Source of the DNA: Phycisphaerales bacterium
GTDB taxonomy: Bacteria > Planctomycetota > Phycisphaerae > Phycisphaerales > UBA5793
Assembly (NCBI GenBank): GCA_020852515.1
Contig: JADZAS010000025.1
Coordinates: 1 to 64,000, forward strand
DNA: 64,000 nucleotides
Reading direction: 5' to 3'
Shown here: positions 1-64,000 of the stretch, in pieces
How positions within the stretch are numbered: the stretch's first letter is position 1
Layout: each line of letters opens with the position of its first letter
Program-made: the position numbers and the translations under genes
Notes under the pieces: generated by a model
Database searches by the model: none
The model's input: only the letters and a program-made list of their open reading frames with translations
Told to the model about the DNA's origin: nothing

Positions 1-149
1 ATCAGGTCTGCTCATGCCGTTGCCGCCTTCCGCGGCCGGCCGCGCCGCCGAAACGTGTGTTCCAAGAGCCAGCGCCGCCGTCCGCTTGACCAACGACGAA
101 TGGTAGCCGCCACCACCGGCGAAGGTGGCCCATGCGATCGATGCCTCGG

Positions 150-262
150 TCCCTCCCTGCCTCGGTGCCTTTCCTCCTCACCCCTTCTGCCCGTCGCCCC
201 TTCACCCCCTCATCCCCTCACTCTTCGTGCCCCTTCGTGCTCTTCGTGCCCTTTGTGGTGAG
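150..262. repeat. Low-complexity CACCCCTTC / TTCGTGCCC tract
   Basis: The + strand is built from degenerate units such as CTCACCCCTTC and CTTCGTGCCC. On the - strand the last part reads as repeated GCACGAAG units (ACCACAAAGGGCACGAAGAG). From memory, this GCACGAAG family is widespread in intergenic DNA of planctomycete and verrucomicrobial genomes and gives spurious small proteins with strings like TTKGTKSTKGHEE; exactly that peptide is readable here on the - strand. It is not a gene. Confidence 0.6.
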
Positions 263-728
263 AGAATTCGCCCCCCGCGCGCCAGCGCACCGGGTCAGGA
301 GCGACTTGTGCGCGACATCGCCAGAAACGCAAAAAAACGGATTAAAACTCACCTGCACCCCCTCCAGAAAAATGAAAATCGACGAAAATCGCCCAAAAGC
401 CGCGAGCATTTGGCGCTCTGGGCAAAATGAGCGTCATGGCGCGCACAGCGCTGCTCGAAAACCAGCGCACAGAATCGCTCCCGTGCGCACGGCGCGCGCT
501 TAACCCGGTGCGCGCCCGTGTTGGCACGCGATTTGCCTCGCACATTTCTGAAAATCGCGCCTGCCGCCCGCGCCACCCGGCACAATTCTTGAATGGCCGT
601 CCACTGCGCCGCGCCTCGCCCCCGCACTCACATCGCAAAATCAAGCCCCGCCGCGCACGCCAGCGCACGCGTATCGGTATCAGGTGATGACGCGCTCCAA
701 CGCCCCAACCCGCCGCGACGGCGCCCCA

Positions 729-742
729 GGCATGGCCATGCC
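729..742. repeat. Palindrome GGCATGGCCATGCC, copy 1
   Basis: A perfect 14-bp palindrome in non-coding DNA. The 16-mer CAGGCATGGCCATGCC that contains it recurs in another intergenic gap at 9792-9807, where the symmetry extends to 20 bp. It may be a dispersed intergenic palindrome or a dyad-symmetric binding site. Confidence 0.5.
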
Positions 743-764
743 CCGGCGTTGTTCATCCCCTCGC

Positions 765-857
765 TGCCTCGATCACTCGATCTCTCGATCCCTTCCCCAT
801 CACCCACTCACCCCATCACCCACTCACCCGTCACCCCCTCACCCCTTCAGCCACCTC
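765..857. repeat. Low-complexity CACCCACTCACCCCAT tract
   Basis: Short tandem degenerate units (TCGATCACTCGATCTCTCGATCC, then CACCCACTCACCCCATCACC and close variants) run up to about 30 bp before ftsW. They resemble the tract at 150-262. No coding signal, no stable hairpin and no clear promoter are visible. Confidence 0.6.
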
Positions 858-888
858 CACTCTTGCAGTCGCCCAAGCCGCCTTTCCG

Positions 889-2115
889 ATGAACAGAGCA
901 ATGCTGCGCCCGGGTCAGACGATCATCATCTGCGTCATCGCGCTGCTCACGCTGGGCATCGTCATGGTGACCAGTGCCGGCCTGACCATCGACGCTGAGC
1001 GGGCCGTGTCCTTCGAGGGCATGCTCACCGGCCGGTCGATGATCTACGCCCTCGCGGCGGTGGGGCTCATGTTCGCCGCATCGTGCTTTCCCGTCCAGTG
1101 GCTGCGCGGGCCGACGAGCCGGGGCATCAGCCCGGCCAATCGCATCATCGCGACGCCCGCCACGTGGCTGCTGCTGCTCTCGATCGTCTGCCTCTGTCTC
1201 GTCTACGTCGGCGGCATCGGCAAGGAAGTCAACGGCGCCCGCCGCTGGGTCTATCTCGGCCCGGCGTCGTGGCGGCTGTCGTTCCAGCCGAGCGAACTGG
1301 CCAAGTGGGCGATGGTCATCGTCGTTGCGTCGTACGTCGTTCATCTCGGCGCCGAACGCATGCGGCAGTTCTGGTCCGGCCTGGTGCCGGCGCTGGTCAT
1401 CACCATGCTCGTGTGCGGGTTGATCGTGCTCGAAGATCTCGGCACGGCGGTTCTCATCGGCGCGGTCGCCCTGTTTCTGCTGTTCGCCGGCGGGGCGAGG
1501 TGGTGGCACATCGGCATTCTCTTTCCGCTGCCGGTGGCCGGCGTCGCGGCCGCGGTGCTCACGAGCGAGTACCGCATGAACCGCATCGAGTCGTTCCTCA
1601 ACCCGTACGCCGACCCGCAGGACACGGGCTATCACATGATCCAGTCGATGGTCGCCGTCGCCGAAGGGCACATCACCGGCCGCGGCCTCGGGCACGGCGT
1701 GTACAAGTTCGGCTACCTGCCCGAAGACACGACGGACTTTCTCTTTGCGGTGATCTGCGAGGAACTCGGCATCTTCGGCGCGGCGCTGGTCGTGTTCCTC
1801 TATCTCACCTTGCTGCTCGCTGCGGCGCAGGTCATTCGCAGGCAGAGCGATGCGCTGTGCCGATTCGTCGGCCTTGGCATCGCGGCGACCATCGGCATGC
1901 AGGCGGTGATCAACCTGATGGTCGTCACCGGCCTGGCGCCGACCAAGGGCATCGCGCTGCCGCTGCTCTCTTCGGGCGGCACGGGCTGGATGCTCACCGC
2001 TGCGTGTCTCGGTCTGCTCGTGGGCATGGACCGGCGGACGGCGCCGGACACCCAGCCGCAAGCATCGCGAGAGGATGTGCCGGCGGGGCTGCCTGCCCTC
2101 GGCTCGCCGGTGTGA
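889..2115 (+). CDS. ftsW: FtsW-type SEDS peptidoglycan polymerase
   Basis: A 408-aa polytopic membrane protein of the SEDS family (FtsW/RodA/SpoVE), which polymerises glycan strands from lipid II. About ten hydrophobic helices are readable. The signature near residues 340-365 reads TGLAPTKGIALPLLSSGGTG; the PTKG-x-x-LP-x-x-SxGG form is typical of FtsW/SpoVE, whereas RodA normally has PxTGxPLPxxSYGG. The first ATG of the frame is used; no strong ribosome site precedes it. The gene ends 5 bp from the end of the convergent gene at 2121, so it is split from murE-murF-mraY, with which it is often co-transcribed in other bacteria. FtsZ is reported missing from planctomycetes, so a role in FtsZ-independent wall growth is an inference. 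Confidence 0.9.
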   Translation: MNRAMLRPGQTIIICVIALLTLGIVMVTSAGLTIDAERAVSFEGMLTGRSMIYALAAVGLMFAASCFPVQWLRGPTSRGISPANRIIATPATWLLLLSIVCLCLVYVGGIGKEVNGARRWVYLGPASWRLSFQPSELAKWAMVIVVASYVVHLGAERMRQFWSGLVPALVITMLVCGLIVLEDLGTAVLIGAVALFLLFAGGARWWHIGILFPLPVAGVAAAVLTSEYRMNRIESFLNPYADPQDTGYHMIQSMVAVAEGHITGRGLGHGVYKFGYLPEDTTDFLFAVICEELGIFGAALVVFLYLTLLLAAAQVIRRQSDALCRFVGLGIAATIGMQAVINLMVVTGLAPTKGIALPLLSSGGTGWMLTAACLGLLVGMDRRTAPDTQPQASREDVPAGLPALGSPV

Positions 2116-2120
2116 CTGAA

Positions 2121-3284
2121 TCACTCGCCCGCGGCCGGGCCGCACCACCAGCGCCACGGCCACGCGTCGATGCGAGGCGGCTGAATGAGTTGCACCATGC
2201 CCGCGTGCTCATCGAAACGGATCTCCCGCGCAGCGCTTTCGACGCGGATGCTGCACCGGCTGATCGCCGTGATGCGACAAGGCGAGGCGTCGGCGAGGCG
2301 GTTGACGTGGTGCTCGACGGTTGCGGCCTGGCTCTCGCTGATCCAGCCCAGCAACAGCGGATAGCCCAGCAACCACGCCGAGCGCTGGAAGTCGGCGCGG
2401 GGCGTCCGGTCGCCGCGGATGATGCGCGGCGGCTGCCCGTCGGCGAAGATCATCAGCGTCGGAGCCAGTTGAATGTACTTGCGAATGATGACCAGTTCGC
2501 CCAGTGCCGCTCCGCCGGGCCACGCGGTTCGAGCGATGAAGTAGCGGCGGATGCCCTCGCCGATCGGACCCGAGCCGCGGAAGTGGTCGAGCGATCCGCC
2601 GGCGTTTTGCAGATCGAGCGAGCCGTTCTCGGTGCCGGACCATCGGATGTTTCCGCTGACGGCGGCGGAGGGGCAGGCGGGCAGCCACTCGTGCACGGCG
2701 CCGCTTGGAGAATCGGGCAGCAGGCCGCGCCAGAACGTCGAGGTGTGAAAGCGCGGCTGCAAGGAGATGTCGGCGGTGATGCGGCCGGCGGTGCGGGCCG
2801 GCCCGCCGAGCAGGAGGCGCCAGGCGGAGGTCGTCCGCGGGACGTCAAGGTGCAGGCGCCAGCCGTCTCCATCTGCGGCGAGCAGAGTGCCGCCCAGGCG
2901 CAGCGTCCAGCCGCGGGCGACGGGCGTCTCGCGCACGCCGGCTGGGTCGACGGCGACGTGGGATCGCGCGACGCGGCGGCCGTTTTGAAACACGGCGACG
3001 GATATCGCCGCCGTCGCGCTCTTGCGGCCGAGCGAGGCATCGATGAACCGGCCCGCGCGGAGTTGCCGCACGTGCCGGCGATACACAGGATCGAAGGCGT
3101 TGCCCAGGTGCAGCGTGCACAGCAGGCCCGATCCCTTCGCATCGATGGCGCTGATTTCCCACCACTCGTACGCGCCGGGTTCTTCGGTCCACGTCACGCC
3201 GTTATGCGCGTGGATCTCCTGCGTCGCGATCGGACGGAGCCGGAGTTCCGGATGCTGCTCGACGAGTTCGGCAACTTCGGGCAC
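2121..3284 (-). CDS. Hypothetical protein with CrtC-like (lipocalin-fold) signature
   Basis: A 387-aa protein with no signal peptide. Near residues 36-70 it reads PGAYEWWEISAIDAKGSGLL...LHLGNAFDPVYRR, which resembles the G-Y-x-W-W-Y-x-D-A...F-x-G-x-x-F-S-P-x-Y region of carotenoid 1,2-hydratase (CrtC) and AttH-like lipocalin-fold proteins. The similarity is from memory of the family pattern, not a search; the usual second aromatic (WWY) is WWE here. A GTG start is used, 33 bp after mraY stops, with no ribosome site but with TATCCT 7 nt upstream, so it could have its own leaderless promoter. Function unknown. Its position at the end of a murein operon could mean a lipid-related job or simple read-through. 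Confidence 0.55.
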   Translation of the reverse strand: MPEVAELVEQHPELRLRPIATQEIHAHNGVTWTEEPGAYEWWEISAIDAKGSGLLCTLHLGNAFDPVYRRHVRQLRAGRFIDASLGRKSATAAISVAVFQNGRRVARSHVAVDPAGVRETPVARGWTLRLGGTLLAADGDGWRLHLDVPRTTSAWRLLLGGPARTAGRITADISLQPRFHTSTFWRGLLPDSPSGAVHEWLPACPSAAVSGNIRWSGTENGSLDLQNAGGSLDHFRGSGPIGEGIRRYFIARTAWPGGAALGELVIIRKYIQLAPTLMIFADGQPPRIIRGDRTPRADFQRSAWLLGYPLLLGWISESQAATVEHHVNRLADASPCRITAISRCSIRVESAAREIRFDEHAGMVQLIQPPRIDAWPWRWWCGPAAGE

Positions 3285-3317
3285 GGGTCAAAGGATAGGG
3301 GATGGCGATGCGCGAGT

Positions 3318-4475
3318 TCAGCGCAGTCGGATGGTCGCCAGCGCCAACGCAGCGAGAATCGCCGAAAGCAGCCAGAAGCGCACGACGACCTGCTGTTCGG
3401 TCCAGCCGCCGAGGTGGAAGTGGTGGTGGATCGGCGAGCAGCGGAAGATGCGCTTGCCGCCGGTCATCTTGAAGTAGCCGACCTGGAGCACGACGCTGAA
3501 GATCTCAAGGTAGAAGATGCCGCCGATAATGAGCAGCAGGAACTCCTGGCGGATGACGACGGCGATGTAGGCCATGAGCCCGCCCAGCGCCAGCGATCCG
3601 GTGTCGCCCATGAACACTTGGGCCGGCGAGCAGTTGTACCAGAGGAAGCCGAGGCAGGCGCCCGCCATGGCGCCGGCCATGACGGCCAGTTCATTGCTGA
3701 AGGGGATGTAGGGCATGAGCAGCTGCTTGGCGACGGGTTCCGAGCCCGCCACGCCGCAGAGGATCATGAGCGAGAAGGCACAGATGATCGAGATGCCGCT
3801 GGCCAGGCCGTCCATGCCGTCAGTGAGATTCACAGCGTTGGACGAGCCGGCGATCATCATCATCGCCAGCAGCGTGAAGCCCAGCGCGTTCATCTGAAAG
3901 AGCATCTCGGGCTGGTTCGTGCCGGGCGTGTAGGAACGCACCAGCGGCAGAGCCGGGAAACTGTGCGCCAGGGGCTCGGCACCGTTGCGGTAGACGAAGA
4001 ATCCGGCGAGGAAGGCGAAGCCGAGCTGGAAGAGCAGTTTTTCCCACGCGTGCAGGCCTTCGCGGGCGCCCTGGCCGCGGCGGGCGTTGGTGAGTTTGAG
4101 CCAGTCGTCGATACCGCCGAGCACGGCCAGGCCGACGAGCAGCATGAGGCCGAGATTGATGTAGACGCTCAGATCAGCCAGCAGGACGGTGGAGATGAAG
4201 ATGGAGCCGGCGATGAGCACGCCGCCCATGGTGGGCGTGTTGGCTTTCTGAGCCATGAGGCGGTTCAGATCGGCGTTGTAAAACTCGGGCGCGTCGCCAA
4301 CCTTTTGGCGCAGCAGCCAGCGGATGACCGGCCGGCCGAGCAGGACGACGAGCAGGAAGGACACGATGACTGCGGCGATGGCGCGAAAGTCCACGCGATC
4401 GAAAATGCGCACGTAGCCGTAGAGGCCGTGCTCTTCGAGCCACTTTCGAATCAGGTTGAGCAGGGCGACGATCAT
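3318..4475 (-). CDS. mraY: Phospho-N-acetylmuramoyl-pentapeptide transferase
   Basis: MraY transfers phospho-MurNAc-pentapeptide from UDP to undecaprenyl phosphate, making lipid I at the inner membrane. The 385-aa length is slightly above the usual ~360. Visible family features: the conserved D-D block near residue 110 (GGIDDWLKL), SSNAVNLTDGMDGLASG with the catalytic/Mg-binding Asp residues, and the C-terminal CSPIHHHFHLGGWTEQQVV. About ten membrane helices. It lies 93 bp downstream of murF on the same strand and is followed closely by the CrtC-like gene, consistent with one transcript from murE. No obvious ribosome site is present at this ATG. Confidence 0.96.
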   Translation of the reverse strand: MIVALLNLIRKWLEEHGLYGYVRIFDRVDFRAIAAVIVSFLLVVLLGRPVIRWLLRQKVGDAPEFYNADLNRLMAQKANTPTMGGVLIAGSIFISTVLLADLSVYINLGLMLLVGLAVLGGIDDWLKLTNARRGQGAREGLHAWEKLLFQLGFAFLAGFFVYRNGAEPLAHSFPALPLVRSYTPGTNQPEMLFQMNALGFTLLAMMMIAGSSNAVNLTDGMDGLASGISIICAFSLMILCGVAGSEPVAKQLLMPYIPFSNELAVMAGAMAGACLGFLWYNCSPAQVFMGDTGSLALGGLMAYIAVVIRQEFLLLIIGGIFYLEIFSVVLQVGYFKMTGGKRIFRCSPIHHHFHLGGWTEQQVVVRFWLLSAILAALALATIRLR

Positions 4476-4568
4476 GTTGAAGCGAATGGGCCTCGGTGGC
4501 GATCAGTGCTGATCGGGGTCGGCCGCAGGGGGTTTATCGACGAGGCGGGGCGACAGCCGTTGGGAATC

Positions 4569-6050
4569 TCACAATCGGCCGGCTCTGGCTGGAGCGCCCG
4601 GCCGGGGCACGAGCGGCGAGAACCGCTCGCGAATGGCCGCGGCGACGCGTTCGAGCCGCATGGCGCGCGAGCCCTTAACCAGCACGCGATCGCCCGGCTC
4701 GATGAGTTGCACGATTTCGCCAAGGCTCTGAGCGTCGATCTGTTCCACGTGGACGGCGGCAACGGCGGGGGCGTGCTCGCCGAGCCAGTCGAACGCGCCT
4801 CGCATGCGCGTCCCCACGAGAACCGCCAGATCAGGCAGCGCCAGGCCCTGCGACTCGTCGGCGATTTCTTCGGCCACCTGCACATGGGCCTGCTTGCTCA
4901 GCGCGCCGAGTTCGAACATGTCGCCCAGAACCACCACGGTGCGGCCGCCTGACGCGGCGGCGAGCGAGCGGAACGTCCGGATGGAGGCCCGCATCGAGTC
5001 GGGGTTGGCGTTGTATGAGTCGTCGAAGAGTTCGACGCGCTGGGCGAGTCGGTGGCGCGTGAATCGCATGTCGGGGGGCTCGAGCCTGAGCAGGCCGGAC
5101 TGGATCTGCGCGTCGGCAAGTCCGCAGCGGCGGCCCACGGCGATCGCCGCCGTGGCGTTCGATGCGTGGTGCAGGCCGTAGAGCGTGATGTTCCATCGGC
5201 TGCGATCGTTGAGTGCGAACTCCGTGCCGTCTTGCCCGACGGAGCATTCGGCGATGCGCAGGTCGGCGTCGGTGGAGAAGCCGAAGGTGATGCCGCGCTG
5301 CATGTTCTCGACGTGGGGGAGGATGGCGGGCTCGTCGATGTTGACGGCCGCCCAGCCGCCGTGCGCGAGTGCCTGGAGCAGCGCTGCTTTCTCGTTGGCC
5401 ACGCCTTCGATCGAGCCGAGCCCTTCGAGGTGCACGCGGCCGATGCCGGTGATCACGCCGATGTCCGGTTCGACGATGGCGGCGAGAGCGGCGATCTCGC
5501 CGGGGTGGTTCGTGCCGATCTCGCAGATGACGCACTGGTCCCGGGGCGCGGCGGCGAGCACGGTGAGCGGCACGCCGATGTGGTTGTTGAAACTCTTGGG
5601 GCTGGAGGTCACGCGGAACTTTTCGCCGAGCACTGCGCTGAGCATCTGCTTAGTCGTCGTCTTGCCGCTCGAGCCGGTCACGCCGATGAAGCGCGTGGAC
5701 TTGAGGCTGCGGCGATACGAAGCCGCGAGGCGCGACAGGGCCTTGAGCGTGTCATCGACGAGCAGGACGTACGAATCCGCCGGCGCCATCGCGAGACTGG
5801 CCGGCGATTTTTCGATGATCGCCATGGCGGCGCCGCGGGCCAGAGCGTCGGCGAGGAACGCATGGCCGTCGAAGTTGTCGCCGCACAGCGCCAGAAAGAC
5901 CTGCCGCGGCCCGATGGTGCGCGAGTCGGTCGAGAGGCCGGCGAGACTCGGCGGCTCGGCCGGACTGTTGACAGGTCGATGCAGCCAGCGCCCGCCGCCG
6001 GCGGCCACGCGAATGGCTTCGGGCGACCAGAAGGATTCGGCGGCGCTCAT
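4569..6050 (-). CDS. murF: UDP-MurNAc-tripeptide--D-Ala-D-Ala ligase
   Basis: MurF adds D-Ala-D-Ala to UDP-MurNAc-tripeptide with ATP in the cytoplasm. At 493 aa it shows the three Mur-ligase domains: an N-terminal UDP-binding part with STDSRTI, the central ATPase with the P-loop GVTGSSGKTTTK (about residue 145) and CEIGTNHPGEI, and the C-terminal domain with DDSYNANPDSMRAS. The start ATG overlaps the murE stop (ATGA, 6047-6050), implying translational coupling. Confidence 0.95.
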   Translation of the reverse strand: MSAAESFWSPEAIRVAAGGGRWLHRPVNSPAEPPSLAGLSTDSRTIGPRQVFLALCGDNFDGHAFLADALARGAAMAIIEKSPASLAMAPADSYVLLVDDTLKALSRLAASYRRSLKSTRFIGVTGSSGKTTTKQMLSAVLGEKFRVTSSPKSFNNHIGVPLTVLAAAPRDQCVICEIGTNHPGEIAALAAIVEPDIGVITGIGRVHLEGLGSIEGVANEKAALLQALAHGGWAAVNIDEPAILPHVENMQRGITFGFSTDADLRIAECSVGQDGTEFALNDRSRWNITLYGLHHASNATAAIAVGRRCGLADAQIQSGLLRLEPPDMRFTRHRLAQRVELFDDSYNANPDSMRASIRTFRSLAAASGGRTVVVLGDMFELGALSKQAHVQVAEEIADESQGLALPDLAVLVGTRMRGAFDWLGEHAPAVAAVHVEQIDAQSLGEIVQLIEPGDRVLVKGSRAMRLERVAAAIRERFSPLVPRPGAPARAGRL

Positions 6051-7585
6051 GGCACGGCCTCTTGCGGCTGCGCCGGCTCGCCGAAGCGGGCCTGCAGCGT
6101 GGCCCGCGCCACAAGCCGGTCATCGAATGGATGCTTGGTGCGCCCGATGATCTGGTAGTCCTCGTGTCCCTTGCCGGCGATGATGATCAGATCGTTGGCC
6201 TGCGCTTCGGCGAGGCAGCGCACGATCGCCTTGCGCCGATCGACTTCGGTGATCGTCTTCCCGGCCGCGTTCTCAGGGACGCCAGCGAGGATTTCGCGCA
6301 CGATCGCCTCTGGATCTTCCGTGCGCGGGTTGTCACTGGTTATAACGACGCGGTCGGCCAGCCGGCAGGCTGCGGCGGCCATGCGCGGCCGCTTGGTGCG
6401 GTCGCGATCGCCGCCGCAGCCAAACACAACCGTGAGGCGGCCGCCATCGGGCACGATGGGCCTGGCCGCATTCAGGACGTTCTCGATCGCGTCGTCGGTG
6501 TGGGCGTAATCGACGAAGACGGTAAAAGGCGATCGAGGATGGCGCACCGGTTCGAGGCGGCCGGGCGGGGCCGAGCAGTGCGCGAGCGCCTCGCGGATGC
6601 AATCGACCGACACGCCGCACCACGCCGCCACGCAGGTGGCCTGAAGCGCGTTGGACACGTTGTGCCTGCCGATGAGCGGGAGGTCGATTTCAAAGGCGCC
6701 CCACGGCCCGTGAAACTCGGCGCTGGTGTGCGTGGGGTGCAGGGCCATCACTCGCGCCACGGCATCGCGGCCGGCCGGCGTCTCGGATTTGTCCGTCACG
6801 CGGGTTCGCCGGATGTCCGCACGACAGCCCTCGATCATCGCATCGGCCGCGGGATCGTCGGCATTGATGACCGCCAGGCCGCCAGGCGGCAGAGCGCGGA
6901 AGAGTCTGGCCTTGGCCTGCGCGTAGGCCTCCATCGAGCCGTGGTAGTCGAGATGATCGCCGGTGAGATTCGTGAAGACGCCCACGTCGAAGTGCAGCGC
7001 GGCAGCGCGACCCTGGTCGAGCGCGTGGCTCGAGACTTCCATCACCGCCTGCGAGCAGCGGTTGGCGACCATGCGGCTGAGCAGGCGACTCAGGTCGATC
7101 GACGATGGTGTGGTGAGCGTCGCCGGCTCGCGGGCGGCGCCGTCGTCGGTGATGACGGTTCCGATGAGGCCGCAGTGCCAGCCGGCGCTGGCCATGAGCT
7201 GCTGCAGGAGATGTGCCGTGGTGGTCTTGCCGTTGGTGCCGGTAACGCCGACGAGCGTCAGATGCGAAGAGGGCGACCCGAAGAAGCACTCCGCGGTGGT
7301 GGCGATGACTTCGCGGTAGGGGCGGCCGGAGTCGGCGGGCGCAAGCAGCGTGGCGGAGCCGACGTCGATGGACTCGTCTTCGCTGAGCACGGCCGTGGCG
7401 CCTTTGGCCAGGGCGTCGGCGACGAACTTGCGGCCGTCGGCCGCAGCGCCGCTGCGGGCGACGAACAGACACGAAGGGCTGGCGGCGCGGCTGTCTTCAG
7501 TGACGTCGGCCAGTTCCCGGTCGGCAGCGCCGCGGACGATGCGCAGCCCTGCCGCGCTGACAAGTTGATCGATCTTCACGCGCAT
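6047..7585 (-). CDS. murE: UDP-MurNAc-L-Ala-D-Glu:meso-diaminopimelate ligase
   Basis: MurE adds the third stem-peptide residue. The 512-aa product has the P-loop GVTGTNGKTTTAHLL, the substrate-binding TTPSSIDLSRLL and the motif DNPR (in VITSDNPRTEDPEA). In known MurE enzymes DNPR marks meso-diaminopimelate rather than lysine specificity, so a DAP-type wall is predicted. The ATG at 7585 (MRVKIDQLV) is chosen because the family alignment begins there; the frame is open upstream but that part is arginine/proline-rich and lacks similarity. It is the first gene of the murE-murF-mraY unit, 88 bp after thrS on the same strand. Confidence 0.95.
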   Translation of the reverse strand: MRVKIDQLVSAAGLRIVRGAADRELADVTEDSRAASPSCLFVARSGAAADGRKFVADALAKGATAVLSEDESIDVGSATLLAPADSGRPYREVIATTAECFFGSPSSHLTLVGVTGTNGKTTTAHLLQQLMASAGWHCGLIGTVITDDGAAREPATLTTPSSIDLSRLLSRMVANRCSQAVMEVSSHALDQGRAAALHFDVGVFTNLTGDHLDYHGSMEAYAQAKARLFRALPPGGLAVINADDPAADAMIEGCRADIRRTRVTDKSETPAGRDAVARVMALHPTHTSAEFHGPWGAFEIDLPLIGRHNVSNALQATCVAAWCGVSVDCIREALAHCSAPPGRLEPVRHPRSPFTVFVDYAHTDDAIENVLNAARPIVPDGGRLTVVFGCGGDRDRTKRPRMAAAACRLADRVVITSDNPRTEDPEAIVREILAGVPENAAGKTITEVDRRKAIVRCLAEAQANDLIIIAGKGHEDYQIIGRTKHPFDDRLVARATLQARFGEPAQPQEAVP

Positions 7586-7673
7586 GGCAATCCCGTCCGT
7601 GCAGACGGCAAAGGATATCGGGCAGCGGCGCAAGGGCGATGCACAAATGCAGCCGGTTCGTGCGCGGCGGCAT

Positions 7674-9761
7674 TCACGCCCCGGCGCTGCGCGCCGCGGC
7701 GGCGATGGTGCTTCGCCCGTGGCTGGCGACTTCCTCGGCGAGCATGGCGACGAAGCGGTCCAGCGGCACGCTGCCGAGGTCACCTTCGGTGCGGTGGCGG
7801 ATGCTCACGGTGCCGGCCTCGGCGTCTTTGCCGCCGACGACGAGCATGTAGGGCGTTTTCTCCTCGGTCGCCCGGCGGATCTTTGCCTGGAGGCGCTCGG
7901 GAGATTCGTCGAGGTGGACGCGGAACGCGCCGGCCGCGTCGATGGCGGCCTTGACCTTCCCGGCGTAGTCGGAGAACTTTTCGGAGATGCTGAGGATGCG
8001 CACCTGCTCGGGGCTGAGCCAGAGCGGGAAGTCGCCGGCGAAGTGCTCGATGAGAATGCCGATGAAGCGCTCGAGCGAGCCGAAGGGCGCGCAGTGGATC
8101 ATGATCGGGCGGTGCCTTTCGTTGTCGGCGCCGATGTAGTTGAGCCCGAAGCGCTCGGGGAGGTTGTAATCGACCTGCACAGTGCCGAGTTGCCACTCGC
8201 GGCCGATCGAGTCTTTGGCGACAAAGTCGATCTTGGGTCCGTAGAACGCCGCTTCGCCGGGCTCGATGGTCATCGGAACGCCCATGCCCCTGGCCGCTTC
8301 GATGCAGATTTTCTCGGCCAGTGCCCAGTTCTCGGCGCTACCCACGTACTTGCTGCTGGCCGGATCGCGCAGTCCGACGCGCACGCGATAGTCGTTCAGG
8401 CCGATTTCGGCCAGAACCATTCGGGCGAGTTCGAGATCGATGTCGATCTCGCGGCTCAACTGCTCCGGAGTGCAGAAGATGTGCGAGTCGTCCTGGGTGA
8501 AGCCGCGCACGCGGGTCATGCCGTGGCACTCGCCGGACTGCTCATAGCGGTAGACGGTGCCGAACTCGGCGAGGCGGACGGGCAGATCGCGGTAACTGTG
8601 CTGGGTCGCCTCGTAGACTTTGATGTGGTGCGGGCAGTTCATCGGCTTGAGCAGGAAGCCGTCCACGTCGGGCGAGGCCATGGCGTTGGCAACGTCGGCG
8701 CAGCCGCAACCGCCACCGTGCGCCATGAGCGAACCGCTCAGCGCCTCGGCGTCTACGAGCGGCGGGAACTGCGAGTCGGCGTAGTAGGGGAAGTGGCCGC
8801 TGGTGCGATAGAGATTGAGTTTGCCGATGTGCGGCGTATTGACCCAGACAAAGCCGCGCTCGGTGCGAGCCTTGCGGAGGAACTCCTCGAGTTCGCGTCT
8901 GATGATGGCGCCGTTGGGCAGCCAGAGGACGAGGCCGGTGCCGACGTCTTCGCTGAGACTGATGAGGCGCAGCTGCTTGCCGATGACGCGATGGTCGCGC
9001 TTGCGGGCCTCTTCGAGCATCTTGAGGTGATGATCGAGGTCCTTCTGATTGGCGAAGGCGGTGCCGTACACGCGGGTGAGGCGGTCGCTGTTCTCGTCGC
9101 CGTGCCAGTAGGACGAGGCGAGGGACATGATCTTGAACGCGCCGATCCGGCCGGTGCTGGGCACGTGCGGTCCGCGGCAGAGGTCTTCCCAGTCCTGGCC
9201 GGGTTGGCCCGTGGCGTAGAAGGAGAGGCAGTCGGAGCCGGCTTGCACTGCTTTCTGGGCGTTGTCGATCTTGTATTTCGAGCCTTCGGCGTTGAGTTTG
9301 CTCATCCCGCGGTCAAGCGGCATCTCGTAGCGCGAGAACGGGCGGTTCTGCTTGATGATCTCGGCCATGATCTCTTCGACCCGCGCGAAGTCGTCGCTGC
9401 TGAGGCTCTGGCCGTCAGGAAAGCGCATGTCGTAGTAGAAGCCGTTCTCGACGGGCGGGCCGTAGACGAGTTGGGTGCCGGGCTTGAGGCGCTGAATCGC
9501 TTCGGCCATGACGTGTGCGGCCGAGTGGCGCAGCAGGTAGAGCGCATCAGGGTCGGGCTGACCATCGCGTGATTTCTCGGTCACGATCGAGACTTTGGCG
9601 TCGCGCTCGATGACGAAGCCGAGGTCGTGAAGTTCTCCGTCCACCTTGACGCCCAGGGCTGCCTTGGCCAGGCCCGGACCGATGGATGCGGCGATCTGCG
9701 CGCCGCTGACGGGCTCGGGGTATTCTCGAACGCTTCCATCGGGCAGTGTGATGCGAGGCAT
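7674..9761 (-). CDS. thrS: Threonyl-tRNA synthetase
   Basis: A 695-aa class II synthetase charging tRNA-Thr. Domains in order: TGS (residues ~1-65), the second additional editing domain with HSAAHVMAEA and CRGPHVP as metal/editing residues, the catalytic core with MNCPHHIKVYE, ECHGMTRVRGFTQDD and HRPIMIHCAPFGSLERF, and the C-terminal anticodon-binding domain beginning near FPLWLSPEQV. The ATG at 9761 has AAGGA eight nt upstream, so it is preferred over the TTG two codons earlier. A glycine/cysteine-rich insert (HGGGCGCADV) sits before the zinc-binding segment and looks lineage-specific. No T-box-like leader is visible. Confidence 0.97.
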   Translation of the reverse strand: MPRITLPDGSVREYPEPVSGAQIAASIGPGLAKAALGVKVDGELHDLGFVIERDAKVSIVTEKSRDGQPDPDALYLLRHSAAHVMAEAIQRLKPGTQLVYGPPVENGFYYDMRFPDGQSLSSDDFARVEEIMAEIIKQNRPFSRYEMPLDRGMSKLNAEGSKYKIDNAQKAVQAGSDCLSFYATGQPGQDWEDLCRGPHVPSTGRIGAFKIMSLASSYWHGDENSDRLTRVYGTAFANQKDLDHHLKMLEEARKRDHRVIGKQLRLISLSEDVGTGLVLWLPNGAIIRRELEEFLRKARTERGFVWVNTPHIGKLNLYRTSGHFPYYADSQFPPLVDAEALSGSLMAHGGGCGCADVANAMASPDVDGFLLKPMNCPHHIKVYEATQHSYRDLPVRLAEFGTVYRYEQSGECHGMTRVRGFTQDDSHIFCTPEQLSREIDIDLELARMVLAEIGLNDYRVRVGLRDPASSKYVGSAENWALAEKICIEAARGMGVPMTIEPGEAAFYGPKIDFVAKDSIGREWQLGTVQVDYNLPERFGLNYIGADNERHRPIMIHCAPFGSLERFIGILIEHFAGDFPLWLSPEQVRILSISEKFSDYAGKVKAAIDAAGAFRVHLDESPERLQAKIRRATEEKTPYMLVVGGKDAEAGTVSIRHRTEGDLGSVPLDRFVAMLAEEVASHGRSTIAAAARSAGA

Positions 9762-9790
9762 GGTCAAGGTCCTTCTTCAGTCTTCAGTGA

Positions 9791-9810
9791 CCAGGCATGG
9801 CCATGCCTGG
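9791..9810. repeat. 20-bp perfect palindrome, copy 2
   Basis: CCAGGCATGGCCATGCCTGG is self-complementary over all 20 bp and lies 30 bp upstream of the thrS start, between thrS and the lspA terminator. It shares 16 bp with the palindrome at 727-742. It could be an operator for thrS or a dispersed palindromic repeat. Confidence 0.6.
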
Positions 9811-9840
9811 GCTTTGGGGCGTCGGGAGTGTGAGCGGGCG

Positions 9841-9880
9841 TCAAAACAAACAACGCACGGCTGGTATCGGCCGTGCGTCG
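9841..9880 (-). terminator. Rho-independent terminator after lspA
   Basis: Inverted repeat ACGCACGGC / GCCGTGCGT (9853-9861 with 9870-9878, 8-nt loop). Read on the - strand it is followed by a T-rich tail (TTGTTTGTTTTG), placing a terminator between lspA and thrS. Confidence 0.8.
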
Positions 9881-9995
9881 CAAAAACTCTTCTTCGTGCG
9901 CACCAGCCGATTACCGCCGCGAAGGAGTCGCGGTCGTCGTGGCAGTCGTGGCGGTGGTGCGGCTGTCGAGCATGATGTACAAGCCTAGTCCGTCG

Positions 9996-10709
9996 TTACG
10001 TCCGGTCAATCGGTTCATCGGTCGCTGCGCTGGGGGAATTGAGCGCCGCTGCTGCGGCGGCGTCCTTGTCGGCAGGTGCGGCCTGGCGGTTCATTCGCAG
10101 CATGAGCAGGCCGATGCCCGTCAGCAGCAGCACATCGGCGATGTTGAACACCCATGGGAAGATCTCGGAGTTGCCGCCCGGCCAGCGCCAGCCCAGCGGC
10201 AGGTGGGTGTCGGGAAAGATCTTGAGGAAGTCGCGCACGGCGCCGAACATGATGCGGTCGAAGAGGTTGCCCCCCGCTCCGGCGAGGATGCAGCCGATGG
10301 CGATGTGGGCCAGCCAGTCGCCTCGACGGGTTCGCGCGGCGAAAGCGTAAAGCCCGATCGCGACGGCCAGCACCGTGAACACGACAAAGAACGCCCGCTG
10401 GCCTGGTCCGATTCCGAAGACCGCGCCGCGATTGAGTACGAGGTGCAGGTCAAGCAGGCGCGGCAGCACCTTGTAGTGCGCATCAGGCGGTGGATTCCAA
10501 TGCGGGTTCGAGAGAATCACCTCGCGGTCCAGCACGACGGGTTCATCACCCACCAGCGCGAACGCGAGCTGCTTGGAGGCCAGATCGATCGAGAGTCCCA
10601 GCGCCACGACGATGATCAGCGCCAGCCAGCACGCCAGCGAACGCCCGGCCGGTGGCCGCGATGTGTCGGGGCACTGCGCCGCCGGGGATTGATCTCTGGA
10701 AGTGGCCAT
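9996..10709 (-). CDS. lspA: Lipoprotein signal peptidase (signal peptidase II)
   Basis: LspA cleaves prolipoprotein signal peptides in the inner membrane. The 237-aa product has four hydrophobic helices and the family motifs D-x-x-SK (IDLASKQLAF), LNRGAVFG, AGAGGNLFDRI (first catalytic Asp) and PWVFNIADVLLL (second catalytic Asp). It is longer than the usual ~165 aa, with an extended N terminus and an Ala-rich tail. The start at 10709 is uncertain; an in-frame ATG at 10745 is possible and neither has a good ribosome site. Its upstream neighbour is the DksA-like gene (83 bp gap). The many lipoproteins in this window are its likely substrates. Confidence 0.93.
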   Translation of the reverse strand: MATSRDQSPAAQCPDTSRPPAGRSLACWLALIIVVALGLSIDLASKQLAFALVGDEPVVLDREVILSNPHWNPPPDAHYKVLPRLLDLHLVLNRGAVFGIGPGQRAFFVVFTVLAVAIGLYAFAARTRRGDWLAHIAIGCILAGAGGNLFDRIMFGAVRDFLKIFPDTHLPLGWRWPGGNSEIFPWVFNIADVLLLTGIGLLMLRMNRQAAPADKDAAAAAALNSPSAATDEPIDRT

Positions 10710-10792
10710 GTGAGACAGATGGTAGGGACGAAGGCTTGTCGGCATCGCCCGTCGAATTCCTGCAGCGATGCTTGCAGCGCGGGCGGCGGCAA

Positions 10793-11650
10793 TCAGCGGC
10801 GGAAGCGATGGAAGCGGTCGCGCTCGCGAGCCACCTCGATGCACACCTTCGCCCACGGTTTGGCCTCGAGGCGCGGCAGACTGATCGGCTTGCCGGTGAC
10901 CTCGCAGATGCCATACGTCCCGTCCTGGATGTTCTCAAGTGATTTGTCGATCTCTTCGAGCAGTTCGCGCTCGGTGGCGGCCAGTTGGAGAGCAAACTCC
11001 TGGTCGTAGGTGTCCGAGCCGGCGTCGGCCATGTGCATTGGAGCGTGGCCGGAGTCGCCCGATCCTCCGCCGCGCAGCGCGCCCGACTCCATGGCCTGCA
11101 CGTCGCCGATCAGTTCGGCGCGGCGTTTGAGCAGCAACTCGCGAAAGTGATTCAGCTGCTTGCGGGTGAGCCGGGCGGGGGTGTTGCGGGCATTGACCTC
11201 GTCATTGGGATGGGTCGGCGTCGGGTCGAGCATCCCGGGCTTGCGCTCGCCGGTGGTCGCGGTGCGCGGCTTGGCCGACGCCGGGGCCGGCTTGTCGGCG
11301 CGGCTGACCTTGGCGCCGGGAGCCGTCTTTGGCGCTGCGGCCGGCTTGGCCTCCGCCGAACGCTTGCGGGGGGTCTTGGCTGCGGCGGGCGCCTTCGCCT
11401 TTGCGGCGGGCTTGCTGGACCGCTTTGTAGGAGCGCCGGCGGTCTTCTTGCGGGCGCCCGCCTTGCCCTTGGATCGCTTCGGGGCCTTTGCAGCCGATCG
11501 CGGCTTGCTGGAGGGTCGTCTTGACGCTTTGGCCTTCTTTTTCGTTGCGCTGGTCTTGGTGCGCTTGGTCGCAGACGCGGTCCGGCGGGATTTGGACTTG
11601 CTGGCTGGAGTGCGAGCCGTCTTTTTGCGAGTGGTCTTCTTCTTCGCCAC
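10793..11650 (-). CDS. DksA/TraR-family protein with histone-like Lys/Ala/Pro-rich N terminus
   Basis: A 285-aa protein in two parts. Residues ~1-140 are almost only Lys, Ala, Pro, Ser, Thr and Arg, resembling histone H1-like tails. Residues ~150-285 match the DksA/TraR coiled-coil plus zinc-finger region (LTRKQLNHFRELLLKRRAELIGDV ... DGTYGICEVTGKPISLPRLEAKPWAKVCIEV). Family members have C-x2-C ... C-x2-C; here each pair keeps the first Cys only (C-x2-T and C-x2-V), so the zinc site is probably lost. A GTG start at 11650 is chosen because GGAG lies ten nt upstream and the basic tail begins there. Expected to act on RNA polymerase or the nucleoid; the role of the tail is unknown. Confidence 0.8.
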   Translation of the reverse strand: MAKKKTTRKKTARTPASKSKSRRTASATKRTKTSATKKKAKASRRPSSKPRSAAKAPKRSKGKAGARKKTAGAPTKRSSKPAAKAKAPAAAKTPRKRSAEAKPAAAPKTAPGAKVSRADKPAPASAKPRTATTGERKPGMLDPTPTHPNDEVNARNTPARLTRKQLNHFRELLLKRRAELIGDVQAMESGALRGGGSGDSGHAPMHMADAGSDTYDQEFALQLAATERELLEEIDKSLENIQDGTYGICEVTGKPISLPRLEAKPWAKVCIEVARERDRFHRFRR

Positions 11651-11794
11651 GGCTGCCGCTCTCCAAGAGGTGGAAAAGCCCGCACTTCTGTGGATAAGAG
11701 CCGGGAAACCGGCCCCCGTTCCAGGCGGAGGCCGCAAAGAATAGACGCAGCGAAATCAGGGGTCAAACCAGCGCTACACCGGGCCGGGGCAGCC

Positions 11795-12772
11795 TCACGC
11801 GGCTCCGCCGGTTTCCTGCACCGAGCCGATCTGTCTGAGACGCTCGTAGCGGCGTCGGATCAGGTTCTCGATCTTGAACCGCTTCAGTTCGGTGATCTTG
11901 TCGATGATCCAGCGCTGCAGGATCTCCGCGGCCGCCTCGTGGTCGCGGTGGGCTCCGCCGACCGGCTCATCGACGATCTCGTCGATGGTGCCCAGCCGCA
12001 GATTCTCCTCGGCCGTGAGGTGCAGGGCGGTGGCGGCGGCGGCATTGGTGTCCGGCCGGGCCTGCTTCCACAGGATCGCCGCGCAGCCTTCGGGGCTGAT
12101 CACCGAATACCACGAATACCGCAACATCCCCACCCGGTCGGCCACGGCGATGCCCAGCGCGCCGCCGGAACCGCCCTCGCCGATGATCACGCTCACGATC
12201 GGGGTGCGCAGGCGGCTCATCTCCCGCAGGTTCACGGCGATCGCCTCCGCCTGCCCACGTTCCTCGGCTCCGAGGCCGGGATAGGCCCCCGGCGTGTCTA
12301 CAAGCGTGACTACCGGCAGGCCGAACTTCTCAGCCAACTGCATGTTTTTGAGCGCCTTGCGGTAGCCTTCCGGATGGGCGCAGCCGAAGTTGCAGAGCAT
12401 GCGCTCATTGGTGTCGCGGCCTTTGCGGTGGGCCACCACCATGACTTTGAACTTGCCGATGCGGGCGAATCCAGTGAGAATGGCGGGGTCATCGCCGAAA
12501 CATCGATCGCCGTGCAACTGGCAAAAGTCAGAGCAGATGCGGCGGAGGTAATCCGTTGACTGCGGACGCCTGGGGTGGCGGGCGACCCTGCTGACGATGT
12601 CCCAGGGCTCGAGCGCGGCGTAGATGGCGGAGAGCGAATCGCGGTGCTCGAGGCGCAGCGCCGCCAGGCGCTGGGCGCCCTGTTCGGACGTATCGCCTTC
12701 GAGTCGCTCGATTTCGGCTTCGAGCGGCAGCAGCGGCTGTTCGAATGGGGGGCGGTTTGGATCGTTGGCCAT
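11795..12772 (-). CDS. accA: Acetyl-CoA carboxylase carboxyltransferase subunit alpha
   Basis: AccA, with AccD, moves the carboxyl group from biotin to acetyl-CoA to make malonyl-CoA, the first step of fatty acid synthesis. The 325-aa length is normal. Family segments: RPQSTDYLRRI, FCQLHGDRCFGDDPAI, RKGRDTNERMLCNFGCAHPEGYRKA, TLVDTPGAYPGLGAEERGQ and IGEGGSGGALGIAVAD, the oxyanion-forming crotonase-like region. The ATG at 12772 (MANDPNRPP) fits family starts; a longer frame exists upstream. No accD or biotin subunits are nearby. A -10-like TACGAT lies about 40 bp upstream. Confidence 0.96.
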   Translation of the reverse strand: MANDPNRPPFEQPLLPLEAEIERLEGDTSEQGAQRLAALRLEHRDSLSAIYAALEPWDIVSRVARHPRRPQSTDYLRRICSDFCQLHGDRCFGDDPAILTGFARIGKFKVMVVAHRKGRDTNERMLCNFGCAHPEGYRKALKNMQLAEKFGLPVVTLVDTPGAYPGLGAEERGQAEAIAVNLREMSRLRTPIVSVIIGEGGSGGALGIAVADRVGMLRYSWYSVISPEGCAAILWKQARPDTNAAAATALHLTAEENLRLGTIDEIVDEPVGGAHRDHEAAAEILQRWIIDKITELKRFKIENLIRRRYERLRQIGSVQETGGAA

Positions 12773-12854
12773 CAGACTCGGTCCGCCGGTGGTCCTGTGT
12801 TGGTGATGCAATCGTAGCGCGGCGCGGGGCGTCCTGAAGCTCCGGCGGCGGGAA

Positions 12855-12892
12855 TGGAAAAAGACAGGCCCGGCGACGGATCGCCGGGCCTG
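12855..12892 (-). terminator. Rho-independent terminator after first prepilin-type gene
   Basis: A perfect 12-bp stem (12865-12876 with 12881-12892, loop CGGA) followed on the - strand by TCTTTTTCC. It lies 54 bp past the stop codon of the gene at 12946 and separates it from accA. Confidence 0.92.
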
Positions 12893-12945
12893 GTGGTTTT
12901 CGCCTGCGCTTGAGTCCGCAGTCGGATCTCAAGACAAGTGAGGGA

Positions 12946-13878
12946 TTACTGAATGGGATCCCAGAACTGGGTCGGGCTGGTGGTGCCGTCAGCGGACGTG
13001 CCCCACATGCACAGCCAGATGTCCTTGCCGCCACCGGTGCTGATGATCGGGTCCTGCTGCTTGAAGAGATTGTCAAGCAGGTCCTTCTGCACGTTGGTGT
13101 TGCGATAGGTCACGCCCGGAGGTGCGAAGGCCTTGTAGGTCTGGTCTTCGGTCTGGCCGGGACCGCCGTTGTCCAGGCCGGTCTGCTCCTGGGTGTTGGA
13201 GACGTGGCCGTCGTTGTAGCCGACGTTGCCGGTCCAGGTCGTGCGAGCGCCGTGGAAGAGATAGGTCGGGCTCTTCTTGTCCGGGATGCCGTCGCGCGGG
13301 CCGCGGTCGGAAACGACGGCGTAGTTCGCGTTAAGGCTGTCGGCCCACTCGGCGTTGTACCGGCTGCCGGCGGGGGCGAGAGTTGCGTAGCTCGCGTTGG
13401 CAGGCTTGCCGGTCGTCTGAACGTCACAACCGAACACCGGGTCCCAGAGCCACTGGTCGTTCCAACCCGGATCGTCCTGCGTGCCGTAGCGGTAGTCGGT
13501 CTTCAACTGAGTGTTGGCGCTGGAGTCGCCGGGGCAGAGCACGACTTCCGGCGAGTAGTACGTGTTGAAGATCATGTACGAGTAGAAGTTGGCCGACGAG
13601 TTGCCGGTTTGAGGCGTCCCGTTCAGCCCGCCAGTGTTCGCATTTGCCGTGATGAGGCTGATCTTCGCGGGTTTGGGATAGGTGCCGCCGAAGTCATTGG
13701 CGAACAACACCATTCCCTTGTGGACCTGGTTGACACGAGTCGAGCAGGTCAGGGTCTTGGCATTGTTGCGGGCACGGGCCAGTGCCGGCAAGAGAATGCC
13801 GATGAGCAGAGCGATGATGGCAATGACCACCAGCAGCTCGATGAGGGTAAACCCTCTGGAACGGAAAACACGATGCAT
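12946..13878 (-). CDS. Prepilin-type N-terminal cleavage/methylation domain protein (paralogue 1)
   Basis: A 310-aa exported protein. After a short basic leader, residues ~8-35 are a class III (type IV pilin-like) signal, with [19 protein letters not shown] and the conserved Glu5 of the mature helix; cleavage by a prepilin peptidase is expected. The rest is a pseudopilin-like globular domain ending in an H-x13-D-G-H-V variant (FHGARTTWTGNVGYNDGHV) of the H-x9-DG motif seen in the large planctomycete families. The ATG at 13878 has AAGGAG six nt upstream. The partner gene at 14344 encodes a paralogue of the same length. No pilus assembly genes are nearby, so these are probably surface or secretion-pseudopilus proteins of unknown function. 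Confidence 0.9.
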   Translation of the reverse strand: MHRVFRSRGFTLIELLVVIAIIALLIGILLPALARARNNAKTLTCSTRVNQVHKGMVLFANDFGGTYPKPAKISLITANANTGGLNGTPQTGNSSANFYSYMIFNTYYSPEVVLCPGDSSANTQLKTDYRYGTQDDPGWNDQWLWDPVFGCDVQTTGKPANASYATLAPAGSRYNAEWADSLNANYAVVSDRGPRDGIPDKKSPTYLFHGARTTWTGNVGYNDGHVSNTQEQTGLDNGGPGQTEDQTYKAFAPPGVTYRNTNVQKDLLDNLFKQQDPIISTGGGKDIWLCMWGTSADGTTSPTQFWDPIQ

Positions 13879-14233
13879 GGCTTGCTCCTTTGAATGATGA
13901 ATGGATGGAATCCAAAGCCAATGCCTGAACACGATGCTCCGGACCATCCGGTGCATCAGAAAACTCGAGGGATGAGGTGCTCATCGAGCCTCTCAGACTG
14001 CGGCACAGCAGAATCAGCGGAAAACACGCCGAGGCATGCCGAATCGCGGCAGCGAGTCAGAGAGAACGGCGGATTGTCGACGGCGGGGGTCAGGGAAGGG
14101 CGTGAATGTGTCCCTGAATGATGAAGAATGAATGCGGATGCTGCTGAGCCCCTGAACCGTCCAAACCGTTCGGATTGGGTCGTCCGAACAGATAACCATA
14201 CGTCAAATATAGCGAATCTGTTGCGTGCGTCAA
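13879..14233 (-). promoter_or_regulatory. Promoter and ~320-nt leader of first prepilin-type gene
   Basis: On the - strand, TTGACG (14228-14233) and TATATT (14206-14211) are 16 bp apart, a good sigma70-type promoter. Transcription would begin about 14200, leaving some 320 nt of untranslated leader with no believable ORF before the AAGGAG at the gene start. The block CAGATTCG just before the -10 and CGGATTGTCG...GCGGGGG (+ strand, 14070-14088) recur at equivalent positions in the leader of the second paralogue. Confidence 0.7.
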
Positions 14234-14264
14234 GGGAAAAACCTGTGCCGACGCTCAAACGAGG

Positions 14265-14304
14265 CCAGAAACGAGGCAGGCCGGGCGTCATAGCCCGGCC
14301 TGCC
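14265..14304 (-). terminator. Terminator-like hairpin after second prepilin-type gene
   Basis: A perfect 12-bp inverted repeat (14275-14286 with 14293-14304, loop GTCATA) lies 40 bp past the stop of the gene at 14344. The - strand tail is only moderately T-rich (TCGTTTCTGG), so termination may be partial. Confidence 0.7.
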
Positions 14305-14343
14305 GTTGGTTGCATGAAAATCGACGTCGATGCGCCTTAGGGC

Positions 14344-15276
14344 TTACGGCTCCACGAGCGGATCGAAGATTTCACGAACGCGGAAGCGGTTGACAACTTC
14401 CTGGTCGATCCAGTAGCCGAGTTTGATGTCGAGATCCTCGTCGGTCTGGTCGAGCTTGAAGATGTTGTCCGGGACCTGCGCGCCTGCCGGGGGCGTGCCG
14501 CCGCCGAGGTTCGGGTCGAAGTAGTAGACGCCTTCCGGCACGAACGCCATATCCGCCTGGTGGTCGATGGTCTGGTTGTCGTTCTCGAAGCGCTCGCTCA
14601 TGCGATCGACGTGATTGTCGTTGTAGGCGACATTTCCGGTCCATCGGCGATTGGTGCCGTGGACGAGGTGGGCGAGCGTGGGTTCGGAGTGCTTGCCGTC
14701 GCGGACGCCGCGATCGCTCAGAACCGCGTAATTGCCGTCCAGGCTGGAGGCCTTCCACTGGGTGCGGAGGCGCCTGCCGGTGAGCTGCATCATCGCATAG
14801 GAGTTGTTGCACTCGCGGAGGGCGGCCCAGTCGTCGAGATAATTGCCGCCGAAGGTCCGGTCCCACGCGCCCTTGGTTTCGGGGTCGTTCTTGTCGGTGG
14901 CGAAGTCGTAGCCCACCTTGGCGCGGATGTTCGGGTTGACTTCAGCGGGATCCACGGCGAACTTGGGATCGAACAGCTTGTTGAAGATCAGCACCGACAT
15001 GATGTTGCCCACGGAGTTGTTCCCGTGGCCGAATTCGGCGGTGCTCTGCGCGTGCGCGAGGTTGATCTTCTCGGGCACGGGGTACTCATCGTTGTGGGCG
15101 TCGCCGTAGAAGACCATGCCCTTCTGGATGTCGCGCTGCTGCGAGGAGCACTGCATTGCGCGGGCGGTCTTGCGGGCACGCGCCAGAGCGGGCAGCAGCA
15201 GGCCGATGAGCAGCGCGATGATCGCGATGACCACCAGCAGCTCGATGAGTGTAAAGCCAAGTCGTTTCTTTGACAT
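14344..15276 (-). CDS. Prepilin-type N-terminal cleavage/methylation domain protein (paralogue 2)
   Basis: A 310-aa exported protein with the same plan as the gene at 12946: [36 protein letters not shown], a pseudopilin helix, then a C-terminal domain. Shared blocks include [23 protein letters not shown] and a KGMV-x-(Y/F) segment after the helix; the final glycine of the DG motif is replaced (ND-N-HV). The ATG at 15276 has AAGGAG eight nt upstream. It has its own promoter, leader and terminator, so the two paralogues are separate transcripts, likely from a duplication. Confidence 0.9.
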
Positions 15277-15747
15277 GCCCGGGTCTCCTTTGTCTTTGGT
15301 TGGGCGAAAGATCCGTGTCCATCTCTCCAGCAGCGTGCGCCTCGATGGAGCGGGGGCTTCCGATCGCGCAGGAACTGCATTGGTCCCGTACGGGCCACGA
15401 TGGCCCGCAATCAAGCATGGAAAGAAGCGGCCGTCTTCGGAACCGCCATTCGCAGAGCTGAAAGCCGGTGCAAATCGGGTTCCGATGACGCACTGGTAAT
15501 GCAGCGCGAAGACGGCACGAGTCGGATTGTCGGCGGGGGCTGGAGGGGTGACCGGGGAACCGGTCGATGATGGCGTCAGATCACAGGCGGAATAATCGAG
15601 GTATGCTCAGCCAGCGCCAAGTCGAATTGTCACGGACAAGAGTAATCGAATCTGAACCTCTTGTCAAGATAATTCTTCGTCCGCGGCCGAAGTTCGGTTG
15701 CCCCTTTTTTCAGTTCCGGCGCAGTTCGAGCCCCGCCCGGGCGCCCC
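15277..15747 (-). promoter_or_regulatory. Promoter and ~355-nt leader of second prepilin-type gene
   Basis: On the - strand, TTGACA (15662-15667) lies 17 bp from TACTCT (15639-15644). Immediately before the -10 is CAGATTCGAT, matching CAGATTCGCT in the first paralogue's promoter. The leader of about 355 nt contains CGGATTGTCGGCGGGGG (+ strand, 15523-15539), a near-copy of the first leader's element. I see no ORF in this 471-bp gap. The part from 15668 to 15747 holds only the end of the convergently spaced murG region. Confidence 0.65.
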
Positions 15748-16926
15748 TCATGGCCGTCCAACGGACTTGGCCGCCGCACAGAGCAGCGCCGCAATTTGCG
15801 CTGCAGCATCCGATGCGGGCTCGCTTCGGAGCCGCCAAACGACCTGCTCGCGCTGGGACGCGGCCGACATCAGTTCGAGGAGCCGGTTGCCCATGATCTC
15901 GAGATTGCGCGCCGGATCGATCGCATCGCCAACCAGCCAGGCCCGACCGGCTCGAACGTGCTCGATCGCGTTCAGTCGCTGGTGCTGGTCGCGGTGCCAG
16001 GGGTAGGGTGAAAAAAGGGTCGGTACGCAATTGGCGAGGGCTTCGGCCACGCTCGACGCGCCGCAACGCGACAAAGCAAGGTCCGCCGCGCCCCACGCCG
16101 ACGCCATGTCGGTGGAGAACGGCAGCACGCGCGCCGGCACGCCAGCATGGGCGTACGCCTCTCTGACCTCGGCCTCGTCGGAGGCGCCGGTCAGATGGAG
16201 GACCTGCCAACCGTCAAAGGCGGACCGCCGGTGAGTAAGCAGGTCGATCAGAAGTCGGTTAAATGTTCCTGCTCCTTGACTGGCGCCGGTCACCAGCAGC
16301 GTGGGCGTGTCCGGGTGGAGCCCGAAGCGCGCCCGGCACTCAGCGCGGCTGTGCGTTGCCACAGCACCGCGGCGGATGGGCATTCCCATCACTGACTTGT
16401 TGAACTCCGGATAGTCCGGGCAAGGCACAGCGGAGATGATGCGGCTGGAGAAGCGAGCCATGAGCCGGTTGGCTTTGCCCGGCGCGACGTCGAGATTGAC
16501 GAGGATCGACGGCACGCCGACCTTTGCTGCGGCTCGCGCGACCGGCGCCGCGACAAACCCACCCATCAGCGCGACTGCGACCGGGCGCGTTCGCGCCCGC
16601 TCTGTCAGTTCCGTCGCGGCCAGGCGGACGGACTGCCGCCAGCCGCGGATGAAGCGCAGCGGGCCGGCGGGAAAGGGCCGGAGCAGCATCGGCGCTGCCG
16701 GCAGGGGACGAAACGCGGCGCCCGCCTGCTCGAGGATGTCGCGGTCGATGGCCCGCTGCGAGCAGTAGAACTCCGCGCTCGCGCCGGGCGCAACGTCCAT
16801 CAACCGCTCGGCGATCGCCAGCGACGGGAAGAGGTGCCCGCCGGAGCCCCCGCCTGCAAAGATGACCAGTGGTGCGGTTTGCGGAGCCGTGGTGTTGCGG
16901 GCCGGGTTCACGATGCGGCATTGCAT
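15748..16926 (-). CDS. murG: UDP-GlcNAc:lipid I N-acetylglucosaminyltransferase
   Basis: MurG adds GlcNAc to lipid I to form lipid II on the cytoplasmic face of the membrane. The 392-aa GT28/GT-B protein has the N-terminal glycine loop FAGGGSGGHLFP, the VGVPSILVNLDVAPGKANR segment, the second loop VTGASQGAGTFNRLL and the C-terminal DLALSRCGASSVAEALANCVPTLFSPYP, which binds UDP-GlcNAc. It overlaps the HMG-CoA lyase gene by 19 bp, an odd pairing, and is about 8 kb from the other murein genes of this window. The start could lie a few codons further in. Confidence 0.92.
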   Translation of the reverse strand: MQCRIVNPARNTTAPQTAPLVIFAGGGSGGHLFPSLAIAERLMDVAPGASAEFYCSQRAIDRDILEQAGAAFRPLPAAPMLLRPFPAGPLRFIRGWRQSVRLAATELTERARTRPVAVALMGGFVAAPVARAAAKVGVPSILVNLDVAPGKANRLMARFSSRIISAVPCPDYPEFNKSVMGMPIRRGAVATHSRAECRARFGLHPDTPTLLVTGASQGAGTFNRLLIDLLTHRRSAFDGWQVLHLTGASDEAEVREAYAHAGVPARVLPFSTDMASAWGAADLALSRCGASSVAEALANCVPTLFSPYPWHRDQHQRLNAIEHVRAGRAWLVGDAIDPARNLEIMGNRLLELMSAASQREQVVWRLRSEPASDAAAQIAALLCAAAKSVGRP

Positions 16927-17834
16927 CGGCTGGATGTCTCGGCCTGGAACACTCGTCCCGGCAGACGCCGCCCGAGAGGCCGCTCGATGATGAGGCCGGC
17001 TTCGATGAGTTGGTCGAGTCGAACGCCGGTTTCGAAACCCATCCGGTTGAGGCAGTAGACCACGTCTTCAGTCGCGGCGTTTCCGGCCGCGCCCGGAGCA
17101 TACGGGCACCCGCCGAGTCCCCCCGTGGACGTGTCGAACGACATGACGCCGCGCTCGATGGCGCGAAGCAGGCAGGCCAGCGCCGTGCCGCGCGTGTCGT
17201 GGAGGTGCAGGGTGGTGTTGCTCGCGGGCACAAGCGATTCGATCGCGTCGTAGAGCGCATCGATGTCGGTGGGGGTTGCTACGCCGATCGTGTCGCCGAG
17301 ATCGAGTTCATCCACGCCGAGATCGAGCAGGCGCTGCGCCACCTGCGCGACTGCCGCCGGCGCCACCGGCCCCTCGTAGGGACAGGCGACGGCGCAGGAG
17401 ATGTAGGCGCGGACCTGCACGGATGCGGCGCGCGCGGTCTGCACGACCGGCTCGAATCGGGCGATGGACTCCGCAATGCCCGCGTTGGTGTTGCGCTGAT
17501 TGAACGTCTCAGACGCGGCGGTGAAGACGGCGATCTTCCTCACGCCGCAGGCGAGCGCCGCCTCCATGCCCTTCATGTTCGGGACGAGCGCGCTGTACAC
17601 GACTCCCGGGAGGCGCTCGATCGCGGCAAAAACCTCTGACGCGTCACCAAGTTGAGGAATCCACTTGCGACTGACGAAACTCGAGACTTCGATCTCAGCC
17701 ACGCCGGAGCGCGAGAGCGCGTTGATAAAGGCGATCTTGTTGCGCGTGGAGACTGGCTGCTTTTCGTTCTGAAGACCATCGCGCGGCCCGACGTCGGTGA
17801 TGCGGATGCGGCGCGGTGCGGCTGGTGCAGTCAT
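16908..17834 (-). CDS. Hydroxymethylglutaryl-CoA lyase
   Basis: HMG-CoA lyase cleaves HMG-CoA to acetoacetate and acetyl-CoA in leucine breakdown. A TIM-barrel of the HMGL-like family: VGPRDGLQNEK (substrate and metal Asp/Arg), SFVSRKWIPQLGD, SETFNQRNTN, the HDTRG metal site (HLHDTRGTALA) and the catalytic-cysteine loop GGLGGCPYAPGAAGNAATED. The ATG at 17834 is chosen because TATCAT ends seven nt before it and no ribosome site exists; an in-frame ATG at 17843 would fall inside that hexamer. A related MvaB/isopropylmalate-synthase-like activity is less likely given the intact GGCPYAPGA loop. Confidence 0.92.
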   Translation of the reverse strand: MTAPAAPRRIRITDVGPRDGLQNEKQPVSTRNKIAFINALSRSGVAEIEVSSFVSRKWIPQLGDASEVFAAIERLPGVVYSALVPNMKGMEAALACGVRKIAVFTAASETFNQRNTNAGIAESIARFEPVVQTARAASVQVRAYISCAVACPYEGPVAPAAVAQVAQRLLDLGVDELDLGDTIGVATPTDIDALYDAIESLVPASNTTLHLHDTRGTALACLLRAIERGVMSFDTSTGGLGGCPYAPGAAGNAATEDVVYCLNRMGFETGVRLDQLIEAGLIIERPLGRRLPGRVFQAETSSRCNAAS

Positions 17835-17841
17835 CGCGAGC

Positions 17842-17847
17842 ATGATA
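17842..17847 (-). promoter_or_regulatory. -10-like hexamer TATCAT before HMG-CoA lyase
   Basis: TATCAT on the - strand, 7 nt before the ATG at 17834, with no ribosome site; fits a leaderless mRNA. Confidence 0.45.
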
Positions 17848-17861
17848 GTCCGCCGACGCCA

Positions 17862-18749
17862 TCAGCCGGTCGCGGTGCGGCTCTGGCGGCGGTAGAGCAG
17901 CAGGCTCACCAGCAGCCAGAGGCCGACCCAGAACAGCAGCAGCGCAACCATGGCGCCCCGCGTCGGGCCGGTCATGGACATCGATCCCGATTGCGCGACA
18001 CTCAGCGAAGCCAGCGACGGCGCCTGCACGGCTACCGCGATCGCAGGCCTGCCCAGCGGGTCGTGGCGAATGGAGTCGATCAGGCTCAGCAGCGGGGGAG
18101 CCAGTTGTCCGGCGAGACTGCCCGAGGCGGCGTCGAGCCACGCGCCCAGACGCGATTCATCGAGTTCGCTCAGGGGTCGAGCCTGCGAGTCGGCGGCGGT
18201 GCGCCAGGTGTCGGTGTCAAGATTAACGATCAGTTCCGCCACGGCCGGCGCGCCCGCGTTCGCCGGTGTGAAGAGCGCAAACCGGAGGGTGTCTGGCTTG
18301 TCGTTCCACGCGGTGGTGCCGGGCTGGCTCCATGGCCAACGCCAACTCGACGCAGAAGCCGTGAACTCAATGTGATCGACGCCGGCGCCCGCTGCCGGAG
18401 TGAGGCGCCACGCATCCTCGTACTCGTACCTTTCGGGCATGAGAAATGAGGCGAACACGCCGCTGATGACCAGCGCGGGCACCGGCAGCGCCAGCGTCCA
18501 GAGGATGATGGCGAGCCAGGGCCCGATGGGGCGGCGCATCGCCGGGGTGAGAATGCCCACTGTGCGCAGATCCGAACCGCACTCGGGGCAGGACAGCGAG
18601 GTCAGTCCCGCGACGGGGTAGAGGCAATTCGCGCAGCACGGCTGTGCTACGGAGCGCACGCGCGACCGGCGGCCGATCATGAACGCGACGAACCCGATGA
18701 CCGCCACGAGCACCAGGACCAGGATGAGCAGGAGTCCTCCGGCCGCCAT
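17862..18749 (-). CDS. Zinc-ribbon membrane protein
   Basis: A 295-aa protein I cannot assign to a function. It has an N-terminal helix (residues ~4-23), a C4 zinc ribbon (C-x2-C-x12-C-x2-C, in CANCLYPVAGLTSLSCPECG, residues ~38-58), a second hydrophobic helix around 75-98, a long extracytoplasmic-looking middle, and a C-terminal helix ending RRQSRTATG. Its ATG overlaps the stop of the upstream gene (TAATG at 18747-18751), so the two are translationally coupled. Both lie behind the NDH-2/cNMP gene, suggesting a shared membrane redox context, but no catalytic residues are visible. Confidence 0.75.
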   Translation of the reverse strand: MAAGGLLLILVLVLVAVIGFVAFMIGRRSRVRSVAQPCCANCLYPVAGLTSLSCPECGSDLRTVGILTPAMRRPIGPWLAIILWTLALPVPALVISGVFASFLMPERYEYEDAWRLTPAAGAGVDHIEFTASASSWRWPWSQPGTTAWNDKPDTLRFALFTPANAGAPAVAELIVNLDTDTWRTAADSQARPLSELDESRLGAWLDAASGSLAGQLAPPLLSLIDSIRHDPLGRPAIAVAVQAPSLASLSVAQSGSMSMTGPTRGAMVALLLFWVGLWLLVSLLLYRRQSRTATG

Positions 18750-19315
18750 TATGCCTGCCCCTCCTGCGGCGGGAGCGCTCGCGTGGGAACGGGAGGCGCG
18801 ATCGGCGCCGGCAGCGGCGCGCCGCACTCGGGACAGACGTCGGAGGCGAAGCCGCCGATGTTGTAGCCGCAATTGAAGCAGCGATCGCGGCGACCGAGGG
18901 CCACATCGGGCAGCAGGGTCGCCGCGAGTGCGAGCAGGGGAGGAACAACCGTCAGCGCGACCAGGCCCCAGATGAGTTCGCCGGATTGCATGGCTGCGAT
19001 GGCCGCGACGGCGCCGCCGACGTAGACCGCGGGCAGCGCGATGGAGAACCGCTTGCCCGCGATGCATCGCGCCACGATGGGCGCCTGGGCCAGGCCGATG
19101 AACGTGCCGAACGCCAGGGAGAGCAGCACGGCGGGCCACAGGTCGATCGACGGCGACCATGAAATGCTGCCGAATTTGGCTGCGACAAACAGCGAACCGG
19201 TGCTCGCGGCGAGCGTCCAGAGCACGAGCCGGCCGCGCCGCTGCTCGAGTTCCACGGCGGCGGTCTGCGGATCGATCTCGACGGCGGAGGCGGGTGACGT
19301 GGTGGCGCTGGACAT
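18749..19315 (-). CDS. Membrane protein with C-terminal zinc ribbon
   Basis: A 188-aa protein with about four membrane helices (residues ~30-135) and a C-terminal C4 zinc ribbon, C-x2-C-x12-C-x2-C (CFNCGYNIGGFASDVCPECG). The same double-knuckle is found in the coupled downstream gene, where it is N-terminal. The ATG at 19315 (MSSATTSPAS) is preceded only by the end of the NDH-2/cNMP gene frame, 7 bp away. Function unknown. Confidence 0.75.
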   Translation of the reverse strand: MSSATTSPASAVEIDPQTAAVELEQRRGRLVLWTLAASTGSLFVAAKFGSISWSPSIDLWPAVLLSLAFGTFIGLAQAPIVARCIAGKRFSIALPAVYVGGAVAAIAAMQSGELIWGLVALTVVPPLLALAATLLPDVALGRRDRCFNCGYNIGGFASDVCPECGAPLPAPIAPPVPTRALPPQEGQA

Positions 19316-19322
19316 GGGACTT

Positions 19323-20966
19323 TCAGATCTTTGGGAGCGCGGTCGGTAATTTTGCAGGCGGCATCGGCTCGCGCCGGGCCTGGGCCGTCTGCTCGAACTG
19401 CTGGCGCAGGACATCGAGGTGGGTAATGAGCGAACCGAACTCGCCTTTTTCGATGCTGAGCACATCCATCGGCTCGACGCAGCGCACGGTGGCGTTGCGC
19501 GGGGCGCGGTTGAGCAGCGCCATCTCGCCGAAGTAGTGGCCCGCTTCGAGCGAGGCGAGAACCTGCGCTTGGCCGGATTGCTCATCGCGCCGCTCCACGT
19601 CCGCGCGGCCGCGGATGATGATGTAGACGCGATCGCCGAGGTCGCCCTGTTCGAACACGGCCTGGCCGGGTTCGAAGTGCTCGTGATTGATTCCGCTGCT
19701 GCGGCCGACGCGCAGCTGCACGATGTCGGGCGGCAGGAATAGATCGAGCAGCCAGGACAAGCCGACGCGCACCTTGCTCTGGATGCCCGGCAGTTTGCTC
19801 CAGTAGACGGTTCTCCAGAGGAACCACGCCGGAAAGCCGGCCAGACGCACGCCCATGACCTGAGCGACGCCGCGGCGATGACCCAGCGCGCACAGCGAGC
19901 CCAGACCTTTGAAGGCGAAAGGCTGCAGCGGGCGCTTGTTCTCGGCGGCCAGGATGTTGGCGGCCGCGACTCTTGCTTCGCGAATCGCGTGCTGGGCCGT
20001 GGGCGGCGCGTACGCCCGCTCGCCGACGGCGCCGGGCAGCGGTACCAGCGCGCAGTCGCCCAGCGCCCACACGCTGCCCTGCCCCTGCACGCGCAGGTGC
20101 TCATCGACGATGATGCGCCCGCGATCGCTGGGGAGATCGAGCGCTTCGCACAGCGGATTGGGATGGCTCGGCACCGTGGCCACGAGCGTCGCGCAGGCGA
20201 GCTTCGTGCCGTCTGCCAGCGCCGCGTGCTCGGATGTGGCGGCGGCAAGTCGCGCGCCGAGCATGATCTCGATGCCGCGCCGGCGCAGCAGGTTCTGCGC
20301 GTAGAGGGCCAGCTTCTCATCGACTTCGGGAAGGATGCGCTCGCGCGAATGGAGCAGGACGAAGCGGCACATCGCGCGCGTGATGGTGGGATAACTGCGC
20401 AGCGCGCGGCGGACGAAGTCGTGCAGTTCCGCCACGACTTCCACGCCGGAGAACCCGCCGCCGGCGACGACGAACGTCAGCAGCCTCGCTCGCCAGTCCG
20501 CACGCGTCTCCGCGTCGGCCTCTTCGAGGATGCGAATGACGTGATTGCGCAGGGCCAGTGCGTCGCCGTGCGTCTTGAAGGGCATGGCGTGTTCGGCGAG
20601 ACCGGGCAGCCCGCGGAAGTCCGTCACGTTGCCCAGCGCGATGACGAGGTGGTCATAAGGCAGAACAAGCGGGCGCGGCTGAAAGCCGGGCGAGCAGATG
20701 ACGTGCCGCTCGGCGAGGTCCACTCCCTCGACGTCGCGCATGTGCAGATGAGCGCGCGGGATGAGACGTCGGATGGGCGTGGTGGTGTCGGCAATGCCCA
20801 CGCTGCCTGAAATGACTTCCGGCAGCATCGGCTGGAAGACGAGGTAGTTCTCGCGATTGACGAGATGCACCTGCACGCGGTCGCCGCCCAGACGCAGCAG
20901 GTGCCTGGCGGTGTAAACACCGGCAAATCCGCCGCCGAGGATGACGATGCGCGTGGGATGAGCCAT
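19323..20966 (-). CDS. NDH-2-type NAD(P)H dehydrogenase fused to a cyclic nucleotide-binding domain
   Basis: A 547-aa fusion. Residues ~1-420 are a type II NADH:quinone oxidoreductase: FAD loop VILGGGFAGVYTARHL, NAD loop VVAGGGFSGVEVVAEL, a GDCALVP flavin site, PPTAQHAIREA, and an amphipathic C-terminal membrane-binding segment. Residues ~423-525 are a cNMP domain of the CRP/CAP fold with the phosphate-binding cassette GHYFGEMALLNRAPRNATVRC; the Arg and Thr that hold the cyclic phosphate are kept. No DNA-binding helix-turn-helix follows. It is in a - strand unit 34 bp after the tetrahaem cytochrome gene and probably feeds electrons from NADH to quinone under ligand control (inference). Confidence 0.9.
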   Translation of the reverse strand: MAHPTRIVILGGGFAGVYTARHLLRLGGDRVQVHLVNRENYLVFQPMLPEVISGSVGIADTTTPIRRLIPRAHLHMRDVEGVDLAERHVICSPGFQPRPLVLPYDHLVIALGNVTDFRGLPGLAEHAMPFKTHGDALALRNHVIRILEEADAETRADWRARLLTFVVAGGGFSGVEVVAELHDFVRRALRSYPTITRAMCRFVLLHSRERILPEVDEKLALYAQNLLRRRGIEIMLGARLAAATSEHAALADGTKLACATLVATVPSHPNPLCEALDLPSDRGRIIVDEHLRVQGQGSVWALGDCALVPLPGAVGERAYAPPTAQHAIREARVAAANILAAENKRPLQPFAFKGLGSLCALGHRRGVAQVMGVRLAGFPAWFLWRTVYWSKLPGIQSKVRVGLSWLLDLFLPPDIVQLRVGRSSGINHEHFEPGQAVFEQGDLGDRVYIIIRGRADVERRDEQSGQAQVLASLEAGHYFGEMALLNRAPRNATVRCVEPMDVLSIEKGEFGSLITHLDVLRQQFEQTAQARREPMPPAKLPTALPKI

Positions 20967-21000
20967 GCCGGTCAACGCCTCGCGTGCTCGATGGCTTGCG

Positions 21001-22212
21001 TCACTTGCCGATGAGATCGGCCATCTCCTTGATCGCCTTCGTCCAGTCGTCGCCTTCCTGCCCGGCGGTTGCCGCTTTGCTGGCGGTGCGGAAGGCGGCG
21101 GGAACTTCACCTCCGGCCGCCTTGAAGCACGCCTCACCCAGCGCGACCAGGCCGAAGGCCAGGTTCTTGCGCTGCACCTGGCTGCTGGCGTTGGCAGCGA
21201 GCGCGGCGAGATCGGCCGCGGCGGCCTTGCACGCCTCGGCGCTGTACGTCGCTGCGGCGAGCGCGGCGGGGGTGTTGGCGCCGAAGTGCTTGGCCGCGAT
21301 CTTCGCGCCGGCCTCGTAGATGGCGACCAGTTCGTCGGCCGCGGCGGTGTCCCAGCCCTTGCTCTTCCATGCGGCGGACTGAGCCTGCGCCGCCTCGAGC
21401 GACGCCGCCTGGCCGATCGCCCAGAGTTTGGCGTTGATCCACGGCACACTGGAGTCGTCCCAGTGAATCCTGCCGTGCTCATCGCCGTAGATGTAATGGT
21501 TGTACGAGTACAACTCGAACTGCAGCGCCGGGTGGCCCGCGTCGAGCAGGTCCTTATCGATCTGAAGATGGCACGAGACGCACATCTGGGCCCGAGCGGC
21601 GAGATCGGTCGTGTCGATCAGGCCGTACTCAGTCCGGAGCCCGGCGGCGCCGATCTTGCCGCGCTGCTCGTTGGTCCAGCCCTCCGTCGCGTGCGGCTCG
21701 AGGTACTTCTCGCCGGCGCCGTGGCAGGTTTCACAGCCGACGCCCTGCTCGACATCAAACGTCTCATCGCGTTGCGGCTCGGGCGGGTACGTGGTGTGAC
21801 AGGAAAGACAGCGCTCGCTGGCGGCGGGGTCGGCGAGGCTGAGTTTCTCGGCGATCTCCGTCGACGCATCGTCGAAAAGCGTCTCGCACGCGTCCTTGTG
21901 CGGATCGTGGTCGAACCAGATGTTGTACTCGTCGCCGATGAGTTTGCCCGAGTGCTCGGTGGGCTTCTCATCATCGTGGCAGCCGCTGCCCATGCACCCG
22001 GATACGCCGATGTACGTAAAGCCGGGGAGGATCGGCGGCGCTGCGGCATCGGCCCGGCACAGGGCCTCGGGCGCGCCTTCGCTCAAGATCGCACATGACA
22101 AAGCCGTCTCGCCGCGCGTGCCCAGCGTGGCCGCGATGAGCGCTGCGCTCATGCCGCAGATCACGCAGCCTGACAGTCCGAACAGATGAGATTCCCGGCG
22201 TCTTGACGTCAT
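21001..22212 (-). CDS. Exported tetrahaem cytochrome c (c554-like)
   Basis: A 403-aa protein with an N-terminal membrane segment/signal (residues ~10-30) and four haem-binding motifs: C-x4-CH (CMGSGCH, 73-79), CLSCH (135-139), CETCH (160-164) and CVSCH (211-215). The organisation and the GxGCETCHGAG segment resemble cytochrome c554/multihaem family proteins. The C-terminal ~150 residues are Ala-rich helical and haem-free. The ATG at 22212 is preferred because GAGG lies six nt upstream. It is divergent from the redox genes starting at 22429 and heads the unit with the NDH-2/cNMP gene, so it is a likely periplasmic electron carrier for that module. Confidence 0.88.
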   Translation of the reverse strand: MTSRRRESHLFGLSGCVICGMSAALIAATLGTRGETALSCAILSEGAPEALCRADAAAPPILPGFTYIGVSGCMGSGCHDDEKPTEHSGKLIGDEYNIWFDHDPHKDACETLFDDASTEIAEKLSLADPAASERCLSCHTTYPPEPQRDETFDVEQGVGCETCHGAGEKYLEPHATEGWTNEQRGKIGAAGLRTEYGLIDTTDLAARAQMCVSCHLQIDKDLLDAGHPALQFELYSYNHYIYGDEHGRIHWDDSSVPWINAKLWAIGQAASLEAAQAQSAAWKSKGWDTAAADELVAIYEAGAKIAAKHFGANTPAALAAATYSAEACKAAAADLAALAANASSQVQRKNLAFGLVALGEACFKAAGGEVPAAFRTASKAATAGQEGDDWTKAIKEMADLIGK

Positions 22213-22428
22213 TGCGCACCTCACTGAATACCTGAGTCACGTTACACAGCCCGGACAGGATACCAGCGCCGGCCGCGCCGGTCAGTCGCTGCGATCCGCG
22301 GCGGCGCGGGTTGCGGCGGTCAAGAACGCGCCCTCAACCAGCCGATGAGACCGACTGTCGGGCGGCGCCGCGGCGCTGTCGCCGATGGTCGCACGCGCTC
22401 TCCCACGCGCACACCAGGAGCCCTTCGG
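22213..22428. promoter_or_regulatory. Divergent control region of the redox gene island
   Basis: A 216-bp gap between the divergent cytochrome unit and the ferredoxin/cytochrome unit. It must carry both promoters, but I find no strong -35/-10 pair and no clear dyad. A cNMP-dependent regulator site of the TGTGA-n6-TCACA type is not evident. Confidence 0.4.
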
Positions 22429-24048
22429 ATGGCCAAGCGAATGCTCACGGCGAGACTCTCCGGAGATCGCAGCGCCATCCTCAGGGCGCCCGACCTGGTC
22501 GGCATCGACATTTTCGCCGATCTCGACCGCAAAGTGATCGACAAGTTTCCCGGCACGGTGGTGCGCCGCGAGTTTGCCGCCGGCGAGGTCATCTGCCGCG
22601 AGGGCGAAGGCGGCACCACGGCGTTCTATCTGCTCGAAGGTACGGTGAAGGTCTTCATCGCCCGGCGGCTGGGCGCGGCTGCATCCCGGCCGCGGCAAGG
22701 CTGGCGCGCCGCCATCGGCCGGTGGTTCGGCCAGAAGCCCCTCCATCCGCCCCGCCACAGCAGCGACGCCATCATCCCCATCGACGCCAACGTCGATCTG
22801 ACGTACGGCCAGCCGCGGACGACGCTGGGCGCCGGAGAAGTCTTCGGCGAGATGAGTTGCCTCAACCTCGCTCCGCGCTCGGCCACGGTGGTGGCCGAGA
22901 CTGACTGCGTCATGCTCGAAATCCTGCGCAACATGTACGAACAGTTGCAGCGCTCGCCCACCTTTCGCGAGAAGATGGATGCGAACTACCGCGCCCGGGC
23001 GCTGCAGGGGCACCTGCGCAACGTGCCGATCTTCCGCGACCTGCCCGACGACGTGCTCGAACGCCTGCAGAGCCGTGCTCAGTTGATCGCCGTCGATGCC
23101 GGCACGACCATCTTCCGCGAAAGCGACGAAGCCGACGGCGTCTATGTCATCCGCCTCGGGCAGGTGCGCGTGAGCCAGAAGTTTCCCGGCGGCGAGCGGA
23201 CGCTGGCGTACCTCACGCGCGGCGATTTTTTCGGCGAGACCGGACTGCTTCGCCGCACCACGCGCAACGCCACCTGCCAGGCGGTCGATCACCCCATCAT
23301 GGAGGGCGGGCGCAAGCGCAAGCCCGCGCGGGTGGAACTCGTGAAGATCGCGGCCGACGACTTCGCCGCCGTACTCGACGAGTTTCCGCGCATCAAGGGT
23401 CGGCTCGAGACCGTCACCCAGGAGCGCATCCGCCAGGGGCAGAGGGCGCGGGTGACGCTGACGGTCTCGGCGCCGTCGAGGCGGGTCGAAGAACTCGGCC
23501 TGCTGCAGGGGCAGAACCTCATGCTCATCGACCTCGAGCGCTGCACGCGCTGCGACCAGTGCGTCGATGCGTGCGTGTCGGCGCACGAGGACGGCATCAG
23601 CCGGCTGTTTCGCACCGGGCCGCGCTACGACAAGTACCTCGTGCCGTCGAGTTGCCGCATGTGTCTCGATCCCGTGTGCATGATCGGCTGCCCGGTTGGA
23701 TCGATCCGCCGCAGCGAAGACCTGAGCATCATCATCGAAGACTGGTGCGTGGGCTGCGGCATCTGCGCCAAGCAGTGTCCGTACGAGTCCATCGTGATGC
23801 ACGAACTCGAGGAGTACGGCGAGGACGTGAGCGAGCGGCTCATGCGCATCGCGGAATCCGGCGAAGTCATGGCCGTCACCGAGCGCGCGGCCGTGTGCGA
23901 CCAGTGCGAAGATCTGCCCTCGGGCCCGGCGTGCGTCTACTCGTGCCCGCACGACGCGGCCCATCGCGTGAACGCGGCAGAGTTCCTCAGCGCGGTCGGG
24001 CTGTTCGCCGCGGCCGCCGATCGAGAAGAGCAAGGCGGGGCCTCCTGA
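22429..24048 (+). CDS. Double cNMP-domain protein fused to a four-[4Fe-4S] ferredoxin module
   Basis: A 539-aa fusion. Two CRP-fold cyclic nucleotide-binding domains (residues ~30-185, with a ~45-residue insert, and ~200-325) each carry a phosphate cassette: GEVFGEMSCLNLAPRSATV and GDFFGETGLLRRTTRNATC. Residues 365-520 hold sixteen cysteines in four clusters: 372/375/378/382, 409/412/417/421, 440/443/446/450 and 490/493/502/506. This spacing, including CRMCLDPVCMIGCP, is that of the electron-transfer beta subunits of molybdopterin-type oxidoreductases (NrfC/HybA/DmsB type). No helix-turn-helix is present. The ATG at 22429 has AGGAG eight nt upstream. It is followed after 2 bp by a membrane b-type cytochrome, so it looks like a CISM-type beta/gamma pair without a catalytic subunit. 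Confidence 0.88.
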   Translation: MAKRMLTARLSGDRSAILRAPDLVGIDIFADLDRKVIDKFPGTVVRREFAAGEVICREGEGGTTAFYLLEGTVKVFIARRLGAAASRPRQGWRAAIGRWFGQKPLHPPRHSSDAIIPIDANVDLTYGQPRTTLGAGEVFGEMSCLNLAPRSATVVAETDCVMLEILRNMYEQLQRSPTFREKMDANYRARALQGHLRNVPIFRDLPDDVLERLQSRAQLIAVDAGTTIFRESDEADGVYVIRLGQVRVSQKFPGGERTLAYLTRGDFFGETGLLRRTTRNATCQAVDHPIMEGGRKRKPARVELVKIAADDFAAVLDEFPRIKGRLETVTQERIRQGQRARVTLTVSAPSRRVEELGLLQGQNLMLIDLERCTRCDQCVDACVSAHEDGISRLFRTGPRYDKYLVPSSCRMCLDPVCMIGCPVGSIRRSEDLSIIIEDWCVGCGICAKQCPYESIVMHELEEYGEDVSERLMRIAESGEVMAVTERAAVCDQCEDLPSGPACVYSCPHDAAHRVNAAEFLSAVGLFAAAADREEQGGAS

Positions 24049-24050
24049 GC

Positions 24051-24923
24051 ATGCTCGTGGATCGAAAGCACATCCCGTGGGCGGGGGCGACCATCGCAAT
24101 CGGCGCGGCGGCGAGCGCGTGGTATCTTTCCGATGCGCCGCGCCACCTCAACGGGCCGTCTGGATCGACGGTGGTGGGGCTGACGCTCGGTTCGGCCGCC
24201 CTGGCCATCATGCTCTTCTGCACGGCACTCTCGCTCAAGCGCAAGGTACCGCACTGGCGACTGGGCCGGGCGTCCACGTGGCTGCGCGGCCACATCTGGC
24301 TGGGGCTGCTCACGTGCCTGCTCGTGGGTCTGCATGCGGCGTTCCGTCTCGGCGGTCCGATGACGACGCTGCTGTGGATCGTACTGGCGCTGGTCACGCT
24401 CAGCGGGCTGCTGGGCCTGCTGATTCAGCAGTTCGTGCCGCGCCTGCTGCTGCACAGCGTGCCCGGCGAGACGATCGCGCAGCAGTTGAGGCGGCGGCTG
24501 AACGATCTGCCAATGCTGGCCGAGCGCGTGGTGGTGCAATACGCCGGCGCGATCGATACCGCCGCGCCGCCCTGGAACGATGGTGGGGACGTCGCCGGGC
24601 AGCCGCCGGCCGGGGGCGAGCCGATCCGCCGCTTTTACCTCGATCACTTGCGCGGGTACCTCGCCGGCGAGAATGGCGGCGATGTGCGCGACCCACACCG
24701 CGCCGAAAATCTTTTCAGCGCGCTGCACACGATGACGCCGGCTCACGCGCACGCCGGCATCGCCGAACTGAGTTCGATCTATCACCTGCACCGCGACCTG
24801 CTGCGCCAACGGCGTCTCATGCGCGTGCTGTTCGCCTGGCTGCTGTTTCACGTGCCGCTGAGTTGGGCGCTGCTGGTGCTCGTGGCGGCGCACGCGGTGA
24901 TGGCGCTGCGCTTCTGGACCTGA
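24051..24923 (+). CDS. Membrane b-type cytochrome (predicted di-haem, NarI/b561-like)
   Basis: A 290-aa protein with about five membrane helices (residues ~8-27, 40-62, 80-100, 106-128 and 258-285). His81/His95 and His267/His281 form two H-x13-H pairs within helices, the spacing used by bis-His haem b in quinol-oxidising membrane subunits. Between helices 4 and 5 lies a ~120-residue soluble region with further histidines. I do not recognise the family by name. The gene is 2 bp after the ferredoxin fusion and 10 bp before the tetrahaem cytochrome, so it is the probable membrane anchor linking the quinone pool to that ferredoxin or to the cytochromes. Confidence 0.7.
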   Translation: MLVDRKHIPWAGATIAIGAAASAWYLSDAPRHLNGPSGSTVVGLTLGSAALAIMLFCTALSLKRKVPHWRLGRASTWLRGHIWLGLLTCLLVGLHAAFRLGGPMTTLLWIVLALVTLSGLLGLLIQQFVPRLLLHSVPGETIAQQLRRRLNDLPMLAERVVVQYAGAIDTAAPPWNDGGDVAGQPPAGGEPIRRFYLDHLRGYLAGENGGDVRDPHRAENLFSALHTMTPAHAHAGIAELSSIYHLHRDLLRQRRLMRVLFAWLLFHVPLSWALLVLVAAHAVMALRFWT

Positions 24924-24933
24924 GGAACCGTCG

Positions 24934-25482
24934 ATGCCCGACAGCCGACCGATTGAAGAGCGATTCGACGTGACCTACGTCCGCCGCACGCACGGGCCGG
25001 ACCTGGCCAATCGCTGGCTCGCGTGGCTGGTCGTGCTCGGCGGCGGAGGCTTGCTTGCCATGCTGGTGGCGCGCGGCGACAACCGCGCGTATTCGTCGGG
25101 CAGCCTGAGCACGGTGCACGCGAGCTTCGGCAATGACTGCGCACAGTGTCACCAGCCTGCCGCGGATGGCGCTTCCAATTTCTTCCTGCCCGTTGCCGAT
25201 GACGCCTGCCTGCGCTGCCACGCCGCGGTTGAGCACGCGCCAAACCAGACGCAATTCAGCGCGGCGGATGCTGTCGTCATCCCCGGCCACCGCGGGCCGG
25301 TGCGGATGGCGGCGGGTTGTGCCGTGTGCCACGTTGAGCACCGCGGCCGCGATGCCGACCTCAACCTCATTCCCGATCGCCTGTGCGTGCAGTGCCATGC
25401 GAACCTGAGCCGCGACGGCCTGCACCCGGCCGAGGCGCCGCCGGCAATACCGGATGAATCAGTCGGGGAGGACCGGCCATGA
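24934..25482 (+). CDS. Membrane-anchored tetrahaem cytochrome c
   Basis: A 182-aa protein with one N-terminal membrane helix (residues ~28-46) and four CxxCH motifs at 69-73, 92-96, 129-133 and 151-155. Extra histidines (62, 119, 136) could serve as distal ligands. The compact spacing resembles cytochrome c3/NapC-NrfH-like electron-transfer proteins, though it is not a clear match to either. Its stop overlaps the start of the hexahaem gene (ATGA at 25479-25482), implying a stoichiometric partner. Confidence 0.85.
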   Translation: MPDSRPIEERFDVTYVRRTHGPDLANRWLAWLVVLGGGGLLAMLVARGDNRAYSSGSLSTVHASFGNDCAQCHQPAADGASNFFLPVADDACLRCHAAVEHAPNQTQFSAADAVVIPGHRGPVRMAAGCAVCHVEHRGRDADLNLIPDRLCVQCHANLSRDGLHPAEAPPAIPDESVGEDRP

Positions 25483-26483
25483 CGGCCCGCGGCGTTGCAC
25501 TCATCCTCGCCGGCGGCTGCATGGCGCTGCTCGGCGCGTCGCTGCTCATCGCCCAGCCGCGCACCAGCCCGTCCGTTGAGCCGACGATCGTGAACATGAT
25601 CTTCGACTTCGGGCAGAGCCATCCGGACTGGGCGGTGCTCCGCGGCGACCGCGAGGATGCCGCAACTGTGAAGTTCAACCACGCTCGGCACATGGACGCC
25701 GGGAACGCGAACGTGCAGGAGGCGCTGCAGGCGCATGGCCAGCAGGCCCGGGCGATCGAGCGGCTGGCCGACGGCCAGCTGTCGCTCACGTGCGCTTCGT
25801 GTCACCAACCGGATGCGCAGGGTCGGTACATGAAGCCGATTTCGTTCGAGCAGCACTGCGTCGCCTGCCACGAGCAGAACCTCATCCAGATCGGCCCGAG
25901 GCGAGCGGTGCACGGCAACGTGTCGGAACTCATCGAGCAAGTGAATCGAGAACTTCTGGCCAGCGTGCTCAAAGAGAATCTCCTGCATCCGCCGGACAAA
26001 GCCGTTGAGGAATCGGAGATCGACATCGACGGCGAGATCTCGCGCGATCGGCACAAGGAGTTCGACCGGGTTCTCAACGGGTGCGGCAAGTGCCATTACA
26101 GCGCGGCCATTGAGCGGCCCAAGCGGCCGCGCGGCGCGCCGTTTGAACTGGCGTCACCGGAGATTCCCCAGCGCTGGCTGGAGCGTTCGGTCTTCTCGCA
26201 CGAAGCGCACCGCGCGCTGACGTGCCTGGAGTGTCACGCGCAGGCGACCACGGGGACGGAGACGTCCGACATCATGCTGCCGTCGATCGACTCGTGCCGC
26301 GCGTGCCACGCGCCCGAGGTGGGCGTGCGCTCGGATTGTGTGCTGTGCCATGTGTACCACCCGCCGCTGGAGCCGGCCCCGACGGGGACGCTGACGATCG
26401 AGGAGTACGCCGCAGCGGGCGGAGACGCTCCGGAGGCGACTACCGGGGCCGCAACTTCCTCAGCCGATCAATCGCGGCGTTGA
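25479..26483 (+). CDS. Exported hexahaem cytochrome c
   Basis: A 334-aa protein with an N-terminal signal/anchor (residues ~5-25) and six CxxCH motifs: 105-109, 127-131, 202-206, 249-253, 273-277 and 287-291. A F-N-H-x-x-H element (residues ~66-71) and FSHEAHRALTC (~239-249) supply likely distal ligands, as in cytochrome c7/c3-type haem pairs. It is the last gene of the + strand redox unit. Its 3' end overlaps the convergent aminotransferase gene by 44 bp. The electron acceptor is not encoded here. Confidence 0.85.
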   Translation: MTARGVALILAGGCMALLGASLLIAQPRTSPSVEPTIVNMIFDFGQSHPDWAVLRGDREDAATVKFNHARHMDAGNANVQEALQAHGQQARAIERLADGQLSLTCASCHQPDAQGRYMKPISFEQHCVACHEQNLIQIGPRRAVHGNVSELIEQVNRELLASVLKENLLHPPDKAVEESEIDIDGEISRDRHKEFDRVLNGCGKCHYSAAIERPKRPRGAPFELASPEIPQRWLERSVFSHEAHRALTCLECHAQATTGTETSDIMLPSIDSCRACHAPEVGVRSDCVLCHVYHPPLEPAPTGTLTIEEYAAAGGDAPEATTGAATSSADQSRR

Positions 26484-27594
26484 GCGTTTCGAGCCGCTTG
26501 CAGAACGCAAAGCGCACCAGCGGCTTGCCGAACTCGACGTGGTCGTAGAACGGCGTGGGCGGGATGGCGGCGACGCCGATCTCGTCGATGAGGTGCGCGC
26601 AGAAGGCGCGGTCGTCGGCGAAGCCGAAGGGCGTGTGGTCGGCGAGGACGAAATAGGTGCCGGCCGGCCGGTACACGACAAAGCCGATTTCTTCCAGCGC
26701 TTCGCAGAGCAGGTCGCGGCGCTGCCGATACTCGCGCAGGAATGCGTCGAGGTATTCGCTTCCGGCGCTGACGGCAGCCGCGGCGGCGTGCTGAAGTGGC
26801 GTGGCCACCGAGTAACTCAGAAACTGCCGCCCCGAACGCACGCACCGGCTCAGGTCCGGCGAGGCGATCGCCCAGCCGATCTTCCAGCCGGTGAGCGAGA
26901 ACGTCTTGCCGACGGAGGAGAGCGTGATGGTGCGCTCGGCCATGCCCGGCAGCGTAGCCAGGCGCACGTGCTGGCCTTCGAACACGAGATGCTCGTACAC
27001 CTCGTCGGTGATGGCGATGAGATTGTGGCGGATGCACATCTCGGCGACGAAGGTGAGTTCGTCGCGGCTGAAGACCTTGCCCGTCGGGTTGTGAGGCGTG
27101 TTGATGATGACCGCGCGCGTGCGCGGCGTGATGGCGGCCTCGAACGCGTCGCGGTTGAGGCTAAACATCGGCGCCGCGAGCGTAAGCACGACCGGCACGC
27201 CGCCGGAGATCTCGATGCAGGGTCTGTAGGAGTCGTAGTAGGGCTCGAAAGTGATGACTTCATCGCCCGGATTGAGCAGGCCGAGGCAGGTGGCGGCGAT
27301 GGCCTCCGTGCAGCCGTTGGTTACGCTCACCTGCGTGTCGGGGTCGATCGCTTGACCGGTGAGTCGCTGCCAGCGGCTGGCCAGCGCATTGTTCAGCGGC
27401 GGCACTCCGGACATGCGGGCGTATTGATTGTGCCCGGCGCGGATGGCGTCGATCGCGGCGTTGCGGACGAACTCCGGTCCGTCGAAATCGGGGAACCCCT
27501 GCGAGAGGTTGATGGCGCCCTTCTCATTTGCCAGGCGCGTCATCTCCGTGAAGATCGAAGTGCCGTAGGACGCGAGTCGGTGCGAAACGGGCAT
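26440..27594 (-). CDS. PLP-dependent aminotransferase, class I/II (YbdL/KAT-like)
   Basis: A 384-aa fold-type I aminotransferase. Visible: INLSQGFPDFDGPEF, NQYARMSG, the cofactor-binding NGCTEAI, NTPHNPTGKVFSRDE, ITDEVYEHLVF with the PLP-pyridine Asp, and the Schiff-base lysine in SSVGKTFSLTGWKIGW. The pattern fits the methionine/kynurenine aminotransferase (YbdL, KAT) branch better than aspartate aminotransferases. The ATG at 27594 begins the family alignment (MPVSHRLASYGTSIF); the much longer open frame upstream is the antisense of the methyltransferase gene. Confidence 0.9.
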   Translation of the reverse strand: MPVSHRLASYGTSIFTEMTRLANEKGAINLSQGFPDFDGPEFVRNAAIDAIRAGHNQYARMSGVPPLNNALASRWQRLTGQAIDPDTQVSVTNGCTEAIAATCLGLLNPGDEVITFEPYYDSYRPCIEISGGVPVVLTLAAPMFSLNRDAFEAAITPRTRAVIINTPHNPTGKVFSRDELTFVAEMCIRHNLIAITDEVYEHLVFEGQHVRLATLPGMAERTITLSSVGKTFSLTGWKIGWAIASPDLSRCVRSGRQFLSYSVATPLQHAAAAAVSAGSEYLDAFLREYRQRRDLLCEALEEIGFVVYRPAGTYFVLADHTPFGFADDRAFCAHLIDEIGVAAIPPTPFYDHVEFGKPLVRFAFCKRLETLNAAIDRLRKLRPR

Positions 27595-27651
27595 GGAGCA
27601 ATCCGGGGAAGAATCGTGGTCGGGCGGCGCTTGTGACGATGACGACAGGGC

Positions 27652-29250
27652 ATGATAGCGAAGCGGGCGCCAAACTCGCAGCGGACGGTTGGTGAGAGCG
27701 CTGCGGCTCGCCGCAAGCGGCTTGGCGCGTTCTACACGCCGCCTGATCTCGTGGGGGCCATTCTCGACGAGGCGATGGCGCCGATTCTTGAGCCCATGGT
27801 CGATGCGGCGTCGTGCCGGGCGCGCCTGGCGAGGCTGCGCATCATCGACCCGGCGTGCGGCAGCGGCCATTTTCTCCTCGGCGCCTGGCGGCGGCTGGCG
27901 GACCTCATTGAGCGCATCGCGGCCGTGGAGTCGCGTCGCGACTGTCTGCAACTTGCGGCGGCGAGCCTGCACGGCATTGACATCGACCCGCAGGCGCGTG
28001 CCGCGGGCCGGCCGCTGCTTGAAATGGAGTGTGAGCGGTGGGGGATGGAGCCGGGCGATTTTGCTCACTGGTGCCGACTCGGCGATGCGCTGCTGGGGGA
28101 GCTGATCGAGCCGGGCACATTTGGTCTGGTCGTGGGCAATCCGCCGTTCGTGGATTCCGAGTCGATGTGTGCCGGGAATCTGTCGCGCCGGCGTGGGCTG
28201 GCGGGCCGATACGCCACGGCGCGCGGCAACTGGGATCTGGCATCGCTCTTCGTCGAACTGGCGCTGCGGCTCGCGCGGCCGGGTGGGCGCGTCGGCCTCG
28301 TCCTGCCACGGAGGCTGCTGGCCTCCGACCATGCCCGGCACGTGCAGGCGCTCCTTCTAAAACAGACGATCGAATCAATTCGCGTCAACCGGCTTGATGC
28401 CTTCGAGGAAGCCGCGGTCGAGACGGTGAGCGTGGTCATGCGTCGCGGTCGCGGCGGGGACGGTCAACTGATTCGAATCATCGACGGACCAAGTTGCTGG
28501 TCCTTTGCTCAGCGTGATCTGGCGCCCCTGCCGCCGGGGCACTGGTCGGCAGCGCTGGCCGGCCGCGGGAGCGCCCTGTCGACTGCGATCAATCCGGCGG
28601 CGCTGCGCGAGCGGCCGCGCCTCCGGGAGTGCGCCTTCGTGGGCGATGGGGCGACCACGGCCGAGGCATACCGCCTGCGCGAGGCGATCGTCGAGCGGCG
28701 CGATGCGACAGACGCCTTTGTGCAACTGATCAATACCGGCACGATCGATCCGTACCAGTCGCACTGGGGCACGCGGCCGACGCGCTATCTCAAGACGGCG
28801 TGGATCGAGCCGGTCGTGCCGCTCGGTTGGCTCGAGAGCCATATGCCGCGCCGCGCTGCGCAGGCGTGCTCCGCCAAGGTGCTGGTGGCCGGGCTGGCGG
28901 GCCGCATCGAAGCCGTGGTCGATGACGGTTCAGCGCTGTGCGGCAAGTCGGCGGTGCAGGTGATCCCGCTTGAGCCGGTGCTGTGTCACGCGCTGTGCGC
29001 CTGGCTCAATTCAACGCCCGTCAATGATTTCTACCGCGTGCTGTTCGGCTCGCGCGGCTTCGGTGTCAGGTCCATGCACATCGGCCCGCGGCAGCTCGAG
29101 CAGTTGCCTACGTGGCGGCTCAATGATCGTGCAATCGCGGAGGAACTTGCTGAATTGAGCAGGGCGCTGCATTCCCGAGAAGTTCATTCCAACCAGAGCC
29201 GACGCCTGCACGCGCGCATCGACGCAATCGTCTCAGAATTGCTCGCGTGA
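27652..29250 (+). CDS. Adenine-N6 DNA methyltransferase (Eco57I/TaqI-like), solitary
   Basis: A 532-aa SAM-dependent methyltransferase. Motif I is DPACGSGHFLLGAW (residues ~67-80) and the catalytic motif IV is GNPPF (~162-166), the N/D-PP-Y/F signature of N6-adenine enzymes; LGAFYTPPDLV near the N terminus is the motif X typical of gamma-class enzymes. The C-terminal ~200 residues resemble a TaqI-like target-recognition region (FVQLINTGTIDPYQSHWG). No PD-(D/E)xK endonuclease segment or neighbouring restriction gene is seen, so it is an orphan methyltransferase or the remnant of a type II/IIG system. Divergent from the aminotransferase by 57 bp. Confidence 0.88.
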   Translation: MIAKRAPNSQRTVGESAAARRKRLGAFYTPPDLVGAILDEAMAPILEPMVDAASCRARLARLRIIDPACGSGHFLLGAWRRLADLIERIAAVESRRDCLQLAAASLHGIDIDPQARAAGRPLLEMECERWGMEPGDFAHWCRLGDALLGELIEPGTFGLVVGNPPFVDSESMCAGNLSRRRGLAGRYATARGNWDLASLFVELALRLARPGGRVGLVLPRRLLASDHARHVQALLLKQTIESIRVNRLDAFEEAAVETVSVVMRRGRGGDGQLIRIIDGPSCWSFAQRDLAPLPPGHWSAALAGRGSALSTAINPAALRERPRLRECAFVGDGATTAEAYRLREAIVERRDATDAFVQLINTGTIDPYQSHWGTRPTRYLKTAWIEPVVPLGWLESHMPRRAAQACSAKVLVAGLAGRIEAVVDDGSALCGKSAVQVIPLEPVLCHALCAWLNSTPVNDFYRVLFGSRGFGVRSMHIGPRQLEQLPTWRLNDRAIAEELAELSRALHSREVHSNQSRRLHARIDAIVSELLA

Positions 29251-29270
29251 GCCGCTGGCGCCTTCGCCTC

Positions 29271-30416
29271 TCACTCGCCGACCAGTTGCGCGTTCGTCGG
29301 CACGCGCTCGATGGCGGCGAGCAGTCGCTCGATCTGCATGTCGGGACGCATGTTGAGCAGTGAGCGGCGCAGGGCGGTGATGGTCGTGAGTTCCTTGGGG
29401 GTGAGCAGCAGGTGCTCTTTGCGCGTGCCCGAGGCGGCGAGGTTCATCGCGGGGAAGATGCGCTTTTCGGACACGGAGCGGTCGAGGATGAGCTCCATGT
29501 TGCCCGTGCCCTTGAACTCTTCGAAGATGATCTGGTCCGCCTGCGACCCGGTATCGACCAGGCACGAGGCGATGATCGTCAGCGAGCCGCCCTCTTCGGC
29601 CTTGCGGGCGGCGCCGAAGAGCCGCTTGGGCACTTCGAGGGCTCGCGAGTCGAGGCCGCCGGACATCGTGCGGCCCGAACTGGCGTGCTGGCGCGAGGCG
29701 TTGAACGCCCGGCCCATGCGCGTGAGCGAGTCGAGCAGCACCACGACGTCTTTGCCGGCCTCGAGCATGCGCTTGGCGCGCTCGATGGCGAAGATGGCGA
29801 GATTGACGTGCCGCTCGGTGTCCTGGTCGTTGCTGGACGCGAGGCAGAGGCAGGGCACGTTGCGGCGGAAATCCGTCACTTCCTCGGGTCGCTCGTCGAT
29901 GAGCAGGGCGACGATGTGAACCTCGGGATGATTGCGCTTGATGCCGTGGCAGATCTGCTGGAGCAGCGTGGTCTTGCCGGCTTTGGGAGGCGACACGACG
30001 AGCCCGCGCGTGCCATAGCCGATCGGGCAGAACAGGTCGATGAGCCGGTTGGCCGGCGGGCAGCCGGGGTATTCGAGCGTGAGGCGCGGCTGCGGGTCGA
30101 TCGAGGTGAGTTGGTCGAACGGCAGGCGCTTGGCGTAACTGTCGGGATCGAGGCCGTCGATGGTGAGGACATTCTCGACGATCGGCCGGGCTTCGCGCGG
30201 CGGAGCGTTGGGCCCGCGGTTGCGGCCGCGGCGGCGGCGGGGTCGGCGCAGCGAGACTTCGACGGTCAATTCCTGCGCCGCGCGCAGTGGGAAGCGCTGC
30301 GCAAGAACGTTCGGAACGATCGGATCGTCCGGCCGCTCCAGCAACATCCCGTTGAGTTGACGGATTCTTCCATCACCTCGCTGGGGCCATTCAAGAATGC
30401 CCGTCAGGGTCGTCAT
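29271..30416 (-). CDS. rho: Transcription termination factor Rho
   Basis: Rho is the hexameric RNA helicase that terminates transcription. The 381-aa product has a short RNA-binding N terminus with an Arg-rich insertion (RRPRRRRGRNRG, residues ~59-70 of this start), Walker A SPPKAGKTTLLQQI, the lysine/RNA-binding DERPEEVTDFRR, Walker B DVVVLLDSLTRMGRAFN, and the Q-loop/R-loop segments SGGLDSRAL and GTGNMELILDRS. The start is uncertain: ATG at 30416 (MTTLTGILEW) is chosen by homology, with an in-frame ATG at 30455 also possible. The classical N-terminal HTH is reduced. Confidence 0.95.
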   Translation of the reverse strand: MTTLTGILEWPQRGDGRIRQLNGMLLERPDDPIVPNVLAQRFPLRAAQELTVEVSLRRPRRRRGRNRGPNAPPREARPIVENVLTIDGLDPDSYAKRLPFDQLTSIDPQPRLTLEYPGCPPANRLIDLFCPIGYGTRGLVVSPPKAGKTTLLQQICHGIKRNHPEVHIVALLIDERPEEVTDFRRNVPCLCLASSNDQDTERHVNLAIFAIERAKRMLEAGKDVVVLLDSLTRMGRAFNASRQHASSGRTMSGGLDSRALEVPKRLFGAARKAEEGGSLTIIASCLVDTGSQADQIIFEEFKGTGNMELILDRSVSEKRIFPAMNLAASGTRKEHLLLTPKELTTITALRRSLLNMRPDMQIERLLAAIERVPTNAQLVGE

Positions 30417-30559
30417 GAAACCGCTTGCCGATTTGACATGAAAGCCGATCGTCATCTGCGGATTCGGCGCCCTCGCGGGCGTCATCCGTCAAACCGATGC
30501 GATCAGAACTCTGCCCTTTTCGAAGAGCAGATCGCCAGATGATAGCCGCCCGGAGCCGG

Positions 30560-33500
30560 TCAAGTGTGAAGACCCGCTTCATCTTCCGCTTCATCGGCGG
30601 GCGGCAGGGGAGCGAGCGGGCCGGCCTCGGCCGCGGCGGGGCGCGGTCCGGCGAGTTCGAGCATCGACTGGACGGCGGTGCGCACGCGACGGATGCGCAC
30701 ATCGCGCCGCACGCCATAGCCGCGCACCCGCGTCAACTGGCGGAAGATTTCCAGCCAGAGCGAGGAGCGCTCGGGCAGGTCCTCGGCGCAGTTTCGCGCC
30801 AGGTTGATGATCCAGGCGCGGTACTCGCGGTCCCGCCGGTGCCAGGTGCTGATGAGGCGCGCGTGGCGCAGCAGCGCGAGCAGGCGCAGCCCGGCCCCGC
30901 CGAGCGACCAGTAGCCCCCGATGACGGATCGAAGCGGCGCCTGGCGCACCTGGCCGCGAACGCGCAGCGTCATGGTGTCGCCGCCGGCGCGGTCGGCGCC
31001 GAGTTCGCGCATGATGCGCCGCTGCCGATCGACGCGCAACGCGGTGCGGGCGACAAAGGGGGTATCGGCGATGAGCAGGCCGCGGGCGACTTCGTCGATG
31101 GCCAGACGCGTGAGGGGGTAATTCGCCGCGGAGCGTTCCGCGGCGTAGATGCGGCTGATGAGTTCGGCGTAGGTGCGCGCCAGCGGCAGGCCGCCCCAGT
31201 ATTCGCAGTCGATCAGCCGCGCGATGAAGCGGCGTTCGGCCAGGCGCGAACCGTCGCCGCGGCGCAGGCCGGTTACGGCGTCGAGGGTTCCGAGGGCCAG
31301 CTGACGGAACAGCGCCGCCTGGGGCTTTTGCCTCCAGCGCTGGCGCGACATCACCGCCGCGTGCAAGCGCACGAGCGACTCCGGGCTCATCGGCGCGGGC
31401 TCTTCGAGCGGCATCTGATCGGGCGCGGTCGAGGCGAGCGACCGGCCGAAGGTGACGGCGTCCGGGTGCCGGCCAAGACCGTGGTCGTCCAGCGCTGCGG
31501 CGGCGTCGTCGAGTGAGGTGGCGCTCACGGGGATCAGGCCGCGCTGAAACGCCGCCCCGACCAGCACCGACGCCACGTGCTGGCGCGACTTGAGCCGACG
31601 CTCGCACAACTCGCTGGCGCGCAGCACCAGCCGCTCGACGGGCGGGATGATGGCGTTGAGTTCGCCCGGCACGATGTAGCGCGGCTCGAAGGATCGGTCG
31701 TCGAACGAGGACGCGACCGCCGGCGAAAGGTCGAGGACCAGTGAAGTCTGCTCGGGCGACGCCACGGCCAGGCGGCTCTCGGCGTCGATGGAATCGACCA
31801 GCGATTCGAGGTCCATGGCGATGATGACGTGCGCAGCGCCGTACGGGATGCGCGGCGTGATCGGCTGGACCGGCTCGGTCGGGCGCGGGTGTGTGAAGGC
31901 GATCTGTCCGATCCACGAAGCGCCGGCCCGGCCAAGCAGCGCCTGTACGCGATAGCCCATGCGCCGTCCTGCGGAATCAATCAGGCGCAGCGCCTGGAGG
32001 ACGTCGGACTCGGTGCGGCCGCAGAGGTGGGCGTTCCAGATGGGTACGTGGGGGTGGCGAAGTGTCGGTTCGGGCAGCGCCGCCGCCTGTGCGCCGTCGC
32101 GCCGCGGCGCCGAGCGCCGCTGAAGGCGATACTCCTCGAAACCCGGCCAGCCGTCCAGCGGTGTGGTCAGCGGATCGGCGGGGTGCGCCATGAGCAGGCG
32201 CGGGCCGTGCACCCCATTGAGCATCGGCGTGCGCGTCCAGCCCCGGCGCACGAGCCACGCGTACGCGATCGCGGCCAGGGGTGACGAGGGCACCACCGTC
32301 GCCTCGACGGGTGCAAAGCCGCGCTCGGACCAGACGCGCGGCGGGCCGGCGACGTGCTCGGGCTCCGATTCGGTTCGCGCATCGATGATCACGACGGCCA
32401 CGCCCGGCCCGAGCAAGGCGCTGCGCAGATCGTGGGCGAAGGTGGTCAGGTCCGTCGGGTCGGTGCGGATGATCCGAAGTTGCCGGATCTCGCGCTCGCT
32501 GACCATGCTCCGCGCGAGGCGATCCACGTCGGCGGGCTCGATGCCGCTGAGTCGATCCGGCGGATCGGGCAGCACGAGAAAGGTCGTGTCGTGCCGGCGC
32601 AAAATGGCGTGGGTGATGGCGCTGCGGCCGACGGTCGGCACGCGTCGCCGCTCCATTTCGATGATCTGTCGCTCGCCCTCCTGGCGTTCAAGCGTGGCAG
32701 TCTCAAGGGACTCGACGCGCAGTTCGCTCGCCGGGCGATCGGGCGCCGGCAGACTGAGTTCATCGCGCAACTGCTCGATCATCGCGTCGATGAGGGGTCG
32801 GATGAGGCTCTGTTCGCGCGGCTCGCGGCGATGTCGCTCGAGGGAAATGCGCGCGCCGATGGCGCGCGCGGCGGGAAGTGACGCGAGGCGCTGCGCCACG
32901 GTCTCGTGCCCTGTCGTCGTGCGCCGTTCGGCCAGGAGTTCGCCCAGTGCGGCCGCCAGTTCCGACGGGTGCAGTTCGGGATCGCTCGACACGCCCGGCT
33001 GATCCGGCTTGTGCCCCGGAAGCACTTTGCCGAACACTTCCGCAGCGCGCTGGCCCGAGCGCCGCAAACCGTCGGCCAGCACTCGAATCGACTGCTCGAT
33101 GAATGGTCGGCCGTTCTCGACGACGATCATCTGTTCGCAGCGGCTGAGCATCTGCTCGACGGGCCGGGGATCGAACGGATTGATGCACCCGAGGCGAAGA
33201 ATCGGCAGCCGGCCGGTAAGTCCGAGCAGCGCCAGCGCGTGTCGTAAAGACGCGTGCGCCGAGCCGAAGGTGATGAAGCCCATCGGCACGACCTCGCCGG
33301 GCAGCGGCGCGTTGAAGACCTGGTCAAGCCGCCGACGGCGCAGTTCGGTCTGCAGGGGGGTGCCGCGATCTTCGGTGCGCGGGTCACCGCTCGAGGGCGC
33401 GCCGCGCACGGCGGGATCTTCGGCGTGCAGTTCTGTCTCGCCGCCGCCCATGATCATCGGCGTGAGATAGACCATCACCAGGGTGCCCGCGGCCCGCGAG

Positions 33501-34069
33501 AGGCGCATCGCCTCGTTGAGCAGGCGGGTTCCTTCGTAAGGCGTCGAGGGCGCGAGGATGGGGACGTCGAGATAGGCCGCCAGGTCGCGCGGGTCGGCGA
33601 GCGTCGGCCGGTGCACCGTCTGCCAGCCTGCGCTGATGCTGTCGGTCTCGGTGGGGGCGCCGAAGTTCCAGCGCGAGTGGCACACGACCAGCACGCCGCC
33701 CGAGCGAGGGCTCACGCGGATCTGTCCGGCATCGAAGAGCGCATCGACCGCCTGGCGGAATCCGCGCAACTCGTAGAGCCCGACGACGCGCCGCCGGGCG
33801 AGCAGCGCCGCGCGCATCAGACCTGCGGTGATGGTGTCGCTTTCGGCCATTTCGGTGGCGACGCCGGATTCATCGAGTTCGCCGGCAAAGCGCGACCACG
33901 AAGCGAGCAGCCCGGGAATCGGTTCGGCCTTGGACGCCAGCAGGAGATCGACCCCCGCTTCGCTCTCGAGGACGCCGCGCAGCACCCAGTGGATGCCGAG
34001 ATTGAGTTCGCGCTCCCTGCGCGAGCGGGCTTTCCAGTTGGCGGCGGCCTGACTCACGATTGTCCCCAC
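30560..34069 (-). CDS. Degenerate indolepyruvate/2-oxoacid oxidoreductase-like fusion protein
   Basis: A 1169-aa cytoplasmic protein. The N-terminal ~430 residues follow the IorA pyrimidine-binding/transketolase plan (RSGGVLVVCHSRWNFGAPTETDS; LRLGCINPFDPRPVEQML...VVENGRPFIEQSI). The middle-to-C part follows the gamma domain and DUF6537-like tail of fused indolepyruvate ferredoxin oxidoreductases (AHVIIAMDLESL; VLVGAAFQRGLIPVS; GGYWSLGGAGLRLLALLR). Missing: the CxGCPH thiamine-domain motif and every [4Fe-4S] cysteine cluster, and the GGxGV loop is replaced by GRTESDV. It is therefore probably not a working oxidoreductase, or acts with altered chemistry. GTG at 34069 is used; GTG at 34057 is an alternative. 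Confidence 0.7.
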   Translation of the reverse strand: MGTIVSQAAANWKARSRRERELNLGIHWVLRGVLESEAGVDLLLASKAEPIPGLLASWSRFAGELDESGVATEMAESDTITAGLMRAALLARRRVVGLYELRGFRQAVDALFDAGQIRVSPRSGGVLVVCHSRWNFGAPTETDSISAGWQTVHRPTLADPRDLAAYLDVPILAPSTPYEGTRLLNEAMRLSRAAGTLVMVYLTPMIMGGGETELHAEDPAVRGAPSSGDPRTEDRGTPLQTELRRRRLDQVFNAPLPGEVVPMGFITFGSAHASLRHALALLGLTGRLPILRLGCINPFDPRPVEQMLSRCEQMIVVENGRPFIEQSIRVLADGLRRSGQRAAEVFGKVLPGHKPDQPGVSSDPELHPSELAAALGELLAERRTTTGHETVAQRLASLPAARAIGARISLERHRREPREQSLIRPLIDAMIEQLRDELSLPAPDRPASELRVESLETATLERQEGERQIIEMERRRVPTVGRSAITHAILRRHDTTFLVLPDPPDRLSGIEPADVDRLARSMVSEREIRQLRIIRTDPTDLTTFAHDLRSALLGPGVAVVIIDARTESEPEHVAGPPRVWSERGFAPVEATVVPSSPLAAIAYAWLVRRGWTRTPMLNGVHGPRLLMAHPADPLTTPLDGWPGFEEYRLQRRSAPRRDGAQAAALPEPTLRHPHVPIWNAHLCGRTESDVLQALRLIDSAGRRMGYRVQALLGRAGASWIGQIAFTHPRPTEPVQPITPRIPYGAAHVIIAMDLESLVDSIDAESRLAVASPEQTSLVLDLSPAVASSFDDRSFEPRYIVPGELNAIIPPVERLVLRASELCERRLKSRQHVASVLVGAAFQRGLIPVSATSLDDAAAALDDHGLGRHPDAVTFGRSLASTAPDQMPLEEPAPMSPESLVRLHAAVMSRQRWRQKPQAALFRQLALGTLDAVTGLRRGDGSRLAERRFIARLIDCEYWGGLPLARTYAELISRIYAAERSAANYPLTRLAIDEVARGLLIADTPFVARTALRVDRQRRIMRELGADRAGGDTMTLRVRGQVRQAPLRSVIGGYWSLGGAGLRLLALLRHARLISTWHRRDREYRAWIINLARNCAEDLPERSSLWLEIFRQLTRVRGYGVRRDVRIRRVRTAVQSMLELAGPRPAAAEAGPLAPLPPADEAEDEAGLHT

Positions 34070-34117
34070 AGCGCCGGATGCATGGTGGGTGATGGTATCG
34101 TGCGGCCGGCGCGGAGG

Positions 34118-34951
34118 TCAGAAGGGCAGTCCATGCGCCGTCGCCAGCGAGAGGGCGACGAACTCGCCGATGAGAATCATCGTGCTCGAGACGTAGAGGA
34201 TTCCCGTCGCCGACTGGTTCGAGCGGATGCGCACGCACTGCAGCGCCATCCAGGTCATGATGAGCGGGACGACCAGGCCGACGAGGAATCGAGCGCACAG
34301 CAGCAGCACGGCCATGGTGAGCGAGCCGCGCTGAGGCTCGGCGCCATCGCGCATGAGCCACCACGGCAGCAGGGCCCCAAACAGCGCCAGCGCGAGGCGA
34401 AGGGCCAGCGCGAGGAGCAGCAGGCGCACGAGGCGCAGGAAGGGCTGCTGGGTCATCTCGCTGCCGGAGGTGAGGTAGGCGTGTCCGAGGAGCATGGCCA
34501 TGAGCGAGCCACCCGTGAGCCAGCCGGTGAGCGCCAGCGCCGGTCCGATGAACCAGATCGGCCAGTGCATGGCGCGCTGGCTCGCGCTGGAGTCGATCGC
34601 CAGCGGCTGCATCCACGCGAGCGGCTCGGCGACGTAGCCAAGAGATAGCGCCAGCACGACGGCGGCGCAGCCCACCGAAACGACGAGGCGCTGCGAGCTT
34701 CGCCAGCCGGACTGCACGAGCATGAGGTGCGCCAGCGCCGTGACGACGAGGATCGCGCCGACGAGGTGAAGTGCCGCTCTGCTCTGCTCCGGCGGGTCAA
34801 TGAGCATCGCCGCGCCTCCGATGCCCAGAAGACTCAGCGCGATAAGGTCCCCGAGTCGCAGCCACTGGAGCGTCACGGCACGCGCGGCGCAAGCCGCTTG
34901 ACTCAGGGCGATGCCAAAAGCGAGAAGCGCCAGAACCAGCGGTAGCGACAT
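34118..34951 (-). CDS. Polytopic membrane protein of unknown function
   Basis: A 277-aa protein with about eight hydrophobic helices and few charged residues. No family motif is recognised. One histidine/proline-rich stretch (MHWPIWFIGP, residues ~128-137) lies between helices. It sits 48 bp upstream of the oxidoreductase-like gene on the same strand. There is no ribosome site; AATAAT ends five nt before the ATG, suggesting a leaderless mRNA. Confidence 0.7.
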   Translation of the reverse strand: MSLPLVLALLAFGIALSQAACAARAVTLQWLRLGDLIALSLLGIGGAAMLIDPPEQSRAALHLVGAILVVTALAHLMLVQSGWRSSQRLVVSVGCAAVVLALSLGYVAEPLAWMQPLAIDSSASQRAMHWPIWFIGPALALTGWLTGGSLMAMLLGHAYLTSGSEMTQQPFLRLVRLLLLALALRLALALFGALLPWWLMRDGAEPQRGSLTMAVLLLCARFLVGLVVPLIMTWMALQCVRIRSNQSATGILYVSSTMILIGEFVALSLATAHGLPF

Positions 34952-34956
34952 GGCGC

Positions 34957-34962
34957 ATTATT
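34957..34962 (-). promoter_or_regulatory. -10-like AATAAT before membrane protein gene
   Basis: AATAAT on the - strand, five nt before the ATG at 34951; no ribosome site between them. Confidence 0.4.
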
Positions 34963-35029
34963 GCCGGCTCCGGGGCCGCGGATTCGATTCGTCGGCACAC
35001 GGAGGATGGCAGCCCGATTCGGCGCTCTG

Positions 35030-35035
35030 TATAAT
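35030..35035 (+). promoter_or_regulatory. Consensus -10 TATAAT before mcsA
   Basis: A perfect TATAAT eight nt before the ATG at 35044; the -35 region (TGGCAG) is poor. Transcription starting 6-8 nt downstream would begin at or just before the ATG. Confidence 0.55.
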
Positions 35036-35043
35036 CCGCCGAC

Positions 35044-35586
35044 ATGAACGGACACAGGTGCGATCGGTGTGGCGAAGAGGCCACGATCCACGAGTACACC
35101 CCGTCAAAGGGAAAGGTGCTCTCTGAGACGCACCTGTGCGAAAAGTGCGCGCAGGAACTGGGCATGGAAGGAAAAGTGGTCAAAGGGTCACAGGAATTGC
35201 TTCAGCAGTTGATCCTCGCCAAGGCCGGGCGGCGCAAAGCGCCCGTCAGCACGACCTGCCGTTCTTGCGGACTTTCTTGGGGCGAGTTCCGCGAGCACAG
35301 CCTGCTGGGCTGTCCCGACTGCTACGCGGTCTTCGAAAATCAACTCGGCCCGCTGCTTGAGCGCATCCACGAAGGCGCCACGCACCACGTCGGCAAGACG
35401 CCGGTCAATCAGAATCTCGATCTCGCGCAGCGGCTGACCCACCTGCGCAAAAAACTTGCCGAGGCGCTCGCCGCCGAGCAGTACGAACGGGCGGCCAAGA
35501 TCCGCGATGAACTGCTCGATCTCGGCTCAGGCGAGTCGCCGCCGCCGGCCGAGGGCGGCGAATCGGCCGGGAGCCTGCGCGCATGA
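35044..35586 (+). CDS. mcsA: McsA-like UvrB/UvrC-motif zinc protein, activator of McsB
   Basis: A 180-aa cytoplasmic protein with four CxxC knuckles (CDRCGEEA, CEKCAQE, CRSCGLSW, CPDCYAVF) that bind zinc, and a C-terminal UVR motif (LTHLRKKLAEALAAEQYERAAKIRDEL). In Bacillus, McsA binds and activates the arginine kinase McsB; the same pairing is seen here, since the mcsB ATG overlaps the mcsA stop (35583-35586). No ctsR or clpC is adjacent, unlike the Bacillus operon. Confidence 0.92.
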   Translation: MNGHRCDRCGEEATIHEYTPSKGKVLSETHLCEKCAQELGMEGKVVKGSQELLQQLILAKAGRRKAPVSTTCRSCGLSWGEFREHSLLGCPDCYAVFENQLGPLLERIHEGATHHVGKTPVNQNLDLAQRLTHLRKKLAEALAAEQYERAAKIRDELLDLGSGESPPPAEGGESAGSLRA

Positions 35587-36629
35587 TCGGCCTGGACTTT
35601 TCATCCACCGGCGAGTGGCTGCGCGGCTCGGGCCCCGATTCGGACGTCGTCATCTCGACCCGCGTGCGCCTGGCCCGCAACATCGCAGGCTTCAACTTCG
35701 CCAACCGGGCCCAGTTGAGCGAGCACCAGCAGGTCCTCGCCCTGGCTCGGGAGCACATCACGCCTGCCTGCGACCGCTCCGGAATGCTGTGGGTGGATGT
35801 CGGCGCGCTCGAGCCGCTCGAAGCCACGCTGCTCGTGGAGCGACACCTGATTTCCAAGCACCTGGCCAAGAGCGATCGGCCTCGCGCTGCGGTCATGCAC
35901 CCGGACGAGTCGCTTTCGATCATGGTCAACGAGGAAGATCACCTGCGGATGCAGGTGATCCGCAGCGGGCGGCAGACGGGGGCCGCGTTTGCGGAGGTCA
36001 ACCGCATCGACGATCGCCTCGGCCAGCGCCTGCCGTTCGCGTTTCACAAGCGGTTCGGCTACCTCACCGCGTGCCCGACCAACGTGGGCACGGGGATCCG
36101 CTTCAGCATCATGCTGCACCTTCCGGCGCTGATGCTCACCAAGGAAATCGAGCGGGTCCGCCGCGCCGCCCAGGACATGCAGCTGGCCATCCGCGGGTTC
36201 TACGGCGAGGGCTCGGACGCGCTGGGCGACATCTTCCAGATCTCCAACCAGACGACGCTGGGCAAGACCGAAGAGCAGTTGATGCGCGAGTTTGACGAAG
36301 GCGTTATGCCGCGCGTGGTCGAATACGAACGGCGGGCGCGGCAGGTGCTCGTCGAGCGCCGCAAGTCGCTGCTCGATGACCGTTGCTTTCGCGCGCTGGG
36401 CATCCTCCAGAACGCGCGTCTGCTCAAACTCGACGAGTCGCTGCGACTGCTCAGCCACCTGCGCCTTGGCGTGCAGGTGGGGCGCATTACCGGCGTCGAT
36501 CCGCAGACGATCGACCGGCTGCTCGTTCTCGTGCAGCCGGCCCACCTGCAGAAAGCTCTCGGCGAGTCGCTCCACCAGGCGGAGCGCACCGAAGCCCGCG
36601 CCACGCTCATTCGTCAGCACCTGTCCTGA
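35583..36629 (+). CDS. mcsB: Protein arginine kinase
   Basis: McsB phosphorylates arginine side chains, which in Bacillus marks proteins for ClpCP. The 348-aa product has the guanido-kinase signatures STRVRLARNIAGF, the flexible-loop Glu region VNEEDHLRMQ and the conserved cysteine loop TACPTNVGTGIR, plus the RxxRRxxxDM-like phospho-arginine pocket region (RVRRAAQDMQ). It lacks the N-terminal domain of metazoan arginine kinases, as expected for McsB. Together with McsA it predicts Arg-phosphorylation-dependent protein quality control. Confidence 0.95.
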   Translation: MIGLDFSSTGEWLRGSGPDSDVVISTRVRLARNIAGFNFANRAQLSEHQQVLALAREHITPACDRSGMLWVDVGALEPLEATLLVERHLISKHLAKSDRPRAAVMHPDESLSIMVNEEDHLRMQVIRSGRQTGAAFAEVNRIDDRLGQRLPFAFHKRFGYLTACPTNVGTGIRFSIMLHLPALMLTKEIERVRRAAQDMQLAIRGFYGEGSDALGDIFQISNQTTLGKTEEQLMREFDEGVMPRVVEYERRARQVLVERRKSLLDDRCFRALGILQNARLLKLDESLRLLSHLRLGVQVGRITGVDPQTIDRLLVLVQPAHLQKALGESLHQAERTEARATLIRQHLS

Positions 36630-36633
36630 CCAC

Positions 36634-36663
36634 TTGCATCACCCCCACGGACGACACTACACT
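36634..36663 (+). promoter_or_regulatory. Putative promoter before TIM-barrel isomerase gene
   Basis: TTGCAT (36634-36639) and TACACT (36658-36663) are 18 bp apart, with a start near 36670 and a ~38-nt leader containing GGAG. Confidence 0.5.
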
Positions 36664-36707
36664 GGATCGGCTGCTCGCCCGCAGCCTCCTCGCGGAGATC
36701 GCACCCA

Positions 36708-37538
36708 GTGGCACGGTTGGCGACCATCGCTCCGTTCAACTTTGAATTCGATACCGTCCGGTTCCTGCGCGCCTATCGCCGGGCCGGGTGCAGCCACGCT
36801 CAGTTCTATCGCAACGACAAGGCCCCGTTCGAGCCGGCGAAAGCGATCGACTGCGCCCGCGAAGCGGGGCTGGAGTTCGATTCGATCCACGGGCTCTTTG
36901 GCGCATCGCTTGACCCTTCAGCGCCCGATAAGAACACGCGTCTGGCGAGCGTGGACGTCTACGAGCGCGAAGGCGAACTCGCCGCCGAACTGGGCGGACC
37001 GATGGTCGTCGTGCATCCGTCGTGGATGAATCCCGAGGGTTCGCCGATTTCCAGGCCGCCGGGGGCCGACCGGCTGGCCGCGCTGCGCGCTTCGATGGAG
37101 AGCTTGGCGCGGATCGGCGAGCGCCTCGGGGTCGTGTACCTGATGGAGAATCTGCCGGGCTTCTTTCCCATCGGCCACGATGCGCGCCAACTCGCCGGCT
37201 GGGTGCGCGACCTGGACTGCCCAAACGTGCGGATGTGCTTCGACACCGGTCACGCGCACATCGAATCAGGATTCAACGGCTCGGTGGCCGATCAACTGCG
37301 GCAGTGCATCGACGTGGTGGCGTACATCCACGCTCACGACAACGACAGCGTGAAGGACAACCACCGCATGCCAGGCGAAGGGTCGATCGACTGGGACGCC
37401 GTGGCGGCCGTGATCGCCGATGGCGCACCGGCCCAACTGCCATGGATGCTCGAGGTGTTCTATCCCGAGGCCGAGGTCGAAGCGCTGGTGGACGGCGGCC
37501 TCGGTGCGCGGCTGGCGCGCTGCTCGGTGAGCCGCTGA
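36708..37538 (+). CDS. Sugar phosphate isomerase/epimerase-like TIM barrel
   Basis: A 276-aa AP-endonuclease-2/xylose-isomerase-like barrel. Metal-site candidates: Glu in YLMENLPGFF, Asp and His in CFDTGHAHIES, His in YIHAHDND, and Glu in MLEVFYPE. The substrate cannot be told from the sequence. A GTG start is used because GGAG lies ten nt upstream and translation begins with a normal first strand (ARLATIAPFNFEFD). Monocistronic between mcsB and a convergent terminator. Confidence 0.85.
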   Translation: MARLATIAPFNFEFDTVRFLRAYRRAGCSHAQFYRNDKAPFEPAKAIDCAREAGLEFDSIHGLFGASLDPSAPDKNTRLASVDVYEREGELAAELGGPMVVVHPSWMNPEGSPISRPPGADRLAALRASMESLARIGERLGVVYLMENLPGFFPIGHDARQLAGWVRDLDCPNVRMCFDTGHAHIESGFNGSVADQLRQCIDVVAYIHAHDNDSVKDNHRMPGEGSIDWDAVAAVIADGAPAQLPWMLEVFYPEAEVEALVDGGLGARLARCSVSR

Positions 37539-37549
37539 CACTTGCACGC

Positions 37550-37594
37550 AAGCGGAAGAAAAAGCCAGGCTCCGCGCCGAAGCGCGGAGCCTGG
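37550..37594 (-). terminator. Rho-independent terminator after secreted-protein gene
   Basis: A perfect 13-bp stem (37565-37577 with 37582-37594, CGAA tetraloop) followed on the - strand by GCTTTTTCTTCC. It lies between two convergent genes and serves the - strand gene at 37630. Confidence 0.93.
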
Positions 37595-37629
37595 TCGATG
37601 TGCAGTGCCATCGTCAGATGGCTGACGAA

Positions 37630-38739
37630 TCACGGAACCTGAGCGACGTTGCTCGTCTTGCAGGGCGTGTCGACAGCGACGAGCTGGACGAACCCGCCGC
37701 ATGCGCCGGAACTCGCCTGCGCGTTGACGCTGCCGGCACCATTGCCGGTGTTGATGGTGTTGTAGAGCTGCAGCTGGTTCGTGCCGAGGCCGAGTTGCGT
37801 GCCGGCGCACGGACCGCTTCCGATGGTGAAGTTGCCGGTGTTGCGGGCGAAGACGATGCCCATCGGCTTGTTCGCCGGACCGCCGCTCCAGGAGAGGTTG
37901 ACCTGGCCGGGGCAGGTGCCGGTGATCGTGCAAGCGAAGCCTGCCGTCGCCGGGGCGATGTTCATGTTGTCGAACGCCGCGATGTTGCCGACCGCGCCGC
38001 CACCTGAGAACATGCGGAAGCCCGTGGGAAGCGGCCGTCCGCCTGCCGAGCCGCCTTCGAGGTAAGCTCCGCTGACGGGAGCGGTGGTGGTCTGGTTGGT
38101 GGTGAGGTCAGTGATCGAGGCTTCGACGATCTGGTTGGTCGCGAAGTCGATCTTGGTCCGGAAGCGGTACCAGTGGTTCATCGAGAGGTTGGTCCACTCC
38201 GGGCCGGGCAGAAGTCCGGGCGCGAGCAGGGCCACGCCGTTGGCGTCATAGGCGAGATAGCCGCACTGCCAGCTCGTCGGGTTGTTGACGTCGCCATAGG
38301 TGAACAACTGGATATAGCTCGCGCTGCCCGGATACGGTTGGGCGGAGAATGATCCGATGTTGTTCGATGCCGGCGGTGCGCCGGTGTAGAGCGCGGCGGC
38401 GTCGAAGGTAACGGTCGCCCCGCCGGTGTTGCCCCAGTTGATGTCGCGCTGGGCGCGGCCGTAGATGCCGCCGCCGGGTCCCTGGACGGCTACGAACTGG
38501 CTGCCGCCCTGTGGATTGGATGCGACGCCGTAGCTGTTGCCCGCGTAGGTGAACGCGAGGTAGTCAGTTCCGGAAGGCAGGTAGTAGGAATCTTGTCCGG
38601 TGAGCACCGTGCCGCCCGAGGAGGCGTTGATGCCGTCGGACACCTCGAACCCGGTCGAGTACTGCGCCAGGGCGCCGCTGGCCAGTGCCAGCACCGATGC
38701 GGCGCAGGCTGAAGAAACAAACGCAAAACGCTGGATCAT
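37630..38739 (-). CDS. Secreted protein of unknown function
   Basis: A 369-aa protein with a Sec signal peptide (cleavage expected after ...SGALA|QY, about residue 25). Residues ~26-265 are a Gly/Ser/Asn-rich beta-type domain resembling a concanavalin/laminin-G-like fold by composition only. The last ~90 residues form a distinct module with six cysteines (FACTITGTCPGQVNLSWSG ... GPCAGTQLGLG ... GACGGFVQLVAVDTPCKTS), which could be three disulphides and an attachment domain. The ATG at 38739 has a perfect AAGGAGG eight nt upstream. It has its own promoter, long leader and terminator, so it may be highly expressed. Confidence 0.75.
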   Translation of the reverse strand: MIQRFAFVSSACAASVLALASGALAQYSTGFEVSDGINASSGGTVLTGQDSYYLPSGTDYLAFTYAGNSYGVASNPQGGSQFVAVQGPGGGIYGRAQRDINWGNTGGATVTFDAAALYTGAPPASNNIGSFSAQPYPGSASYIQLFTYGDVNNPTSWQCGYLAYDANGVALLAPGLLPGPEWTNLSMNHWYRFRTKIDFATNQIVEASITDLTTNQTTTAPVSGAYLEGGSAGGRPLPTGFRMFSGGGAVGNIAAFDNMNIAPATAGFACTITGTCPGQVNLSWSGGPANKPMGIVFARNTGNFTIGSGPCAGTQLGLGTNQLQLYNTINTGNGAGSVNAQASSGACGGFVQLVAVDTPCKTSNVAQVP

Positions 38740-39093
38740 GTCTCAATCCTCCTTATGAGGGCCGGCGTGCTCCGTCTGGCGGCGCGCCGGTTCGAGTGAC
38801 CGAGCGGCCGGGCGAACACCATGTGCGACCGCCCGCTCGACAATGGGACTGTCGCGCCGCATCGGGGAGGTGAATTGCAGACAGGTCTGGCCCACGAATA
38901 GGCCCAAATCGGAAAGCGGCCCAACCCCTTGGTCGCTTCTCACCCCCAAACACGGTCCGCGAACGGCGTATTGGAACACAATCCATCTGCCGTGTCAATG
39001 GTAAAAACGTCAATCCACCAGAAACGGACCAGATTCCTACGAACGGAATGCGACCGACGGGCGCTGCAGCGGCGCCGACTCGTGGGAGCGCGA
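38740..39093 (-). promoter_or_regulatory. Promoter and leader of secreted-protein gene
   Basis: On the - strand, TTGACA (38993-38998) lies 17 bp from TCCAAT (38970-38975), giving a ~225-nt untranslated leader before the ATG at 38739. The leader contains complementary blocks such as CGAGCGG / CCGCTCG (38801-38807 and 38829-38838 region) that could fold. No ORF is seen in this 354-bp gap. Confidence 0.55.
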
Positions 39094-39588
39094 TCAGCCG
39101 GCGCGCGGATCGGGATTGGCTAGCACCTTTTCCGTCTGCTTGCGGCGGTAGTCTTCCAGCGCCGGCAGGTACTCCGGCCGGGCGTGGGAGACGATGGCTG
39201 CGGCGAGCAGGCCGGCATTGGTCGCGCCGGCATTGCCGATGGCCAGCGTCCCCACGGGAATGCCTGCAGGCATCTGCACGGTCGAAAGCAGCGAGTCCAT
39301 CCCGCCCAGCGACTTGGTGAGCATGGGAACGCCCAGGACCGGCAGCGTGGTGTGAGCGGCGGCGACGCCTGCGGCATGCGCCGCGCCGCCGGCGCCGGCG
39401 ATGATCGCCAGAATACCGCGCTCCCGGGCCGTCGAGGCGAACTCAGCCAGTTGGTGCGGGGTGCGGTGTGCCGAGAGAACGCGCACCTCGAAGGCGATGC
39501 CCAGCGTCTCGAGCGCCGCAGCGGCGTTGGACATTGTTTCCCAGTCGGATTTCGAACCCATGACGATGGCGACCAGTGGTGTGCTCAT
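39094..39588 (-). CDS. purE: 5-(carboxyamino)imidazole ribonucleotide mutase
   Basis: PurE (class I) interconverts N5-CAIR and CAIR in purine synthesis. The 164-aa product has [10 protein letters not shown] (phosphate loop), [11 protein letters not shown] (catalytic His region), [25 protein letters not shown] and [18 protein letters not shown]. No purK is adjacent. GGGAAG upstream of the ATG is a plausible ribosome site. Confidence 0.96.
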
Positions 39589-39649
39589 GGGCCGATTCTT
39601 CCCTCCTGCATTCCCCAGGCAACCCGAGACCCGCCCTTATTGACGCGCC

Positions 39650-41068
39650 TCATCGCGGCGCATCGGTGCAGAACGTCACCGGGCTGCGATAACCGTCCGA
39701 ATCAAAGGCGCGCACGCCAAAGAAGTAGTTGTCCTTGTTCAGTTTAAGGTTCAGTTCCGTGGCGTTGCCGGCGTCGCGGCTGTCGGTCCACTCGTGCTCG
39801 GTCGTCAGGCGCCACACGACTTCGTAGCCGGCGACATCCGGCTCCGGCGACGCATCCCAGCGCAGCAGCGTGTCGTTGCCGAGATTCGCCGTGACAATCC
39901 GGGCGTTGGCTGGCGCGGAGGGTGCGTTGGCCAGGCAGGCCAGGGCGGCGCCATTGACCCGCGCGACTCCGGCGAGATAGTTCGCATCGACGAACTCGGG
40001 CAGGTCGCCGAAGCGCACGCCGCGTTCCTCGCGCACGTCCTGGTGCTGGCGGTCGTAATTCTCTTCGACGATGGTGAAGCGCACGGCGGGGAAGCCGGCT
40101 TCGTTGAATGATGTGTGGTCGCCGCCGCGCAGGAAGCGGTCGGTGCGGTTGACGAGCATGGGCTGCACGGCCAAGCCGTAGTGCCGGGCCGTTTCGGCGA
40201 CGTAGCGGGCCAGTTGGCGCGAGGGGGAATCATTCTCCATTCCCAGCCGACGAATCTGCGCGAGCTGGGCGACGTCGATGGTGCGCGGCAGTGCTTCGGA
40301 GAAGACGCGAATCTGACCGTCGTAGACGTTGCCGGACGGTCCCTTGGGGTCGCCGACGATGTCGTTGCTGAGCACGGCGCGAATGTCCGAGCCGGCGTCG
40401 CGGGCGTTCATGGCGTGCAGCCGCGCGCCGAGCAAGCCCTGCTCCTCGCCGGCGGTGGCCATGAAGACAATGGTCGAGTCGTAGCGGCGCTGCGACATCA
40501 CGCGGGCCAGTTCCATCACCACCGCCACGCCCGAAGCATCGTCGTTGGCGCCGGGGGCGTCGGATTCACCGTCCAGCGCTTCGCTGGCGCGCGAGTCGTA
40601 GTGGCCGATGACGTAGTAGCGCCGGCCGCGCGCCTCGGGCATCGCGCCGGTCAGTTCGGCCACGACGTTGACAATCTGCGTCTCGACGGGCACGCGTCTG
40701 CGGTCGGGCCCGTAGGTGTGCTCGTCGAAGTAGACCTTCATCGTCTCGGCGCCGCTGCGGCCGCTGAGCATGGCGGTTTTTTCGAACTCGGCGAGGATCC
40801 AGCGGCGAGCGGCGCCGATGCCTCGCGTATCTGACTCGGTATCGCTGAGTGTGTGTCGCGTGCCGAACGAGACGAGCGAGTCGACCACGGCCTTGGCGCG
40901 CTGCGGCGAAACTTCGGCGAGCATTTCGCGCACGGCCGAGCCCCGGGCACCGGCCGCAGAAGTCGCCGGTTCGGGTGATGTCGAGGTGGTGGCGCAACCG
41001 TTCACGAGCATTCCTCCAATGGCGGCCGCGACGGCCAGGACGCGCGATATTCGGATGGGTCTGATCAT
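39650..41068 (-). CDS. M28-family zinc aminopeptidase lipoprotein
   Basis: A 472-aa lipoprotein: signal helix and lipobox VNGC (Cys at about residue 25), so it is probably membrane-anchored outside the cytoplasm. The M28 metal ligands are visible: GHYDS (His-x-Asp), GANDDASG (bridging Asp), TAGEEQG (catalytic Glu-Glu), SNDIVG (Asp), and the final His in GGDHTSFNEAGFPAVR. The last ~90 residues look like a fibronectin type III domain (LRWDASPEPDVAGYEVVWR). The ATG at 41068 is chosen because TACACT ends seven nt upstream and the signal peptide then begins correctly. Confidence 0.92.
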   Translation of the reverse strand: MIRPIRISRVLAVAAAIGGMLVNGCATTSTSPEPATSAAGARGSAVREMLAEVSPQRAKAVVDSLVSFGTRHTLSDTESDTRGIGAARRWILAEFEKTAMLSGRSGAETMKVYFDEHTYGPDRRRVPVETQIVNVVAELTGAMPEARGRRYYVIGHYDSRASEALDGESDAPGANDDASGVAVVMELARVMSQRRYDSTIVFMATAGEEQGLLGARLHAMNARDAGSDIRAVLSNDIVGDPKGPSGNVYDGQIRVFSEALPRTIDVAQLAQIRRLGMENDSPSRQLARYVAETARHYGLAVQPMLVNRTDRFLRGGDHTSFNEAGFPAVRFTIVEENYDRQHQDVREERGVRFGDLPEFVDANYLAGVARVNGAALACLANAPSAPANARIVTANLGNDTLLRWDASPEPDVAGYEVVWRLTTEHEWTDSRDAGNATELNLKLNKDNYFFGVRAFDSDGYRSPVTFCTDAPR

Positions 41069-41075
41069 GATGGGC

Positions 41076-41081
41076 AGTGTA
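41076..41081 (-). promoter_or_regulatory. -10-like TACACT before M28 peptidase
   Basis: TACACT on the - strand, seven nt before the ATG at 41068. The surrounding CCGTCTACACTGC is identical to the sequence before the phenylacetate-operon thioesterase at 56538-56550. Confidence 0.5.
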
Positions 41082-41286
41082 GACGGACCCCCCGCGCGCC
41101 GCAGCCCCGACACCGAATTGAGGTCCGCCAGCAGCGTCTTTGCGGTCGCACGGCCACCGTTCGCCTGAGGCGTTTGGATCGGTCAGGCCGACTATCATCA
41201 CGGGAGATCGCTCGCGCCACCGTGGCCCCGGGCATCGCGCCTGAAACACCCCCGCGCTGCAGTCGCGGCGCCTTGCGGAGTTGTTC

Positions 41287-42174
41287 ATGTCGGATCTGGT
41301 TGTGGATGGGCAGAAGTTTTCGTGGAAGTATCTTGACTGGCCGGTTTTCGCAGCCATCCTGGCGCTCCACGTCGGATGTGTGGCGGCGTTCGTGCTGCCG
41401 TTCAGGTGGGAAATGCTGGGCCTGGCGTTGGTGCTGTGGTGGATCTGCGGCGGATTGGGCATCTGCCTCTGCTATCACCGGCTCCTTACGCACAAGAGCT
41501 TCAAGACACCCGACGTTGTTAAGTACTTTCTCACGATCCTGGGCAATCTGAACTGGCAGGGGAGTCCGATCCACTGGGTCGGCATTCATCGCCTGCACCA
41601 CCATCATTCGGACGAGGAGCACGACCCGCACTCGCCCCGGCACGGCTTCACCTGGGCCCACATCCTCTGGTGCATGGTGAAGGACCCCAATGGCAATCAC
41701 GCCCGGGCGGCGGCGCGCGATCTGCAGCGCGACAAGGTCATGGCATTTCTCGACCGGTACTACTTCGTGCCGCAGTTCATCCTTGCGGGGCTGCTCTTTG
41801 TCGCCGGGGCCTGGAACTGGGGCGGCGGGTGGTCGTGGCAGTACGGCCTGGCGTGGGTGGTGTGGGGGGTGTGCATCCGCACCGTCTTCGTCTACCACTC
41901 GACGTGGTTCGTCAACTCCGCCAGCCACACGTGGGGCTATCGCAACTTCCAGACCACCGACAACTCGCGCAACACCTGGTGGGTGTCGATCCTCGGCTTT
42001 GGCGAGGGCTGGCACAACAACCACCACGCACTGCAGCGCTCGGCGGCCCACGGCATGAGATGGTGGGAGTTCGATCTCACGTATCTGACGATCCGCCTGA
42101 TGGCGCTGCTCGGCCTGGCGTGGGACGTGGTCACTCCGGACAAAGCCGCCGTGGGCACGGGAAACTCGCATTGA
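41287..42174 (+). CDS. Acyl-CoA/acyl-lipid desaturase
   Basis: A 295-aa integral membrane di-iron desaturase, introducing a double bond into a fatty acyl chain (delta-9 type most likely). The three histidine boxes are HRLLTH (residues ~59-64), HRLHHHH (~96-102) and HNNHH (~240-244), with paired membrane helices before box 1 and between boxes 2 and 3. GGAG lies six nt before the ATG at 41287. The electron donor is not adjacent. Confidence 0.93.
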   Translation: MSDLVVDGQKFSWKYLDWPVFAAILALHVGCVAAFVLPFRWEMLGLALVLWWICGGLGICLCYHRLLTHKSFKTPDVVKYFLTILGNLNWQGSPIHWVGIHRLHHHHSDEEHDPHSPRHGFTWAHILWCMVKDPNGNHARAAARDLQRDKVMAFLDRYYFVPQFILAGLLFVAGAWNWGGGWSWQYGLAWVVWGVCIRTVFVYHSTWFVNSASHTWGYRNFQTTDNSRNTWWVSILGFGEGWHNNHHALQRSAAHGMRWWEFDLTYLTIRLMALLGLAWDVVTPDKAAVGTGNSH

Positions 42175-42198
42175 CTTCGGCGGGGACCTCGCTGTGGA

Positions 42199-43077
42199 AT
42201 GGCCGCCCTGCAAGGCGGTCGGTGCGCCGTGCCTTCTGACGCGACATCTCACCAGCGTGCGCCCGATCGCGGCGACGGCAACGCGTCCGCGCCGGCGGCG
42301 GGCCGGCCCAGCGCCGGGGAAATCTGGCGCCGCCTCGGGCCGACGCGCTGGGTGGGCCTGCTGTGGGCCACGGCGCCGGCGCTGATGGGCTTTGCGCTAC
42401 TCGCGTCCTTTGGCCCCGTCTCCGACTGGTTCGGCTCGTGGGGCGCTTCGGGCATCTACGTTTATGCGATCATCTTCGCGGCGGCGGCGGGCTCGGGCAT
42501 GCTGCCAACCTATGCGCAGTCGCTTCTGGGCGGCTGGGTCTTTGGATTCTGGTATGGGTGGGCCGGCGCGATGTTCGGCTTTACCGCGGCGGCGGTCATC
42601 GGCTATTTCATCGCGCAGCGAGCTTCGCATCATCGCGTCGAGCGCCTCGTCGAGTCGGATGACCGCGCCCGCGCCGTGCGCGATGCGCTCGTCGGCCGCG
42701 GCTGGTTGCGCACGCTGGGGATCGTCGCGCTCATTCGCGTGCCGCCCAATTCGCCCTTTGCGCTGACGAACCTGGCGATGGCGACAACGGGCGTGCGCCT
42801 GGCGCCGTACACGGTCGGGACGTGCATCGGCATGGCGCCTCGCACCGCGGTGGCGGTGTGGTTCGGCGCGATGGCCCAGGCCAGCGGCGCCCGCGACATC
42901 CAGGAGTACATCCACGAGAAGGCCGGCTGGTGGTACGCACTGGGCAGCTTCGCGCTGATGTTCGCGATGCTCGCGATCATCGGCGCCATCGCCAATCACG
43001 CGCTCAAACACGTCACCGGTCAGCGCAGCGGGTGCGGAATTGAAAACGAGCCCGACCGACCGGCCGGGCTCGAGTGA
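42199..43077 (+). CDS. TVP38/TMEM64-type VTT-domain membrane protein
   Basis: A 292-aa membrane protein with the VTT (DedA/TVP38) domain at ~90-260: GSGMLPTYAQSLLGGWVFGFWYGWAGAMFGFTAAAVIGYFIAQR and ALIRVPPNSPFALTNLAMATTGVRLAPYTVGT. The F/Y-G-x-x-x-G and R-x-P-P-x-x-P-F features match. Members are thought to act as lipid scramblases or small-solute transporters; the role here is unknown. The N-terminal ~45 residues are low complexity and the true start may be internal. It follows the desaturase by 24 bp, so a lipid context is plausible. Confidence 0.85.
   Translation: MAALQGGRCAVPSDATSHQRAPDRGDGNASAPAAGRPSAGEIWRRLGPTRWVGLLWATAPALMGFALLASFGPVSDWFGSWGASGIYVYAIIFAAAAGSGMLPTYAQSLLGGWVFGFWYGWAGAMFGFTAAAVIGYFIAQRASHHRVERLVESDDRARAVRDALVGRGWLRTLGIVALIRVPPNSPFALTNLAMATTGVRLAPYTVGTCIGMAPRTAVAVWFGAMAQASGARDIQEYIHEKAGWWYALGSFALMFAMLAIIGAIANHALKHVTGQRSGCGIENEPDRPAGLE
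43041..43072 (-). terminator. Terminator-like hairpin after YHS-like lipoprotein gene
   Basis: CGAGCCCG (43047-43054) pairs with CGGGCTCG (43065-43072); the - strand continues TTTTCAATT. It lies inside the 3' end of the convergent VTT-domain gene. Confidence 0.55.
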
Positions 43078-43105
43078 ATTTGAGAGCGCGAAGTGCGAGA
43101 CTGGG

Positions 43106-43429
43106 TCAGTGGCCCGGGTCTTCTTCCGGGGCGACTTCTTCCAGCTTCTTCTTGGCGGCGGCGACGAACTCGTCCTTCTTGCTTTCGGGCCATTCGTTCC
43201 AGGTCTTGATGCAGTCTTCACAGCAGAAGGCGACAGCCACGCCCTTGTACTCGACGGTGGGCGATTTCAGGCTGACGGCCTGACCAGTGTCCACCGGGCA
43301 CGATGCATTAAATGCGAGTTTCGCCGGGGCGCCGTTCCCCGATGACGATTCCTGCTTCTTGCAGCCGCCCAGCAAGGCGACGCCAAGCACTACGGTGATT
43401 CCAATCCTGCAGCCATGCTTCATCAACAT
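43106..43429 (-). CDS. Small YHS-like cysteine-rich lipoprotein
   Basis: A 107-aa lipoprotein with a signal helix and lipobox LLGGC. The mature part carries CPVD and FCCEDCIKTW, the pattern of YHS/TRASH-type metal-binding domains (CPV-x-G...V-x-Y-K-G...FCC-x-x-C), followed by a charged helix. A role in binding or sensing a soft metal such as copper is inferred from the motif only. AAGGAG six nt before the ATG at 43429. Confidence 0.8.
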   Translation of the reverse strand: MLMKHGCRIGITVVLGVALLGGCKKQESSSGNGAPAKLAFNASCPVDTGQAVSLKSPTVEYKGVAVAFCCEDCIKTWNEWPESKKDEFVAAAKKKLEEVAPEEDPGH

Positions 43430-43741
43430 ATCGGTCTCCTTGTTCGGTTAGAACTTGCTTCGATCCTAGGGATAGTCTCTGGCACCCAGCAGGTTAATTC
43501 TATCCTTTCCGATTTCCATCGGGCTTTACCCTTGATTCGTCGCCGCGATTGGCGTTATGATTCGCGGCATTTGGCGGGGCGGTCGTGTGCCGGCTGCCTC
43601 GGAAGGTGAGGGGAGTTGGTTCAACCCAACTCGGCAATCCACTCCCGTTGAAGTCATCGCCGCCTCGGCGCCGATGCTGTGGGTTGGTGCAACCCGCCCT
43701 CGTTGCTTCAGACACGAGGTGCACTGAATGAGGAACGACTC
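43430..43741. other. Intergenic region with inverted repeats
   Basis: A 312-bp divergent gap. It holds a palindromic hairpin GAGTTGG-TTCAAC-CCAACTC (43613-43632) and, about 50 bp on, a related one GGGTTG-GTG-CAACCC (43681-43696). Both lie upstream of the PEP-CTERM-like gene and may be operators or leader hairpins. No other gene is evident. Confidence 0.5.
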
Positions 43742-44404
43742 ATGCGCGTCCGCGGACAGAACGCAGCAAAAATCCTAGGCACCGCCCTCGCCGCGGTGCT
43801 GCTCACATCAACTTCCGCCGCCCTGGCCCAGGCGCCATATCGCGCGGTGTCTTCGACGCGGCCTGGAACCATCGACTTCACCGACTTCGTCGGCCGGAGC
43901 GTCCAGACCAACGGCCCGGTGGATCTCGGACAGGGCGTCACCTGGTCGGTTACTTCGGAAGGCTGGATCGGCGACATGCCCTTCGGCCTGCGCACCAACG
44001 GGTACTGGGACTCGGGGCGCGCGGGTTTCGCCGGACTGAACATCGACAACAGCGCCATGCTCTTTGAATTCGACGCTCCAGTCGCCAGCGTCGGCGCGTT
44101 TGTCAACTACGCACCCGTTACCGGACAGGGACCGATTCCCACCATCGAGGCGCTCGATCGTTTCGGCCGAGTGTTCGACTCGTTCACGCTCGACGTTCGC
44201 ACGCCCAACGCAGTGAACGACGGCCAGTTTCTCGGATTCGAGCACGAAAGCAACGACATTCACTCGTTTCGATATCGCGCCCGCTATGGGGTGCTGGATG
44301 ATCTGGAATGGTCGCGCCGGGGCCTGATCCCCGCGCCCTCGTCGCTGGCCATGCTGGCCGTCGGCGCCCTCGGATTCGCGCGGCGGCGCCGTCGCGAGTC
44401 TTGA
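43742..44404 (+). CDS. PEP-CTERM-like exported protein
   Basis: A 220-aa protein with a signal peptide (cleavage after ...SAALA|QA, about residue 30) and a C-terminal sorting signal: a proline-bearing motif (PAPSS), a hydrophobic helix LAMLAVGALGF and a basic end (ARRRRRES). This is the tripartite plan of PEP-CTERM proteins processed by exosortase, with PAPSS instead of the usual VPEPS/T. The body is a beta-rich domain of unknown function. AGGA seven nt before the ATG at 43742. No exosortase is in the window. Confidence 0.8.
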   Translation: MRVRGQNAAKILGTALAAVLLTSTSAALAQAPYRAVSSTRPGTIDFTDFVGRSVQTNGPVDLGQGVTWSVTSEGWIGDMPFGLRTNGYWDSGRAGFAGLNIDNSAMLFEFDAPVASVGAFVNYAPVTGQGPIPTIEALDRFGRVFDSFTLDVRTPNAVNDGQFLGFEHESNDIHSFRYRARYGVLDDLEWSRRGLIPAPSSLAMLAVGALGFARRRRRES

Positions 44405-44504
44405 TCCGCGATCGCGGCTTTCATTCAATGACCATTCGCCAACGACCGGCGCCGTCTCGGCGCCGGCGTTGGCATTCGCGCCCTCGGCGCAAGGAGTGAA
44501 AGCC

Positions 44505-44999
44505 ATGTTCAGGAACGCCTTCTTTGCTGCGATTCTTGCCGCCGCGGCGGTGACTGGCGGATGTCATTCGACGGGCGGCGACGTCGCTTCGTGGAATCAC
44601 TACGGCCCGGCGGATCTCGACTCTGATACGCCCGTGCCTCTGGGGGCGATCGACCAGACGCAGGCCGGCCCCGTCGTCGTACGCGGCACCATCGACGAAG
44701 TCTGCCAGACCAAGGGGTGCTGGATGGTCATCGTGGACGGCGACCGATCCGCTCGCGTGAAGTTCAAGGACTACTCGTTCTTCGTGCCGCGCAATGCCGC
44801 CGGCCGGCAGGTGGTGGTCAGAGGGTGGGGCGAGCCGACGCTGATCGACGTACAGTGGGCGCGGCACATGGCGGAGGACGCCGGCCGCAGCCAGGCTGAG
44901 ATCGAGGCGATCACCGAGCCCGTGGCGGTCTACGAAATCACAGCCATCGGCGTGTACATCTCCGGCTCCGGCCTCGAGGAGCCGCACACTGGCGGCTGA
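44505..44999 (+). CDS. DUF4920-like lipoprotein
   Basis: A 164-aa lipoprotein (lipobox TGGC, Cys at about residue 20). The middle matches the DUF4920 pattern: VRGTIDEVCQTKGCWMVIVDG...VKFKDYSFFVPRNAAGRQVVVRG, with two conserved cysteines. Function unknown. AAGGAG eight nt before the ATG. It is followed by a strong terminator. Confidence 0.82.
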   Translation: MFRNAFFAAILAAAAVTGGCHSTGGDVASWNHYGPADLDSDTPVPLGAIDQTQAGPVVVRGTIDEVCQTKGCWMVIVDGDRSARVKFKDYSFFVPRNAAGRQVVVRGWGEPTLIDVQWARHMAEDAGRSQAEIEAITEPVAVYEITAIGVYISGSGLEEPHTGG

Positions 45000-45025
45000 T
45001 CTGAACGGCCGGTCAAAAAGCAGAC

Positions 45026-45053
45026 GCCCCGCGATCCGATCGCGGGGCTTTTT
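45026..45053 (+). terminator. Rho-independent terminator after DUF4920-like gene
   Basis: GCCCCGCGAT (45026-45035) pairs with ATCGCGGGGC (45039-45048), loop CCG, followed by TTTTT. Confidence 0.95.
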
Positions 45054-45062
45054 CGCTGAAAG

Positions 45063-45149
45063 CGGAGAGGGTGGGATTCGAACCCACGGTGGCCCGAAGG
45101 CCACACCGGTTTTCGAGACCGGCCCATTCAGCCGCTCTGGCACCTCTCC
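45063..45149 (-). tRNA. tRNA-Ser (CGA)
   Basis: An 87-nt cloverleaf: acceptor GGAGAGG/CCTCTCC with discriminator G, anticodon arm CCGGT-CTCGAAA-ACCGG giving anticodon CGA, a long variable arm typical of tRNA-Ser (GTGGCCTTCGGGCCAC), and T-arm GTGGG-TTCGAAT-CCCAC. The 3' CCA is not encoded. Confidence 0.98.
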
Positions 45150-45348
45150 GGAAGCGTTCGCGGAAGAATACCGCCCGCAGGTGCGATTGCAAGCGCGAAG
45201 TTCATGTCATGCCGCCGGAGCGGGGCGCAACGGGCGTGTAACAACTTGCGAGGCGATGCGGGAGGAGCGCGCGGAGGCGTTATGATGCGAAAGTGACGGG
45301 GGCCCTGACCAGCCGCGTCGATGCAGCTGAGCACGAAAGGAGTACGCC

Positions 45349-46380
45349 GTGAACCGATCCGCGTGTCTGTGCCTGATGCTCGCCTGTTCGATGATGACCG
45401 GAGCCGAAGCGCTCGCGCAGCGCGAGGATGACAAGGTCGCCAGCAGCCTGGCGGCGCGGCCGATTTCGACCCAGGTGCCCTTTGCCATCGAGTTCAATCC
45501 CGGCGGCGATGCGGTCGCCATCGGGACCGGCGACGGGCGCCTCATCGTCTGGTCGCCCCTCGACGGGCGCGAGTTCTCCATCCAGGATCATCGCTTCTGG
45601 ACCTTCTGCGCCGCGTGGTCTGCCGATGGCTCGCGCCTCATCACCGGCGGAGGCGACGATGTGATCAACATCAGAAACGCGCGCACGCTCGATCTGGTCG
45701 GGACTCTCGAGGGCCACGGAGACGATGTGCACGGCATCGCGCTCTCGGCTGATAACCGCGTGCTCTACTCCGTCGGCGATGACATGATGCTCTTCGCGTG
45801 GGACATCGAGCGCGGCTCGCCGATCTACCGCATCAAGGCGCACGATGAGCAGATTCCATGCATCGCCATGAGCCCCGACGGCAAGACGCTGGCGACCGGC
45901 AGTCGCGACGACACGGTGAAGCTCTGGAACGCCGCGGATGGCAAACTGCTGCACACGTTCACCGGCCACCTCAACGACGTGCTCGACGTGGACTTCGGCC
46001 CTGATGGGCGAACGCTCGCGTCGGCCAGTTATGACACGACCATCATGCTCTGGGATGTTCCCGGCCGGTCGCGCCAGAGTGTGATCCGCGAGCACAAGGA
46101 CCGGGTGTTTGCGGTGGAGTTCAGCCCGGATGGCAAGTCGCTCTGGTCCGGCGGCGAGGACAACGCGCTCGTTCAGACGCAACTCACGGGGGGCATGGCT
46201 TCGAGCCGCATCGTCGTCGGCGGCGACATCGCGCGCCTGGCCATCAGCCCGGACGGCAGCGCGCGGGCGTACACCTCCAGCGACGGCTACGCGCGCTGGA
46301 CGACGCAACTGCCCGGGCAGGAGCAGTACACGCTGCACCAACTCCGAGTGGACCCCACGTCACCGCTGCTCGACCAGTAG
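45349..46380 (+). CDS. Exported WD40-repeat protein
   Basis: A 343-aa protein with a signal peptide (~23 residues, ...GAEALA|QR) and about seven WD40 blades, several ending in W-x-(P/A/D) such as LIVWSPLDG, VKLWNAADG and IMLWDVPGR, with GH dipeptides (EGHGDDVHGIAL, TGHLNDVLDVDF). It is a single beta-propeller, presumably a periplasmic scaffold. The GTG at 45349 is preceded by AGGAG six nt upstream. A -10-like TATGAT is at 45291. Confidence 0.9.
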   Translation: MNRSACLCLMLACSMMTGAEALAQREDDKVASSLAARPISTQVPFAIEFNPGGDAVAIGTGDGRLIVWSPLDGREFSIQDHRFWTFCAAWSADGSRLITGGGDDVINIRNARTLDLVGTLEGHGDDVHGIALSADNRVLYSVGDDMMLFAWDIERGSPIYRIKAHDEQIPCIAMSPDGKTLATGSRDDTVKLWNAADGKLLHTFTGHLNDVLDVDFGPDGRTLASASYDTTIMLWDVPGRSRQSVIREHKDRVFAVEFSPDGKSLWSGGEDNALVQTQLTGGMASSRIVVGGDIARLAISPDGSARAYTSSDGYARWTTQLPGQEQYTLHQLRVDPTSPLLDQ

Positions 46381-46419
46381 CAGGATCGAAGCCAGCGCGA
46401 ACAGTCAGATGAGGGGAAG

Positions 46420-46493
46420 CGTCCGCGGCAGGATTCGAACCTGCAACCTTCTGCTCCGGAGGCAGATGCTCTATCCAATTGCGCTACGCGGAC
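46420..46493 (-). tRNA. tRNA-Arg (CCG)
   Basis: A 74-nt cloverleaf: acceptor GTCCGCG/CGCGGAC with discriminator G, D-arm GCGCAATTGGATAGAGC, anticodon arm TCTGC-CTCCGGA-GCAGA giving anticodon CCG, T-arm GCAGG-TTCGAAT-CCTGC. No encoded CCA. Confidence 0.98.
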
Positions 46494-46540
46494 ACGCGGG
46501 CGGCCGATGCCAACTTGCTCGCCGCCTCAACCGGCGAGTA

Positions 46541-46546
46541 TACGAT
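46541..46546 (+). promoter_or_regulatory. -10-like TACGAT before MFS gene
   Basis: TACGAT eight nt before the ATG at 46555, with no ribosome site; the following CCGCC matches the start regions of mcsA and the thiolase. Confidence 0.4.
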
Positions 46547-46554
46547 CCGCCCCG

Positions 46555-47757
46555 ATGACTGGCAAGGACCACACGCCCTCGCGCGTCGATGCACTGCTCC
46601 TGTCCGTCCTGGCCTACGCGGGAATCGCCAGCGTCGGCACGGGCGTGATGCTCAGCGGGGTGTTCTTTATCACCCGCGAAGCGTTCGGATTCAGCGATGG
46701 CCGCAACCTGCTGCTCGGTCTCGTTGTGCAATTGCCCTACATCCCGGCGGCGCTGCTCTCGGGCCCGCTGTGCGCGCGGCTGGGCGCGCAGCGCGTGCTG
46801 CTGATCACGGTGCTGGGCATGACGCTCGCATGCGCAGCGCTGGCGACGATGCCGCCGGTGTGGATGTGGTGGTGGCTGGCGCCGATGTACAACGCGTTCG
46901 CCGGCATGCAGTGGCCCATCGTCGAAAGTTACATCGCCAGCGGCCGGCACGGGCGCGACATGCGCCGCGCCATCGGGCTGTTCAACATCACCTGGGCCGC
47001 GACCATTGCGCCGGGTCTGTGGCTCATCTCGCTGGCGCACGGCCGGCCGCAGGTGACGTTCATCGTGCTGGCGATCATCCACGCCGGGACGTTCCTGCTG
47101 GTGCGCGCCTGGCCGATCCAGCCGCGCACGCACGATGTCGAGGCGGGACGGCAACACACCGGCGAGGCGTATCCGAACCTGCTCCGCGCCTCGCGCGTGC
47201 TGCTGCCGACCGGGTACGTGCTCATCTACATGCTCGGCCCGCTGCTGCCGGGCATCTGGGACCGCCTCGGCGTCGATGCCGCGCTGGCGCCGACGCTGGC
47301 CAGCACGTGGATCATCGTGCGCGTCGGCGTGTTTGCGCTCATGTTCTGGTTTCCCGGCTGGCACGGCAAGTGGTGGATCCTCGGCGTCGGTGCGACCCTG
47401 CTCTGCGGCGGGACGGTGCTGACGCTGCTTGAGATTGCGGTGTGGGCCGGCGTGCTCGGCCTGGCGCTGCTGGGCTTCGGACAGGGGATGATCTACTACG
47501 CCGCGCTCTACTACGGCATGGCGGTCGAGCACGCCGCGGTCGATTCAGGCGGGCGCCACGAAGCGATCATCGGAGTGGGCTACATCCTCGGCCCGACGCT
47601 CGGCCTCGCCGGCGCGCAATTGTCCATCGGCGCGGCGGCCACGGGCGGCGCGCTGCTCATGACCGGCGTCGTGTCTACGGTCGGCGCCTCGCTGGCCGTG
47701 CACTTCTATCTCAACGCCCGCCGGGCCCGCGCGGCGCTCCGTGCGCCGCCGGGGTAG
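46555..47757 (+). CDS. Major facilitator superfamily transporter
   Basis: A 400-aa protein with twelve hydrophobic helices in two halves. The loop between helices 2 and 3 reads GPLCARLGAQRVLLI, a relaxed form of the MFS motif A (G-x-x-x-D/A-R-x-G-R/x-R). The substrate is unknown. The ATG at 46555 is used because the frame upstream of it runs through the region adjoining the tRNA-Arg gene and has no signal. Converges on the transglutaminase-like gene. Confidence 0.82.
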   Translation: MTGKDHTPSRVDALLLSVLAYAGIASVGTGVMLSGVFFITREAFGFSDGRNLLLGLVVQLPYIPAALLSGPLCARLGAQRVLLITVLGMTLACAALATMPPVWMWWWLAPMYNAFAGMQWPIVESYIASGRHGRDMRRAIGLFNITWAATIAPGLWLISLAHGRPQVTFIVLAIIHAGTFLLVRAWPIQPRTHDVEAGRQHTGEAYPNLLRASRVLLPTGYVLIYMLGPLLPGIWDRLGVDAALAPTLASTWIIVRVGVFALMFWFPGWHGKWWILGVGATLLCGGTVLTLLEIAVWAGVLGLALLGFGQGMIYYAALYYGMAVEHAAVDSGGRHEAIIGVGYILGPTLGLAGAQLSIGAAATGGALLMTGVVSTVGASLAVHFYLNARRARAALRAPPG

Positions 47758-47783
47758 CGATCGAGCGCAGCGGCGCGGCGCCG

Positions 47784-49121
47784 CTACGAGCCTTTCCGCG
47801 AGAAGGAGAACACCGGCTTGATGGGCACGGGCCGGCCCTCCACTTCGAGCACGGGGTACGCGAGATAGTTGATGGGCCCGCTGACCGGTCCGGGATCGAC
47901 GACAAGGTCGCGGCCCCGGCTCAACTCAACGCGATTGGCGGGATGGTGCCCGAAGTAGTAGGTGGACAGTGGCGCGTACTTGTCGGCCTCGCTGATGTCC
48001 ACGGGCCACCACTTGCCCTCGGCGTAAAACTCCGCCCAGCAGTGGTAGCCGTCTACGCCGCCCTCGTTGCGCTCGGAGGGGATGGCGGCGCCGATGGCGA
48101 AGCGTGCCGGGATGTCCGCCGCCCGGGCCAGCGCGATGAAGTACGAGTGAAAGTCGGTGCAGTTGCCCGTCGCGCTGTCGCATGCGTAGGTCGCGTCGCC
48201 CTGGCCGAAGCCTTCGCCGTAGCGCATGTAGCGCATGCGGTCGATGGTGTGGTCGTAGAGCAGCCGGGCTCGCACGAGATCGCCCTGCCGGTCGCCGAGC
48301 ACTTCCTTGGCGATGCGCTTGAACTCATCGCTCTCAGGCACGAGCCGCTCGGCGGCCAGCGATTCCTGCGGATTCTGGCGGTCGTCTTCGTAGGCCGACT
48401 TTTCGGTTCGCTGCACTTCGAAGCGCAGTTCGACCGCCTCGCCGCTGTCATCAGGCGTCAATTCGAGGAAGAGCACCTGGTTGCCGAATCGCGCATCGGT
48501 GAGTTGCCGGCGCTGGCCGGGCGCCTTGATCTCGTCGACGGTGACGGTCTGAAAGGCGTCGCTCTGGGGCAGGGGGATCCACATCCGCGCATCGCCGTCC
48601 AACTGCGGCAACTGCACCTGGTAGACAAACTCGAACGAGTCGCGGCCCTCGATGACGCCCAGCAGCGTGCGATCGGCCTCGTCCACCGACTCGCGCACCC
48701 ACGTCTTGTCCTCTTTCTGCTTCCAGACGTAGAAGGGTTGGCCGTTGAGTTTGTGGATCGTGGTCTCGGTGACGGTCATCTCGCCGGGATCGCCCGAGAG
48801 AAAGAAATCGACGTCGTAGACATCGCCCTGCGTGCTCGCCAGATCGACGCAGGCAAAGTGCCGGCGGGGGCCGAGGTTGGCCAGGTATTCGAGATGGACG
48901 CGGACGAGTTTGAGTTTGAGCACGCCGCCCTCGTAGGGCAGGGTGAAGTAGCCGCCGTGTTGTTTGGACTGCTCAGCGATGTGGTTTTCAATTCCCGCTG
49001 CGATGTCCGCGGTGACGACGTGCGGCACGGGGCTGAGGCCCGACTGGGCGGGCTGCTGATTGGCACTGCAGCCTGCGGTCGCGAGCAGGCCGAGCATTGG
49101 CGGAATGACGGAGAAATGCAT
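47784..49121 (-). CDS. Transglutaminase-like lipoprotein
   Basis: A 445-aa lipoprotein (lipobox ATAGC, Cys at about residue 18). The C-terminal ~170 residues carry a transglutaminase/papain-like triad: Cys in GNCTDFHSYF, His in DGYHCWAEFY and Asp in WWPVDISEADKY. The N-terminal ~270 residues are a beta-rich domain resembling the N-terminal part of DUF3857/transglutaminase proteins by layout. Extracytoplasmic peptidase or amide-bond hydrolase activity is likely. GGAG eight nt before the ATG at 49121. Confidence 0.85.
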   Translation of the reverse strand: MHFSVIPPMLGLLATAGCSANQQPAQSGLSPVPHVVTADIAAGIENHIAEQSKQHGGYFTLPYEGGVLKLKLVRVHLEYLANLGPRRHFACVDLASTQGDVYDVDFFLSGDPGEMTVTETTIHKLNGQPFYVWKQKEDKTWVRESVDEADRTLLGVIEGRDSFEFVYQVQLPQLDGDARMWIPLPQSDAFQTVTVDEIKAPGQRRQLTDARFGNQVLFLELTPDDSGEAVELRFEVQRTEKSAYEDDRQNPQESLAAERLVPESDEFKRIAKEVLGDRQGDLVRARLLYDHTIDRMRYMRYGEGFGQGDATYACDSATGNCTDFHSYFIALARAADIPARFAIGAAIPSERNEGGVDGYHCWAEFYAEGKWWPVDISEADKYAPLSTYYFGHHPANRVELSRGRDLVVDPGPVSGPINYLAYPVLEVEGRPVPIKPVFSFSRKGS

Positions 49122-49226
49122 GATCGACTCTCCCTTCGAGCGCATGCGTTCACATGGGCGTCGGCCCGGTGGCCGAAATCGCGGGGACTCCAACAGGGGT
49201 GATACGCCGACGCGAGCGGCTGGTTC

Positions 49227-49439
49227 TCAGTTTCGCGAGGGATGTTCGCTTGAGGGGTGCTCGTTCGAGGGATGTTCGCCTTGAGGATGCTCGGCCTGCG
49301 GGTGCTCGCCCTGAGGATGTTCCGCCTGGGGGTTCTCACCGGCGCGCACATCCGCCTCGTCGGTCTTGCAGCCGGTGAGGGAGATGGACGGGCCCGCAAT
49401 GAGCGCGAGGCACAGTGCGGACATTCGCTTGCCGGGCAT
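49227..49439 (-). CDS. Small lipoprotein with E-H-P tetrapeptide/pentapeptide repeats
   Basis: A 70-aa lipoprotein: signal helix, lipobox LTGC at ~21-24, then a mature part made of repeats of (A/G/N/S)-E-H-P-(Q/S): six EHP units plus an initial ENP. The + strand DNA shows this as tandem copies of a 15-nt unit (e.g. TGAGGATGCTCGGCC). AGGA seven nt before the ATG, a proper start and a proper lipobox argue that it is a real gene. The evenly spaced Glu-His pairs could bind a metal. It lies 105 bp upstream of the transglutaminase-like lipoprotein gene on the same strand. Confidence 0.75.
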   Translation of the reverse strand: MPGKRMSALCLALIAGPSISLTGCKTDEADVRAGENPQAEHPQGEHPQAEHPQGEHPSNEHPSSEHPSRN

Positions 49440-49536
49440 GACGTTTTCCTGACGGGGTTGGCGTTGGCACAGGCCCGGGCGCCAACCGAACCGGGCTGCT
49501 CACCGAGTATAGCCGGCGCGGCTGGCGCGCTGCCGC

Positions 49537-50325
49537 TCACATCCCCATCACGCAGTAGCCGGCATCGACGTAGATGGTCTGGCCGGTGACGCCTGAGGAG
49601 AGATCGCTGAGCAGCCACACGGCGGTGTCGCCGACTTCGCCGCCTTCGATGTTGCGGCCCAGGGGCGCCTTGGACGCGACGTGATCGAGCATCGTCGAGA
49701 AGCCGCCCACGCCCATGGCGCTGAGCGTCTTGAGCGGACCGCCGGAGATCGTGTTGATGCGGATGCCCTTGCCGGTGCGGCCGAGTTCGGCGGAAAGATA
49801 GCGGCAGGTGCATTCGAGCGCGGCCTTGGCCACACCCATGACGTTGTAGCCGGGCACGACTTTTTCCGCGCCGTAGTACGTCATGCCCAGGATCGACCCG
49901 CCGTCGGTCATGAACGGCCGGGCGGCGCGGGCCATCGACACGAGCGTGTAGGCGCTGATCTCCATCGCCTGCAGGTAGACCTGCTTGGGCGTCTCGATGA
50001 ACTTGCCCAGTTCGAGGTAGGTTTTGTCGGCGAAGGCGATCGAGTGGACGATGAAGTCCAGCCGGCCGCCGGCGTGCTCAGCCGCCTCGGCGAAGACTTT
50101 CTCGACTGCGGCATCGTCGCTGGCGTCCAGCGGGCGCACCCAGGGGTCGGCGATGCCGAGTTCGTCGATGGCCGAGCGGACGCGCCGCTCCATCTTCTCG
50201 CCGGGCAGATTGGTGAACATGATCTCAGCGCCGTGGCTCTTGAGCGAGTGGGCGATGTGCCAGGCATAACTGCGGTCGTTGGCGATGCCGATTACGAGGC
50301 CCTTCTTGCCGGACATCAGCGCCAT
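49537..50325 (-). CDS. fabI: Enoyl-ACP reductase
   Basis: FabI reduces trans-2-enoyl-ACP with NAD(P)H, the last step of each fatty acid elongation cycle. The 262-aa SDR protein has the FabI-type cofactor loop GIANDRSYAWHIA and the catalytic Y-x6-K (GYNVMGVAKAALE), preceded by MTYYGAEKVVPGYN with the second FabI tyrosine, and ends RNIEGGEVGDTAVWLLSDLSSGVTGQTIYVDAGY. GGAGG five nt before the ATG at 50325. Confidence 0.97.
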   Translation of the reverse strand: MALMSGKKGLVIGIANDRSYAWHIAHSLKSHGAEIMFTNLPGEKMERRVRSAIDELGIADPWVRPLDASDDAAVEKVFAEAAEHAGGRLDFIVHSIAFADKTYLELGKFIETPKQVYLQAMEISAYTLVSMARAARPFMTDGGSILGMTYYGAEKVVPGYNVMGVAKAALECTCRYLSAELGRTGKGIRINTISGGPLKTLSAMGVGGFSTMLDHVASKAPLGRNIEGGEVGDTAVWLLSDLSSGVTGQTIYVDAGYCVMGM

Positions 50326-50550
50326 GCGCACCTCCGTGGGTGAAGACAGGTGAGGAATACAGGTCCCGCGGGAAAGGCGGGGCCGGGGAAGCCAAGGGTA
50401 GGGGAGGGCGGCGAGGGTGAAAAGCGAACGGGCAAATGGAGTGATTTCGCCGGGCCGCGCGAAATGATCGCGGCGGCGGCGTTTGAGTGGTGTTGCAGCG
50501 CGATCGGCCGCGCTGGAGAGTTTCGAGCAGATCCACCAGGGAGTGTGAAC

Positions 50551-51525
50551 ATGAACGCAGTGAGCGCGATGAATCGTCTGGGACTCGCCTTGATCCTGGC
50601 GTGCGGGCTGTCGATGGCGGCCACGCCGCTGTGCCGGGCGCAGGCGCAGGGCGAGGTGAGCGCATTCGTCGGTGGTCCCGGAGATACGGAAACCAGCGCG
50701 GTGGACGTGGATTTCAACGGCGGGACGGCGGTGGAATTCCTCGACGCCATTCGCGCCGCGGCCGGCGGCAAGGTCAACATCGTCGCCATGCCCCACGTCG
50801 GGGAGGTCATGATTCCGGCGATGAAACTGCGCAGCGTGGATGCCATCGCGGCCATCAGGCTCCTGTCGGGCGAAGGAATCCAGACGCCCGGCAGAGTCGT
50901 GCGGCTTGACGTGGAGATCGTCGCGCCGCCCCGGCTCAACAAAGCGGCGCTGGTGAAGGTGAACGCCGACGTGAAGGAAGCCGGCGGCTACGTCGGCCCG
51001 CAGCGATCGAACATCTGGTCGGTCGCTGACCTGATCAACGGCGGCATGTCGCCGGACAACATCGTCACGGCCGTGAGCGCGGCGCTCGAACTGCTCGGCC
51101 CGGACTCGAGCAAGGCGCAGGTGCGCTTCCACAAGGAAACCTCGCTGCTGCTGGCGCGGGCGACGGTGGAGCAGATCGAGATCATCAACAGCGTGATCAG
51201 CGAACTCCGCGCTTCGAGCGCGCAGCAGCGGGCTCAGTCGATGAAGCCGATTCAGGAACGCGTGGCGCAACTCGAACGCGAACTGGCCGAATCGCGGTCG
51301 ATGCTGCAGTCACGCGAAGTCGAAGCGAGCGATCGCCTGCAGATCGCCGAGATGTCGCGCGCCAGGGCCGAGGCGATGGAGCGGCATGCGGCTGAACTCG
51401 AAGCGATGACCTCGAAGCTGCGCGATGAGCTCATGCAGCGCGAGAGCCAGATCCGCGCTCTGCAGATCGAGCTGGACGAGATGCGGGCGCAGCTGCAGAA
51501 GTCGCGGGGCGGCGGCGGCGGATAA
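50551..51525 (+). CDS. Exported coiled-coil protein of unknown function
   Basis: A 324-aa protein with a signal peptide (cleavage after ...PLCRAQAQ, about residue 33), an alpha/beta region (residues ~45-215) resembling a secretin short domain (AVEFLDAIRAAAGGKVNIVAMP...LRSVDAIAAIRLLSG), then a ~100-residue heptad coiled coil ending in a Gly6 tail. GGGAG seven nt before the ATG. It lies 43 bp upstream of the ECF sigma gene on the same strand, so it may belong to that unit. Confidence 0.75.
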   Translation: MNAVSAMNRLGLALILACGLSMAATPLCRAQAQGEVSAFVGGPGDTETSAVDVDFNGGTAVEFLDAIRAAAGGKVNIVAMPHVGEVMIPAMKLRSVDAIAAIRLLSGEGIQTPGRVVRLDVEIVAPPRLNKAALVKVNADVKEAGGYVGPQRSNIWSVADLINGGMSPDNIVTAVSAALELLGPDSSKAQVRFHKETSLLLARATVEQIEIINSVISELRASSAQQRAQSMKPIQERVAQLERELAESRSMLQSREVEASDRLQIAEMSRARAEAMERHAAELEAMTSKLRDELMQRESQIRALQIELDEMRAQLQKSRGGGGG

Positions 51526-51568
51526 AGTTCATGAGTCGACGGGACCGGCGCTTTCCCCGGAGCAGCAG

Positions 51569-52141
51569 GTGGACGAACCGGCCACCGCACAATCTCTGTC
51601 AGAACTCACGCAGGCGATCGCCAGGGGCGATTCGTCTGCGTTCGGGTGGTTCTACGACCAGTGGTTTGACGCACTGTTTCGCATGGCCCGGAGCAGCACC
51701 GGCCGCGACGAAGCCTTCTGCCTCGACGTCGTACAGGACGCGATGCTCAAGGTGATGCGCTCGATGAAGCGGTTCGAAAATGAGAACGAGCTGCGGGCCT
51801 GGCTGCGCGTGATCGTGATGCGCTGCGCGCTCGATCAGATCCGCTGCGAGCGGCGGCGACGGGCGCGCGAGTCGGCGCATGGCGGCGACCGGGCGCCAGG
51901 CGCCATTCAGCACGATTCGCAATGCGGCGAAGACGAGAGAGCCGCGTGGCTCGAAGCGCAACTGGCCGGGTTGGACGCCCATCGCTCGCTTCTCGTGGCG
52001 ATGCGCTTCCGCCTCGGCGCCACGCTTGAGCGGATCAGCCGGATCGTCGGCCTGGCGCCGGGGGCTGTGGACGGTCGCATCAACCGTTCACTGGCGCAGA
52101 TCAGGGCCGCAGCGCAGGAGGAATTCGATGAACACGCATGA
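51569..52141 (+). CDS. ECF-type RNA polymerase sigma factor
   Basis: A 190-aa sigma-70 family protein. Region 2 is FGWFYDQWFDALFRMARSSTGRDEAFCLDVVQDAMLKVMRSMKRF...LRAWLRVIVMRCALDQIRCERRRR; region 4 is LVAMRFRLGATLERISRIVGLAPGAVDGRINRSLAQIR. A GTG at 51569 is used, with GGAG six nt upstream; no ATG fits. The coding end overlaps the next gene by 14 bp, the usual arrangement of an ECF sigma factor and its anti-sigma partner. Confidence 0.88.
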   Translation: MDEPATAQSLSELTQAIARGDSSAFGWFYDQWFDALFRMARSSTGRDEAFCLDVVQDAMLKVMRSMKRFENENELRAWLRVIVMRCALDQIRCERRRRARESAHGGDRAPGAIQHDSQCGEDERAAWLEAQLAGLDAHRSLLVAMRFRLGATLERISRIVGLAPGAVDGRINRSLAQIRAAAQEEFDEHA

Positions 52142-52649
52142 ACTCAAACTCAGTCCGCAAGCCGCGCAGCGGCGCGATGCGATGCGCGAAGAGCTCGTGG
52201 ATGCGTTCGTGTCGATGCACCGCACGCGCCGGCGCGTGCGCCGGATCGCGGCGCCCGCAGCCGTGCTTGTCATCGCAGCGGCAGCGACATGGGCGTTGCG
52301 GCCAACACCTTCGGCAACCGAGTTGCCCATCACCGCCGCCGCGGCGCCGCTGGTCGAGGTGATCGATAGCGCGGCCTCGGGTCGCACGGTCGACTTTGAT
52401 TGGGTCGCTTCAGGGCACGCGCCACTCGTTGAAATCGTTGAGTCCCATGCGACGCTCGTGCAGGTGATCGACGATGAGCAACTCGTGCAGACGCTGGCGC
52501 AGATGAACCGGCCTGCCGGGCTCATCGAGACAGGCGGGACCGTGCGCCTGACGCGCAACGTGGTGGATGAGGGCGACAGTCTCGATGATCGCGATTCCCG
52601 CCTCGGTGAGCCGCGCCTGCGGAATACGCCACCCGCGCACGGCGTCTGA
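52128..52649 (+). CDS. Putative membrane anti-sigma partner
   Basis: A 173-aa single-pass protein: cytoplasmic N terminus of ~38 residues, basic RTRRRVRRI, one membrane helix (~39-57), then an outer domain with a doubled segment (APLVEVIDSAAS... / APLVEIVESHATLVQVIDDEQ). No HxxxCxxC zinc anti-sigma motif is seen, so the assignment rests on gene order and topology. AGGAGG six nt before the ATG. Confidence 0.65.
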   Translation: MNTHELKLSPQAAQRRDAMREELVDAFVSMHRTRRRVRRIAAPAAVLVIAAAATWALRPTPSATELPITAAAAPLVEVIDSAASGRTVDFDWVASGHAPLVEIVESHATLVQVIDDEQLVQTLAQMNRPAGLIETGGTVRLTRNVVDEGDSLDDRDSRLGEPRLRNTPPAHGV

Positions 52650-52767
52650 TCCGCCAACGGGCCTGCTGATCGCGTCTCGATCGGTTCGGCGAAACCGCCG
52701 CCGGTGCGCCGTGTACAATCGGCGGCTCCGTTGGTCCCGCAACCACGTCTCGAAAGGACTTTTCCTC

Positions 52768-53397
52768 ATGAGGAAGTTGATGATCCGAACCGCTTGTTTT
52801 GCTCTTCTGGGCGCTTCGGCGCTGGCCCTTGCGGGCCTGGCCCTGCCGCGCGCCGAGGCGACTGGTTCGCCCGCCGCCGAAGCGCGCCGCGCGGAAACGT
52901 TCAACATCGACCCCGCGCACTCTTCGGTCGTCTTCAAGGTCAAGCACATGGGCGTCGCGTACGTCTATGGCCGGTTCAACGACGTGACCGGTGAAGTCGT
53001 GTGGGACTCGGACGATCCGCACGGGCATTCGATCAAGGCGGAAGTGAAAGCGGCCAGCGTCGATACCAACGCCAAGGGGCGCGATGAGCATCTGCGCGGG
53101 CCGGACTTCTTCGACACGGCAAACTTCCCGGCCATCATCTTCGCCAGCACGGCGGTGAAGGAATCCGGCACGGACAAGTACGAAGTGCAGGGCACACTGT
53201 CGCTGCACGGAGTCGAGAAGCCGATCACCGTCATCGTCGAGAAGACCGGTCTCGAGAATCTGCCGCGCATGGGCAAGCGCCTTGGCCTGGCGTGCGAATT
53301 CACCGTCAAGCGCAGCGAGTTCGGCATGACGTACGGCATCGACGGCGCCGTCAGCGACGAAGTGACGATCATGCTCGGCTTCGAGTGCGGCAAGTAA
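52768..53397 (+). CDS. YceI-family periplasmic lipid-binding protein
   Basis: A 209-aa protein with a signal peptide (~30 residues) and a lipocalin-like YceI domain: FNIDPAHSSVVFKVKHMGVAYVYGRFNDVTGEVVWD, LRGPDFFDTANFPAIIFASTAV, GTLSLHGVEKPITV and KRSEFGMTYGIDGAVSDEVTIML. These proteins bind isoprenoid-type lipids. AAGGA nine nt before the ATG; a -10-like TACAAT at 52714 gives a ~45-nt leader, consistent with separate transcription from the sigma unit. Confidence 0.93.
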   Translation: MRKLMIRTACFALLGASALALAGLALPRAEATGSPAAEARRAETFNIDPAHSSVVFKVKHMGVAYVYGRFNDVTGEVVWDSDDPHGHSIKAEVKAASVDTNAKGRDEHLRGPDFFDTANFPAIIFASTAVKESGTDKYEVQGTLSLHGVEKPITVIVEKTGLENLPRMGKRLGLACEFTVKRSEFGMTYGIDGAVSDEVTIMLGFECGK

Positions 53398-53421
53398 GGG
53401 CCGCCGGCGACCTACCGGCCG

Positions 53422-54288
53422 ATGCAGGAGTTCATCGAAAAGCAACTGGTGTGGACGGTGGCGATGCCCCTGGGCATCGCCATCGTCTGCATGTTGATCG
53501 CGTGGCGGCCGTGGCAGCACCAGCGCGAGGCGGTGCGCGGCTGGTGGGGCGGGGCGCTGGCGATCGGACTGGCTTACCTCGTCGGCCACGTCGCGATTAA
53601 TCGCTGGCCCGCCATTCCGCCGGCCAGCACGGATGACGTCCTCTTTCTGCTGGCGGTCGCCGCGACGGCCGTCGGGTTGCTCGAATCGATGCGCATGCCG
53701 GCGTGGCTTCGCTGGAGCATCCGCGCCATGCTCGCCGCGGCCGTGTCCTGGTTCATGCTCTCCATGGGCTTCAGATCATCGAACTCAGCGGGGGCACTCG
53801 CGGCGTGGACGGTCGGCCAGGCGGCGGTGATTCTCATCGTCTGGACGCTGCTCGAGCGGCTTGCCGAGCGGCGCACTGGCCCGTCGATCCCGTTGGCGTT
53901 TTCGCTCATGATTGCGGTCGCGAGCATCTACTTTTTCAAGGGCGGCAGCGGAAAGGTGGCGCAACTCTCGGGGTTGCTCGCGGCCTCGCTGGGCGGCACA
54001 GCGCTGGTGGCGATGTTTGTGCCGCGCGTATCGGCGGCCCGGGGCATGCTTGCCATCGCCGTGCCGCTGTACATGGCGCTGATCCTCTACTCCTGGCAGT
54101 ATCCCAAGCCGCTGGGCACGCCCGTGATCCTGGCCGCCGCGCCGCTGGCGCTGTGGCTTGCGGAGTGGCGCGAGTCGGTGACGGCGGTCGCGGCACGGGT
54201 GCTGCTGGTGGCGGCGCCGGCGCTGGTGGCCCTGACTCTGCTGCTGGCGCACCTGCTCGACGCGGCGCGGGGCGAATCGCTCTACTGA
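53422..54288 (+). CDS. Polytopic membrane protein of unknown function
   Basis: A 288-aa protein with about eight or nine hydrophobic helices and short loops; no motif recognised. It starts 24 bp after the YceI gene, so they may be co-transcribed. There is no strong ribosome site at this ATG. Confidence 0.7.
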   Translation: MQEFIEKQLVWTVAMPLGIAIVCMLIAWRPWQHQREAVRGWWGGALAIGLAYLVGHVAINRWPAIPPASTDDVLFLLAVAATAVGLLESMRMPAWLRWSIRAMLAAAVSWFMLSMGFRSSNSAGALAAWTVGQAAVILIVWTLLERLAERRTGPSIPLAFSLMIAVASIYFFKGGSGKVAQLSGLLAASLGGTALVAMFVPRVSAARGMLAIAVPLYMALILYSWQYPKPLGTPVILAAAPLALWLAEWRESVTAVAARVLLVAAPALVALTLLLAHLLDAARGESLY

Positions 54289-54373
54289 GTCCAATGGGAT
54301 CGCCGTTGGGGGTGAAACCCCGGCGGATAGACTCCGTACAAGCGGTGGGTGGGGTTGCGCAAGGAGCGAAGTC

Positions 54374-55261
54374 ATGCCGGCACACCTGATCGTCGCACTC
54401 TCCCTGGCGGCGCTGCCGCACTTCGAGCCGCCTCCGGCCGTCGGACCCGAGGCGCGCGCGCCGCTGGCCGGGCCGGTGGTGGCCGCTGCGGCCAGTGCTG
54501 AAACGCGGTCACTCGTGCGCCGCGGATTCAACGGCGAGGTGGCGATCCTGCCGGTTGAAGCGGATGAGGCGGCCATCGAGTTGCTCGACCTCTCGCCTCA
54601 GCAGCGCCAGCAGTTCGACCGGCTCAAGGCGGAGCGCGGCGCCATCTTCAGCCGGGCGATTCGCGAGAACCTCGAAACGCTGATGAAGTTCGCGGGAGTG
54701 AATCCAAAGGAACAGCCGGCGGAATTTCTCGAACTGATGCGCACCATCGGGCAGGCGCTCGGCACGTATCGCCAGCGGGGCACGATGCTCCGCGAGATGT
54801 CATCCGTGCTCACCGCGGCGCAGAGGCGGGAAGTGCGGTCTCTCGTTGCCGAATACGTGCAGGCGCGGACTGAAGCCATCCGCCGCGAGGCCGGTTCTGA
54901 CCTGCCGGCGGGCGAGGTCATGGTTCGCATGCACTTCGAGACGCTGGGCGAGATGGCCAAGGCGTCCATTGAGTCGGCCGTGGCGATGGGTACGGCGGAG
55001 TTTGAACTCATCGCCCAGCGCCTCAGGCTCACACCCGAGCAGAAGACCGGGATCGAGAAGATCTTCGAGCCGATAGCGATCGAGGAACTGCAGGGCAAGG
55101 CCGTTTCCCCGATTGTGAAAGTCCGCGCGTTCTTTCAGGTTTCGCACCTGCTCACCGACGAGCAGGTGAAGGCGCTGGGTGAGTACCTGCGCGAAGAGCG
55201 CCAGGCGAGCGAATCGGCCGAGCCGAGCGGGCCGGCGGCCCCGATGCGTGAGCGCAAGTGA
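54374..55261 (+). CDS. Exported helical protein with LTxxQ-like motifs
   Basis: A 295-aa mainly helical protein with a short hydrophobic N terminus, probably exported. Repeated L-(S/T)-P-(E/Q)-Q elements (DLSPQQRQQFDRLK, LRLTPEQKTGIEKI, LTDEQVKALGEYL) recall LTxxQ/CpxP-Spy periplasmic chaperones, but the spacing is wider than in those families. AAGGAG seven nt before the ATG. Function unknown. Confidence 0.7.
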   Translation: MPAHLIVALSLAALPHFEPPPAVGPEARAPLAGPVVAAAASAETRSLVRRGFNGEVAILPVEADEAAIELLDLSPQQRQQFDRLKAERGAIFSRAIRENLETLMKFAGVNPKEQPAEFLELMRTIGQALGTYRQRGTMLREMSSVLTAAQRREVRSLVAEYVQARTEAIRREAGSDLPAGEVMVRMHFETLGEMAKASIESAVAMGTAEFELIAQRLRLTPEQKTGIEKIFEPIAIEELQGKAVSPIVKVRAFFQVSHLLTDEQVKALGEYLREERQASESAEPSGPAAPMRERK

Positions 55262-55335
55262 GCCGGCGGCGCGCTGCGGCACTATGATGCGTTGTCATCG
55301 GCGCGATCCGTGCGATCGCGCAAGACGGGGAACGC

Positions 55336-56508
55336 ATGGCCACCTCCGGGAATTCCATGATCGACATCGAGGCACTGCTCAGCGCACGAATGCAGGCGAT
55401 GGAGCCTTCGGGCATCCGCCGCGTCTTCGAGATGGCGGCGAAGATGACCGACCCGATCAACTTCTCGATCGGTCAGCCGGACTTTGACGTGCCCGAACCC
55501 ATCAAACAGGCGGCGATCAAGGCGATCAGCGCCGGCCGCAACGGCTACACCGTCACGCAGGGCATCCCGGAACTGCGGGCGGCGATCGCTGAAAAGATCT
55601 CCGGTGAATTCGGCTGGAGCGTCGGGCCCGGGTGCGAGTGCGACGTGCTTATCACCAACGGGACCAGCGCGGGCCTGCTGCTGGCGTACATGGCGATGGC
55701 CGAACCGAGCGATGAGATCGTCATTCCCGACCCGTACTTTGTCTCATATCCGCAAGTGGCGGCGATGGTCGGCGCCGGCGTGAAGTACTGCGACACCTAT
55801 CCTGACTTTCGTATGACGGCCGAGCGCATCGAGCCCCTCCTGACGACGCGCACCAAGTTCGTGGTGCTCAACTCGCCCGGAAACCCGTCAGGCGTGGTGC
55901 TGAGCAGCGATGAACTGCGCGACATCGTCGAATTGTGCGAATCGCGCGGCGTGCTGCTCATCAGCGACGAAATCTACGATGAGTTCACCTACAGCGACGG
56001 GCGTGAGAGCGGCGTCTTTCCCACGCCCGCCCGATTCTCCAGCCAGATCCTCGTACTGCGCGGCTTCAGCAAGACCTACGGCATGACGGGTTGGCGCCTC
56101 GGCTATGCCGTCGGGCCGAGCCAGCTCATCCGCGAGATGACCAAGGTCAACCAGTACTCTTTTGTCTGTGCGCCCAACATGGTCCAGCACGCCGGCGTCG
56201 TGGCGCTGCAGACTGACGTTTCGCACCACGTCCACGCCTATGAGCGCAAGCGTGATCTGGTCGTCGAGCGCCTTGGCGGGCTCACGGAGCTGGCGCATCC
56301 CGCCGGCGCGTTCTACGCCTTTCCCAGGGTTCCCGAGCATCTCGGCCTGACGGCGTCACAGTTCACCGAGACGGCGCTCGAGAAGAACGTGCTGGTCATC
56401 CCCGGCAACATCTTCTCGCTGCGCGACACGCACTTTCGCATCAGTTACGCGGTGGATGATGAGCGGCTGGCGCGGGGGCTCGATGCGCTGGCGGGGTTGA
56501 TGCAATAG
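55336..56508 (+). CDS. PLP-dependent aminotransferase, class I/II (AspC-like)
   Basis: A 390-aa fold-type I aminotransferase: INFSIGQPDFDVPEPI, GRNGYTVTQGIPELR, TNGTSAGLLLA, NSPGNPSGVVLSSDEL, LISDEIYDEF and the PLP lysine in RGFSKTYGMTGWRLGYAVGP. It fits the Iγ aspartate/alanine aminotransferase group; the exact substrate is not clear. A -10-like TATGAT is at 55283. The coding frame ends about 45 bp before the phenylacetate operon on the same strand. Confidence 0.92.
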   Translation: MATSGNSMIDIEALLSARMQAMEPSGIRRVFEMAAKMTDPINFSIGQPDFDVPEPIKQAAIKAISAGRNGYTVTQGIPELRAAIAEKISGEFGWSVGPGCECDVLITNGTSAGLLLAYMAMAEPSDEIVIPDPYFVSYPQVAAMVGAGVKYCDTYPDFRMTAERIEPLLTTRTKFVVLNSPGNPSGVVLSSDELRDIVELCESRGVLLISDEIYDEFTYSDGRESGVFPTPARFSSQILVLRGFSKTYGMTGWRLGYAVGPSQLIREMTKVNQYSFVCAPNMVQHAGVVALQTDVSHHVHAYERKRDLVVERLGGLTELAHPAGAFYAFPRVPEHLGLTASQFTETALEKNVLVIPGNIFSLRDTHFRISYAVDDERLARGLDALAGLMQ

Positions 56509-56542
56509 CCGTCGGCGCCAGCCGATCGGTTCACGCCCCGTC

Positions 56543-56548
56543 TACACT
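56543..56548 (+). promoter_or_regulatory. -10-like TACACT before phenylacetate-operon thioesterase
   Basis: TACACT six nt before the ATG at 56555; CCGTCTACACTGC here is identical to the sequence before the M28 peptidase. No ribosome site. Confidence 0.5.
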
Positions 56549-56554
56549 GCTGCC

Positions 56555-56962
56555 ATGAAGCCCGAACTTCAGGTCGGCAATCGCGCGGAAGTCGTCATCA
56601 CGGTGACCGAAGACATGTGTCCGGCCTTTGACGATGTCGTGGTGCATCGGGTCTATTCGACGTGGTCGATGGCGCATCACATGGAAATCGCCGCGCGCAA
56701 GGTGCTCATGCCGCACCTTGAGGAGCACGAGGAGGGGATCGGCTCGCACCTTTCCATCGACCATCTGGCGCCAACGCCGCTGGGGCACGAAGTGCGCGTC
56801 GAGGCGGTGGCGGTGGAACTGGGCCCGAGCACGCTGGTGTGCGAGGTGACCGCATACCATGTCCGCCCCGAAGGGGATAAAGTGGTCGGGCGCGGCCGGC
56901 AGGTGCAGCGCATCCTGCCCAGGGCCAAACTGGCCGCGCTGATCGAACGCGAATCGCGCTGA
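56555..56962 (+). CDS. Hotdog-fold acyl-CoA thioesterase (FlK-like)
   Basis: A 135-aa hotdog-fold protein. STWSMAHHMEIAARKVLMPHLEEHEEGIGSHLSIDHLAPTPLGHEVRVEA resembles fluoroacetyl-CoA thioesterase (FlK)-like proteins, with Thr/Ser, Glu and His near the expected catalytic positions. In phenylacetate operons a hotdog thioesterase (PaaI, PaaY partner) removes dead-end CoA esters; a similar scavenging role is likely here, although the sequence is FlK- rather than PaaI-like. First gene of the paa unit. Confidence 0.82.
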   Translation: MKPELQVGNRAEVVITVTEDMCPAFDDVVVHRVYSTWSMAHHMEIAARKVLMPHLEEHEEGIGSHLSIDHLAPTPLGHEVRVEAVAVELGPSTLVCEVTAYHVRPEGDKVVGRGRQVQRILPRAKLAALIERESR

Positions 56963-56986
56963 CCATTCAACCATCCGGATTCCATC

Positions 56987-57766
56987 ATGAGCAACGACGA
57001 CGCACTCATCCTGACCGAAACCGACGGCCACGTGGGCATTATCCGGCTGAACCGGCCCAAGGTGCTCAACGCACTGAATCCCGAACTCATGTCGATGCTT
57101 GCCGCCCAGATGGAGGCGTACGACAAGGATTCGAACATCCACGTCATCCTGCTTTCGGGCAGCGAGAAGGCGTGGGCGGCGGGGGCCGATATCGGCGACA
57201 TGGCCGAGCAGTCGGCCATCAGCATGTACGAGCGCGACCAGTTCGCCACGTGGGAGCGCATCAAGCGAGTCAAGAAGCCGATTGTCGCGGCGGTGAGCGG
57301 CTGGTGCCTCGGCGGCGGGTGCGAACTGATGATGCACTGCGACGTGATCATCGCATCGGAGACGGCGCAGTTCGGCCAGCCGGAGATCAACATCGGCGTG
57401 ATGCCCGGCGCGGGCGGCACGCAGCGCCTCACGCGCGCACTGGGCAAGGCGCTGGCGATGGATGTGATTCTCAGCGGGCGGTTTCTCAGTGCGTCGGAAG
57501 CCGTGCATCACGGCCTGGTGAGCCGCGTCGTGCCCAAGGAACACTTCTACACCGAGGCGCTCAAGGTGGCGCAAGTGATCGCGAGCAAGGGGCCGATCGC
57601 GCTGCGCCTGGCCAAGGAGGGCGTGCTCAAGGCGTTCGAGACGCCGCTTTCGGAAGGACTTGAGTACGAGCGCAAACTCTTCTACACGCTTTTTGCGACC
57701 GAGGACCAGAAAGAAGGCATGCGGGCGTTCATAGAGAAGCGCAAGCCGGAGTTCAAGGGCCGCTGA
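56987..57766 (+). CDS. paaF: Enoyl-CoA hydratase (PaaF-like)
   Basis: A 259-aa crotonase with AAGADIGDM and WCLGGGCELMMHCDVIIA (oxyanion hole) and the two catalytic glutamates, one in FGQPEINIGVMPGAGGTQRL. In the phenylacetate pathway PaaF hydrates 2,3-dehydroadipyl-CoA; assignment to PaaF is by operon context, as the family also serves beta-oxidation. 24 bp after the thioesterase gene. Confidence 0.85.
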   Translation: MSNDDALILTETDGHVGIIRLNRPKVLNALNPELMSMLAAQMEAYDKDSNIHVILLSGSEKAWAAGADIGDMAEQSAISMYERDQFATWERIKRVKKPIVAAVSGWCLGGGCELMMHCDVIIASETAQFGQPEINIGVMPGAGGTQRLTRALGKALAMDVILSGRFLSASEAVHHGLVSRVVPKEHFYTEALKVAQVIASKGPIALRLAKEGVLKAFETPLSEGLEYERKLFYTLFATEDQKEGMRAFIEKRKPEFKGR

Positions 57767-57796
57767 GCGCGGCGCCGCAACAATCGGAGCATCCTT

Positions 57797-58609
57797 ATGA
57801 CCACTGCCACTGCACCGGCATTTGAGACCGTTCAGTTCGAAGTCGCGGATCACGTTGCCGTGATCACGCTCAACCGGCCGGACGTGTTCAACGCCTTCAA
57901 CGACCAGTTCAGCAAGGAGCTGCTCGGGGCGCTCAAGGAAGCGGAGCGCAGCGCCGAGGTGCGCGCCATCATCCTCACCGGCGCGGGCAAGGCGTTCAGC
58001 AGCGGCCAGGATCTGGGCGATCTGAAGAAGAAGTACGTGCCGGGCCACGTGCCGCATCTCGGCGAAGATCTGCGCCGGCGCTACGACCCGATCATCAAAA
58101 AAATCTGCGAGATGGACAAGCCCGTCATCGCGGCGGTCAACGGGGTGGCGGCGGGCGCCGGCTGCAGCCTGGCCCTGGCGTGCGACCTGCGCGTCGCCGC
58201 CGACTCCGCCACGTTCATCGAGGTATTCATCAACGTCGGGTTGATTCCCGATTCTGCGAGCACCTTCTTCCTGCCGCGGCTCATCGGGCTGGGGCGGGCG
58301 ATGGAATTGTGCTGCACCGGCCGCAAGGTCGATGCCGCCGAGGCGCTGCAGATCGGGCTGGTGAACCAGGTCGTGCCGGCAGGCGAACTCATGACCGCCG
58401 CCCGGGCTCTCGCGGGCCGGCTGGCATCGCTGCCGGGCCGCGGCATCGCGCTGACCAAGCAACTTCTTCGCAAGTCGTTCGAGAACAGCCTCGACGAGCA
58501 ACTCGTTGCCGAGGCATTTGCGCAGGAAACGGCCGGAATGACGGCCGACCACTCCGAGGGCGTGATAGCCTTCATTGAGAAACGCAAGCCGAATTTCACG
58601 GGTAAGTGA
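57797..58609 (+). CDS. paaG: Ring-1,2-epoxyphenylacetyl-CoA isomerase (PaaG-like)
   Basis: A 270-aa crotonase-family isomerase. SSGQDLGDLKKKY, VNGVAAGAGCSLALACDLRVAA and FINVGLIPDSASTFFLPRLIG are typical of PaaG, which turns the epoxide of phenylacetyl-CoA into the oxepin; the D in IPDSAS replaces the glutamate of hydratases. Its stop overlaps the next start (TGATG at 58607-58611). Confidence 0.88.
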   Translation: MTTATAPAFETVQFEVADHVAVITLNRPDVFNAFNDQFSKELLGALKEAERSAEVRAIILTGAGKAFSSGQDLGDLKKKYVPGHVPHLGEDLRRRYDPIIKKICEMDKPVIAAVNGVAAGAGCSLALACDLRVAADSATFIEVFINVGLIPDSASTFFLPRLIGLGRAMELCCTGRKVDAAEALQIGLVNQVVPAGELMTAARALAGRLASLPGRGIALTKQLLRKSFENSLDEQLVAEAFAQETAGMTADHSEGVIAFIEKRKPNFTGK

Positions 58610-59829
58610 TGCACACCAGCACCGTCGGCATCATCGGGGGAGGCACGATGGGCGCGGGCATCGCGCAGGTCGCCGCGATGAACGGCTGGATGGTGGAGCT
58701 GCGCGAGGTCGATGAACCAACCGCCCGGCGGGCGATCGACGGCATCGTGCAGCGACTCGATCGCCTGCTCGAAAAGGATCGCATCAGCGCTGAGGACCAC
58801 GACGATGCGGTGTCGCGCCTGTGCGTGGCAACGTGCCCCGACTGCCTGAGCGAGTGCGAACTGGTCATCGAGGCCATTGTCGAGCGGCTGGACGTCAAAG
58901 CGGCCGCCTTTCGCGAGGCGCTGCCGTCGTTGCGGCCGGATGCAATCCTGGCGACCAACACTTCTTCGCTTTCGGTCACGAAGCTCGGCGAGGCCGTGGG
59001 CCAGCCGCAGCGCCTGGTGGGCATGCACTTCTTCAATCCGGCGCCCGTGATGAAACTCGTCGAGGTGATCGCCGGCAAGCAGACCGATCCGCTCGTCGTT
59101 GATCGAGTGGCCCAGATCGCGCATCAGTGGGGCAAGGAAGTGGCGCGTGCGTCGGATGCGCCGGGCTTCATCGTCAACCACGTGGCCCGGCCGTACTACC
59201 TTGAGGCTTTTCGCCTGCTCGAGGCGGGCCTGGCGGGCGTCGATGAGATTGACGCGGCCATGCGCGAGGTGGGGGGCTTTCGCATGGGGCCGCTTGAACT
59301 GGCGGATCTCATCGGCATGGACATCAACACGGCGGCGGCCCGGTCCGTCTGGGAGCAACTCGGCCGCCCGGCGCTGCTCGAACCCAGCGCCCTGCAGGAG
59401 CGCATCGTCGCCCAGGGCCACCTCGGCCGCAAGAGCGGGCGCGGCTGCTACGACTACTCGACGGAGCCGCCGAGACCGGCGATCGAAGTGCAGCGCCGGC
59501 CCCTGGCGCTTTCAGATTCGCAGCGCGATCTGTTCGGGCGATTCGCTCGGCGCGGCGGGCAGCGCGTGGGCTCGGAACTGCAGAACTACATCTTCGCCCG
59601 CATTCTCGTGTGCATCTTCGCCCAGGCGACCCAGGCGCTGCGCCGGGGCGTGGCGCAGCGGGAAGACATCGACACGGCGATGCGCTTCGGCGTGAACTAT
59701 CCGCGCGGGCCGTTCGAGTGGATGCGCGCCATCGGACCGGATCTCTGCGATGAGGTCCTCGCCATGCTTGCCGAATCCTCCGATAGCGACCGCTATCGCG
59801 CCCAGCCGCTGGCCGAAGTCGCATCCTGA
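58609..59829 (+). CDS. paaH: 3-hydroxyacyl-CoA dehydrogenase (PaaH-like)
   Basis: A 406-aa NAD-dependent dehydrogenase. VGIIGGGTMGAGIAQVAA is the dinucleotide loop, MHFFNPAPVMKLVEVI contains the catalytic His, and PGFIVNHVARPYYLEAFRLLEAG is the C-terminal helical domain, followed by a second partial 3HCDH C domain (NYIFARILVCIFAQATQAL...AMRFGVNYPRGPFEW). PaaH oxidises 3-hydroxyadipyl-CoA. The overlap with paaG argues for coupling. Confidence 0.9.
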   Translation: MHTSTVGIIGGGTMGAGIAQVAAMNGWMVELREVDEPTARRAIDGIVQRLDRLLEKDRISAEDHDDAVSRLCVATCPDCLSECELVIEAIVERLDVKAAAFREALPSLRPDAILATNTSSLSVTKLGEAVGQPQRLVGMHFFNPAPVMKLVEVIAGKQTDPLVVDRVAQIAHQWGKEVARASDAPGFIVNHVARPYYLEAFRLLEAGLAGVDEIDAAMREVGGFRMGPLELADLIGMDINTAAARSVWEQLGRPALLEPSALQERIVAQGHLGRKSGRGCYDYSTEPPRPAIEVQRRPLALSDSQRDLFGRFARRGGQRVGSELQNYIFARILVCIFAQATQALRRGVAQREDIDTAMRFGVNYPRGPFEWMRAIGPDLCDEVLAMLAESSDSDRYRAQPLAEVAS

Positions 59830-59866
59830 ATTGCCCGCGGTTCGCCGCCTTCGCTCTGCATTTCGC

Positions 59867-59872
59867 TATCAT
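59867..59872 (+). promoter_or_regulatory. -10-like TATCAT before thiolase
   Basis: TATCAT five nt before the ATG at 59878; TATCATCCGCC mirrors TATAATCCGCC at mcsA. It may add an internal promoter to the paa operon. Confidence 0.4.
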
Positions 59873-59877
59873 CCGCC

Positions 59878-61083
59878 ATGCGAAGAGTCGCGATCATTGA
59901 CGCCGTCCGCACGCCCATCGGCCGCTACGGCGGGGCGCTGGCGTCGATCCGGCCCGACGACCTGGCCGCGCTAGTCATTGGCGAGGTGGTGAAGCGCACC
60001 GGCGTCGATCCGGCTCTGGTCGAAGAGGTCTATTTCGGCGCCGCCAACCAGGCCGGCGAGGACAATCGCAACGTCGCCCGCATGGCGGCCCTGCTCGCGG
60101 GCCTGCCCGACACCGTGGCTGGCTGCACGATCAACCGGCTGTGCTCTTCGGGGCTTGATGCGATCAACATCGCCGCCCGCATGATCGAGAGCGGCGCCGG
60201 AGATGTGATGATTGCCGGCGGCGTCGAGTCGATGAGCCGGGCGCCGTTCGTCTTCGGCAAGCACGAACATGCGTGGGACCGCACGGCCCCCGAAGTGTTC
60301 GACACGACTATCGGCTGGCGCTTCACCAACCCGAGGCTGGCCAAGGCGTACTACCCGTTCTCAATGGGCGAGACGGCTGAAAACGTGGCCCGCAAGTACG
60401 AGATCAGCCGGGCCGATCAGGATCGATTCGCACTGGCGAGCCAGCAGAAGTGGGCTGCGGCAAACGCAGCCGGAAAGTTCTCCGATGAGATCGTCCCCGT
60501 GGAGATCGCGCAGCGCAAAGGGCCGGCGGTAGTGGTGGATACTGATGAGCATCCGCGCCCGGAGACCACGCTCGAGGCGCTGATCAAACTGCGGCCGGCG
60601 TTCGCCAAAGACGATCAGGGCACCGTTACGGCCGGGAATTCATCGGGCATCAACGACGGCGCGGCAGCGCTGCTGCTCGTCGAGGCAGGCCGGGCGACAG
60701 AACTCGGCTTGCGGCCGCTGGCGTTCGTCGGCCCCAACGCCGCGGCGGGCGTCGATCCCGCATGCATGGGCATCGGCCCGGTTTCGGCAACGAAGAAGGT
60801 GATGCAGCGCTACAACAAAGGACTCGGATGTCTGGATATTATTGAGTTGAACGAGGCGTTCGCGGCGCAGAGCCTTGCCGTCCTGCGGCAGTTGGGCCTG
60901 GAGAGAGCCAATGTAAACCCCAATGGCGGGGCCATCGCCATGGGCCACCCGCTGGGCTGCTCGGGGGCGAGGCTGGTCACGACTCTCGTTCACGAGATGA
61001 GGCGGACGAAGGCGAGGGTCGGCCTGGCGACATTGTGCGTCGGAGTCGGCCAGGGTGTGGCGACGATTTTTGAGGGCGCTTAG
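59878..61083 (+). CDS. paaJ: 3-oxoadipyl-CoA / acetyl-CoA C-acyltransferase (PaaJ-like)
   Basis: A 401-aa thiolase: active-site Cys in [15 protein letters not shown], His in [21 protein letters not shown] and the second Cys in [11 protein letters not shown]. The motif [13 protein letters not shown] and the length fit the beta-ketoadipyl/3-oxoadipyl-CoA thiolase group (PaaJ/PcaF), the last step giving succinyl-CoA and acetyl-CoA. A 48-bp gap with its own -10-like hexamer separates it from paaH. Confidence 0.9.
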
Positions 61084-61121
61084 TCACACGACCCGGATCG
61101 TGTCTACAGAAGAGGTATCTG

Positions 61122-62144
61122 ATGTCAGGCAGTGCAAACATCGGTGTTCACGTCGACCACGAATCGAAGGAAGATCCGCAACTCCTGGCGGAATTCCAGG
61201 CGAAGATTGACGCCGGACAGCTCATCGAAGTGGATGACTGGATGCCTGCCGCGTACCGCAAGGGCATGCTCATGATGGCCGAGCATCACGCCAACAGCGA
61301 GATCATCGGCGCGCTGCCCGAGGGCGAGTGGATCACCCGCGCCCCGTCGCTCAAGCGCAAACTCGCGCTGACCGCCAAGGTACAGGATGAAGTCGGGCAC
61401 GGCCAGATGCTCTACCGCGTCTCGCAGGATCTCGGCAAGTCGCGGGATGCCATGCTGCGCGACCTGATCACCGGCAAGACGAAGTACCACAACTGCTTCA
61501 ATTACCCGGCGCCGCAGTGGGGCGACATCGCCATGATCCAGTGGCTCATCGACGGGGCCGCGATCATGAACCAGAAGACGCTGGCCGACGGCGGCTACGG
61601 CCCGTACGTCCGCACCATGCGGCGCATCAACATGGAAGAGGCGTTCCACTTCAAGAGCGGCGAAGACATGGTGCTCACGCTCATGAGCGGCACGCCGCGG
61701 CAGAAGGAGATGGCCCAGGACGCCTTCGACCGCTGGTGGGGCCCATCGCTCATGTTCTTCGGCCCGCCGGACAAGCCCAACGCACACCAGTTGCCGCCGA
61801 TGCGCTGGCGGATGAAGACGGTCACCAACGACGAACTGCGCCAGCGATTCGTCGATCGATTTGTCCCTGCCGCGATCGATCTCGGCCTGAAGATCAACGT
61901 GGTCGAGAAGGACGAAAACGGCTTGGTCACCGCCAGCCGGCCGGATGACAAGATCGCATTCAACAAGCAAACCGGTCACTGGGAGTTCACCCAACCGGAC
62001 TGGGATGAGTTCTTCCGAGTCATTCGCGGCAACGGGCCGTGCAACGCCAAGCGGCTCGCGCTGCGGCGGATGTCGTATGAGCAGGGCCACTGGGTGCGCC
62101 ATGCGATCCTGAACGGTTCCACGTCGCTGCCGCCGGCGGCTTGA
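61122..62144 (+). CDS. paaA: Phenylacetyl-CoA epoxidase, catalytic subunit
   Basis: PaaA is the di-iron catalytic subunit of the multicomponent oxygenase that makes the ring epoxide of phenylacetyl-CoA. The 340-aa length is normal. Metal ligands sit in a ferritin-like bundle, with E-x-x-H pairs in KVQDEVGHGQML and NMEEAFHFKSGE; QYPAPQ-like FNYPAPQWGDIAMIQWLIDGAA is a family hallmark. GAGG six nt before the ATG at 61122. Confidence 0.96.
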   Translation: MSGSANIGVHVDHESKEDPQLLAEFQAKIDAGQLIEVDDWMPAAYRKGMLMMAEHHANSEIIGALPEGEWITRAPSLKRKLALTAKVQDEVGHGQMLYRVSQDLGKSRDAMLRDLITGKTKYHNCFNYPAPQWGDIAMIQWLIDGAAIMNQKTLADGGYGPYVRTMRRINMEEAFHFKSGEDMVLTLMSGTPRQKEMAQDAFDRWWGPSLMFFGPPDKPNAHQLPPMRWRMKTVTNDELRQRFVDRFVPAAIDLGLKINVVEKDENGLVTASRPDDKIAFNKQTGHWEFTQPDWDEFFRVIRGNGPCNAKRLALRRMSYEQGHWVRHAILNGSTSLPPAA

Positions 62145-62160
62145 GAGAGGGCACTGCCGC

Positions 62161-62760
62161 ATGTCCAAGTTGCGCGATGAGGTTGAACTGATCAGCGGCG
62201 AACTGACGACGCCGCCCGAGGAGGATCTGCGCGGCTACGTGATCTTCACGCAGCTGAAGCCGGGTCAGCCGCATCTGTACGCCGGCTACCTCGACGCGGC
62301 CGACGATGACATGGCGCTGATCTTCGCGCGCGAGCACTACGGCCAGGATCAGGAGTGCGTGGCCATCTGGGCCGTGCCTGTCGAATCTGTTTCAGGAACC
62401 GACGCGGCGCATCCCGCCAGCCGCGACGTCGGCGCCGTGGAGATGTACCAGGTGTTCGTTCAGCCGCGGCGCGGGGCCGGGCACGTTTCGGCCGAGACGG
62501 TGCAGGCGCGCAGCCCGGCGGAGGCGATCGATCAGGCGCGGCGAATTCACTCCGATCCGCGAAAGTACTACTCGCTCTGGGTCGTGCCGCAGCATCTCAT
62601 CGCCAGCACGGGCCCCGGCGACGTCATCTGGCGATTCTCCGATCAGAGTTACCGCCTGGCGCGCGGCTACAGCAAAGACGTGCGCGAGAAGTGGACGCGG
62701 TTCCGCGATGAACACTCGCTCAAGGAATATGAAAAGGACGATCTCAAGGAAGCGTTTTGA
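62161..62760 (+). CDS. paaB: Phenylacetyl-CoA epoxidase subunit B, tandem-domain form
   Basis: A 199-aa protein, twice the ~95 aa of ordinary PaaB. Two PaaB-like units are visible: residues ~24-73 (GYVIFTQLKPGQPHLYAG...AREHYGQDQECVAIWAVP) and ~94-145 (MYQVFVQPRRGAGHVSAE...ARRIHSDPRKYYSLWVVP). A charged C-terminal tail follows. PaaB bridges the PaaAC heterodimers; a fused dimer could set the stoichiometry of the complex. 16 bp after paaA; overlaps the paaC start. Confidence 0.88.
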   Translation: MSKLRDEVELISGELTTPPEEDLRGYVIFTQLKPGQPHLYAGYLDAADDDMALIFAREHYGQDQECVAIWAVPVESVSGTDAAHPASRDVGAVEMYQVFVQPRRGAGHVSAETVQARSPAEAIDQARRIHSDPRKYYSLWVVPQHLIASTGPGDVIWRFSDQSYRLARGYSKDVREKWTRFRDEHSLKEYEKDDLKEAF

Positions 62761-63548
62761 GCACTCCCATGCCCGATCTGCCCGAACATCTTCGCAAGCC
62801 GCTGGTCAATCTGCTGCTCGCGGCGGCTGATGACAAGCTCTTTCTCGGCCACCGCAACAGCGAGTGGACAGGGCTGGGTCCCATCCTTGAAGAGGACATC
62901 GCGTTTTCTTCGCTGGCCCAGGATGACATGGCTCACGCTGCCGCTTTGTACGAACTGGCCGGCTCGATCGACGGCCGCAGCGCCGATGAACTCGCCTTTG
63001 GGCGCACACCTGAGCAGTACCGCTGTGCTGCGATTGTCGAAGTGCCCGATGAGTTCGATTGGGCGACGGCGATTGTTCGGCGGTTCTTCTGCAATCATTT
63101 CGACCTGCTGCGCCTCACGCGATTTTCGCAGTCGGCGTGGAAGCCGCTGTCCGACCTGGCCCGGCGGCTTGTCGCCGAGCAGCAGGTGCACGTGCAGCAC
63201 GTCGATGACTGGATGGTGCGCCTCGGCACGGGCACGCCGGAATCGCACCGCCGGATGCAGGGAGCGATCGACGCGATCGGCCCGCTCGCCACGGAACTCT
63301 TCGAGCCGCTCGACGAGCTCAAGTCGCTCGTCGATGCGGGGCTGTATCCGGGCAGCGACTTCACGATGTACGACCAATGGACCGGCGCCGTTCAACACGT
63401 CCTCGGCCAGAGTCACCTGACGGTGCAGTTCGATATCGGATCGCCTGACGATCGCGGCGGGCGGCGCGGCGTACACACGCAGTACCTCGCTCCGATGCTC
63501 GAAGAGATGTGTGAGGTCTACCGCCTCGAACCTCGGGCCGCGTGGTGA
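62757..63548 (+). CDS. paaC: Phenylacetyl-CoA epoxidase, structural subunit
   Basis: PaaC is the non-catalytic ferritin-fold partner of PaaA. The 263-aa product has LLAAADDKLFLGHRNSEWTGLGPILEEDIAFSSLAQDDMAHA, FFCNHFDLLRL and the C-terminal GVHTQYLAPMLEEMCEVYR. A TTG start (TTGA overlap with paaB at 62757-62760) is favoured because AAGGA lies six nt upstream; ATG at 62769 is the alternative. Confidence 0.93.
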   Translation: MSTPMPDLPEHLRKPLVNLLLAAADDKLFLGHRNSEWTGLGPILEEDIAFSSLAQDDMAHAAALYELAGSIDGRSADELAFGRTPEQYRCAAIVEVPDEFDWATAIVRRFFCNHFDLLRLTRFSQSAWKPLSDLARRLVAEQQVHVQHVDDWMVRLGTGTPESHRRMQGAIDAIGPLATELFEPLDELKSLVDAGLYPGSDFTMYDQWTGAVQHVLGQSHLTVQFDIGSPDDRGGRRGVHTQYLAPMLEEMCEVYRLEPRAAW

Positions 63549-64000
63549 TGATGATCAATCGCCAGGCCATCTTCGACGTGCTGCGCTCGATCCCTGATCC
63601 GGAGATGCCCATCAGCATCGTTGATCTCGGGCTCATCGAGTCCGTCGACGTGTCCGGCAGCGCAATAAACGTCGTGGCGCTTCCCACCTTTGTCGGCTGT
63701 CCAGCTCTGGAGATGATCTCGCGCGACATCGAGATGCGCCTGGGCCGCCTCCCGGGGGTCGCCTCCGTGAACGTGCGGTGGGTGAACGATCCGCCATGGT
63801 CGGTGCAGCGCATTACCGACGCCGGCCGCGCAGCGCTGCGCGAGCACGGCGTGACGGTGCCCGAGACCGGGAGTCGACTGGAGGTGCACGGCGCGGCCGG
63901 CGCGACCGTGCCGCTGACGGTGGGTGCTGCGGCCGTGCCCTGCCCGTTCTGTGGCTCGACGAAGACGCACCTGGACAGCCCATTCGGCCCGACCCGCTGC
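63548..64000 (+). CDS. paaD: PaaD, phenylacetyl-CoA epoxidase maturation factor (3' truncated by window)
   Basis: The first 151 codons are present and the frame is open at the window end. An MIP18/DUF59 domain (IFDVLRSIPDPEMPISIVDLGLIESV ... PTFVGCPALEMISRDIE) is followed by the PaaD-specific C-terminal cysteine knuckle CPFCGSTKTHLDSPFGPTRC. PaaD is thought to load Fe-S clusters into the oxygenase reductase PaaE, which is expected just downstream. The ATG at 63548 overlaps the paaC stop (TGATG). Confidence 0.92.
   Translation, partial: MMINRQAIFDVLRSIPDPEMPISIVDLGLIESVDVSGSAINVVALPTFVGCPALEMISRDIEMRLGRLPGVASVNVRWVNDPPWSVQRITDAGRAALREHGVTVPETGSRLEVHGAAGATVPLTVGAAAVPCPFCGSTKTHLDSPFGPTRC

Follow-up and report, generated by a model that had tools for sequence, protein, structure and literature searches.

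The island at positions 17862-26483 of the window, the whole stretch of 64,000 nucleotides analysed here, appears rather likely to encode a transmembrane electron conduit that runs from NAD(P)H to the periplasm and stands under the direct control of cAMP or cGMP. The conduit itself is well supported by sequence comparison, and the evidence as a whole consists of the parts of the system, the way in which these are conserved and linked, the ligand residues that cyclic nucleotide-binding (cNMP) domains have retained and an association with class III cyclases. We give an even chance to a broader reading, namely that this is a widespread, unnamed system in which a second messenger would directly gate a conduit composed of an NAD(P)H flavoenzyme, a cNMP-gated carrier of four [4Fe-4S] clusters, a bis-haem-b protein and a ten-haem wire, with a cyclase of its own in some lineages, and that within the genus this electron chain appears to be where cNMP signals received by this domain family end.

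Composition of the island

The island consists of eight genes (Table 1) arranged in two divergent arms, with D, C, B and A on the minus strand and E, F, G and H on the plus strand, and in both arms neighbouring genes overlap or are separated by at most 34 bases. An earlier sequence-only reading had listed divergent arms, an NDH-2/cNMP fusion, a double-cNMP/16-Cys ferredoxin and 14 c-haem sites, and every one of these features was recovered at its position; by motif count, the haem sites are distributed over the multihaem cytochromes D, G and H as 4 + 4 + 6, which gives the claimed total. Pfam assignments above the cut-off were obtained for C, D, E, G and H. D carries one CX4CH and three CXXCH motifs, and with 44.8 bits against PF13435 (gathering score 20.8) and its four haem sites it belongs to the cytochrome c554 family. 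The start of E shows a conserved MAKRM, and an AGGAG lies just upstream of 22429, hence translation of E most likely begins there rather than at 22345. No sigma-70-like promoter sites were found in the island, the D-E intergenic region included. The host assembly comprises 4.72 Mb and is planctomycete-like, with Phycisphaeraceae and other Planctomycetota as its closest named relatives.

Table 1. Genes and intergenic region of the island, with positions in the window.
Feature	Product or type	Position	Strand	Basis
A	Membrane protein, N-terminal zinc ribbon and three hydrophobic helices	17862..18749	-	genus-specific
B	Membrane protein, C-terminal zinc ribbon	18749..19315	-	RUBY_RBDX E=1.2e-4, below cut-off; genus only
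C	Type II NADH dehydrogenase (NDH-2) carrying a cNMP-binding domain at its C-terminus; cassette FGEMALLNRAPRNATV	19323..20966	-	Pfam
D	Exported tetrahaem cytochrome c, c554 family	21001..22224	-	Cytochrome_C554 2.5e-11; motifs
D-E	Divergent intergenic region, 204 bases	22225..22428	.	
E	Two cNMP-binding domains, then 16-Cys domain (four [4Fe-4S]); predicted cytoplasmic electron carrier	22429..24048	+	cNMP_binding 2e-34, Fer4 family
F	Inner-membrane protein, two H-x13-H pairs, predicted bis-haem b	24051..24923	+	four invariant His
G	Membrane-anchored tetrahaem cytochrome c3-like protein	24934..25482	+	Cytochrom_c3_2 7.6e-10; four CXXCH
H	Exported hexahaem cytochrome c7-like protein	25479..26483	+	Cytochrome_C7 1.2e-9; six CXXCH

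C matches Pyr_redox_2 (PF07992, 9.1e-39), NDH2_C (PF22366, 2e-6; 28.3 bits against a cut-off of 27.7) and cNMP_binding (3.1e-21), and its best PDB matches are NDH-2 chains. By these domains, a two-dinucleotide-fold flavoprotein with an NDH2 C-terminal membrane domain, C is classified as a type II NADH dehydrogenase. NDH-2 enzymes normally reduce quinone. A lost quinone motif was considered as a pointer to whether the acceptor of C is quinone or E, and was set aside because C shares AQxAxR with unfused NDH-2 relatives, so that the motif does not discriminate between the two.

The ferredoxin part of E is highly conserved, with its 16 Cys residues present at 99-100% in 92 sequences. Similarly, the two H-x13-H pairs of F (H81/H95 and H267/H281) are found in 99-100% of 74 homologues, which share no further conserved His, and this paired-His layout is typical of bis-haem-b conduits such as the ferric reductases. 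The match of F to Ferric_reduct (PF01794) lies below the gathering score (E=0.005, 17.3 bits against 28), and searches with its AF2 model (pLDDT 90.9) by Foldseek and VIA-align returned only generic helical bundles, with no haem protein and no PDB counterpart. F is predicted to hold two b haems across the inner membrane, and occupancy of the clusters of E and of the haems of F, G and H is likewise presumed.

Conservation and linkage of the gene set

All eight genes, A-H, are retained in four further species of the same genus. Two species pairs yielded dN/dS values of 0.07-0.27 for C-H, indicating strong purifying selection, and of 0.21-0.41 for A and B (0.27-0.35 for A alone), indicating weaker selection. 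A tblastn search of modules from other genera gave no homologues of A and B. On account of this restriction to one genus, and of their rate of evolution, the highest in the island, the two were dropped from the conserved unit and rejected as members of the electron path. The two coupled zinc-ribbon membrane proteins of the sequence-only reading are present in the island, but as a genus-specific addition. In G031, a species of another family, D-E-F-G-H are kept at 38-66% identity, without C, A and B.

Relatives were sought in 84,980 species genomes using conserved stretches of E, which led to at least 560 of them, and the best 80 of these at least 560 come from Planctomycetota, Verrucomicrobia, Lentisphaerales, Alpha- and Gammaproteobacteria and Acidobacteria. 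Linkage was assessed in a sample made up of these best 80, loci collected earlier and two Sphingobium plasmids. F adjoins E in 84 of the 88 sampled loci with enough sequence, and a G/H cytochrome lies beside E in 68 of the 74 with enough flank; because the scan patterns were derived from E alone, this linkage is not built into the search. In many relatives G and H form a single ten-haem gene, and D likewise travels with E-F-G/H across phyla. The neighbourhood check proposed with the earlier reading was carried out: among some 90 relatives, drawn from Planctomycetota, Verrucomicrobia, Proteobacteria and Acidobacteria, almost all have E, F and the ten-haem G/H cytochrome side by side. These sequence comparisons support the view that E-F-G/H with D forms one functional unit. 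Within the sample of relatives, locus L020 is a duplicate of L013, and the titles of MAGs are partly unreliable. In the annotated records consulted, the module proteins are called 'hypothetical' or are labelled by domain only.

In the tree of E, the window protein falls into a planctomycete clade with an SH-aLRT support of 97-99%. The other main clade carries an FAD/2Fe-2S reductase, D, a beta-barrel protein and a five-haem protein, and the AF2 model of this barrel has its best Foldseek matches among MOMP, AlgE and OprD-type porins. Genes for the porin and the five-haem protein were not found in the planctomycete clade of the window protein. A search for the barrel protein in G000, G001, G004 and G031 gave no match, neither partner was found in the host genome, and the island encodes no outer-membrane porin. 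The description of the island as a self-contained electron path does not fully apply and should be given up, since no gene of the island codes for the final periplasmic acceptor and the host genome lacks both the porin and the five-haem protein seen in the other clade.

The entry enzyme differs between modules. A search with C alone among 248 genomes of the class recovered full-length NDH-2/cNMP fusions in three genomes of the genus and in five others; all five of the latter sit in a cluster ordered E-F-G-H-D-C, and ordinary NDH-2 homologues end ahead of the cNMP domain. The assignment of C to the redox module is borne out by this unbiased search, which found full-length fusions only beside E-F-G-H-D. 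Among 59 loci with long flanks, the entry enzyme is a membrane-anchored FAD/NAD/[2Fe-2S] reductase in 30 and the NDH-2/cNMP fusion in 7, none has both, and in 17 no entry enzyme was recognised. Six proteobacterial loci show a third arrangement, in which E carries an N-terminal flavoprotein domain that has no CxxC and finds its best PDB match in the ferredoxin-NADP reductase 3ab1. Judged by their domains, the entry modules vary while their chemistry is constant, as all are NAD(P)H flavoenzymes. The one reductase-like match in the host (G000:C3) was rejected as a partner, being distant in sequence and not close to the island.

Ligand residues of the cNMP domains and associated cyclases

Of 92 sequences of E, all have the Glu that binds ribose in the first cNMP domain, and 88 have the Arg that binds phosphate; the C homologues displayed all keep the FGE...R of the cassette. 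For the second cNMP domain of E, the window protein has an intact cassette (FGE..TRNA), but most relatives have a degenerate one. Loss of the cassette, which the sequence-only reading had named as evidence against its proposal, is seen for the second domain of E in most relatives, while C and the first domain have retained it. No CRP/FNR-type helix-turn-helix was matched in C or E. In the host genome and in G004, no cNMP-domain proteins other than these two were found, and the three other members of the genus have one more at most. A CRP-type protein was likewise not found in the host.

The host genome encodes four class III cyclase domains, all on contigs other than that of the island; in the one domain examined, the positions for metal, Lys, Asn and Arg are conserved. 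In a genome of the same family that lacks the island, neither cNMP-domain proteins nor cyclases were found. In some relatives the association is closer. Three genomes, all of one genus, have an FHA-linked class III cyclase within the cluster, between H and D, and it is the only cyclase detected in each of them; in Pan216 the gene after C, on the same strand, encodes a GAF-linked cyclase. In addition, cyclases adjoin the FAD/2Fe-2S reductase gene in three loci and lie upstream of fused E in two. A further candidate, locus L065, was dropped as its profile match was unconfirmed by Pfam.

From the background density, about 0.9 cyclases would be expected in the 1.43 Mb of examined loci, and nine were seen that are Pfam-confirmed or near-identical to confirmed ones, or seven when a near-identical trio is counted once (Poisson p 3.5e-5, and 0.002 at doubled background). 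At the level of whole genomes, cyclases occur in 18/18 genomes with E and in 108/230 without E among the 248 analysed from the class (Fisher p 2.7e-6, with no correction for phylogeny or genome size). Most module loci are without an adjacent cyclase, and several of the module cyclases are without the usual purine-binding Lys. On the Sphingobium plasmids, a calcineurin-like phosphoesterase gene, annotated as CpdA in one record, follows directly after G/H. The conserved cassette and the cyclase association together support, indirectly, direct cyclic-nucleotide control as their best explanation.

Proposed electron path, alternatives and related systems

In the mechanism that we propose, NADH would be oxidised at the cytoplasmic face by the NDH-2 part of C, and the electrons would pass, directly or via quinol, to the four [4Fe-4S] clusters of E. 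From E they would move to the two b haems of F and thereby cross the membrane, and from F they would reach the ten c haems of G and H and then an acceptor in the periplasm, either the tetrahaem D or another one. This flow would be switched or tuned by cAMP or cGMP, which would bind to C at its cNMP domain and to E at the first of its two, and the nucleotide would be supplied by class III cyclases, which in the host would be those encoded elsewhere in the genome and in relatives those within the module. Such control would be a post-translational alternative to CRP. From the architecture we infer that the carriers follow one another as NAD(P)H, flavin, [4Fe-4S], haem b and haem c, and in this direction, and our statements on which nucleotide would bind, and with which sign it would act, are of the same inferred kind.

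Three other readings have to be weighed against this one. It is possible, although we hold it to be distinctly less probable, that two systems lie side by side, in which case C would deliver electrons to the quinone pool, F/G/H would be a quinol-oxidising cytochrome unit, and E would carry ferredoxin-level electrons from elsewhere, with no transfer from C to E. The ordinary NDH-2 features of C, including its C-terminal membrane-binding region, would fit such an arrangement, as would G031, which has the core without C nearby. However, it leaves aside that NDH-2/cNMP fusions were found only beside the module, and that elsewhere the role of C is taken by a 2Fe-2S reductase or by the ferredoxin-reductase-like domain fused to E, both of which are suited to one-electron transfer to clusters. 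Both points speak against two separate systems.

The near-invariance of Glu and Arg in the first E domain across phyla, the FGE...R kept in C, the presence of cyclases within or beside the module in several lineages, their genome co-occurrence with E and the island-free genome of the same family also make it unlikely that the conduit is real but free of cyclic-nucleotide control, with cNMP folds that would be structural, serve as dimerisation modules or bind another ligand, even though the second E domain has no ligand residues in most relatives and an adjacent cyclase is missing from most modules. Inward flow, in which a periplasmic donor would reduce D, G and H, and F and E would pass the electrons on to NAD(P)H or reduced ferredoxin, we regard as improbable. 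In its favour, ammonia oxidisers use cytochromes of the c554 family to receive electrons from oxidation enzymes, and electron uptake could be the task of the porin and the five-haem protein found in the other clade; against this, NDH-2, the entry enzyme of the island, works essentially only as an NADH oxidase, and the island encodes no periplasmic oxidase or dehydrogenase.

The conduit that we favour resembles several known systems in part. In Tmc, Hmc, Qrc and DsrMKJOP of sulfate reducers, an Fe-S ferredoxin, a membrane subunit (b-type or other) and a multihaem cytochrome c likewise join cytoplasm and periplasm, and weak profile matches link E to DsrO and G/H to TmcA, DsrJ and QrcA. All NCBIfam equivalog scores, however, fall far below their cut-offs (TmcA 23.7/114, HmcA 13.5/400, QrcA 17.8/180, DsrO 34.9/200, DsrJ 23/100), and these complexes are without cNMP domains, an NAD(P)H flavoprotein partner or a cyclase association. 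The enzymes of the NOX, ferric reductase and MsrQ type share with the module the two b haems on paired His in two helices, as predicted for F, and the feed from an NAD(P)H flavoenzyme, whereas the module inserts a cNMP/4x[4Fe-4S] protein between flavin and haem b and has a ten-haem cytochrome as the receiver. Mtr-type porin-cytochrome systems also possess a multihaem periplasmic wire, to which the second clade of the module adds a beta-barrel and a five-haem protein; unlike Mtr, the host has neither, the barrel of the second clade is AlgE/OprD/MOMP-like, and no CymA- or MtrA-type match above the cut-off was obtained in the module. Compared with NDH-2, C has every domain of that enzyme and, in addition, a C-terminal cNMP domain that, within the sampled class, was found only with the module.

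In bacteria, what is known of cAMP and cGMP concerns mainly transcription factors. In Shewanella, CRP/cAMP adjusts NADH dehydrogenases and electron export by transcription (PMC12210985); in such control of respiration the cyclic nucleotide acts via transcription, whereas in the module the cNMP domain lies within the redox proteins. The joining of a cNMP fold to an FAD/NAD(P) oxidoreductase has a precedent in a thioredoxin reductase with an N-terminal cNMP-binding domain, for which the part of the source consulted describes, unlike in the module, no ferredoxin, haem b or multihaem partners (PMC6544261). As in the sequence-only reading, no named system of such a composition was matched, here among the profiles and the open-access literature; no published description of the module was found in the latter, and one may exist elsewhere. 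There is a real chance that this is the first described transmembrane redox conduit with a second-messenger receptor built in. If the proposal is true, the conserved receptor would be the electron-transfer protein itself, so that a switch in respiration or electron export could take only seconds and need no new transcripts, and a role would be supplied for many planctomycete class III cyclases. The module spans hundreds of genomes in several phyla, and Rhodopirellula, Rubripirellula, Marinobacter and Sphingobium are among its cultured bearers.

Genes flanking the island

The methyltransferase gene keeps its position just downstream of the island in 5/5 genomes of the genus. The N-terminus of the prepilin-like product is typical of planctomycete pseudopilins.

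Coordinates of features in the window and in relatives
Feature	Sequence	Position	Strand	Detail
Gene for a product with a prepilin-type N-terminal sequence (25 residues)	window	14344-15414	-	
Orphan N6-adenine DNA methyltransferase	window	27652-29250	+	Pfam matches Eco57I/N6_Mtase
Two overlapping matches to H (hexahaem cytochrome)	L014	12180-13424		
Multihaem cytochrome, 1329 aa	L100, Sphingobium plasmid	14872-18861		near module
Second-clade porin-like and five-haem genes	G013:C21	126449-133565		

Cytochrome and porin-like genes in relatives

In the relative L014, the H query gives two overlapping matches that use part of the query twice, which suggests that the gene is internally duplicated or split. 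A multihaem cytochrome is encoded near the module in L100, and the second-clade porin-like and five-haem genes of G013 form a tandem duplicate pair away from the ferredoxin gene E.

Labelling of one relative

The contig of L020 (WYBR01000109.1) is titled Vicinamibacteraceae in GenBank, a label that looks wrong: it seems to be identical to G003:C95, which comes from a planctomycete in the same genus as the window.

Follow-up and report, generated by a model that had tools for sequence, protein, structure and literature searches.

Ferric reductases and NADPH oxidases (the FRD family, PF01794) carry two haems on H-x13-H helices and move NAD(P)H electrons outward across the membrane, and members of the NOX family can have fused regulatory domains. 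Four [4Fe-4S] clusters are found in ferredoxins of the HydN/HycB/AegA type and in the beta subunits of CISM enzymes (DmsB, TtrB and NrfC). In complex I, NADH-dependent FeFe hydrogenases and formate dehydrogenases, NuoE-NuoF and a NuoG-type N-terminus feed an Fe-S chain. In Methanosarcina acetivorans, the membrane complex Rnf joins a cytoplasmic reductant to an electron-exporting multihaem cytochrome, MmcA (PMC11024163, PMC6703419). CNB (cNMP-binding) folds with a Glu/Arg cassette occur in the tandem regulatory domains of PKA and PKG, and in CRP. To our knowledge, Rnf-MmcA has no cyclic-nucleotide domains.

Here we compare with these systems a locus of a Phycisphaerales bacterium (assembly GCA_020852515.1; 4.72 Mb in 39 contigs), which lies on contig 25 (JADZAS010000025.1) in the window, that is, the whole stretch of 64,000 nucleotides analysed. 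Its membrane protein, P0002, has the two H-x13-H helices of the FRD family; unlike FRD proteins, it has no fused flavin domain and has a large TM4-TM5 loop, and electrons would enter it through a separate four-cluster ferredoxin, P0001, and leave through c haems. P0001 has its cluster motifs in the same order as the ferredoxins and beta subunits above, but is fused to tandem CNB domains and has no Mo or hydrogenase partner nearby. Relatives of the locus share NuoE-NuoF and the NuoG-type N-terminus with the NuoEFG-like systems, whereas the chain would end in a CNB-ferredoxin, a b cytochrome and multihaem c-type cytochromes, and not in quinone or a catalytic subunit. As in Rnf-MmcA, a membrane complex would connect a cytoplasmic reductant with a multihaem cytochrome, although Rnf subunits are unrelated to P0002. 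In P0001 the tandem CNB fold is joined to an electron-transfer protein rather than to a kinase or DNA-binding domain. We propose, with a probability of roughly 0.6, that the locus encodes a transmembrane conduit under cyclic-nucleotide control, by which NAD(P)H-linked electrons reach multihaem c-type cytochromes of the periplasm.

Results

Four plus-strand genes, P0001 to P0004, lie head to tail (Table 1), separated by gaps of 2 bp (P0001/P0002) and 10 bp (P0002/P0003) and by an overlap of 4 bp (P0003/P0004). P0001 and P0002 both start with ATG, in the case of P0001 with an AGGAG-like stretch upstream. A promoter scan found no sigma-70 consensus in the intergenic region that separates them from the divergent unit, and tandem-repeat and promoter scans of the locus were uninformative. 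The longest reading frame of P0005 (19323-21482, minus strand) starts far upstream, inside P0006; the ATG given in Table 1 is the likely start, and automatic annotation could over-extend the gene. An open reading frame at 27652-29250 (plus strand) contains a VVGNPPF motif and reads like an orphan N6-adenine DNA methyltransferase.

Table 1. Features of the locus, in positions of the window.
Feature	Coordinates	Strand	Evidence
P0005: NDH-2-type NAD(P)H oxidoreductase with C-terminal CNB domain	19323-20966	-	Pfam Pyr_redox_2, NDH2_C, cNMP_binding
P0006: cytochrome c554-like multihaem protein, divergent transcription	21001-22212	-	Pfam Cytochrome_C554, E 2.5e-11
Intergenic region between two divergent transcription units, 216 bp	22213-22428		Gene coordinates
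P0001: fusion of tandem CNB (cNMP-binding) domains and four-[4Fe-4S] ferredoxin	22429-24048	+	Pfam, 42-sequence alignment, model and fold search
CNB domain 1 phosphate-binding cassette GEVFGEMSCLNLAPRSATVVAETDC	22834-22908	+	G140, E141, R150, A152 invariant in alignment A2
CNB domain 2 cassette FGETGLLRRTTRNAT; intact in P0001, degenerate in one clade (L086-L090, L093)	23218-23298	+	Alignment rows
P0001 four [4Fe-4S] cluster motifs, 16 Cys, residues 372-506	23542-23946	+	16 Cys invariant in 42/42 sequences
P0002: membrane protein with predicted ligands for two b haems; remote relative of ferric-reductase/NOX-type TM domains	24051-24923	+	Invariant His, model, profile comparison, topology
P0003: tetra-haem c-type cytochrome with N-terminal hydrophobic anchor	24934-25482	+	Four CxxCH, Pfam, cluster c1
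P0004: hexa-haem c-type cytochrome	25479-26483	+	Six CxxCH, Pfam, cluster c1

P0001 matches the Pfam family cNMP_binding (E 1.6e-34) and several 4Fe-4S families. An earlier interpretation of this DNA from its letters alone (the sequence-only reading) had reported a four-cluster pattern here. Indeed, its 16 cysteines (C372, 375, 378, 382; 409, 412, 417, 421; 440, 443, 446, 450; 490, 493, 502, 506) are invariant across alignment members taken from all over Planctomycetota, and the pattern is thus not due to chance. Judged by its best curated models, AegA, HydN and DmsB, all of which score below family cut-offs, the ferredoxin half belongs with four-cluster beta subunits, as that reading had held. 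The two cNMP domains that it had described are present too, not as separate proteins but fused to the ferredoxin. E141 and R150 of site 1, which we take to be the expected ribose and phosphate ligands, respectively, are kept nearly everywhere in the 42-sequence alignment, and P0001 itself has an intact Glu/Arg cassette. In a fold search, the AlphaFold2 model of P0001 (mean pLDDT 76.4) aligned with the regulatory regions of PKA and PKG at their tandem CNB domains, with Foldseek E values down to 3e-18, and trypanosome PKA-R homologues are among the structural matches; the domains are regulatory-type. In one homologue (L116) an FHA domain, identified by a Pfam match, is fused N-terminally to the CNB-ferredoxin. 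This domain and the NuoG-type regions described below are the N-terminal extensions backed by Pfam matches; other long extensions (for example, in L105) were left out as apparent over-extensions of the reading frame.

The next gene, as noticed earlier, encodes two helices with an H-x13-H pair each (H81/H95 and H267/H281). All four histidines of P0002 are invariant in 22 sequences with identity down to 21%, and the pairs recur in more distant neighbours found by profile. The P0002 model is helical (mean pLDDT 86.7). The TM2-3 loop carries on average 6.0 K/R against 0.1 D/E and should thus be cytoplasmic, as should, by alternation, the large TM4-5 loop. TM3 and TM5 would then run in the same direction, so that H81/H267 are predicted to hold an inner and H95/H281 an outer haem.

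The sequence-only reading had taken P0002 for a CISM gamma subunit. Profile-profile comparison (hhalign) points elsewhere: P0002 scored 85% with ferric-reductase-type proteins, over only 81 columns, against 9.8% with cytochrome b561, 4% with DUF4405 and 0.3% with NarI, while none of ten locally shuffled controls scored above 5.5%. By these scores, P0002 is more similar to the electron bridge of NOX and ferric reductases than to a CISM gamma subunit. P0002 has no Pfam match above cut-off, PF01794 included (0.005; 17.3 of 28 bits), and 10 of the 22 family members match PF01794 weakly. Fold searches with the model (Foldseek, VIA-align 2) returned generic helical bundles only and no solved relative, and a profile search of the PDB that started from the P0002 alignment brought up nothing relevant.

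We surveyed 392 sampled genomes of Planctomycetota, that phylum alone, for homologues. Of these, 55 have a P0001-type protein and 79 a P0002-type protein, and 50 have both (Fisher P 1e-36); all 22 genomes with a strong P0002 match also had P0001. We then compared 40 neighbourhoods of up to 20 kb each, in nearly all of which a P0002 relative lies near P0001, usually adjacent to it. The usual next gene, and third partner, of the relatives encodes a deca-haem cytochrome (cluster c1). In the host genus this partner is split into 4 + 6 haems, with P0003 as its first part and P0004 as the rest. The N-terminal hydrophobic segment of P0003 would anchor the protein in the membrane, which makes the earlier description of the cytochromes as soluble doubtful for P0003. 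Relatives of P0006 are present in 26 of the neighbourhoods.

In a second architecture, found in L083-L085, L091, L092, L094 and L095, cytochromes of 15 to 18 haems instead of the deca-haem one flank the CNB-ferredoxin and b cytochrome. Near the core genes of some loci, a protein without Pfam matches that has the look of an outer-membrane beta-barrel (signal peptide, aromatic last residue) adjoins a 5-haem or 10-haem cytochrome (L086-L090 and L095, clusters c11/c12; L105 and L110, clusters c9/c13). These pairs are possible new porin-cytochrome conduits; porin-multihaem clusters of comparable layout have been reported in freshwater Verrucomicrobia (PMC5615132).

Relatives also differ in what lies at the electron input end. 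In eight loci (L078, L080, L101, L103, L104, L108, L114 and L115) a NuoE-NuoF fusion is encoded directly upstream on the same strand. In the same eight, as well as in L077 and on the short contig L109, the P0001 homologue has an N-terminal NuoG-like region, with Fer2_4 and 4Fe-4S Pfam matches ([2Fe-2S]/[4Fe-4S]) in the four homologues scanned. The fusion argues that NADH-linked electrons would feed the CNB-ferredoxin in those lineages. Four other loci (L086-L088 and L093) have a reductase with FAD/NAD and Fer2 ([2Fe-2S]) domains directly upstream, and the types of input module occupy distinct parts of the P0001 tree. The sequence-only reading had the catalytic subunit apparently replaced by the cNMP domains, together with soluble cytochromes; given the regulatory type of these domains and the NAD(P)H-oxidising flavoenzyme modules with which relatives fill the input end, we do not retain that idea. 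In many homologous loci the stretch examined contains no NAD(P)H module, so their donors may differ or be encoded elsewhere.

Our reading is at its weakest where it concerns the NAD(P)H partner in the host organism. A NuoE/NuoF diaphorase is absent from the window, the single NuoF of the genome sits on another contig, and P0001 itself has no NuoG-type domain. P0005, whose type of divergent NDH-2/CNB gene is kept in place beside the operon in 7/7 loci of the host genus, is a candidate electron-entry protein. The case for it is weaker than that for the NuoG fusion, because NDH-2 enzymes usually reduce quinone; P0005 carries no Fe-S input domain.

We sought the class III cyclase domain (PF00211) in all 55 genomes with P0001. 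In 15 of them, representing 6 of 25 families, a cyclase is encoded within 10 kb of a P0001- or P0002-type gene, where uniform placement would give about 1.4 genomes and about 0.8 families by chance (Poisson P ~2e-11 and ~2e-4, respectively); shared ancestry inflates the first of these figures, and the family-level one is fairer. The first ten genomes had been picked partly for cyclases already seen, and the other 44 were searched unselected; three families with a linked cyclase (f46, f54 and f99) come from these 44. The host genome encodes four class III cyclases, none on the contig of P0001, and no linked cyclase was found in the host genus. Proteins with FHA and class III cyclase domains lie close to core genes in L089 (5497-7236), L085 (15514-17448) and relatives (cluster c20; the Pfam matches of both domains are shown for the L089 member). 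Together with the FHA fusion in L116, the FHA-cyclase suggests a possible phosphorylation input.

As the sequence-only reading had stated, the pair has no catalytic alpha subunit beside it: none of Mo type is encoded near it, and three Mo-alpha queries gave no match at E 1e-4 in about 40 neighbourhoods. That reading had also called for a search for a remote alpha subunit. The host genome does encode several Mo-family proteins (two NasC-like, one DMSO-type-II-like, one PhsA-like, and NuoG), some of which have an Fe-S neighbour of their own. A hidden Mo alpha subunit serving P0001/P0002, sought in the host's own genome and in all neighbourhoods, was discarded, none being linked to the pair.

Discussion

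In the conduit that we propose, electrons from NAD(P)H would pass to a flavoprotein, which would be NuoEF with the NuoG domain or the FAD/[2Fe-2S] reductase in relatives, and possibly P0005 in the host, and from there to the four clusters of P0001. In a putative complex of P0001 with P0002, they would cross the membrane from the inner to the outer haem b, reach the ten c haems of P0003 and P0004, and be passed on to P0006 and other periplasmic or outer-membrane cytochromes. A class III cyclase would make cAMP or cGMP, which would bind to the tandem CNB domains and so permit or block transfer. We suggest, more tentatively and at somewhat below even odds, that the conductor is ligand-gated, cAMP or cGMP on the ferredoxin subunit directly opening or closing the flow that connects NAD(P)H with multihaem cytochromes, which may be extracellular. 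Equally tentative is our view of it as the redox counterpart of a cyclic-nucleotide-gated channel, switched in several lineages by the clustered cyclase.

The same wire may run inward, with an external donor reducing the periplasmic cytochromes and electrons passing through haem b and the Fe-S clusters to NAD(P)+, driven by membrane potential, under cyclic-nucleotide control of uptake. The anatomy fits either direction, and MmcA of Methanosarcina is reported to act as a conduit in intracellular as well as extracellular electron transport (PMC11024163). However, NAD(P)H is a strong reductant from which outward flow to most c haems is downhill, and we identified in the window no system for an inorganic electron donor, so we regard inward flow as unlikely. 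It is also rather improbable, to a similar degree, that the wire is real but its CNB domains are structural or bind another ligand. Some CNB folds bind no cyclic nucleotides, the trypanosome PKA-R homologues appear among the structural matches, and site 2 has degenerated in one clade of the 42-sequence alignment; yet the near-invariance of the site 1 Glu and Arg and a linkage to class III cyclases far above expectation both speak for gating.

Much less probable than either is that P0001 and P0002 are a CISM-like beta/gamma pair which exchanges electrons with quinone at P0002 and works for a catalytic subunit, of Mo type or another, whose gene lies elsewhere in the genome. The beta type of the ferredoxin half and the several Mo-family proteins of the host would suit such a pair. 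The neighbourhoods without an alpha subunit, the NuoG fusion of relatives, which points to NADH, and the distance of P0002 from the NarI and cytochrome b561 profiles all argue against it, as do the Fe-S neighbours that at least some of the host Mo proteins already have.

The tuning of respiratory electron transfer is known mostly at the level of transcription, substrate supply and membrane potential. Direct gating of the proposed conduit by a second messenger, if real, would add a further layer of control to respiration and offer bioelectrochemistry a natural switch of interest. A widespread multihaem-cytochrome cluster of planctomycetes that lacks annotation would also gain a function, and a planctomycete link between NAD(P)H and periplasmic or extracellular acceptors would become testable. 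In the open-access literature we found no description of a system that combines a cNMP-domain ferredoxin with multihaem cytochromes, which is not proof of novelty; this is apparently a conserved planctomycete electron-transfer system, undescribed so far.

One contig titled Vicinamibacteraceae (L015; WYBR01000109.1) has the cluster too, 85% identical and in the planctomycete gene order, and its genome looks misnamed.
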